From assembly GCA_905479875.1 (NCBI GenBank), contig CAJQOG010000113.1, forward strand, positions 1 through 39,739: 39,739 bases of DNA. Direction: 5' to 3'. Both the position numbers and the translations under genes were made by a program. This DNA comes from an uncultured Gammaproteobacteria bacterium (lineage in GTDB: Bacteria; Pseudomonadota; Gammaproteobacteria; Steroidobacterales; JABDMI01). Positions 1 through 39,739 of this stretch are shown piece after piece. Numbering within the stretch: the stretch's first letter is position 1; each line of letters opens with the position of its first letter. The notes under the pieces are model-generated. The model was not told the origin of the DNA and did no database searches. It was given only the letters and a program-made list of their open reading frames with translations.

Positions 1-1
1 A

Positions 2-1015
2 GTTCGTGCTGCTTCAACTCGTATTGAAACAGTTCCTGCTGTATACAAAACTGAAACTGAGCAACGTTTAGTTCGTGAAGCTCGCACAGAATGGAAACGT
101 TCTACTGGTGTTAGTTCTAACGCTGGTTCTGGTGCTGGTGAAGCAAATACTAACGTTCGCGTTGGTGACTTCGTAGAGCGCTTTGGCGGTAAAGTTGTTG
201 AAACAAAAACTAATTCAACTGGTGAAGTAATGTGTTTAGTAGAAATTCCTGCTGAATACCGTACTGTTACTCGTCAAGTATTAGTTACTCCTGCTTCTTC
301 ACGTACTATTGAGATTCCTGCTGAGTATGCAAACGTTGATACAACTAAGCTAATCACTCCTGAATCAACTCGTGAAATCCCAGTACCAGCTGAGTACACA
401 ACAGTAACTAAACAAGTTTTAGTTAAGCCTGCTTCAGTGCGTAGCATTGCGATTCCTGCTGAGTATGCAAATGTTGATACTACAATTGTTGTAACACCTG
501 CAAGTACTCGTGAGATTGAAATTCCAGCAGTATACAAAACTGTAACTAAGCAAGTTATTGATACTCCTGCGTCTTCACGCACTATCACTATCCCTGCTGA
601 GTACAAGTCTGTATCTCGTCGTGTTGTAACTACACCTGCTAGCTTCCGTGAAGAAACAGTTCCTGCTGTTTACAAAACAGTGAGCAAGCAAATTGTTGAT
701 ACACCTGCGTCTACACGTACTATTGCCATCCCAGCTGAATTCCAAACTGTTACTCGTAACGTTAAAGTTACTGATGATCGTTCAGAATGGCGTCCAGTTC
801 TTTGTGATGTAAACATGACTAACGCAAACATCCGTAAATTACAAACTGCACTTAAAGCGGTAGGTTGTTACGAATGTCGTATCGATGGCCAAATCGGTCC
901 TTGTACATATCGTGGCGTTAACCAATGTTATGCTCGCAAAAAAGGTCTTCCTTTAACTAACGACAAGTACATTACACTTCGTGTAATCCAAGAGTTAGGT
1001 ATTGAGCTAGACTAA
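2..1015 (+). CDS. Repeat-rich (23-aa 'IPAEYKTVTKQVLVTPASTRTI' units) protein with C-terminal peptidoglycan-binding domain; 5' end truncated by window
   Basis: Frame 2 is open from base 2 (VRAASTRIETVPAVYKTETEQRLV...) straight into the listed ORF at 230, so the ATG at 230 is internal. C-terminus NIRKLQTALKAVGCYECRIDGQIGPCTYRGVNQCYARKKGLP resembles PG_binding_1. Confidence 0.85.
   Translation, partial: VRAASTRIETVPAVYKTETEQRLVREARTEWKRSTGVSSNAGSGAGEANTNVRVGDFVERFGGKVVETKTNSTGEVMCLVEIPAEYRTVTRQVLVTPASSRTIEIPAEYANVDTTKLITPESTREIPVPAEYTTVTKQVLVKPASVRSIAIPAEYANVDTTIVVTPASTREIEIPAVYKTVTKQVIDTPASSRTITIPAEYKSVSRRVVTTPASFREETVPAVYKTVSKQIVDTPASTRTIAIPAEFQTVTRNVKVTDDRSEWRPVLCDVNMTNANIRKLQTALKAVGCYECRIDGQIGPCTYRGVNQCYARKKGLPLTNDKYITLRVIQELGIELD
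242..793 (+). repeat. Eight consecutive 69-bp (23-aa) coding tandem repeats; one further unit at about 29-97
   Basis: Translated units EIPAEYRTVTRQVLVTPASSRTI / EIPAEYANVDTTKLITPESTREI / PVPAEYTTVTKQVLVKPASVRSI / AIPAEYANVDTTIVVTPASTREI / EIPAVYKTVTKQVIDTPASSRTI / TIPAEYKSVSRRVVTTPASFREE / TVPAVYKTVSKQIVDTPASTRTI / AIPAEFQTVTRNVKVTDDRSEWR. Confidence 0.9.
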
Positions 1016-1045
1016 TAGCGTTGTTTACATAAAACGTTTAAAATT

Positions 1046-1075
1046 ACAGCCTCGCAATTGCGGGGCTGTTTTTTT
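1046..1075 (+). terminator. Rho-independent terminator after the repeat/PG-binding gene
   Basis: ACAGCCTCGC-AATT-GCGGGGCTGT followed by TTTTTT; 30 bp after the stop codon. Confidence 0.9.
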
Positions 1076-1173
1076 ATATACAGAAAATATTTTGCAATAA
1101 ATCCACATCAAAACTGTTCTCTGTAACAACTGAATTAAGCGTATAAACGCATACACAAATAAAATATTTAATT

Positions 1174-1836
1174 ATGTTAAAAATTTATCGTTTCACCCTA
1201 CTCAGTTTTATTCTTGCTATCACTATTGCCTGTGTACCAGTCAATCAGAATAAAATTGAAACTGATAAGCAAGGTCAGCTCATCGGCATTAATCTTGAAG
1301 ACACCTCAGAAAAACATCGTCAAAAAACAGATGAACTTTTTCAAATGGTTATGCAATTAGATGGCAACATCGACCCAGTTGAAGCACGCGATTTAGCCAA
1401 TTCTACGGTCTACCGTGGTTTATCTTTAGCAAATGAATTTGAATTAACCTGGCCTCCAGTTTGGCATAATGTATTAGTCAATTATGGTTATAGACCTCGC
1501 GGTCTATGTATACATTTCTGCTATGACATTTTAACAATGCTGCGTGAAAAAAATTACAAAACTATGCAATTTCATTGGGGCATTGCGAACGAAGGTAGTA
1601 GCTATCCTCTTGAGCATAGCTCACCAGTTGTTACTGCAATTGGCCAAGACTTTTATGCAGGAGTTGTTTTAGATGCTTGGAGAAAGTCAGGTGACTTGGT
1701 TTATACACCAGTACTTGGTGATAAATATGAATGGCATCCATTTGATGAGAGCAAGTTAAATGTGCCAAAAGCTAGTAGAGAAAGTGTGCCTAAGAAACTT
1801 AAGGGCGGTCAACAGACCATAATGAACGCCGAATAA
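1174..1836 (+). CDS. Putative lipoprotein of unknown function
   Basis: N-terminus MLKIYRFTLLSFILAITIACVP looks like a lipoprotein signal peptide; no family recognised. Confidence 0.6.
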   Translation: MLKIYRFTLLSFILAITIACVPVNQNKIETDKQGQLIGINLEDTSEKHRQKTDELFQMVMQLDGNIDPVEARDLANSTVYRGLSLANEFELTWPPVWHNVLVNYGYRPRGLCIHFCYDILTMLREKNYKTMQFHWGIANEGSSYPLEHSSPVVTAIGQDFYAGVVLDAWRKSGDLVYTPVLGDKYEWHPFDESKLNVPKASRESVPKKLKGGQQTIMNAE

Positions 1837-1837
1837 A

Positions 1838-2533
1838 TTATTGAGAAAAGCCATTAATAAATTCTTCGATAGCAGCTAGTCTTTCTTTTGTTCCTGCATC
1901 AAACCAAGGCGCTGAGTCGTAAAAGCCATTTACTTTTTTTTGAGTAATGGCTTTTTTTAATAATGGTACAACCGAATAAAAGCCTGGTTCAGAGTGCTCA
2001 AACAAATCTTGACTATAAACTCCAATACCGCTGTAGGTATAGCTTTGACGTCCAGAACTACTTTTCAAATGCACTAAATCATTTTGTAATTCAAAATCGC
2101 CAGACTCAGCGTAGTCAGGTTTTTCTACCAAAAGCAATTGAACTAACGCAGCTTGCGAATTCTTTTGCGAAAAACTAATAAATTCTTTTAAGTTTATTGC
2201 ATGATAAATATCAGCATTGCATAACAGAAAAGGCATTGAACCCAATAAAGTTAGCGCTTGATAAATACCCCCGCCAGTTTCTAAACCTTCAATCGGCTCT
2301 ATAGAGTACTCTAGCTGAACTCCATAGCGACTACCATTGCCAAGATAGTCCATAATCATTTGCCCTAACCAACCAGTATTAATTACGATTTCATTAATAC
2401 CAGCCTTTTTAATAGCTGCAATTTGATGCTCAATCAGTGTTTTACCAGCGACTTTGATTAATGGCTTAGGTGTTTTGTCGGTGAGTGGACTGAGACGTGA
2501 ACCCCGTCCTGCTGCCAATATCATGGCTCGCAT
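1838..2533 (-). CDS. murU: N-acetylmuramate alpha-1-phosphate uridylyltransferase (nucleotidyltransferase)
   Basis: MRAMILAAGRGSRLSPLTDKTPKPLIKVAGKTLIEHQI nucleotidyltransferase signature; partner amgK upstream and divergent lptD match the Pseudomonas-type arrangement. The ATG at 2533 overlaps the amgK stop (TGATG); the ORF track's extra residue starts at a GTG. Confidence 0.85.
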   Translation of the reverse strand: MRAMILAAGRGSRLSPLTDKTPKPLIKVAGKTLIEHQIAAIKKAGINEIVINTGWLGQMIMDYLGNGSRYGVQLEYSIEPIEGLETGGGIYQALTLLGSMPFLLCNADIYHAINLKEFISFSQKNSQAALVQLLLVEKPDYAESGDFELQNDLVHLKSSSGRQSYTYSGIGVYSQDLFEHSEPGFYSVVPLLKKAITQKKVNGFYDSAPWFDAGTKERLAAIEEFINGFSQ

Positions 2534-3558
2534 CACTGATTACTCTCTATCAAGGACAAACACTTTACCAATATTTCATTGATTGGTATCAATACAGAAT
2601 AGCTATTTCCTAACTCAGTAATATAACTGGCAGTTAAAGGAATATCCTCTAAATAGTTTTCTTTTCCATCACGATGAAACAAACGACAAAATATTCCTAT
2701 GGCTTTTAAATGTCTCTGCACGCCCATTAACTCAAACCTTTCTTTAAAAGAGATTAAATCAGATGCATCAACAAGCTTAGCCCTTGTTGCCTGCTGCAAA
2801 TAGTAACCGAGTAAAACATCTCTTTTTGAATCGCACAACTTAAAATAACAGTCTTTCAACAACGAAACCAAATCATAGCTTAATGGACCGCGGACAGCAT
2901 CTTGAAAATCTATAACACCAAGTCTTTCTTCTGTGGACAACATTAAATTTCTTGAATGATAATCTCTATGCACCGTAACTTGTTTTTGTTGATAAGCTGA
3001 TTGCATCAACTCATAAAAACTATTTTCTAAGGCTTGTCTTTCTTTTTTTGAAATCTGATATCGACAATGCTTAACAACAAACCAATCAACAAACAGGCCC
3101 ATCTCAGATAATAACAATTCCCGTGTGTAGTCAGGCAAAGCAAACTCAGCCTTATGCTTTTGTATCTTAATTAGCTCGTCAATCGCAACTCGGTATTGAG
3201 ATTCAATATTGTCTTGCGACAACTTCTTAAGAAATGTAATGTTACCGAAATCCTCTAATATCAAAAAACCTAAGTCTCTAGAATAATCATAAATTTGGGG
3301 GACTGATATTGTAGAAGTAGACCAATCAGCAGCTATTTCCATAAAAGGACTTAAAGACTCATTAGCGGGAGGCGCATCCATAAGAATTAAACTTTTTCCT
3401 GCTTTACGAGTCAAACGAAAATAACGTCGAAAACTAGCGTCTTGCGATGCTGGCTCCAACAAATAATCTGTAAAACCAATTCCTAATAACCACTGATTAA
3501 GAGATTCAAGTCGCGCATCTACTGCTGTAGTCGTGTTTGAGTTAGTAGTTTCTTTCAC
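2533..3558 (-). CDS. amgK: N-acetylmuramate/N-acetylglucosamine kinase (aminoglycoside phosphotransferase-like)
   Basis: APH-type motifs VTVHRDYHSRNLMLS and LGVIDFQDAVRGPLSYDLVSLLKD; next to murU and divergent from lptD. Confidence 0.85.
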   Translation of the reverse strand: MKETTNSNTTTAVDARLESLNQWLLGIGFTDYLLEPASQDASFRRYFRLTRKAGKSLILMDAPPANESLSPFMEIAADWSTSTISVPQIYDYSRDLGFLILEDFGNITFLKKLSQDNIESQYRVAIDELIKIQKHKAEFALPDYTRELLLSEMGLFVDWFVVKHCRYQISKKERQALENSFYELMQSAYQQKQVTVHRDYHSRNLMLSTEERLGVIDFQDAVRGPLSYDLVSLLKDCYFKLCDSKRDVLLGYYLQQATRAKLVDASDLISFKERFELMGVQRHLKAIGIFCRLFHRDGKENYLEDIPLTASYITELGNSYSVLIPINEILVKCLSLIESNQ

Positions 3559-3755
3559 AATGCATATATCTTAGATAAATTGATAGTAGGTGCAAAACAG
3601 ACTAGCCTAAAAAGGAAGCAAGCAACTGTATAACCCTGACCTATAAAAAGGTATTATATGCTTTTATTTAGTGTTTTTACCTAGCTAATTACACAAATAA
3701 TGACCGTTTATCTGTAAAACTAAAATATAAATTTTAAAATAGTCGATTCTATTAA

Positions 3756-5915
3756 ATGTTAAAGCCTATCCTTTTTTCAGTATTGTCACTCTTAAGTCTA
3801 AGCAGCAACTTAGGCTCAGAATGCCCTGCGCCTAGTTTAAGCACACAAGTAACAAAACAAACAGAAGCTGACTCCGATAAAGTATCTATATACGCGAAAG
3901 AAGTAGATGGAACAAAAAATATATTTAGTCTGAAAAAGAATGTTGAACTAGAATATCGTGGACAAGTAATTAAAACCGACATTGCTGAGTATGATGCTGA
4001 TGAGGGTGTTTTTACAACTCCGAATGAAGTTAGCTTATCCAGTGCGCAAGGTGAGATTACGGGTCTAACTGCAGATTTTGATTTACAAGCACGCACGGCA
4101 AATTTCAAAAATGCTGAATTCACCTTTAACGATGGCACGCGAGGCTCTGCAGATGAGCTAGACTTTACAGAGACAGGTCAACAGTCACTGACCAATGTTA
4201 TTTTTAGCAGTTGTCCCAAAAACCATACAGGTTGGCAATTGGTTGCTCCTAAAATTGTTTTAGACCAAGAAGAATCACGTGGCTATGCAAAAAATATGCG
4301 TTTAGAATTTGCCAATGTTCCAATTTTATATTTGCCATATTTCACTTTCCCATTAAACAACCAACGTAAGTCCGGTTTTTTAATTCCTAATATCTCAACA
4401 TCAGATAAAAGTGGCTTAGAAATATCTATACCCTATTATTGGAATTTTCGAGAAAATATGGATATAACGGCTACCCCCTTATATTTAACCGACAGAGGCG
4501 TACAATTTCAGAATGAATTTCGCCATCTTTCTAACTTTTCTAATAGCAGCTTAAATTACGATATTTTATTTAAGGATTCTAAAAGAAATGCAACGCGTAG
4601 TTACTTAAATTTTGATAACCGATTAGAGTTTGGCGAGAACTGGGATATTAATGTTGATATCAGTGATGTTTCTGACGAAGACTACTTTATTGATTTTGGA
4701 GGCAGCTTAACCAATACAGCGATAACAAATTTAAATAGAGAAATTGCTATTAGCTATTTTGGTGAACGTTGGACTACTCAAGCCGTGTTTCAAGATTACC
4801 AAGTTTTAAGTCCTAGTATTAATAATTTTCAAGAACCGTATCAACGACTTCCACAAATCACCAGCAATGCTTCATGGTCAAACTTGGGTTTTGATGGTTT
4901 AAAATTAAATCTTGAAACAGAATTGGCCTATTTCAGACGTAAAGCTGGAATTCAAGGTTTAAGAGCAAGTGCATACCCTCAGCTAGAACATTCATGGTCT
5001 AATAATGCCTTGAGTATTACAAGTAGTGCAGGATTAAATCTAACTCAATACTCATTAGAAAACGTTGCTCTAGCTGATAAAAACAGTCCTAGTCGAAGTT
5101 TGCCGATATTCAATGTTGATGCTCGCTTATTCTTAGAACGAGAAGTTGCTGGAGGCCTACTGCCACAAACCTTAGAACCACGCATTCAATACACCTATAT
5201 TCCTTTTCGCGATCAAAGTAATTTACCTATTTTTGATACTGCACTACCGGATTTAACCCAGAACCAACTTTTCAGTCCGTGGCGCTTTAGTGGTTTAGAC
5301 AGAATTGGGGATACTCATCAGATTGCGCTAGGTCTTAGCTCTCGCTTATTAGGTAATGCAAGCGGCCAAAGCCTACGTTTTGATCTTGGCCAAATCTATT
5401 ACCTCAGTGATCGTAAAGTCAGTCTCAGTAGTACTCAAATAGATGAACAAGCATCATCGCTGCTAGTCGGAGAAGGCTTTTGGCGCATAAATGATAAATG
5501 GTCACTCCAAAGTGGCCTAAGCTGGAACAGTGAGAGCAATCAACACGCAAAACGTAATTTTGCTTTCAGTTATACACCTAATGAACGGACTCTGATAAAC
5601 ATGGGCTATCGGTCAGTAGCCGGAAGCCTAGATCAGACCGATATTGCCCTGAAATACCCAATTAATGACAGAATTAATCTGGTTGGCCGCTTGAATTATG
5701 ATCGTTTAAATAGCGTAACATTAGATCGTTATTGGGGACTAGAATATGACACCTGCTGTTGGAGCATACGCACTATCTCTCGACGGTATATTTCAGATCG
5801 CGAGGGTAACTCAGATAACGCTTTCCTGATACAATTGGAACTCAAAGGCTTATCCAGTGTCGGAGCACGAGCAGATAAACTATTACAGCAAAATATCTTT
5901 AATCTAGACCAATAA
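3756..5915 (+). CDS. lptD: LPS-assembly protein LptD
   Basis: OstA-like N-terminus, LYLPYFTFPL...KSGFLIPNIS motif, C-terminal beta-barrel, four Cys placed as in LptD (SECP, SSCPKN, DTCCW). Confidence 0.93.
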   Translation: MLKPILFSVLSLLSLSSNLGSECPAPSLSTQVTKQTEADSDKVSIYAKEVDGTKNIFSLKKNVELEYRGQVIKTDIAEYDADEGVFTTPNEVSLSSAQGEITGLTADFDLQARTANFKNAEFTFNDGTRGSADELDFTETGQQSLTNVIFSSCPKNHTGWQLVAPKIVLDQEESRGYAKNMRLEFANVPILYLPYFTFPLNNQRKSGFLIPNISTSDKSGLEISIPYYWNFRENMDITATPLYLTDRGVQFQNEFRHLSNFSNSSLNYDILFKDSKRNATRSYLNFDNRLEFGENWDINVDISDVSDEDYFIDFGGSLTNTAITNLNREIAISYFGERWTTQAVFQDYQVLSPSINNFQEPYQRLPQITSNASWSNLGFDGLKLNLETELAYFRRKAGIQGLRASAYPQLEHSWSNNALSITSSAGLNLTQYSLENVALADKNSPSRSLPIFNVDARLFLEREVAGGLLPQTLEPRIQYTYIPFRDQSNLPIFDTALPDLTQNQLFSPWRFSGLDRIGDTHQIALGLSSRLLGNASGQSLRFDLGQIYYLSDRKVSLSSTQIDEQASSLLVGEGFWRINDKWSLQSGLSWNSESNQHAKRNFAFSYTPNERTLINMGYRSVAGSLDQTDIALKYPINDRINLVGRLNYDRLNSVTLDRYWGLEYDTCCWSIRTISRRYISDREGNSDNAFLIQLELKGLSSVGARADKLLQQNIFNLDQ

Positions 5916-5992
5916 ATTTATAAAAATCGTCTTATAGAGAATTTGTATAGCCTTTCGCCTCAAAACTACCAATCAAGAAAAAAGATAGCACT

Positions 5993-7264
5993 ATGAAATT
6001 CACAAAACTTCTCACCCTCCTCCTTATTACCATCGTTGCCTCACAATCAGCTAAAGCTGAACTGCTAGATAGAATTGTGGCTGTAGTAAATGATGACATT
6101 ATTCTTCAAAGCGAATTTGAATCAGAAATGAGTCTAGTTATTGGTCGCTTACAATCACAACAACAGCAACTACCACCACGCATCCAAATTGCACAACAAG
6201 TTTTAGAACAGCTTATTGTTAAAAAAATTCAAAGCCAACGTGCACGCCAAGCGGGCTTACGCATACCTGACCAAATGGTAAATCAAGCCCTTGTAAATAT
6301 TGCTAACAGAAACGGTACTAGTCTTAATGAGCTACCCGCCGCACTTGAAGCAGATGGTGTTGATTACGCAAGTTTTCGTGAAGAAATTCGTGAGCAACTT
6401 ACAATTCAACAATTAAGTCAAAGAGAATTAGGTGGAGATATTCGAGTTTCGGATTCTGAGATAGATCGTTTAATTAACAGTGGCAGTAATGATAAAGAGT
6501 TTCGCATTAAACAAATTTTAATTGCTGTTGAACAAAACGCTACGCAGGAATTAATTGCAATCAAAAAAGAACAAGCCGACAAAATTCGAGAGCGCATTCT
6601 CGCAGGCGAAGATTTCTCAAAACTTGCAATAGCCTATTCAAATGGAACAAAGTCATTAGAGGGTGGTGATTTAGGCTGGAGAAGCTTAGCTCAAATGCCC
6701 AGTATTTTCTCAGACCGTGTTCGTAGCATGGACAAAAGTGATGTAAGTGAAGTTATACGTAGCGCTAGCGGTTTCCACATAATGCTTTTAGATGAAATAC
6801 GTGGCAATGAATTACCGGAACAAGTTGTAACACAATACTCTGCTCGACACATTTTGATTCGTGACTCTGATTTAAGTTCGGACTCAGAAAATAAAGAGAA
6901 ACTGAATAAAATAAAAGAAAAAATTCTTGCTGGTGATAATTTTACTGAATCTGCAAGAATGAACTCTGAAGACCCTGGTACAGCTACCAAGGGTGGCGAA
7001 TTAGGTTGGTCAGTACCTGATGTCTACGATGCAAGCTTTGCGGCCGTTATAAAAAACTCTCCAATTGGTGAAATTTCGGAACCATTTAAATCTCAATTTG
7101 GCTGGCATATTCTTGAAGTTACTGATAAACGTGAATATGACATGGCCGAAGAGGTTCTCCGCAACAGAGCTCGTACGGCGATAAGTGAACAAAAATTTGA
7201 ACAAGAATCAATTCTTTGGATGCAACGTCTACGTGATGAAGCTTATGTTGAGTATCGTCTCTAA
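5993..7264 (+). CDS. surA: Periplasmic peptidyl-prolyl isomerase/chaperone SurA
   Basis: Signal peptide, LLDRIVAVVNDDIILQSEFE, two parvulin domains (GGDLGWRSLAQMP, GGELGWSVPDVYD). Confidence 0.95.
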   Translation: MKFTKLLTLLLITIVASQSAKAELLDRIVAVVNDDIILQSEFESEMSLVIGRLQSQQQQLPPRIQIAQQVLEQLIVKKIQSQRARQAGLRIPDQMVNQALVNIANRNGTSLNELPAALEADGVDYASFREEIREQLTIQQLSQRELGGDIRVSDSEIDRLINSGSNDKEFRIKQILIAVEQNATQELIAIKKEQADKIRERILAGEDFSKLAIAYSNGTKSLEGGDLGWRSLAQMPSIFSDRVRSMDKSDVSEVIRSASGFHIMLLDEIRGNELPEQVVTQYSARHILIRDSDLSSDSENKEKLNKIKEKILAGDNFTESARMNSEDPGTATKGGELGWSVPDVYDASFAAVIKNSPIGEISEPFKSQFGWHILEVTDKREYDMAEEVLRNRARTAISEQKFEQESILWMQRLRDEAYVEYRL

Positions 7265-7362
7265 ATACCCTTCTGTTAAATAATTAACATTAACTAGATG
7301 CTTTCCAGTGAAATAACTATTCAATCCTTTTTGTAGAATTTAAAGCCTCAGACTGTTAATCT

Positions 7363-8592
7363 ATGCCTATGAGCAGTTTTATACCAAAACTAATTGTTAC
7401 CTCAGGTGAACCTTCAGGCATTGGACCTGATGCTTGTTTACATCTATTAAGAGCCAAACTTCCTGCACAAATTACAATTTTGGGCGATTCGGTAGTGTTT
7501 GGACAACGTGCTGAACAACTGGGCTTACAAGATGCATTAAAAGATTTAAATTTAATCAGTGTACCGACAAAATTTCCAGTTATTGCAGGACGACTAGATG
7601 TTAACAATGTTCCTATGGTACTTGAGCAATTAGACATTGCCATAAAGTCTTGCATGCAAAAAAAATATCACGCCATGGTAACTGCACCGCTACACAAAGG
7701 CATAATTAACGAAGCAGGCCATGCTTTCACTGGACACACTGAATACTTAGCCCAAAAAACCATGGCTGAAAAACCTGTCATGATGTTAGCGTGTGAAGCC
7801 ATGCGTGTTGCTCTAGTAACCACTCACTTACCACTAGAAAAAGTACCTGCCGCAATTACACAAGAAAACATACTAAAAGTTCTTGAAATTTTATACAATG
7901 ATTTAAAGTTACGATTTGGTATAAAAGCTCCAGTAATTGGAGTGTGCGGTCTAAATCCACACGCTGGTGAACAAGGGCACTTGGGTCGTACTGAAATAGA
8001 TATTATAGAACCTAGCCTGAAACTTGCTCGTGAATCAGGCTTAGAAATAATAGGTCCACTTCCTGCAGATACTGCATTCACACCTAAAATACTTGACCAA
8101 GTTGACGCCGTACTGTGTATGTATCATGATCAAGGATTACCGGTATTGAAGTACGCAAGCTTTGGTCGCGGCACTAATATTACACTTGGTTTACCAATAA
8201 TCCGTACATCAGTTGATCACGGCACAGCTCTAGACCTAGCTGGCACGGGAAGAATTGATCCAGGAAGCATGATTGCTGCTGCTGAAATTGCCATTGAGAT
8301 GGCTCATGTAAACCACACACGTAAACATCGAGCTAAAAAACCTGCCAAAGACCATTCAAAGACCAGCAATACAAATGAGTCAGCAATTAATCTAAGTGAT
8401 GAAGATATCCAAAAAATGTTTGATCTTAGTATTGAAGCAAATCAAAATGCAATGGAACGTTCAATGCCTATAGAAAGCGAAAAAGAAAACCCTGACTTTC
8501 GTGAAAAAGTCGACAAAGAAATGGAATTAGAATCTACCATGGGCTCTAGTCTTGATGAAGCCATTAAAAGCATGAAAAACGTGCTAACCTAG
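7363..8592 (+). CDS. pdxA: 4-hydroxythreonine-4-phosphate dehydrogenase with a non-canonical C-terminal extension
   Basis: TSGEPSGIGPD, GHTEYLA, CGLNPHAGEQGHLGRTE, YHDQGLPVLKY, TSVDHGTALDLAGTG; synteny surA-pdxA-rsmA. Confidence 0.93.
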   Translation: MPMSSFIPKLIVTSGEPSGIGPDACLHLLRAKLPAQITILGDSVVFGQRAEQLGLQDALKDLNLISVPTKFPVIAGRLDVNNVPMVLEQLDIAIKSCMQKKYHAMVTAPLHKGIINEAGHAFTGHTEYLAQKTMAEKPVMMLACEAMRVALVTTHLPLEKVPAAITQENILKVLEILYNDLKLRFGIKAPVIGVCGLNPHAGEQGHLGRTEIDIIEPSLKLARESGLEIIGPLPADTAFTPKILDQVDAVLCMYHDQGLPVLKYASFGRGTNITLGLPIIRTSVDHGTALDLAGTGRIDPGSMIAAAEIAIEMAHVNHTRKHRAKKPAKDHSKTSNTNESAINLSDEDIQKMFDLSIEANQNAMERSMPIESEKENPDFREKVDKEMELESTMGSSLDEAIKSMKNVLT

Positions 8593-8627
8593 GTTTTCAT
8601 TTTTATCTGATAAGCAGACAATTCACA

Positions 8628-9425
8628 ATGGCTCATCCTATTCGCAAACGCTTTGGTCAGCACTTTTTAACCGATAGCAACATTATTCAACGCATTGTTT
8701 CTGCAATAAATATTCAGCCAGATGACAATATTATTGAAATTGGTCCTGGCCTTGGCGCTATGACTCTACCACTGCTAAGAGACTATAACTTTCAAAACTA
8801 CCTCGCACTTGAAATTGACCGTGACGCTATTCAGAGCTTAAGCCATAGCACAAAGGGAATTGAAAAATTCTCAATTCAAGAAGCTGATGCACTAAAAACT
8901 AATTTTTTGGAGTTATTAAAATCGGTTAACAAAGTTCGAGTAATTGGCAATCTTCCTTACAATATCTCTACTCCATTAATTTTTCATTTGCTCAACTACC
9001 AGCAACGCATTAGCGATATGGTATTTATGTTGCAAAAAGAAGTTGTTGTTCGAATGTGTGCCGAGCCTAATTCAAAAACTTATGGTCGTTTATCGGTAAT
9101 GGTTCAAGCACATTGTCAGGCTGAGAATCTTTTTGAAGTACCCCCAAGTGCATTTAACCCACCACCTAAAGTTGATTCTGCAATTGTTAAACTGACTCCG
9201 CTAAACGAAAAACTCGAGCTAAAAGATTCGATCCTATTTGCAAATATAGTACGAGAAGCATTTGGACAAAGGCGTAAAACTATACGTAACAGTATGCGTA
9301 ATTTTCTAGAACAAGATGATTTTAATGAATTAGGTTTAGATGCTAAAGCTCGCGCAGAAAACCTAAGCGTTGGAGAATTCATTAAAGCTTCAAACTATGT
9401 TTTCCAGAAACAAAAAACACTTTAA
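8628..9425 (+). CDS. rsmA: 16S rRNA (adenine1518-N6/adenine1519-N6)-dimethyltransferase
   Basis: RKRFGQHFLTD, IEIGPGLGAMT, VIGNLPYNIST; synteny. Confidence 0.95.
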   Translation: MAHPIRKRFGQHFLTDSNIIQRIVSAINIQPDDNIIEIGPGLGAMTLPLLRDYNFQNYLALEIDRDAIQSLSHSTKGIEKFSIQEADALKTNFLELLKSVNKVRVIGNLPYNISTPLIFHLLNYQQRISDMVFMLQKEVVVRMCAEPNSKTYGRLSVMVQAHCQAENLFEVPPSAFNPPPKVDSAIVKLTPLNEKLELKDSILFANIVREAFGQRRKTIRNSMRNFLEQDDFNELGLDAKARAENLSVGEFIKASNYVFQKQKTL

Positions 9426-9427
9426 TC

Positions 9428-9802
9428 ATGTCTAATTTAAATATACAAATCGAAGTGACATCTAATTTTTTGGGCAATCAATCTAATCCTGAAGAATCAT
9501 TATTCGCATTTGCTTACCATATAAGCGTACACAACAACTCAGATGAGACTGTTCAATTGCTTAACAGAAAATGGATAATCACCGATGCTAATGGCATAGT
9601 GAATGAAGTAAAAGGAAAAGGAGTTATAGGCGAGCAACCCCACATACCTGCTGGTGAGAGTTATCACTACAGTAGCGGTGCAATCTTGAAAACTCCCTTA
9701 GGTTGCATGCAGGGTCATTATGGAATGCGTACTGAGGATGGTGATAAATTTAAAGTTAGCATTCCTGTCTTTACATTATCAGTACCAGGCCTGGTCAATT
9801 AA
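9428..9802 (+). CDS. apaG: ApaG family protein
   Basis: FAYHISVHNNSDETVQLLNRKWIITDANG...GVIGEQPHIPAGESYHYSSG; synteny. Confidence 0.93.
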   Translation: MSNLNIQIEVTSNFLGNQSNPEESLFAFAYHISVHNNSDETVQLLNRKWIITDANGIVNEVKGKGVIGEQPHIPAGESYHYSSGAILKTPLGCMQGHYGMRTEDGDKFKVSIPVFTLSVPGLVN

Positions 9803-9822
9803 ATAGGTTTTAAAAAGATAAT

Positions 9823-10614
9823 ATGGCTATTTACGCAATTGGTGATATTCAAGGTTGTTTTGATGCTTTGCGAACAAAGCTTAATGAAGTTGAATTTGAC
9901 ACAAATAAAGACACTCTTTGGCTAACTGGTGACCTGGTGGCACGCGGTCCAAAGTCCTTAAAAACCTTACGTTATCTTTTTTCAATTCGCGATTCTGTGG
10001 TTAGTGTTCTTGGTAACCATGATTTACATTTACTAGCCCTTGCTCATAGCAAAGAACATAGAAAAAATTTTGGTGTATCTGAAGATTTTCAAAAGATATT
10101 AGACGCAGAAGATAAAATTGATTTACTTGATTGGTTACTACATCTGCCATTAATGCATTACGATTTAGTCCAAGACACTATTTTAAGTCATGCAGGTGTT
10201 TACCCACTTTGGTCTCTAAAAAAAGCTTTCAAATGTGCCCAAGAAGTAGAAGCCGCATTATTAAAAGAAAAAAATCGTAATAGTTTTTTTGCCAATATGT
10301 ATGGCAATCAGCCCAATCTATGGGACAACACCTTAGAAGGTGCTGAACGCTTACGTTTTATCACTAATGCATTCACACGTATGCGTTATGTAAGTAAAAA
10401 AGCAAGATTAGATTTGAAATTCAAAGGGCAGCCGCGCCGCAAGCCACGCACTTTACTAGCATGGTTTGATTACCCAAATAGACAATTGGCAGATACTAAA
10501 ATTGTCTTTGGACACTGGGCATCTCTAGGGCACTATAAAAAAGATAATATACATTGCATTGACAGCGGTTGCGTTTGGGGCAATGAATTAACTCTAATTA
10601 AAATCAGTGATTAG
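9823..10614 (+). CDS. apaH: Symmetrical bis(5'-nucleosyl)-tetraphosphatase
   Basis: YAIGDIQGCFDAL, LTGDLVARGP, VLGNHDLHLLA, VFGHWASLG; synteny. Confidence 0.94.
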   Translation: MAIYAIGDIQGCFDALRTKLNEVEFDTNKDTLWLTGDLVARGPKSLKTLRYLFSIRDSVVSVLGNHDLHLLALAHSKEHRKNFGVSEDFQKILDAEDKIDLLDWLLHLPLMHYDLVQDTILSHAGVYPLWSLKKAFKCAQEVEAALLKEKNRNSFFANMYGNQPNLWDNTLEGAERLRFITNAFTRMRYVSKKARLDLKFKGQPRRKPRTLLAWFDYPNRQLADTKIVFGHWASLGHYKKDNIHCIDSGCVWGNELTLIKISD

Positions 10615-11917
10615 AGCGCTTTCTTTGTACCCATTTTCGAGTAATACCAATTTTATATTCACGATAAAAATGAGAGAAGAAACTTCTTAATAAACCTATT
10701 TTAGGGTTAAGTGCTTTATTTTCAGAGAGCTTTAATATTTGATGATAATACCAAGCAACATCTCCGAATATATTAACCATGCGAAATATTTTATTTTTGC
10801 TTGCAGGACCGAAAGCACCTGACCAAAGTTTTGGAGCATATTGTTGTGCATTATCCATTTCACCACTAATTAGTTTTTTTGGAACATCTGGATCAAAACA
10901 CAAGGGGCGAGCAATACCAATCATATCTAGTTCATTATTTGCCAGAGCTTCTTGCATTCCATCTCTCGCTCTAAAGCCACCGGTTACCATTAGTGGAATA
11001 TCAATGACGTCTTGAATCGTTTTAGCATACTCTAGGAAATAGGCTTCTCTTTGTTTAGTACTCTCACGAACATCTTTATCTACTTCAGGATTTTCAATAT
11101 CTGATTGTTCGCCAGTATGCCCTAAGAGCTTAATTTGCTCATACGTACCACCAGAAATTTCAAGTACATCAATTTTTTCATCACTTAACCATTTAGCAAC
11201 TTGAGCGCTCTCAGTTAAGGTAAAGCCACCTTTTTGAAAATCTGCCGAATTGAGCTTTACCCCTATAGGAAAACTTGCTCCTAATGCTTGGCGTACTTTC
11301 TTAACAATAGTTAACAAGAAGCGGGCTCTATTTTCTAATGTCCCACCCCACTGATCTTTACGCTGGTTAGTAACAGGAGAAAGAAACTGGCTAATTAAAT
11401 AGCCATGTGCCCCATGAATTTGCACACCAGTAAAACCCGCTTCTTTGACAATAACTGCAGTATTTATATACCGCTGAATGACATCTTGTATATCTTCTTC
11501 AGTCATTGCTCTGGGTTGAGCGAAGGTTGCTAACATCTTTAACTGAACATCTGAAGGAGATAAAGGCTGTCCAGAAGATATACGTGCACATTGTCTACCA
11601 GGATGTGAAATTTGTGCCCAAAAATGATTACCAAATTCTGTTGCGGCGGCTGCCCAATCTTGCAATTGTTCAAAGCCCGTTTTATCTTGCACAACCACGT
11701 TGCCGGGACGTTCAAGATAACGATAATCAACCATGATATTTCCTGATATTTGTAATCCAGCTCCTCCATTAGACCAAGTTCGATACAGATTGATATGTTT
11801 ATCAGTTGCATGGTCATATGAATCTGCAATACCTTCAGTCATAGCTGATTTGCAAATTCTATTTGGTAGTATGGCACCGCAAGGGAGTGTTAATGGGGTA
11901 GCTAATGTTGTAGTCAT
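10604..11917 (-). CDS. NADH:flavin oxidoreductase (old yellow enzyme family)
   Basis: PLTLPCGAILPNRICKSAMTEG, QISHPGRQ, GVQIHGAHGYLISQFLSPVTNQRKDQWGG, MIGIARPL. Confidence 0.88.
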   Translation of the reverse strand: MTTTLATPLTLPCGAILPNRICKSAMTEGIADSYDHATDKHINLYRTWSNGGAGLQISGNIMVDYRYLERPGNVVVQDKTGFEQLQDWAAAATEFGNHFWAQISHPGRQCARISSGQPLSPSDVQLKMLATFAQPRAMTEEDIQDVIQRYINTAVIVKEAGFTGVQIHGAHGYLISQFLSPVTNQRKDQWGGTLENRARFLLTIVKKVRQALGASFPIGVKLNSADFQKGGFTLTESAQVAKWLSDEKIDVLEISGGTYEQIKLLGHTGEQSDIENPEVDKDVRESTKQREAYFLEYAKTIQDVIDIPLMVTGGFRARDGMQEALANNELDMIGIARPLCFDPDVPKKLISGEMDNAQQYAPKLWSGAFGPASKNKIFRMVNIFGDVAWYYHQILKLSENKALNPKIGLLRSFFSHFYREYKIGITRKWVQRKRSNH

Positions 11918-11985
11918 TATTGTTTTACTTTATTTATTAAATGAGAAAACTATTCTCTCTATTGCATAAATGCAATCATAAAAAT

Positions 11986-12438
11986 TCAACTGGCAAATAG
12001 TTCAGTTTCTATATTTTTAAAGCCTTTAATTTCTAAGGCATTACCTGAAGGATCATAGAAAAACATCGTAGCCTGTTCTCCTACTTCACCTTTAAAACGA
12101 ATGTAAGGTTCTATAGCAAATTCAACTTTGTCCGTTAAGTGTTTTGCAAGTTCTTGCCATTGCTCCATAGTCAAAACAACGCCAAAATGCGGAATTGGAA
12201 CTGGATGTTCATCTACAGGATTAATCAAATGTTTAATGCGTCCATCTTTACCTAATGATTCATCTAAATGGCAAACTATTTGATGCCCAAAAAAGTTCAA
12301 ATCTAACCACTCATCAGTAAAACGCCCTTCTTCACATTTAAGTATTTGAGTATAGAACTCTCGCGATTCTTGAATATCTCTCACCGCAAAAGCCAAATGA
12401 AATAGTGTACTAGTATTTATCACTACTTCTCTCCACAA
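11986..12438 (-). CDS. VOC (glyoxalase/bleomycin-resistance) family protein
   Basis: FHLAFAVRDIQESREFYTQIL ... TMFFYDPSGNALEIKGF. A GTG start at 12423 overlapping the upstream stop (TAGTG) is plausible instead of the ATG at 12438. Confidence 0.85.
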   Translation of the reverse strand: MWREVVINTSTLFHLAFAVRDIQESREFYTQILKCEEGRFTDEWLDLNFFGHQIVCHLDESLGKDGRIKHLINPVDEHPVPIPHFGVVLTMEQWQELAKHLTDKVEFAIEPYIRFKGEVGEQATMFFYDPSGNALEIKGFKNIETELFAS

Positions 12439-13535
12439 TCGGGTGATTTACAAGATGATAAAAAATCGCACATGATAGGTCTGAATCTATCCATATCGAC
12501 TAAAAATGAATCGTGTCCTTGAATAGAGTCTAAAGCTTTAAAAATTACCTTATCACACACATGTCCAAGAGCATCAGCTACTTCTTTTTGTTGATGTACT
12601 GGGAATAAAGAATCACTCATCACCCCAATAACTAGCGCACGTTCTATTTCAACCTTCTTAAGAGCAGCAGCAACAGAACCTCCATGCTCAGCAACATCAA
12701 ATAAATCTAAAGCACGGGATAAATATAAATAACAATTAGCATCAAATTGCCCTGTGAATTTTTTTGCATGAGCTTCAAGATATGACTCCACATCAAACTC
12801 AATTCCAAACGCACCGCCTTGACGCTCACTGGCACGTTCACGACCAAAACGTTGTCGCCATTCTGTAGCTGAACGATAGGTAATCATGCCCAGTTTCCTA
12901 GCTAACTGCATTCCTGATACAGGCTGTTCATCATCGGCATATTCACCATCTGCCCAAATCTTATCAGCACGTATTAGTTCACGTTGCAACGAACGTAATG
13001 CTATCGCATATGGTTCGGCTCTTAGGGCTGAGGAAATGCTTATAAAATTTCTAGCTTTCTTAGGAAATTGCACCAAATATGCCAGTGCGGACATGCCTCC
13101 CATGGATGAGCCCATAACAGTATGCAAACTCTCTATACCAAAAAACTTCACAACTTCATTTGTGGAAATAGCAATATCTTCTAAGGTTAATACAGGAAAA
13201 TCTAAGCCATAGCGCTTCTTAGTACCTGGATTAATGGATGCGGGGCCTGTTGTTCCATAACAACTACCTAAAGAATTCACACAAATAATAAAATATTTAT
13301 CTGAATCTAATGGGTACTCGGAACCCAACATACCTTCCCACCAACCCGGGCTTTGGTTTTTGGGAGAAGAGGAAACATGCGCTGATGGGGATAAGCCTGT
13401 AAATAATAAAATAGCATTATCTTTATCAGTATTTAACTCGCCCCATGTTTCATACGCAAGTTGTAATTCTTTGAGCTCACCACCTTTTCTTAAACGGAAA
13501 GGTGAATCAAGTTTGAGATATTGGGTCGCTGGCAT
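12423..13535 (-). CDS. MetX-family alpha/beta-hydrolase acyltransferase (usually annotated homoserine O-acetyltransferase; candidate serine O-succinyltransferase)
   Basis: GLSPSAH...PGWWEGMLG...FIICVNSLGSCYGTTGPASINP, VMGSSMGGMSAL, C-terminal QGHDSFLVD catalytic His region. Confidence 0.88.
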   Translation of the reverse strand: MPATQYLKLDSPFRLRKGGELKELQLAYETWGELNTDKDNAILLFTGLSPSAHVSSSPKNQSPGWWEGMLGSEYPLDSDKYFIICVNSLGSCYGTTGPASINPGTKKRYGLDFPVLTLEDIAISTNEVVKFFGIESLHTVMGSSMGGMSALAYLVQFPKKARNFISISSALRAEPYAIALRSLQRELIRADKIWADGEYADDEQPVSGMQLARKLGMITYRSATEWRQRFGRERASERQGGAFGIEFDVESYLEAHAKKFTGQFDANCYLYLSRALDLFDVAEHGGSVAAALKKVEIERALVIGVMSDSLFPVHQQKEVADALGHVCDKVIFKALDSIQGHDSFLVDMDRFRPIMCDFLSSCKSPDCGEK

Positions 13536-13593
13536 GTTAATCCTTTCAATATTGATGCTGTATTATAACTAACAAAATCACATTACCGTATAC

Positions 13594-13622
13594 AAAAAAC
13601 CCTAAGACTAGCTTAGGGTTTT
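13594..13622 (-). terminator. Rho-independent terminator downstream of the DUF937 gene
   Basis: Perfect 11-bp inverted repeat AAAACCCTAAG-ACTAG-CTTAGGGTTTT; on the minus strand it is followed by a T run. Confidence 0.85.
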
Positions 13623-13642
13623 AAAACTAAATTCTAAAGAAA

Positions 13643-14434
13643 TTATAAAAACTTTTTAGCCATATTCATAATATCATCTAAAGAATTACCGTCACCATCT
13701 TGATCCAACATTTTACTTAAAATAGAACGAGTATGATCTTGAACTTGTGGAGGTAATTGCTGAGCCGATTTACCACCTAAGAGCCCACCAAGTAGGCCGC
13801 CTAAATCTGGCATTTGCTGAGTCTGCTGTGTTTGGCGCTTGCGCCCACCACCCAGTAAGCCACCTAATAAACTGCCAAGTAAGCCGCCGCGTTTTTGAGG
13901 AGTTGCTTGACCACCGCCCATCACCTGTCCAAGAATATTACCAAGTACATCACTACCCTGACCACTTTGGCCAGCGACCTTAGTAAGTGCATCCAGTAGG
14001 CCGCCAGAATCGCGAGTATTCACTCGTTTACTCATCCCTCCCATACTTGCACCAGCCACTTGTGGAAGAATTTTTTTAAGAATATCAAAGTCAATACCGG
14101 TTTTTTCTGCTGCTTGTCTGGCCACTTCTCGACTACGGTCTTTGCTTCCTAAGATATGACCTAAAATACTATTGCCATCTTCGGTTGCTTGCTGCGTTGT
14201 AATTTGCGATGGATCATCTATATACTTTTGGTGACTACCCTTATTTAGTGCATCCAATAAACCACCTAAACCGCCTTCTTTTTGAATATTTTGATTCATA
14301 CCTTGAGTAATACTCGGTAATAAATTACGAATCGCATCAAAAGCCTGACTTGGCTCTAAACCATGTTGTTTGCCAATTTGTTTAACTAAGCCACCATTTT
14401 GTGACTTTAGAATCATTTCTAATAAACCGCCCAT
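13643..14434 (-). CDS. DUF937 (YidB-like) family protein with Gly/Leu-rich low-complexity region and C-terminal EF-hand-like loop
   Basis: Repeated GGLLGGLLGG segments and C-terminal SKMLDQDGDGNSLDDIMNMAKKFL. Confidence 0.7.
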   Translation of the reverse strand: MGGLLEMILKSQNGGLVKQIGKQHGLEPSQAFDAIRNLLPSITQGMNQNIQKEGGLGGLLDALNKGSHQKYIDDPSQITTQQATEDGNSILGHILGSKDRSREVARQAAEKTGIDFDILKKILPQVAGASMGGMSKRVNTRDSGGLLDALTKVAGQSGQGSDVLGNILGQVMGGGQATPQKRGGLLGSLLGGLLGGGRKRQTQQTQQMPDLGGLLGGLLGGKSAQQLPPQVQDHTRSILSKMLDQDGDGNSLDDIMNMAKKFL

Positions 14435-14639
14435 ATCATTCTCCTTAATACACTATTTCAGTAAAATCATAATAAAATCAATATTTTAAAACAGTGATTC
14501 GGACAAGCGCTACCGATTAGAAAGTCGTTCAAATCGAATAATGTTTAAATATTGGACATGCAGTATAACGCGAACACTAGCGCTATAAAAGGCATAGTAT
14601 GTGAAGTTTTATGTTCGGGAATTAACGTTTAAACAGCGC

Positions 14640-16118
14640 TTATTTTTTCTTTTTTACATGCTGGCGTAAGCGTTGGCGTTTTTTAACTTGGCGGTCTGTG
14701 AGTTTATTTTTTCGACCTGCAAATGGGTTAGCTGAAGACTTAAGCTCCAGGCGTAAAGGTGTGCCCTTTAGCTTGAATGCTTTTCTAAAAGTATTTATTA
14801 GATAACGCTTGTAATCCATAGGCAAACGTTCAACTTGAGTACCGTGAATAACTAAAACTTGTGGATTACGCCCACCTTGATGCACGTAGCGCAAACGTAC
14901 ACGACGGCCACGCACCAGTGGAGGCTGATGCTGTTGTACAGCTTGTTCTAAAACATTGGTTAACTCTGACGTTTGCAAGTTTTTCATTGCTGCAGTGTAA
15001 GCGTTTTGAACAGACTCAAATAAGTCACCAACACCGGTTCCATGTAGTGCAGAGATGAAGTGTAAATCAGCAAAATTCATAAATTCAAGTTTGAGATCAA
15101 GTTGACGTTGAATAGTTTGGCGTTGATCTGCACTAAGGTGATCCCACTTATTAATCGCAATTACCATTGAGCGACCACGATGAACGGCAAGTCCCATTAA
15201 GGTAGCATCTTGATCGGTAATGGCTTCTCTTGCATCCAAGACACCAATCACTACATGAGCTTTATCAATAGCTTGCAGAGTTTTAATAATTGAAAATTTT
15301 TCAATACCCTCATCAACTCTAGAACGCCTTCTCACACCAGCAGTATCGATGAGAGTGTAATCTTGTTCTTCACGTGTAAAAGGTACTGAAATGCTGTCCC
15401 TAGTTGTACCAGGCATGTCAAAAGCGACTAAGCGTTCTTCGCCAATCATTCTATTAATTAGTGTTGATTTACCAACATTAGGCCTTCCAATAACAGCAAC
15501 TTTAATTCGCTCAGGCTTACGTTCGCCAGTGAATGAGTATTTCCCCTCTTCCTCATCTGATACATCTTCAGCAGCTTCATCAATCTCTATAGCTGGCTGT
15601 GGTTCAATTAAGTCTTCAAGTAAAAAATCCATCAGGGCATTAATACGATGACCATGAGCGGCAGAAATTGGAACTAAATTTTCAAAACCTAATACATGAA
15701 AATCTATCGACGCTTGATCGGCATTAATACCTTCTGTTTTATTAATTACAGCCGTTATTGGTTTGCCCATTCGACGTAACTGAATTGCAATGGTTTCATC
15801 TGCAGCAGTTAAACCATCTCTGGCATCTAAAAGAAAAATTACATGGTCAGCTTCGTCAATAGCAAACTGTACTTGTTTCTCCATGAGCATATCAAGGCGC
15901 TCAGGATCCCCACTTAAACCGCCAGTATCAACAACAATATAAGATTCAGGACCAACTTTGCCATAACCATACTGTCGATCACGAGTTAAGCCAGGAAAGT
16001 CAGCAACTAATGCATCGCGAGTACGTGTAAGATAATTAAAGAGAGTGGATTTTCCAACGTTTGGTCTGCCGACTAAAGCAATAACGGGAAGTAAGGAGTC
16101 ACCTGATTGGCCTTGCAT
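14640..16118 (-). CDS. der: Ribosome biogenesis GTPase Der
   Basis: Two tandem G domains (GRPNVGKSTLFN, GRPNVGKSTLIN), C-terminal KH-like region. Confidence 0.96.
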   Translation of the reverse strand: MQGQSGDSLLPVIALVGRPNVGKSTLFNYLTRTRDALVADFPGLTRDRQYGYGKVGPESYIVVDTGGLSGDPERLDMLMEKQVQFAIDEADHVIFLLDARDGLTAADETIAIQLRRMGKPITAVINKTEGINADQASIDFHVLGFENLVPISAAHGHRINALMDFLLEDLIEPQPAIEIDEAAEDVSDEEEGKYSFTGERKPERIKVAVIGRPNVGKSTLINRMIGEERLVAFDMPGTTRDSISVPFTREEQDYTLIDTAGVRRRSRVDEGIEKFSIIKTLQAIDKAHVVIGVLDAREAITDQDATLMGLAVHRGRSMVIAINKWDHLSADQRQTIQRQLDLKLEFMNFADLHFISALHGTGVGDLFESVQNAYTAAMKNLQTSELTNVLEQAVQQHQPPLVRGRRVRLRYVHQGGRNPQVLVIHGTQVERLPMDYKRYLINTFRKAFKLKGTPLRLELKSSANPFAGRKNKLTDRQVKKRQRLRQHVKKKK

Positions 16119-16162
16119 TTTGATTCATCCTACTTTGTGCATTTACGGCGATATACAGGTGA

Positions 16163-17353
16163 TTAACCTGTAATTTTATAGGCAAACAATTGACCATTAT
16201 CAGCAATAACATAAACCATGTCATTTGCATAAATCGGTGCTTGTTTAATTGCAGCCTTACTAATTTTAGTACGCGCTATAGTTTTACCATCAGAGGGTGA
16301 AATAAAATGTACAAAGCCTTCTGAATCCCCAACCACAAGCGCTTGTCCAGTTGGAGTTGGAGCAGTTAATTGTCGGTATTGATACTCTTCACTTTTCCAA
16401 ACTTGTGAGCCTGATTCTTGGCTAAAGGCAACTAAATGATCATCACTATTAGTAACAAAAACATTGCTAAGCCCTAAGCCTACACCAGTATTACTTGAAA
16501 CTGTCTTGCCCCAAATTACACTGCCATTTCGAGCATCAATTTTTGCTAGTCGAGAATTGTAACCAACAGCAAATAAATTAGTTTCACTAACACCAATTTT
16601 GCCGTCAATATCAATTAAACGCTCAAGTTCAGTTGAACCACGTGGTAAACCTAATAAACGTTCCCAAAGCACTCCACCATCAACGGCATTAAACGAAATT
16701 AACTTACCAGCATCTGTGCCAGTAATTACTACACCACTTGTAACTAATGGTGTTGAAGAACCTCTTAAACTTAAAGTTGGAACTACTTGTTCGTCATACC
16801 ATAACTGTGTGCCACTACTCGCGCTTAAGACATGTAAGGTACCATTAGCAGCACGAACAGCTATCTGTTCAATGCCTACTCCAGGCGCAGCAATTACTTC
16901 GCCACTAACTTTAGAGCGCCAAAGTTCATCACCAGATTTTGCTTCTAATGCAATCACATCACCATTATTACTGGCAACAATAACTTGGTCTGAGCTTACA
17001 CCAGGGCCAGCACTTAATATCACGCCAGTATTCACAGTCCAAATATTTGTACCTGTAGAAGCATTCAAAGCGCTCACTGTCCCATTGGAACTAGCGAGAT
17101 ACAGTGTTTCATCTTGCACACTAGGTCTAAGATTAAAACTTAAACCTTCCGCGCCATCGCCAATTGAAGTTTTCCATACTGTTTTAAGAGTCAAGCCACT
17201 TTCAAAAGCCTGCAATTCAGCAGGTTGACGACTATCTTCCGCACCCTGATTGAAAATACTACATCCCGATAAAGTTAACAAAGCAAGAATAAAGAATGCT
17301 TGCGAAATTTTATTTATAAAAGTTTTAACTGGGGCTATTGAAGATGTAATCAT
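16163..17353 (-). CDS. bamB: Outer membrane assembly lipoprotein BamB
   Basis: Lipobox LTLSGCS, PQQ-like repeats, der/hisS synteny. Start placed at ATG 17353 because AGGAAAGCAAATG supplies a good ribosome-binding site and avoids the overlap with yfgM created by the ORF track's 17419 start. Confidence 0.9.
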   Translation of the reverse strand: MITSSIAPVKTFINKISQAFFILALLTLSGCSIFNQGAEDSRQPAELQAFESGLTLKTVWKTSIGDGAEGLSFNLRPSVQDETLYLASSNGTVSALNASTGTNIWTVNTGVILSAGPGVSSDQVIVASNNGDVIALEAKSGDELWRSKVSGEVIAAPGVGIEQIAVRAANGTLHVLSASSGTQLWYDEQVVPTLSLRGSSTPLVTSGVVITGTDAGKLISFNAVDGGVLWERLLGLPRGSTELERLIDIDGKIGVSETNLFAVGYNSRLAKIDARNGSVIWGKTVSSNTGVGLGLSNVFVTNSDDHLVAFSQESGSQVWKSEEYQYRQLTAPTPTGQALVVGDSEGFVHFISPSDGKTIARTKISKAAIKQAPIYANDMVYVIADNGQLFAYKITG

Positions 17354-17390
17354 TTGCTTTCCTAGAATCATTGACTGGCTTAATTTATAT

Positions 17391-18044
17391 TTATTCTTGC
17401 GCTGACGGTTGCGCATCACCCAAGTCAGACAATTTCATTTGTAATAGGTTCGGGTCGCCAATAGGTGTTTCTTGCATAGCAATTTGAGCAGCCTCATAAG
17501 CCGCTTTGGCTTTTACAATATCGCCTTGGGCAATATGGATATCACCCTGAAGCTCAGCTACTAAAGGCGCATAAGACTTACTATCCACTTTTTTGAGACT
17601 TGCTAAGGCTCCAGCATAATCTTGCGTAGCCAAATATAACTTAGCCAAGCGGAAGTTTGCCACTTCAGTTAATTGTGAGTCATTACTTGTTGCTATAGCC
17701 GACTCAAGCGATTTAATCGCTTGAGTTAAATCTTTTGACTCAACATCGTTACGAGCTTTAAGCAAATAAGCTTGAGCCGCATAACTTGTATTTTTAAAGT
17801 CTGTGGTTATTTTTGTTAATAGCTCATTAGCTTTGGCATCATCGTCGCTATTAAAAGCCGTTGCCATTTCTTCATAAACTACTGCAGCTTGACCCGCCTG
17901 TGTATCCAAATGACCAGTCCAAGCTCTCCACGCGAAAATCCCAACTAAGCCAAGCGCTACGCCTGTAACGATGAATCGACCGTTCTCTTTCCACCACTCA
18001 ATGAGTTTTTCTTTCTCTTCATCGCTACTTAAATATTCGCTCAT
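17391..18044 (-). CDS. yfgM: YfgM family tetratricopeptide protein (SecYEG-associated)
   Basis: SSDEEKEKLIEWWKENGRFIVTGVALGLVGIFAWRAW (cytoplasmic stretch, TM), TPR region; between hisS and bamB. Confidence 0.9.
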   Translation of the reverse strand: MSEYLSSDEEKEKLIEWWKENGRFIVTGVALGLVGIFAWRAWTGHLDTQAGQAAVVYEEMATAFNSDDDAKANELLTKITTDFKNTSYAAQAYLLKARNDVESKDLTQAIKSLESAIATSNDSQLTEVANFRLAKLYLATQDYAGALASLKKVDSKSYAPLVAELQGDIHIAQGDIVKAKAAYEAAQIAMQETPIGDPNLLQMKLSDLGDAQPSAQE

Positions 18045-18130
18045 ACTAACTTTCCGTTTTCTTTGATTGTTTCAACGTGTTTACTAAGACGTAAACAAAA
18101 TTAATTTTCTTTTTTTCTAACTAAATATTT

Positions 18131-19414
18131 TTATGATTCTTCGCTTGCTAAGCGCTCACTTAAAACTTTGACTAAGTCTGCTCGTCGAATAGTTTCTTGA
18201 GCTTCGCGCTGACGAAGGTCTTTAAACACCACATGAGATGAAGCCGACTCTTCTTCGCCTAAAATCAATGCAAAACGAGCACCGCTTTTATCAGCCTTCT
18301 TCATTTGAGACTTGATACCAGCTTCGCCACAATAAACCGCTAATTTTACCCCATTTAAAGCATCCCGTAGCTCCTCTGATAAACGGAAAGCCTCCCGCTT
18401 GAGTTCAGTAGTATTTCCAGAGACTAGGAAGAGGTCTAATTGTGAGATATTAATAGCTGTATTTGCTTGTTTCATGAGCTCAATTACTCGCTCAATACCC
18501 AAAGCCCAACCCACGGCTCTGGTCGGTTTACCGCCTAATTGCTCAACTAAACCATCGTAACGACCACCAGAGCAAATGGCATTCTGAGCGCCTAATTTAT
18601 CTGTTAACCACTCAAATACGGTCAACGAATAATAATCCAATCCTCTTACCAATCGTGGATTAACTTGATATTTAATCCCAGCATCATCTAGGAAATTTCT
18701 AAGCCCTGTAAAATGAACTTTCTCTTCCTCCGAAAGGTAATCACTCATGATTGGCGCATCTTTAACCAAGTCTTGAGTTTGTGGCACTTTACTATCTAAA
18801 ATGCGCAAGGGATTACGTTCAAGCCTACGCAAGCTGTCTGCATCTAACTTATCTTTATGCTGCTTAAAGTAACTTAAGAGAGCCTCACGATAATTACTAC
18901 GAGTCTCAATCGAACCGATGGAGTTAATCTCTAGACTTGGGTTCAATCCAAGTTTTTTCCATAACCTAGCAGATAAAATAATTAATTCGGCGTCAACATC
19001 CGGACCACCATAACCAAAAACTTCAGCGCCAATCTGATGAAACTGGCGATAACGACCTTTCTGAGGACGCTCATGCCTAAACATCGGCCCCATATACCAG
19101 AGTTTTTGAGTTTGATTGTAGAACAAGCCATTACTTATACCAGCTCTAACACAAGCCGCTGTGCCTTCTGGACGCAATGAATATTTAAGATTATCCTCGC
19201 CGCCAAAAGAGTACATTTCTTTTTCAACAATATCGGTTACTTCACCAATGGAACGTTTAAATAACTCAGTATGTTCAACAATTGGAAACCTAATTTCATC
19301 ATAGCCGTAGCTAGACAAAGTTTCACGAACAGCTTTTTCAAGAAACTGCCAATATGGTGTTTCATCTGGCAGGATGTCGTTCATGCCACGGATAGATTGA
19401 ATTACTTTAGACAC
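18131..19414 (-). CDS. hisS: Histidyl-tRNA synthetase
   Basis: IRGMNDILPDETPYWQFLE, LRPEGTAACVRA, GPMFRHERPQKGRYRQFHQIGAE, GGRYDGLVEQLGG. Confidence 0.97.
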   Translation of the reverse strand: MSKVIQSIRGMNDILPDETPYWQFLEKAVRETLSSYGYDEIRFPIVEHTELFKRSIGEVTDIVEKEMYSFGGEDNLKYSLRPEGTAACVRAGISNGLFYNQTQKLWYMGPMFRHERPQKGRYRQFHQIGAEVFGYGGPDVDAELIILSARLWKKLGLNPSLEINSIGSIETRSNYREALLSYFKQHKDKLDADSLRRLERNPLRILDSKVPQTQDLVKDAPIMSDYLSEEEKVHFTGLRNFLDDAGIKYQVNPRLVRGLDYYSLTVFEWLTDKLGAQNAICSGGRYDGLVEQLGGKPTRAVGWALGIERVIELMKQANTAINISQLDLFLVSGNTTELKREAFRLSEELRDALNGVKLAVYCGEAGIKSQMKKADKSGARFALILGEEESASSHVVFKDLRQREAQETIRRADLVKVLSERLASEES

Positions 19415-19472
19415 GCTACACTCGCTTTCAAATCAGCAATAACTGAATTAAAAATTTATTAAAGAATTGAAA

Positions 19473-20432
19473 TTATGGCTCAAGAACAAAACGAGCTGTA
19501 TTGCCGGCTTTTGCACTAGATGGGATATTATAAGTTGAACCATTAAAATTAAGTTTTACACCAGGGTAATTTCCAAAGAAAATACTTGTTGGGCCAGTAA
19601 TTGTTAACTCTGCTATAGAGCCAGGTTTTTTATTATCGTAAATTAATTGTTTATTATTTACGTCAAAGACTTCGACCCAACTCTCTTGAGTAAACTCGAA
19701 TCGGAGTACATTATTATTAATAATTGGTCTAGGATTATTAGCAACTGGAGCAGACTCTACTGTAATAGGATTACTTACTTCATTGTCTTCAACTGAGCCT
19801 GATGATGAGCTATTTGGACTCAGATCGGCATCCGAAGCGTAATTAATCGAGTTAGCTGGTAAAGCTATTTCACCAATATTTGCTTGCTGATTAGAGGATG
19901 TTTGTGGAGCTAAATTTATTTCTGTCGTGCCTTGATTTTCTTGATCTGAATCTTTTAGCCATTTAGTCCCAAAAATATATGTGCCATATGCCAGACCAGC
20001 AATAACTATGAACATGATTAAACGGGATACCCACTTAACTAGAGAAGCATAGTTCTTCTTTTGTGTAGTAGAACTTATATGGCGGTTTATAACAGGCGTC
20101 GTTTCTTTGCGCTCAGCGACCTGATAATAAGCAAATAAGACATCATCAGGATTTAGGCCTAAATGCTCTGCATAATGCTTTAAATGCCCTTTAGCAAAAA
20201 CCTGAGCACCAAACTTAGAGAAATCATCTTCTTCTAATGCCGTTAACATCCAAGGGTCTAAGTTTAACTCTCGGGCAATAAGTGCGAGTTCAGCATTAGT
20301 CTGCTCTCGCCGCGCTCGTAGAATTGCACCAGGAGTAAGTACATTACGAATTTGACTGTCAGTTTGACTCAGTGGTTCGTTGATCGGGCCAGATGAGTCA
20401 CTTAATGGTAATTCTTTATTATTTTCTATCAT
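19473..20432 (-). CDS. rodZ: Cytoskeleton protein RodZ family (HTH, TM, C-terminal DUF4115)
   Basis: GAILRARREQTNAELALIARELNLDPWMLTALEEDDFSKFGAQVFAKGHLKHYAEHLGL, single TM, C-terminal ESWVEVFDVNNKQLIYD. Confidence 0.9.
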   Translation of the reverse strand: MIENNKELPLSDSSGPINEPLSQTDSQIRNVLTPGAILRARREQTNAELALIARELNLDPWMLTALEEDDFSKFGAQVFAKGHLKHYAEHLGLNPDDVLFAYYQVAERKETTPVINRHISSTTQKKNYASLVKWVSRLIMFIVIAGLAYGTYIFGTKWLKDSDQENQGTTEINLAPQTSSNQQANIGEIALPANSINYASDADLSPNSSSSGSVEDNEVSNPITVESAPVANNPRPIINNNVLRFEFTQESWVEVFDVNNKQLIYDNKKPGSIAELTITGPTSIFFGNYPGVKLNFNGSTYNIPSSAKAGNTARFVLEP

Positions 20433-20444
20433 ATAAAACTCGTA

Positions 20445-21311
20445 TTAACGACGCTCTAACAATTCTTTTGTTTGATCTGAGCTTGGAAAATTTTGTTGTA
20501 ATTGCAAAGCGTACTGTCCAGCTTGGTCTGGATTATTCATTGCCTTACTTAAACGATAAGCCAAATATAAATATTCAGGATTCTCTGTTCCGTTAGTAGT
20601 CAAGCTTTTATATGTTTTGAAAAAACCATTAGCAATAACTAAATTTTCCAACTCTAAATTTACGTCAGTTAAATGATAATATGCTTGAGTATTTCTAGGG
20701 TTCATTCTAATGGCATCGCGAAAATATTTATCGGCCCTAATGTAATCAGGAATTTTTTTAGCACAAACACCCGCATTGGTCATTGCCGCATCAGGGGTTT
20801 GATAACGACGGTTTCCAGCGGCTCTTTCAAAATATTTTAATGATTCAAGAGCATCATTTTGTCTACATAAAAAGGTACCATAATTATTTAAAGATATAGG
20901 ATCATTTGGGTCTAATTTAACTGCCCTACTATAATGCGTAGATGCTTTTTCAGTTTCGCCATAACGCTCGTATGCAAACGCTAAATAAGTATGCGCAAGG
21001 GCTAATGTAGGTTGTTGCTCAACCGCTTTTTCAAGTTTAACAATCGCTTGCCCAAGATTATTTTGTTTTAAATACTGAGCACCTAGTGTCATATTAAAAC
21101 TTGCGGCCTCTTCAAGAGATACTTTCTTCTGAGCAGATGTCTTTTCAACCTGTTGTGGAGGAGCTTGATTTTGAGTTTTTTTAACACCTTGGCCAGTGTC
21201 TATTGAGACACATGCACATAAAGTAAAACTAAGGACAGATAATGAAAGAACTTGTCCCATTTTACTCTGCTTAGATTTCATTTTTAAAAACATGCTCTCA
21301 CTCCATCTCAT
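20445..21311 (-). CDS. pilW: Type IV pilus biogenesis/stability lipoprotein PilF/PilW (TPR)
   Basis: Lipobox-like LCACVS, TPR repeats (GAQYLKQNNLGQAIVKLEKAVEQQPTLALAHTYLAFAYERYGE), rlmN-rodZ synteny. Confidence 0.87.
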   Translation of the reverse strand: MRWSESMFLKMKSKQSKMGQVLSLSVLSFTLCACVSIDTGQGVKKTQNQAPPQQVEKTSAQKKVSLEEAASFNMTLGAQYLKQNNLGQAIVKLEKAVEQQPTLALAHTYLAFAYERYGETEKASTHYSRAVKLDPNDPISLNNYGTFLCRQNDALESLKYFERAAGNRRYQTPDAAMTNAGVCAKKIPDYIRADKYFRDAIRMNPRNTQAYYHLTDVNLELENLVIANGFFKTYKSLTTNGTENPEYLYLAYRLSKAMNNPDQAGQYALQLQQNFPSSDQTKELLERR

Positions 21312-21379
21312 TTATTTTTTTATTGGTATATCAACTGCTTAGTATAGCCATTTATGATGAAATTTTGTGATTCCCAGGC

Positions 21380-22546
21380 TCAAGAGAACTGTTTTTCGCC
21401 CAAGCGCTTTTTAACTCGATTCTTGACTTGACCCGCAAGTTGACCACATGCTGCGTCAATATCATCTCCGCGAGTACGGCGTGTAGTAGCAATAATCCCA
21501 TTTTCTCGCAATATTTGGCGAAAACGCTCAATACGGTTTCCGCTCGAACGAGTGTATTCCGTACCAGGAAATGGGTTAAATGGAATAAGATTAATTTTTA
21601 CTGCATAAGTTTTATTTTTAAGCAACTCAACTAACTCATGCGCATGTTCAGGGGCATCATTCACCTCTTGCAACATAACATACTCAAAGGTCACATTACG
21701 GCCTTGTGTCTTTTGCAAATAATCCCAACACGCTGGTAGCAATTCTTCGATAGGGTGTTTTTTGTTAATTGGCACCAAAATATCGCGTAATGGATTATTG
21801 GTAGCGTGTAATGAAACAGCTAAAGCTACATCCACTTCTTCAGCTAATTTCTTAAGTTGGGGGACCAGGCCAGACGTACTTAAAGTCACTCGGCGACGTG
21901 ATAAGTCAAAACCAATATCATCGCGAAGAATTTTCATTGCGGGAACCACTTCACGATAATTTGCAAGCGGCTCGCCCATTCCCATAAACACAACATTAGT
22001 AATAATGCGTTCTTGAGTAGTTGAATTGAGCATATCAATTCCGCGATCAGCAGCAAGTTCACGTTGCGCTAACCACACCTGGCCAACAATTTCTGCAGCA
22101 CTTAAATTTCGGTTAAAACCTTGCGCGCCTGTTGAGCAAAATGAGCAATCTAAAGCACAACCCACTTGTGAAGAAACGCATAATGTGCCACGTTTTCCAT
22201 CAGGTATAAAAACGGTTTCAATCCCCTGACTAGAACCCATACTTAATAACCATTTACGCGTTCCATCTTCTGAATGCTGCGAAGTCATAATTTCAGGTAC
22301 ACGTAAGTCAGCATGTTCACCTAAAGTTGCACGCAGTTTTTTAGATAAGTCTGTCATATCTAAAAAATCTGCGGCACCTTTTTTATAAATCCATTTCATT
22401 ATTTGTCTTGCACGAAATGGTTTTTCTCCTAAGCCTTTAAAAAACTCTTCTAAACCTTCACGAGTCATACCTAACAAATTAGCCTTAGGGCTAACGTAAG
22501 TAGGCACTAGCTCACTAGTGTTTGTAGTTGGAGTTTCAATAGTCAT
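21380..22546 (-). CDS. rlmN: Dual-specificity 23S rRNA (A2503-C2) / tRNA methyltransferase RlmN
   Basis: Radical [34 protein letters not shown]-terminal [20 protein letters not shown]. Confidence 0.96.
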
Positions 22547-22588
22547 AACGATTATTTAAATTAAAGAGACTTAAGAGAAGTTCTTAAA

Positions 22589-23014
22589 TTAACGCGGGCA
22601 AAGCTCTGTAGCTGAGAAAAAATACGCAGCTTCGATTGCTGCATTTTCAACACTATCAGAACCATGCACTGCGTTTGCATCAATACTTTCAGCAAAGTCT
22701 GCACGAATTGTTCCAGCATCAGCTTCTTTCGGATTAGTTGCGCCCATAAGGTCACGATTCACTTGCATCGCATTTTCGCCTTCCAATACTTGAATCATTA
22801 CTGGTCCAGAAGTCATAAACTCAACTAAATCCTTAAAGAAAGGTCGTTCACTATGTACCGCATAGAAACCTTCAGCTTCTTTTTTGCTTAAGTGCTTCAT
22901 TTTTGCAGCTACAACTTTTAAGCCAGCTTTTTCAAAACGAGCATAGATTTCGCCGATTACATTTTTTGCTACAGCGTCAGGTTTAATGATTGAAATAGTA
23001 CGTTCTACAGACAT
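22589..23014 (-). CDS. ndk: Nucleoside diphosphate kinase
   Basis: [23 protein letters not shown] ... [20 protein letters not shown]. Start set to ATG 23014 (GGAGACATCATG) instead of the ORF-track start at 23095. Confidence 0.95.
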
Positions 23015-23310
23015 GATGTCTCCATTCAAATAGATAAGTTTAAAGAAAATGATACATACAAACGACTCTAGTCGAATCGATTGAAAAATGAACAATTAAG
23101 GGGCGCTATTTTACCCTAATGAGGATTATTTATTGCTAAATATTAGGGAATACGCGTAAAAATTGAGATTGTCCCGGTTCGCTGACATTGACAGGTTTTT
23201 TATGCGGCCATTGTGACGAACTTAAAAGCGACACGGCAATCTGCTAATACTTAGGATACCCAGAATCGAGTACAGGACTGCGCGCTTAATTAAAACGATT
23301 AAGCGCTTGT

Positions 23311-23646
23311 CTAGATACTAAAACTCTCGCCACATCCGCACTCGCCTTTAACTTTAGGGTTACGGAATTGGAAAGACTCATTTAACCCCTGTTTAACAAA
23401 ATCAATTTCTGTACCTGCTAGATAGCTAATACTCTCTTGGTTTACAAAAATTTTAACGCCTCGGTCTTCAAAAACTTTATCTTCATCAGAGGCTTTTGAA
23501 GCAATATTAACAACGTAAGCATAGCCATTACAGCCTGTTTTCTTAACCCCTAAACGCAAGCCAATGCTATCGACTTCTTGTTGCATAAAGCCTAAAACAC
23601 GTTCTGCGGCGGCTGGTGTTAGAGTAATTGGTTCTTGATTTTGCAT
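23311..23646 (-). CDS. iscA: A-type iron-sulfur cluster assembly protein IscA
   Basis: ITLTPAAAERV ... GVKKTGCNGYAYVV ... GECGCGESFSI with three conserved Cys. Confidence 0.9.
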   Translation of the reverse strand: MQNQEPITLTPAAAERVLGFMQQEVDSIGLRLGVKKTGCNGYAYVVNIASKASDEDKVFEDRGVKIFVNQESISYLAGTEIDFVKQGLNESFQFRNPKVKGECGCGESFSI

Positions 23647-23715
23647 AGGTATATTTTAACGCGAAGGGTTTAGAGATATCAAAGATAATTGGGGTTAAAT
23701 TGTAAAATTTCAATA

Positions 23716-24069
23716 CTAGCCAGTTGATAATCCCATCCAAGCATCTTCCAACTTAATTAATACGTTCATATACGGATATGGCATATTTAATTGTTGGCGC
23801 AAGCTTTCGGCATCAAAAGCCTGGCCAATACTTAAATTTCCATCTGCAACTAAGCGAGCCAAGGTTTCAACCGCTGCAATTGCATAAGGACTTCCGTAAA
23901 CCTTATAGTAAAGCTTGGTAGCGTTGCAATCAAAATACAACGCAAACCACACGCCATGTGGACGCGCTCCAGCCTGAGAGTGCTGTAACAAGTCTAAAGA
24001 AATATTATTTGGTAAAACAAACTGAGGATGCATAAAAGCATTCTCAACAAGAGCGTTATATTCAAGCAT
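23716..24069 (-). CDS. IscU/NifU-N-like protein lacking the canonical cluster-ligand cysteines
   Basis: KLYYKVYGSPYAIAAVETLARLVADGNLSIGQAFDAESLRQQL lines up with IscU [43 protein letters not shown]; lies between iscS and iscA where iscU is expected. Confidence 0.75.
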   Translation of the reverse strand: MLEYNALVENAFMHPQFVLPNNISLDLLQHSQAGARPHGVWFALYFDCNATKLYYKVYGSPYAIAAVETLARLVADGNLSIGQAFDAESLRQQLNMPYPYMNVLIKLEDAWMGLSTG

Positions 24070-24094
24070 GGCTAGTAGTCTACAGGCGATTTAT

Positions 24095-25303
24095 TTAAGC
24101 TGCAAAAGCTCGTATTCGTTTCACTTGCTGATGAATCACTTCGATAGCTCTATCAATGTCTGATTCGCTCGTGAAGCGTCCTATACTAAAACGTATAGAA
24201 CTTTGTGCTGCTTGATCATCACGCCCCAAAGCACGTAATACATAGGATGGTTCTGCATTCGCTGAAGTGCAAGCAGACCCAGAAGAAACTGCCAGTTCTG
24301 ATAAAGCGTAAAGAAGACTCTCTCCTTCTATGCCTTCAAAACTGACATTCAAAATTCCTGCAACTTGTTGAGCTTTACCATCTTCTCTATAAATTTCATC
24401 AAACCCATTGAGTTGCACTCCACCTAAGGGTTTAATGCTTGACCATAACTTTTCACGTAAATTTGAGATGTGTAAACTATCACTTTCAAGTTCAGCTTGA
24501 GCTAATGCAAAAGCCTCACCCATACCAACAATCTGATGAGTCGCTAAGGTTCCGGAGCGTAGACCAGATTCATGACCGCCTCCATGTATCATCGGCTCAA
24601 CTTGAACGCGCTGAGTTTCTCGTACATACAAAACACCAATGCCTTTAGGACCATAAATTTTGTGTCCTGAGAAAGACATCAAATCAACTGGTGTTTTACT
24701 TACATCAATGGCAATTTTCCCAGCACTTTGGGCCGCATCAACATGAAAAACTATATCTCTATCAGAACAAATTTGAGCAATAGCCTCAATATCTTGGACC
24801 ACTCCAATTTCATTATTTACATGCATTATTGAAACCAGAACGGTATCTTCTCTCAAAGCATCGTTCAATTGTTGCATACAAATTTGCCCATTACACTCAG
24901 GAGTCAGATAAGTAACCTCATAGCCTTCTTTTTCTAAAAATTTACAGGTATCAAGAACAGCTTTGTGTTCAGTGCGACAAGTAACAATATGTTTACGTTC
25001 AGTTACCTGCTTAGTATTAGGATCAACTTTGGTGTGGTAATGCGCAACACCTTTTAAAGCTAAGTTATTAGATTCAGTTGCGCCTGATGTCCAGATTATT
25101 TCCTCTGGCTTGGCATTAATTAAAGCAGATACCTGGCGCCTAGCCACTTCCACTTTTCCACGCGCTTCACGCCCGAGATGATGGCTGCTTGACGCAGGGT
25201 TTGCAAAACAGCCCTCATTGGTCATGCAGTCCACCATTTTTTCAGCAACTCGTTTGTCAACTGGTGTTGTGGCGGCATAATCTAAGTAAATGGTTTTATT
25301 CAT
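24095..25303 (-). CDS. iscS: Cysteine desulfurase IscS
   Basis: [57 protein letters not shown]. Confidence 0.95.
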
Positions 25304-25394
25304 AGTCTAGGTTTTCGAATAAGTAATTTGATAACTAAAGTAACATTATACAAGTAAATTTTTTAATTAAAAAACTAAAAAATAGTTTACTCAA

Positions 25395-26189
25395 TTAATC
25401 GATTTTTTTCGATAAGCTCTTTATTTTATTCTCAATTGATGTAAATATCCCTTGGATAATATTGACTTCTTTGTGTTCTAACTGTGCTTTGTAAACTACT
25501 CGCTTTAGTTTGCGCAGCATGTACTGGGGGTCTTGTTGAAATAAGAATTCAGCCTTTGCCAACACGCTTTCTAAGCGTTGAAATAAAAAATTCAATTCAC
25601 CTGCTGTAGCAGGTTTATCAGCAGATACGGCTTTTTCGATAGAATTAACAATATTATCAACTTTTCTATCACACTCAAGAGCCGTGCAACGTATTTGATA
25701 AGCAAACACTTGAACTGCCATTGCCAAATTTAATGAACTGTACTCAGGATTGGCATCAATACAGGCATGATACTGGCAATGCGCCAATTCTTCATTAGTA
25801 AGTCCCGTTCTTTCCCTTCCAAACACCATTGCAACTGGGTATTGTTTTGCTGTCTCTACTATTAACTTAGCAGCTTCCTGCGGATCAAGCATGGGCCACG
25901 GCATAGTACGTGAGCGAGCGCTGGAACCAATAACCAAAGTACACTCATCAATGGCAGAGCTCAGGTCTGCAACATTATGCGCAGACGCCACAATATCGGT
26001 GGCTCCTGAGGCTAAGGCACAGGCATCACCTTGTACAGCTGAATACTCACAAGGTTCTACCAAACGTAGATCAGACAGGCCCATGGTTTTCATAGCTCTG
26101 GCTGCAGAGCCTATATTTCCAGCATGACTGGTTCCGACTAATACCACTCGAACGTTCTTTAAGACGCTTTTTAAATTAAATTCCGACAC
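25395..26189 (-). CDS. trmJ: tRNA (Cm32/Um32) methyltransferase TrmJ
   Basis: VRVVLVGTSHAGNIGSAARAMKTMGL, VFGRERTGLTNEEL; divergent from suhB. Confidence 0.93.
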   Translation of the reverse strand: MSEFNLKSVLKNVRVVLVGTSHAGNIGSAARAMKTMGLSDLRLVEPCEYSAVQGDACALASGATDIVASAHNVADLSSAIDECTLVIGSSARSRTMPWPMLDPQEAAKLIVETAKQYPVAMVFGRERTGLTNEELAHCQYHACIDANPEYSSLNLAMAVQVFAYQIRCTALECDRKVDNIVNSIEKAVSADKPATAGELNFLFQRLESVLAKAEFLFQQDPQYMLRKLKRVVYKAQLEHKEVNIIQGIFTSIENKIKSLSKKID

Positions 26190-26265
26190 TTTTGTACTCT
26201 AGATTTAGTTTTAAGACCCAATTGATAAGGACGTGAAATAAGAATTTTGGTATTCTACCGTCCGC

Positions 26266-26317
26266 GTTGTAAGGCGTCTGCTTTTAATCAATAAAAAGCT
26301 GGCTGCTGGCTTACAAC
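26266..26317 (+). promoter_or_regulatory. Imperfect stem-loop in the suhB leader
   Basis: GTTGTAAG ... CTTACAAC outer stem with inner GCTTTT/AAAAGC pairing. Confidence 0.55.
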
Positions 26318-26318
26318 A

Positions 26319-26329
26319 GTTCTTTTACA
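26319..26329 (+). promoter_or_regulatory. boxA-like element in the suhB leader
   Basis: GTTCTTTTACA versus boxA core GCTCTTTAACA (2 mismatches), between two hairpins. Confidence 0.45.
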
Positions 26330-26346
26330 GCCCAAATTCATTAATG

Positions 26347-26375
26347 AGTGCTTACCTCAACAATCGGTAAGCGCT
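26347..26375 (+). promoter_or_regulatory. Hairpin directly upstream of the suhB ribosome-binding site
   Basis: AGTGCTTACC-tcaacaatc-GGTAAGCGCT (one G-T wobble), followed immediately by GGAGA and ATG at 26386. Confidence 0.65.
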
Positions 26376-26385
26376 GGAGATAGTC

Positions 26386-27204
26386 ATGAGTTCAAGTCTT
26401 AATATCGGCACATTAAACATCGCAACCCAAGCTGCACGTGCAGCGGGCAAAGTGCTACACAAATTTAGCAAAAAACTCGATCGCATCAAAATCTCTGATA
26501 AAGGTATTAATGAGTTTGTTTCTGACGCTGATCAACAAGCCGAATATGCGATTATTGAAATTATCCGTCAAAATTACCCAGATCACGCCATTCTTGCCGA
26601 AGAAAGCGGTGACCATCAAGCCAAAGAAGGCAGTGAAGGTGCCAAGCACCGATGGATCATTGATCCCTTAGATGGCACAACAAACTTCTTGCATGGTGTA
26701 CCCGAATATTGTGTCTCAATCGCATTGGAAGTAGACGGCAAACTCCAAGACGGTGTTATCTATAACCCTGTCTCAGAAGAACTTTATACAGCTTCACGAG
26801 GTCAAGGTGCATTCTTAAATGATCGACGTTTACGTGCTAGCCAAAATACTAAACTCGGCCTTTCCCTTATAGGAACTGGTTTTCCATATAGCGCCAATCG
26901 TGTGCATTTAGATAACTACCTTAAAATGCTTAAGGCTGTTATCAATAAAACCTCAGGGGTTCGGCGTGCAGGTTCAGCAGCATTAGATTTAGCATATGTT
27001 GCCTCAGGTCGTTTTGATGCATTCTGGGAAGCTGGTCTTAAACCATGGGATATAGCAGCAGGAATTGTCCTGATACGAGAAGCTGGGGGAATGGTCACAG
27101 ATCTTGAAGGTCGTGATAGTTTTATGGAAACCGGGAATATTCTAGCCGGTGGTTTAAAAATCCATAGAGACATAGAAGAACTTATACGCCCCTACCTTTA
27201 TTAA
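26386..27204 (+). CDS. suhB: Inositol-1-monophosphatase / Nus factor SuhB
   Basis: ILAEESGDH, WIIDPLDGTTNFLHGVPEYCVSIAL, GAFLNDRRLRAS, WEAGLKPWDIAAGIVLIREAGG. Confidence 0.94.
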   Translation: MSSSLNIGTLNIATQAARAAGKVLHKFSKKLDRIKISDKGINEFVSDADQQAEYAIIEIIRQNYPDHAILAEESGDHQAKEGSEGAKHRWIIDPLDGTTNFLHGVPEYCVSIALEVDGKLQDGVIYNPVSEELYTASRGQGAFLNDRRLRASQNTKLGLSLIGTGFPYSANRVHLDNYLKMLKAVINKTSGVRRAGSAALDLAYVASGRFDAFWEAGLKPWDIAAGIVLIREAGGMVTDLEGRDSFMETGNILAGGLKIHRDIEELIRPYLY

Positions 27205-27224
27205 ATTTATACCAAGGTGCTGAG

Positions 27225-28088
27225 ATGAAACTAGCAACCATCACTTATAAAAACACTCAGTGCGTCGCACGCATTGAAGATGAGGCCGCATATATACAAA
27301 GTGTGGGTCACTATATTGATGTTTTGGAGTTTTTAGATAATAAGAAAATAGCTTTCGAAACATTCTCAGAACTCTCTTTACTACAAAAAATTGATACAAA
27401 AGAAATTTGCTTTTTAGCTCCCATTCCAAGACCAAGAAGTAACGTGATGTGCTTAGGTTTAAATTACCTAGAACACGTTCAAGAAAATACAAAATTGATG
27501 GGGCGTGAAATTTCACCACCAGAGTTTCCAATTGTATTTACCAAGGCACCTAGCGCAGTCAACTCTCCATTTGGAGATATTGAATTAGATAGTTCCATTA
27601 CAAAAAAATTAGATTGGGAAGTTGAACTCGGCGTAATCATTGGCAAAGGCGGCAAAGGCATTAAGTCAAAGGACGCTATGCAGCACGTTTTTGGATATAC
27701 GGTATTAAATGATGTCACTGCACGTGATTTACAACGTCAACATAAACAATTTTTTATTGGCAAAAGTTTAGATGGAGCATGTCCAATGGGGCCTGTTATC
27801 GTTAGCGCTGACGAACTAAAAGATCCGCATAACTTACGAATTACTTCTAGGGTAAATGGTGAAACACAGCAAGACTCTAACACTCAGCACATGATATTCA
27901 ATATTCCGCAAATTATTGAAATTTTATCTCGCTCTCGTACTCTTGAGGTTGGTGATGTAATTGCTACAGGAACACCCAGCGGAGTGGGAGCAGCACAAGA
28001 TCCAGCACGCTTTTTAATGCCTGGAGACATCTTAGAAAGCGAAATTGAGAGCATTGGCGTTCTGAGAAACAAGATTATTTCTTGCTAA
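27225..28088 (+). CDS. Fumarylacetoacetate hydrolase family protein
   Basis: MCLGLNYLEHVQE, WEVELGVIIGKGGKGI, GYTVLNDVTARDLQ, DVIATGTPSGVGAAQDP. Confidence 0.9.
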   Translation: MKLATITYKNTQCVARIEDEAAYIQSVGHYIDVLEFLDNKKIAFETFSELSLLQKIDTKEICFLAPIPRPRSNVMCLGLNYLEHVQENTKLMGREISPPEFPIVFTKAPSAVNSPFGDIELDSSITKKLDWEVELGVIIGKGGKGIKSKDAMQHVFGYTVLNDVTARDLQRQHKQFFIGKSLDGACPMGPVIVSADELKDPHNLRITSRVNGETQQDSNTQHMIFNIPQIIEILSRSRTLEVGDVIATGTPSGVGAAQDPARFLMPGDILESEIESIGVLRNKIISC

Positions 28089-28217
28089 ATTAATAGTATA
28101 GCTACCCAAAGAGCTACAAGCTTGATACTATCTTTGAACACGATTTACTCAGCGCCATTAGATTGAATAAATCCATTTTTTACAAAACCAAACACACAAA
28201 TCAAGAAGTGACAGGTA

Positions 28218-30356
28218 ATGGATAAACCACTCTATAACCCACAACGAAAAGTAACAACCATCATGGCTGCCGATGTGGTTGATTATAGCCGTCTAATGGG
28301 AGAAAACGATAATACAACTTTACGTAATTTAAAGATACGTCGTGTGGCTTTTGAACACTTTGTTAAATCTTTTGGTGGACGAGTATTTGGTACAGTTGGC
28401 GATAGCTTTATGGCTGAGTTCCCAAGTGCGTTAAACAGTGTTCGCTGTGCCATTAATCTACAAGAAGCCATACGTCAATTGAATATCGAATTACCCGAAA
28501 AGCAGCGAATGCGTTTACGCATTGGCTTGAACTTAGGTGATGTGATACAACAAGGCTCTGACTTATTTGGAGACGGCGTAAATATTGCGTCTCGGATTGA
28601 ACCATTGTCTGACCCAGGCGGCGTATGCCTTGCCGGTAATGTATATGAACAAGTCCACAGAAAATTAGATTTACACTACCATTTTCTAGGCGCGCAAAAA
28701 GTTAAAAACATTGATATGCCAATTACAGCGTTTAAAGTACTTGGACATGCTGCAGCCCAATCGTCTGGCTTGAGCGACTTTAGTCGCGCCATTAGAATTA
28801 ATCAGGGCTTTCGCTATCAGCTTTTATTAATTGTGGTACTAGCATTAATTGCTGCAAACAAAATTACCGGATTAATTAGTAGCCAAGCTTATAGTTATAT
28901 AGCACAAGTCCTTATTGTCACTATTGCAGCAGTTGTTAGTTTTACACTCTATAAAAAAATTCAAGCTCCAGTATCCAACAAAGCACCCGAACAAATTCTA
29001 GATAAAAATCTTCTTGAGATCTCACTCATTTTAATTAGAAGTAAAAGTTTAGCTAAAAACATTAATGATAAACCAGCTCAAAAAAAACTTATCCCCAGTA
29101 TAGCCATTTTACGTTTTTCAGATTTGAGCCCAGAAAGCGATCAAGGATATTTTTCTGATGGATTGAGTGAAGAATTAATCAATGTACTTACTAAAGTAAA
29201 TAACTTAAACGTGAGTTCACGTAATTCGTCTTTTGCACACAATCCTGATGTAATAAATTCTCAAAACTTTGCAAAACGTTTAGGCACAGATTACTTCATA
29301 GAAGGCACCGTTCGTAAAGCCGAAAATCGTGTTCGTATTAACGTACAACTTATAGAAACCGAAAGCAACTTAAATCTATGGTCTGATTCTTACGACCGGG
29401 TCTTGAAAGATATTTTCGAGATACAGGATGATATCTCGCAAAGAATTGCAGAAGCACTTAGCGTGCAATTCACTACCGACCTAGACAGAAACTCCTTAAC
29501 TACTGATTCTCGCGCCTATGATTTTTATTTACGTGGACGAGCTTTTTTTATGCATAAAGGGATAGAGAACATTCGCTCTGCCATTCAAATGTATACCATG
29601 GCCTTCAAACTAGACCCTAACTTCATCAGAGCCGGTACTAATTTAGCAGAAACTTATGCAATTCAAGCAATTTTCTATGATGGTGGCGATGAGTCGTTAG
29701 ACAATGCCAAGTTTTTTGCCAATAAAATACTATTACTGGCACCAGAACGTGCAGAAACCTATGTTGCATTGGGAATGACTCATTTAGCTCACAAAGAGCA
29801 TATCCTTGCTGCTGGGCGGTTTGAAAAAGCTATCAGTATTAATTCTAATTTATTTGAAGCTCAACATAACTATGCACGTGTACATTACCATCAAGGCAAT
29901 CTGAAAGAAGCAATTATGCATTTTGAAAAAGCCGCAGAGATTGAAAAAAGTGATTTTGAAAGTTATGCAATTGCTGCACCACTCTATACAGCCTTAGGTC
30001 AAAATGAAAATGCCTTAAGCACTTACCGAAAAGCCTTTGACAGAATTTCTAAATACATAGAACATTACCCTGAAAACCAACGCGCTTTTCAATTTGGAGC
30101 CATTGCTTTGTTAAAACTTGATGAAAGAAAAAAAGCATATGAATGGGCTGAACAAGCGCTTGATATGAATAAAGATGAACCTGCAACACTTTACAATACT
30201 GCGTGTTTTTATGCACAAGCCGGTGAAATTGAAAAATCACTAGACTGCTTGTCAAATTCAATTACCTCACTAAGTTGGATTGAAAATGATCCTGAATTAG
30301 ATCCCATACGTGAACACCCACGCTACAAAGAAATTATTGCCAAGCTTAGTTCTTAG
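28218..30356 (+). CDS. Class III adenylate/guanylate cyclase domain, two TM segments, TolB/FlgO-like domain and TPR repeats
   Basis: MAADVVDYSRLMGEND, GTVGDSFMAEFPSA, GDGVNIASRIEPL; hydrophobic LLLIVVLALIAA and IAQVLIVTIAAVVSFTLY; SIAILRFSDLSPESDQGYFSDGLSEELIN; C-terminal TPRs. Confidence 0.88.
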   Translation: MDKPLYNPQRKVTTIMAADVVDYSRLMGENDNTTLRNLKIRRVAFEHFVKSFGGRVFGTVGDSFMAEFPSALNSVRCAINLQEAIRQLNIELPEKQRMRLRIGLNLGDVIQQGSDLFGDGVNIASRIEPLSDPGGVCLAGNVYEQVHRKLDLHYHFLGAQKVKNIDMPITAFKVLGHAAAQSSGLSDFSRAIRINQGFRYQLLLIVVLALIAANKITGLISSQAYSYIAQVLIVTIAAVVSFTLYKKIQAPVSNKAPEQILDKNLLEISLILIRSKSLAKNINDKPAQKKLIPSIAILRFSDLSPESDQGYFSDGLSEELINVLTKVNNLNVSSRNSSFAHNPDVINSQNFAKRLGTDYFIEGTVRKAENRVRINVQLIETESNLNLWSDSYDRVLKDIFEIQDDISQRIAEALSVQFTTDLDRNSLTTDSRAYDFYLRGRAFFMHKGIENIRSAIQMYTMAFKLDPNFIRAGTNLAETYAIQAIFYDGGDESLDNAKFFANKILLLAPERAETYVALGMTHLAHKEHILAAGRFEKAISINSNLFEAQHNYARVHYHQGNLKEAIMHFEKAAEIEKSDFESYAIAAPLYTALGQNENALSTYRKAFDRISKYIEHYPENQRAFQFGAIALLKLDERKKAYEWAEQALDMNKDEPATLYNTACFYAQAGEIEKSLDCLSNSITSLSWIENDPELDPIREHPRYKEIIAKLSS

Positions 30357-31230
30357 TTCTTATAAAGCTTCTATTTTTTTCAAGAAGTCTAAATGTTCTA
30401 AGACTTAGAATTAAAAATAAAGCAATTAAAACCAGTAGACTAAGGCTTCCTCCACCTGAATAAGAAGGCTTATAAGATACAGTCGCTATATTTTCATTTT
30501 TTATCCTATCCTTGAAAGTATTTAATTCAGAATCAAGATTAAGCAACATCTCCTGCAAGGCAAGTTCAAAACTATTGTGTGACATCATATCTTGCACAAA
30601 CTCTTTGTCATTCAAGGTCGAATTTTTTCTTGCTTTATGGGTTCCTGGTGCCCTAAATAAAAGAGTTTCTGTTTTCACATCAAATACGGCCGTATCCACA
30701 AAACTTTGTGTATGATTATCATCACCTTTAAACAAATAAGCACCTACAACCGTTAAATACAGCAAGGACACGTCTTTAGAATAAGACTTTTGCACCTGGT
30801 CATAAGAAACCAATGCCATTAAGTCCACGTTATATAAACTTGCAACCTGTTTAAGGTTCGTAAAACCTCCTTTTCTTTGTAAGTAATTAGCAGGAATCAT
30901 TTCAATGTGTTCAATGAATTGATATTCCGAAAATTGCTCCTTTGCTTTGTGCAATAAATCTAATTGATGAGCTGGTGTTAAAGCTATTTGTGAATACCCC
31001 GAACTCCTGGGTACAAATGCAATGCCTATTCTAACCGGCAATTCTATATGTGGTATTGATGCTTGTCGCTCTCCTTGTTTACTCTTTTCAATATGCTTTC
31101 CACTGGGGTAAAGATAATCAAGCAAACTACTGGACACATGCTTGTCACTTTCAAAATCTAAAACACCACAGCCCACGACACTCAATAGTGCAAGAAAAAG
31201 AACAAGGCTTTTCATTATTTTATTAATCAT
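30346..31230 (-). CDS. Rhombotarget-like lipoprotein with C-terminal GlyGly-CTERM sorting signal
   Basis: N-terminal lipobox LLSVVGCG and C-terminal SYSGGGSLSLLVLIALFLILSLRTFRLLEKNRS (GG motif, TM helix, basic tail). Confidence 0.75.
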   Translation of the reverse strand: MINKIMKSLVLFLALLSVVGCGVLDFESDKHVSSSLLDYLYPSGKHIEKSKQGERQASIPHIELPVRIGIAFVPRSSGYSQIALTPAHQLDLLHKAKEQFSEYQFIEHIEMIPANYLQRKGGFTNLKQVASLYNVDLMALVSYDQVQKSYSKDVSLLYLTVVGAYLFKGDDNHTQSFVDTAVFDVKTETLLFRAPGTHKARKNSTLNDKEFVQDMMSHNSFELALQEMLLNLDSELNTFKDRIKNENIATVSYKPSYSGGGSLSLLVLIALFLILSLRTFRLLEKNRSFIRTKN

Positions 31231-31327
31231 AGTTCAGTCTTAAAATTCAAATATACAAGTAAGCAGACTACTAAATACGCGATTCATCACTACTTTTAAA
31301 TTTCAAGACATGTTATATTTAACTAAC

Positions 31328-31350
31328 AGTATCATTTTACGATACTTTTT
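31328..31350 (+). promoter_or_regulatory. Inverted repeat AGTATC-attttac-GATACT with T run upstream of the HTH gene
   Basis: Perfect 6-bp arms at 31328-31333 and 31341-31346, lying between the ORF-track start and the more likely ATG starts at 31352/31367. Confidence 0.5.
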
Positions 31351-31366
31351 AATGGAAAAGAACATC

Positions 31367-32113
31367 ATGCAACAAACATCAGCGCTTATTTCAGTTTTGA
31401 AAAGAAGCTTAAAAGAACACGGTGTCACTTATGCCGATTTAGCCAAACCCCTAGATTTAAGCGAGGCCAGTATTAAAAGGCTATTCGCAGATGAAAGCTT
31501 TTCTCTAAAACGCTTAGATATGATCTGTGCCCACATCGGCATGAACATGAGCGAGCTATTTACCAAACTTGAACAACTGCAAGACTACATCAGTGAATTA
31601 ACAGAAGAACAAGAACGAACTATAGTGACCGATGAAAGATTAATTGTAGTGATGCAGTTAGTTTTCAGTGATTGGAAATTTGATGACATTCTAAAAAAAT
31701 TCACCTTAAGCAAACCCGAGCTAATTAATGCTCTAGTGAAATTAGATAAGATTGGCTTAATCGAACTACTACCCAATAATCGTATTAAATTATTAACTGC
31801 TCACAATTTCAAGTGGCGCAAAGATGGTCCTCTGCAAGCATTTTTTAGAGAGAATGTACAAAATGAATTTTTTCAAAGTGACTTCAAAGAACATAACTCA
31901 TCATTAATTTACATGAATGGAATGCTAAGCGCTGATGCCTACAAAGAATTTCAAAAGAAACTCAATGAATTCAGTAAAGATTTTGACTTACTTTGCAAAA
32001 GCGATTCCAAAACGCCTTTAGAACAACGTTTAGGCTATGGTGTAGTACTAGCAATACGCCCTTGGGCTGTAACGTTCTCAAAAAGGTATGTACGAAATAC
32101 TTTAAAAAATTAA
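31367..32113 (+). CDS. XRE-family helix-turn-helix transcriptional regulator
   Basis: LKRSLKEHGVTYADLAKPLDLSEASIKRLFADESFSLKRLDMICAHIGM Cro/CI-type HTH; start chosen at MQQTSAL with GGAAAAG upstream (the ORF may start at 31352 or 31310). Confidence 0.75.
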   Translation: MQQTSALISVLKRSLKEHGVTYADLAKPLDLSEASIKRLFADESFSLKRLDMICAHIGMNMSELFTKLEQLQDYISELTEEQERTIVTDERLIVVMQLVFSDWKFDDILKKFTLSKPELINALVKLDKIGLIELLPNNRIKLLTAHNFKWRKDGPLQAFFRENVQNEFFQSDFKEHNSSLIYMNGMLSADAYKEFQKKLNEFSKDFDLLCKSDSKTPLEQRLGYGVVLAIRPWAVTFSKRYVRNTLKN

Positions 32114-32116
32114 AAA

Positions 32117-33457
32117 TTACAATTCAGCGAAAGCCTGACGAGTAAAATTTTCTACAGAGTTTTCCGTGATAAACACATTATCTTCGATACGAATTCCACC
32201 AAACGGCAAAAACTCATCAACAACAGACCAATTAATTGAAGATGAATGACTACCTTCTTTTAAATCGGCCAATAACTGGGGAATAAAATATAAGCCAGGT
32301 TCGATAGTCAGATAATTACCCACCTCAATCTCACGGGTATTCCGTAAAAAATTGTGTGGCGAAGGGGGAGCATTATGCCCACCTATCGGTGAGGCTTGGT
32401 GACCACCCGCATCGTGAACATGCAAACCTAAATGATGACCCAATCCATGCGGTAAAAAGGTAGAAGTAATTTGCGACTCAATTGCCTCGTCAACAGAAAC
32501 ATTAATCACATTGAATTCTTTTAGCACTTCAGCAACTTTAACATGAGCAAGTTTATGTAATTCAACATAGGAATCGCCAGGCTTAATTGCCGAAATGATT
32601 TCTAACTGTTTGTCATCCATGCTTTGAATCATGTCAGCAAATGCATCATCTCGATATGAATATGTTCGAGTAATATCCGAAGCATAATCATTATGTCGAC
32701 CACCAGCATCAATTAAAAAACTACGTAAATCATTCTCTGAAAATTTGATTGTTTGCATTTCAGTGTAATGCAAAACAGCGGCATGTTCATTTAAAGCTAC
32801 AATATTCCCATAGGGTAAGTCCGACTCTTTAGTGCCAATCGCTTGCACGTATGCATGATGAATATCTAACTCACTCTTACCTGCATAAAATGCATTTTTT
32901 GCCGCATTATGAGCACGCGCACCATTTAATGAAGCTTGATACAAACAGGCTTTTTCATAGTCAGTTTTGTAAGCTCGTAACCAATGCAATTCACTTAACA
33001 ATGGCTCAGGAAGTATTTGTGTATTAGAAGACAATTCAAATGAACCTGGAGCTTCACCTAAGTAAGCAACTTTTGCAGATGTACTTGGTAATAAATTTTT
33101 AGCTTGTTCAGACTTAGTAATTATATGAATATCAAATTGAGCAAATAACTTTTCATCCGGTAAATCTGGAACGGCATGCCAATAATCCTTTGGCACGTAA
33201 TAAATGAGCAGAGGTCTACCACTTTGAGGAATACTTAAAAAACAATTTGGATGATTCGTAAAAGGCACAAACCATTTAAAGTAGGCATTAGACTTAAATG
33301 GATAAGTCATGTCATCTTGAAAAACATATCTCAATTCACCAGAAGGAACCACAATATGATCAAAATCATACTTCTGCATGAGTTGTTGATGCTGCTCTAA
33401 TAAGATAGTCACATGCCGAGTAAAAAGCGGCTGCAGTTCTGATGTCATAGTTTGCAT
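32117..33457 (-). CDS. pepQ: Xaa-Pro dipeptidase (bacterial prolidase)
   Basis: LIDAGGRHNDYASDITRTYSY, FLPHGLGHHLGLHVHDAGGH, LTIEPGLYFIP, FGGIRIEDNVFIT. Confidence 0.9.
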   Translation of the reverse strand: MQTMTSELQPLFTRHVTILLEQHQQLMQKYDFDHIVVPSGELRYVFQDDMTYPFKSNAYFKWFVPFTNHPNCFLSIPQSGRPLLIYYVPKDYWHAVPDLPDEKLFAQFDIHIITKSEQAKNLLPSTSAKVAYLGEAPGSFELSSNTQILPEPLLSELHWLRAYKTDYEKACLYQASLNGARAHNAAKNAFYAGKSELDIHHAYVQAIGTKESDLPYGNIVALNEHAAVLHYTEMQTIKFSENDLRSFLIDAGGRHNDYASDITRTYSYRDDAFADMIQSMDDKQLEIISAIKPGDSYVELHKLAHVKVAEVLKEFNVINVSVDEAIESQITSTFLPHGLGHHLGLHVHDAGGHQASPIGGHNAPPSPHNFLRNTREIEVGNYLTIEPGLYFIPQLLADLKEGSHSSSINWSVVDEFLPFGGIRIEDNVFITENSVENFTRQAFAEL

Positions 33458-33708
33458 AGTAAATGCCTAAAATTTATTGAATGATGATTGTACTTGATAT
33501 TAATTCTTAATTTTTAGTTCATTTTAATCAATTAAATCAATGAGATATGTACCAACTCGCTCAAAGATAGAGGCAAAAAAACGTTCGTCAATTACTAAGA
33601 GGACGCTTTGCTTAAAAATAGTATCAATTGAGTCTTAACAAAAAATTGGGAATTAGTCTCAGTAGCTTTTTTATTGTCTAGCAATACGACACGAAAATTA
33701 TAAATTAC

Positions 33709-34389
33709 CTACGCATCTATATAAAGCACACCTTGTATTTCTCCATGTTTGAGAACAAAGATATCTTTACAAATTTGCGATAATTTACCATCATCGCCTT
33801 TTTGATCAAGCCAGATGTACATATGTAAATTCATAAACGTTTGACGCATATCACCTTGTAAATCATTAGAAGCGGCCAGTATGACCCCGCGACGAGGTAT
33901 AGCTATCATGATTTCATCAGCATCTAACATGACATGAGCTTTAAGCATTTGCTCTTCAGATAGAATGGTCTCACATGTAAATAGAGGACCTTGTGCTACG
34001 ATAATTTCCTGATTGTATTCAGGATGAAACTGGAACTCTAGTTCGTATTCACTAATATTAACTTTCGCTTGTTTGTCGATAGAATCTAACATCTCTTCAC
34101 TCATTTCTGAATTATCCATGAGTGCAAGGCCTTCATCATCTTGCAATACAACTGTTTGTAACACTACTGGCTTTTCATCTTGTGCATAATGAAAGACTGA
34201 AGCTAATTGTCCTTCGCTTAAATCATGGTGTTCGTAACGCATAAAATAGGGATAAGCTTTATTGTCACCAAAATCAATGGCAAGAGGAACAAGGCCTTGT
34301 GCAGAATCGTCTTCATCCTCACTTTCATCTTTGAATACAGATACATCTTTGCTTTTATTTTTTGAAAACAGTTTCTTAAAAAAATTCAT
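33709..34389 (-). CDS. Conserved hypothetical acidic protein
   Basis: Full-length ORF with MNFFKKLFSKNKSKDVSVFKDESEDEDDSAQG N-terminus and DADEIMIAIPRRGVILAASND; family not confidently recognised. Confidence 0.6.
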   Translation of the reverse strand: MNFFKKLFSKNKSKDVSVFKDESEDEDDSAQGLVPLAIDFGDNKAYPYFMRYEHHDLSEGQLASVFHYAQDEKPVVLQTVVLQDDEGLALMDNSEMSEEMLDSIDKQAKVNISEYELEFQFHPEYNQEIIVAQGPLFTCETILSEEQMLKAHVMLDADEIMIAIPRRGVILAASNDLQGDMRQTFMNLHMYIWLDQKGDDGKLSQICKDIFVLKHGEIQGVLYIDA

Positions 34390-34425
34390 AAAAATCTCAA
34401 TTTAAATCAGTAAATTTTAAATAAT

Positions 34426-34465
34426 AAAAAACCGCCTTTAGACACTCTCCAAAGACGGTTTTTAA
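34426..34465 (-). terminator. Rho-independent terminator downstream of secF
   Basis: AAAAACCGcCTTT-agacactctcc-AAAGaCGGTTTTT; T run on the minus strand. Confidence 0.85.
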
Positions 34466-34485
34466 ACAATCAAATTACATCTTGC

Positions 34486-35415
34486 TTATGGCATCTCTTC
34501 CATTTCTTCATCTACAACAGGAATAAGATCTTCTTGAGTGATTCCTAATGCTAATGCCGTAGCACTCGCTATATAAATAGATGAATAAGTACCTACAACA
34601 ATACCAATAATTAGTGCCAAAGCAAATGACTTAATCGCTTCTCCACCCAATACAAAAAGTGAGGTCACAACTAAAAGTGTTGTAAAACTAGTAACAAAAG
34701 TACGTGCTAGCATCTCGTTAATCGATAAATTCATAACCTCTTCGGGTTCGGTATTACGTATACCTAATAAATTTTCACGAATTCTATCAAAAACAACGAT
34801 AGTATCGTTGAGTGAATAACCAATCACCGCCATGAGAGCTGCTAACACATTCATATCAAAAGCAATTTGAAACCATGAAAACACACCCAAAGTTAAAATT
34901 ACATCGTGTATCAATGCAGCACTAGCGCCTAAGGAAAAGTGCCATTTAAAACGAAACCAAATATACAAAAAGATTAAACTTAATGCAGTCATCGCCGCAA
35001 TACCGCCATTCTCTTTTAGTTCTTTACCCACTGACGGCCCAACAAATGATAGGCCACGTAACTGGGCTTCACTATTTTGAGCAGTAAGAACACTAAGGAT
35101 ATTGTCACGCACTTCTGCATCATTACGTCCTTCCGTAGGTAATAAGCGGATTAAAACATCTTTGGTTGTACCATAATGCTGCACAACTGCATCAGCGTAA
35201 CCATCAGCATTAAGCGCCAGTCTAATTGGCTGTAACTCAACATTGTTGGTGTAACCCACTTCAACCAAAACACCGCCAGTAAAGTCAATACCTAGATTAA
35301 AGCCTCGGGTAGCAAAAGAAAATATTGAAAACGCAATCAAAAGCAATGACACTGCCATCGCAATAGTGCGTTTACTCATAAATTTAAAATCAGGTGTTTT
35401 ACTAAAAATTCTCAT
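34486..35415 (-). CDS. secF: Protein translocase subunit SecF
   Basis: GFNLGIDFTGGVLVEV, GYSLNDTIVVFDRIRENL. Confidence 0.96.
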   Translation of the reverse strand: MRIFSKTPDFKFMSKRTIAMAVSLLLIAFSIFSFATRGFNLGIDFTGGVLVEVGYTNNVELQPIRLALNADGYADAVVQHYGTTKDVLIRLLPTEGRNDAEVRDNILSVLTAQNSEAQLRGLSFVGPSVGKELKENGGIAAMTALSLIFLYIWFRFKWHFSLGASAALIHDVILTLGVFSWFQIAFDMNVLAALMAVIGYSLNDTIVVFDRIRENLLGIRNTEPEEVMNLSINEMLARTFVTSFTTLLVVTSLFVLGGEAIKSFALALIIGIVVGTYSSIYIASATALALGITQEDLIPVVDEEMEEMP

Positions 35416-35462
35416 AATGCGTTTTCCGCTTTAATTATTTATTTATATTTTTTATCTAAAAC

Positions 35463-37328
35463 TTAGATAGATAAATCAGCCAATCTTGGCTTTTTACCGT
35501 AAAGGAAATTAACCAAAGCACGTGTACCCACAATCGCAGTAAACATTGAGGTTGCAATACCCAACATTAATGTAACGGCAAAACCTTTAACAGGGCCTGT
35601 GCCTAAAGCAAAGAGTACAACCGCAGCAATAAAGGTCGTTACGTTAGCATCTGCAATTGAACTAAAGGCCTTGTCATAACCTGAATAAATCGCTTGTTGC
35701 ACATCAGTGCCAACATCGAGCTCTTCACGTATACGCTCAAATATCAGCACGTTGGCATCCACCGCCATACCTACTGTTAAAACAATACCAGCAATGCCAG
35801 GAAGCGTTAATGATGTTGGGATAATCGATAGTAAGGCAACAATTAATACCAGGTTAACAATCAAGGCTATGTTTGCATACAAACCAAATTTTTTGTAGTA
35901 CAAGAGCATGAATATGAAGATTCCTATGAAGCCATAAATAATAGCCTTCATACCACTATCGATATTATCCTGACCTAAGCTAGGACCAATTGTGCGTTCT
36001 TCAACCTTATACAACGGAGCAGCTAAAGCACCAGCTCTAAGCAACAAAGCTGTATTGGTTGCACGTTCCATAGTACCCATGCCTGAAATTCTAAAGCTAG
36101 AACTAAACACACCGTTAATGGTAGCTACATTAATAACTTCTTGTTTCTCAGTGACGATAGGTTTAGTAAGTTTCTGATTATTTTCATCATAAAACTCTTG
36201 TTCTTGGCTAATAAATACCACAGCCATTGGTTTACCTAAATTTGCTTTAGTGGTTTGCAACATATTCTCTGCACCAATGCCGGATAAGTCCACAAACACA
36301 GCAGGAGACCCACTTTCAGTATCTATACCCGAACTGGCGCCACTTAAATGTTCACCACTAGCTATGACTTGTCTTTTTAATAGAATTGGTTGACCATCTG
36401 TTTCATAAAATAATTTTGTACCTAGAGGAGCACGCCCTGTTTGAGCTGCTTTATAAGGATCATTATCTTGGTCAACTAAGCGAAATTCTAAAGTAGCTGT
36501 TGAACCAAGAATTGCGTCCGCTTGGCCTGGGTCTTGTACACCTGGTAACTGTACAACAATACGGTTAAGTCCTTGACGTTGCACTAAAGGCTCAGATACG
36601 CCCAATTCTTCTACACGTGAACGTAAGGTCGTTATATTTTGTGTAAGAGCAAAATCTTGACGTGCTTTAAGTTGGTCTTCGTTCAAAGTAACCGTAAAAC
36701 TTGGATTTGAAGTATTGTTTAGGTTGGTAAAAGTTCTACCTGTATCGTCTTTGCTTAATGCATTCATTGCTGCATCGCGAGTAGCAATGTCTTTAAATTC
36801 CAAAATTACTGAAGTATCAGTTGCTTTAATAGTTTCAGAACGAATTTTAGTGGTACGTAAACGCTTTCGAGCGGATGCTTCATATTTCTCAAATTCAGTT
36901 TTAACAAAACTATCCAAATCTACTTCATATAGAAAATGTACACCGCCGCGTAAATCCAATCCCAAACCGACTGTACCCATACCTAAACTTTTCATCCAAT
37001 TTGGTGATCTTGCTGCAAACGCTAAGGCTGCACTATTATCCTTAAATCGTGGACGGATAACATCAATAGATTCTAGTTGGTCCGCAACAGAATTCATGCG
37101 TATAACCATTTGACCTTTATCAAGTTCTATACTACGTGGGGTAATTCCTGCATCATTTAAAACCGAATTTACAGCAGTAACATCTGTTTCGGTTAATTCA
37201 ATGTCTGAACTGGCCGCTTTAAATTGAATCGCAGGATCTTCACCAAATAAATTTGGTAAGGCAAAGAAAATGCCTAAGGCTACAATAATTACAACTAACC
37301 AGTTCTTCCAATTAGGATAGATATTCAT
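35463..37328 (-). CDS. secD: Protein translocase subunit SecD
   Basis: LGLDLRGGVHFLYEVD, LPGIAGIVLTVGMAVDANVLIFERIREEL. Confidence 0.97.
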   Translation of the reverse strand: MNIYPNWKNWLVVIIVALGIFFALPNLFGEDPAIQFKAASSDIELTETDVTAVNSVLNDAGITPRSIELDKGQMVIRMNSVADQLESIDVIRPRFKDNSAALAFAARSPNWMKSLGMGTVGLGLDLRGGVHFLYEVDLDSFVKTEFEKYEASARKRLRTTKIRSETIKATDTSVILEFKDIATRDAAMNALSKDDTGRTFTNLNNTSNPSFTVTLNEDQLKARQDFALTQNITTLRSRVEELGVSEPLVQRQGLNRIVVQLPGVQDPGQADAILGSTATLEFRLVDQDNDPYKAAQTGRAPLGTKLFYETDGQPILLKRQVIASGEHLSGASSGIDTESGSPAVFVDLSGIGAENMLQTTKANLGKPMAVVFISQEQEFYDENNQKLTKPIVTEKQEVINVATINGVFSSSFRISGMGTMERATNTALLLRAGALAAPLYKVEERTIGPSLGQDNIDSGMKAIIYGFIGIFIFMLLYYKKFGLYANIALIVNLVLIVALLSIIPTSLTLPGIAGIVLTVGMAVDANVLIFERIREELDVGTDVQQAIYSGYDKAFSSIADANVTTFIAAVVLFALGTGPVKGFAVTLMLGIATSMFTAIVGTRALVNFLYGKKPRLADLSI

Positions 37329-37390
37329 AATGATCTCTTATATTGATCTTAATTTTTATTCTTTAAATATTGAACAGCTAACAACTCTAC

Positions 37391-37720
37391 CTAGGCGTTT
37401 TTCATTGAGCCTTTAGGTAGTACTCTTGCTACATGATGGCGTTGAAGCTTGATTTCAACTCCATCAGCAATTTTTACGCTTAAAAACTGTTCATCTAGCT
37501 TTGTTACTTTGCCAAGAATTCCACCATTAGTAACAATTTCATCGCCAACAGTCATAGCTTCAACCATTTGTTTATGCGCTTTATGCTGTTTTTGTTGTGG
37601 GCGTAAAATAAGGAAATAAAACACCGCAAAAATTCCCACAATCATGAAAAGACTTCCAAATGGGTTTTGTGGCGAAGCACCTGCAGCTGCAGCATAAATG
37701 GCGTTATCAAAAAAATTCAT
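37391..37720 (-). CDS. yajC: Preprotein translocase subunit YajC
   Basis: YFLILRPQQKQHKAHKQMVEAMTVGDEIVTNGGILGKV; start set to ATG 37720 with GAGGTCATTATG. Confidence 0.94.
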   Translation of the reverse strand: MNFFDNAIYAAAAGASPQNPFGSLFMIVGIFAVFYFLILRPQQKQHKAHKQMVEAMTVGDEIVTNGGILGKVTKLDEQFLSVKIADGVEIKLQRHHVARVLPKGSMKNA

Positions 37721-37851
37721 AATGACCTCAAACTGTAAAAAGTGATGTAATTTTGCCAATATCTCTTAATGGCAAAAACTGACGAGCACAGCCCGCAAAA
37801 GACCGCGTATTATGCCATAAAGTCTGAGTTTTCTCAGGCTAGATTAACTGC

Positions 37852-39050
<1,199 letters not shown>

Positions 39051-39068
39051 CTAACTTGTTCTATCCAC

Positions 39069-39739
39069 TTATTCTCTAGTCAAAAACATGGCATCGCCAT
39101 AACTAAAAAACCGATAACGCTCTTGAATTGCATGTTGATAAGCGGCCTGCATTTTATCGTATCCTGCAAAGGCAGAAACCAACATCAACAAAGTGGATTC
39201 TGGAAGGTGAAAATTAGTGAGCATGGCATCGATGACTTTAAAGTCAAAACCCGGTGTAATAAATAACTGACTATCACCCTTGAATGGCTCTAACTGTCCA
39301 GCTTTTGCGGCAGTTTCTAAGGAGCGTACAACCGTAGTACCAACTGCAATAATTCGGCCACCCTGCTTTTTCGTTTGTAAAATTTCATCAACCACTGATT
39401 GTGGAACGTCTAAGTATTCACTATGCATGATGTGCTCGGATAAATCATCACAACGAACTGGCTGTAAAGTCCCCGCTCCCACATGCAATGTAATTTCAGA
39501 AATATCTATGCCTGATGAAGCAATATCTTTAAGCATCGCTTCATCAAAATGCAAACTGGCTGTGGGTGCCGCAACCGCTCCTAATTCTTTAGCAAAGACA
39601 GTTTGGTAACGCGTTTGGTCTTGCTCAGTATCTTCACGTTCAATATAGGGAGGCAAAGGCATATGCCCAAAGTTTTGCAAGTAATCTACTACATCTCTAT
39701 CAAAACGCACTTTATATAGATTTTCAATTTTCTCTAGAA
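39069..39739 (-). CDS. queA: S-adenosylmethionine:tRNA ribosyltransferase-isomerase, 5' end truncated by window
   Basis: [65 protein letters not shown]; frame stays open to the window edge ([15 protein letters not shown]). Confidence 0.94.

Follow-up and report, generated by a model that had tools for sequence, protein, structure and literature searches.

In E. coli, the C-terminal tail of the cysteine desulfurase IscS is part of the docking surface for IscU, through helix 12 (R379-K391), and IscS without residues 376-404 does not bind IscU, and reversing the charge of IscU K103 also prevents binding to IscS (PMC2854127). The R220/R223/R225 patch of IscS binds CyaY, IscX and TusA (IscS contact sites are from PMC2854127 and PMC11302665). 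IscU binding does not depend on the tail in every case, since the IscS of A. fulgidus, an archaeal and much more distant protein of 382 aa that is tail-less like the one described here, shares a structure entry with an IscU homologue (NifU-1/IscU; PDB 4EB5). In B. subtilis, the desulfurase YrvO transfers sulfur to MnmA without Tus proteins (PMC5372745), and the mutual exclusion of the ISC and SUF systems in Gammaproteobacteria is already known (PMC10631705).

The locus analyzed here lies in a 39,739-nucleotide stretch of DNA (contig CAJQOG010000113.1, hereafter the window) from an uncultured gammaproteobacterium of the order Steroidobacterales. Its gene order is trmJ - iscS - X - iscA - ndk - rlmN, with the following features:

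25395 to 26189, minus strand: trmJ, upstream of iscS
24095 to 25303, minus strand: iscS, an IscS-family cysteine desulfurase of 402 aa with intact catalytic residues and without the C-terminal IscU-docking tail
24095 to 24170, minus strand: 3' end of iscS, where the 21 residues past E. coli position 383 are absent
23716 to 24069, minus strand: gene for protein X, IscU-derived, 117 aa, beginning 25 nt after iscS
23311 to 23646, minus strand: iscA/sufA-type gene, third in what remains of the isc operon, for an A-type carrier whose CGCG motif is intact
22589 to 23014, minus strand: ndk, the next gene after iscA

Since trmJ stands upstream as it does in E. coli (trmJ-iscR-iscS-iscU-iscA), the locus was taken to be the isc operon at its original site, minus iscR; hscB, hscA, fdx and iscX were not found between iscA and ndk. 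The locus is best read as what is left of the isc operon after remodelling. Its IscS resembles that of the E. coli ISC system in family, in catalytic residues and in position after trmJ and before iscU/iscA, but differs from it in having no 384-404 tail and in the erosion of the TusA, CyaY/ThiI and IscU contacts.

Assignment of the window protein to the IscS family was supported by the presence of the PLP lysine K206, Cys328, H104, D180 and Q183 and by a score above the cut-off of the IscS model NF010611 (563.7 versus 548 bits), although it fell under that of the stricter model TIGR02006 (555.5 versus 643.2 bits). The tail was missing from this protein and order-wide. Alignment with E. coli IscS spans E. 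coli residues 3 to 382, placing the end of the protein at about E. coli position 383, and the match to the NCBIfam IscS model reaches position 385 of 406. Total length was rejected as a sign of a complete IscS, because it comes near the 404 residues of the E. coli protein only through two internal insertions, VDPNTKQVT after residue 92 and IYREDGKA after residue 294. A frameshift or misassembly hiding the tail was also rejected: none of the reading frames in the 25 nt from the end of iscS to the start of the next gene encodes a tail-like peptide, the IscS of two independent congeneric assemblies (L031 and L032) ends identically in ...RIRAFAA, and the tail-less end is shared at the level of the order, with at most 4 of the 21 tail identities in every non-fused IscS of the order, whereas tailed IscS proteins all have 10 or more. 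The original prediction had claimed the loss of the tail and ascribed a part in IscU binding to the missing region; the first claim is borne out by the ORF end, the alignment, the model match and the congeneric assemblies, and the second by the helix 12 and deletion data cited above. The frameshift that it had named as a possible refutation was not found in the downstream frames or in the congeneric assemblies.

The family profile of protein X matched PDB IscU with E=2.2e-25 and SufU more weakly (E about 2e-6), and 17 of 18 family members matched NifU_N; the window X itself had no NifU_N match and scored above cut-off against no Pfam or NCBIfam model. As judged by these comparisons, X is an IscU homologue over its full length, and the IscU fold likewise rests on sequence, given that an AlphaFold model made without an alignment was of low confidence (pLDDT 46). 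The possibility that X is a SufU was rejected, as X is closer to IscU and a separate Cys-bearing SufU is encoded in the suf operon on contig 115. The homology to IscU and NifU_N is not matched by the ligands of a scaffold: in alignment with E. coli IscU, the positions of C37, D39, C63, K103, H105 and C106 are occupied in the window X by H, V, S, Y, N and V, respectively. Its single cysteine (residue 48) lies off any ligand position and is replaced by S or Q in congeners. Compared with E. coli and human IscU, X thus shares full-length homology and Y3, and in most relatives also K103 and C63, but differs in the loss of C37, D39, H105 and C106 and in its fusion to IscS in some lineages. Without these four residues, X is not expected to bind a cluster in the way of IscU.

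In a sample of 90 IscS loci from the order, the tail was absent from all 90 and an IscU-like neighbour or fused domain was present in 89, and IscS was kept in 112 of 114 well-complete genomes. C37 was gone from every IscU-like protein of the order, whereas C63, in a GCPH motif, was kept in 81/89 and K103 in 77/89; C106, with H105 in some, persisted in few (L033, L037, L040, L041 and L050), and the window genus has lost C63, K103, H105 and C106 altogether. L037, L040, L041 and L050 combine retention of C63 and C106 (and of H105 in L037, L041 and L050) with loss of C37, and are possible snapshots of scaffold decay. At 13 loci, spread over several families of the order, the IscU-like domain was fused to IscS (L056:1150-2667 and L057:1171-2655, both on the minus strand, and L058, L059, L064, L074, L085, L087, L102, L112, L114, L117 and L118). 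The N-terminal helix of the fused domain was mostly missing, and one fused protein aligned in one piece across the adjacent iscS-iscU of E. coli. A plasmid search for fused relatives returned only ordinary iscS-iscU of other bacteria, and literature searches confined to open-licence papers turned up no account of either the fusion or the pseudo-scaffold. Because most relatives keep K103 and 13 loci carry a fusion, the IscS-IscU partnership has not been lost. The loss of the tail reflects loss of the scaffold cycle, and not necessarily of IscS binding.

These data also bear on the suggestion that IscS has no dedicated partners and now acts as a general sulfur hub, with X a dispensable fossil held in place by operon structure. 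Of the genes in the operon, X is indeed the one that has diverged furthest (77% identical between congeners, versus 92% for IscS), and every known functional residue has been lost from it in the window genus. We nevertheless find this explanation very doubtful, in view of the near-universal retention of X, its fusion to IscS and the purifying selection on it indicated by a dN/dS of about 0.1, a rough value with dS near saturation, on which X was also rejected as a pseudogene.

The relationship between the tail and IscU was next compared class-wide, in 184 gammaproteobacterial genomes searched with curated models and their cut-offs. IscU was above cut-off in 78 of the 82 genomes with a tailed IscS versus none of the 36 with a tail-less or partially tailed one (Fisher p = 3e-26, a value that exaggerates the evidence, given the relatedness of the genomes). 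Among loci read base by base, all ligands (C37, D39, C63, H105 and C106) were kept in 21/21 IscU proteins beside a tailed IscS versus 0/108 beside a tail-less IscS (0/89 neighbours in the order and 0/19 elsewhere). The four tailed exceptions were as follows: in G175 and G303 IscU fell just under the cut-off with all ligands present (L174 and L159), in G176 it was matched in two pieces inside a longer frame, and in G306 (L154) an isc operon with iscR, iscA, hscB and hscA was present and iscU was missing from the assembly. In the last of these, a genome that is 95% complete, there was no iscU between iscS and iscA (L154:2998-6966) nor elsewhere, which may be an assembly deletion. A tail-less IscS beside a ligand-less IscU is therefore a trait of a large gammaproteobacterial clade, and not of the window genome alone. 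Tail loss does track the ligand-less gene in relatives, the check that had been proposed for this locus. The coincidence of tail loss with a "Cys-less" IscU-like neighbour holds as to co-occurrence and replacement of the ligands, but not literally, given the cysteine at residue 48 of X; and the finding named as refuting, tail-less IscS being common alongside a normal IscU, was not seen in the class, where none of the 36 genomes had an IscU above cut-off, although tail-less desulfurases with an IscU exist outside the group (PDB 4EB5).

The tail is not the only docking element to have decayed. While H104, D180, Q183, K206 and C328 were 100% conserved, the TusA contact W45 and L333, near the Cys loop, each went from 100% to 0% in the order, and among the IscU contacts M315 dropped from 100% to 1% and E347 from 100% to 15%. 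The R220/R223/R225 patch was eroded. Judging from these residues, IscS of the window clade has lost its docking residues for TusA, CyaY/ThiI and IscU while keeping the catalytic ones.

When IscS trees were computed with the tail columns removed, a single branch (SH-aLRT 93 and 96) separated tailed from tail-less proteins. E. coli IscS nested among the class's own sequences, which identifies the class sampled as Gammaproteobacteria. Since human NFS1, which has a full tail, groups with the tailed proteins, the ancestral IscS probably had the tail, which was later lost. Partial tails (L122, L126, L135 and L149) occurred only beside ligand-less IscU, and SPIWDVVKKK (L122) and SPVWETVK (L126) are possible remnants of the tail. 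Because there is a single split on the tree, the correlation between tail and ligands is essentially one evolutionary event, so that the association is one old event with later erosion and not repeated co-evolution. The co-evolution away from IscS-IscU cluster assembly that the original prediction had proposed is thus retained in part: the suf operon and the lack of HscA fit such a shift, but it took place essentially once, and the partnership persists. The single split would also suit a neutral C-terminal shortening unrelated to IscU, in which the two traits simply travelled together down one clade, as would the tail-less desulfurase solved with IscU elsewhere (PDB 4EB5). We consider this quite unlikely, as M315, E347 and L333 decayed in the same proteins and partial tails are confined to the neighbourhood of ligand-less IscU.

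Gene content was compared in 60 genomes of the order, the window genome being 89% complete and all absences referring to draft assemblies. SUF was present in 59/60; in the window genome, contig 115 carries sufB, sufC, sufD, sufS and the Cys-bearing sufU in a suf operon, and the gene after sufU looks, by eye, like sufT. MnmA was found in 58/60, including the window genome, and TusA above cut-off in 11/60, not including it. ThiI was found in none of the 60, nor was HscA above cut-off, its sub-cut-off matches probably being DnaK. The window genome therefore differs from the E. coli ISC arrangement in having SUF and no HscA, and cluster assembly is presumably carried out by SUF.

It is conceivable, but we think rather unlikely, that IscS, X and IscA make up a pared-down ISC system serving a small number of targets or stress conditions, in which X presents sulfur to IscA. 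The retention of iscA with an intact CGCG in the operon of nearly all relatives would agree with this, as would the four loci in which C63 and C106 persist, accompanied by H105 in three. Conversely, C37, D39 and mostly H105/C106 are lost and none of 108 neighbours has all ligands, HscA is gone, SUF is present, and A-type carriers serve SUF too.

The explanation that we favor, and hold to be reasonably probable, is that of a remodelled ISC remnant, in which SUF took over and IscS with its IscU-derived partner was kept for another sulfur client, most likely MnmA. Once SUF had taken over iron-sulfur cluster assembly, the scaffold cycle (the IscU ligands, HscA, IscR and the IscS tail) would have decayed, with IscS keeping its catalytic residues and X remaining as its partner. 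X would most likely dock at the former IscU site as an accessory subunit or sulfur-transfer adaptor, not as a scaffold for clusters. The one cysteine that X still has in most relatives (IscU C63) could accept the persulfide there; in the window genus the loss of C63 means that there is no relay through that residue, which would leave a structural or regulatory role. With K103 also gone from X there, and with X changing faster than iscS, docking in the manner of IscU may no longer apply in that genus.

The main client is most likely MnmA, which makes 2-thiouridine at tRNA U34, with sulfur passing directly or via X. We infer this client, as we do the X binding site and the loss of scaffold activity; MnmA is pointed to because it is near-universal, ThiI is absent, TusA is mostly absent and the TusA-docking residues are lost, and on the same gene content a redirection of IscS to tRNA thiolation, as the original prediction had suggested, is plausible and has more behind it than the sequence alone could show. 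YrvO-MnmA of B. subtilis is the proposed parallel, in that a desulfurase feeds MnmA without a Tus relay, but the YrvO gene lies next to mnmA, and no IscU-like partner of YrvO is known. In the present case iscS and the MnmA gene are not adjacent, which counts against the link, SufS-SufU could be an alternative sulfur feed for MnmA, and the TusA-family genes in 11 of 60 genomes count against a Tus-free supply. More tentatively, we speculate that the IscS-IscU pair of the clade is a dedicated tRNA-thiolation donor in which the ligand-less, sometimes fused IscU replaces the TusA relay, a scaffold turned sulfur-transfer adaptor.

The locus probably shows what becomes of the IscS hub once SUF assembles clusters, with the docking surfaces for IscU, TusA and CyaY lost and the catalytic core and a decayed IscU remaining. 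It also offers a testable answer as to how sulfur for 2-thiouridine could be supplied in Gram-negatives with neither TusA nor ThiI, and the natural iscS-iscU-like fusions are material for testing that route. Near the isc remnant, positions 28218 to 30356 of the window encode a 712-aa protein whose N-terminal region is cyclase-like and whose C-terminal part carries TPR repeats.
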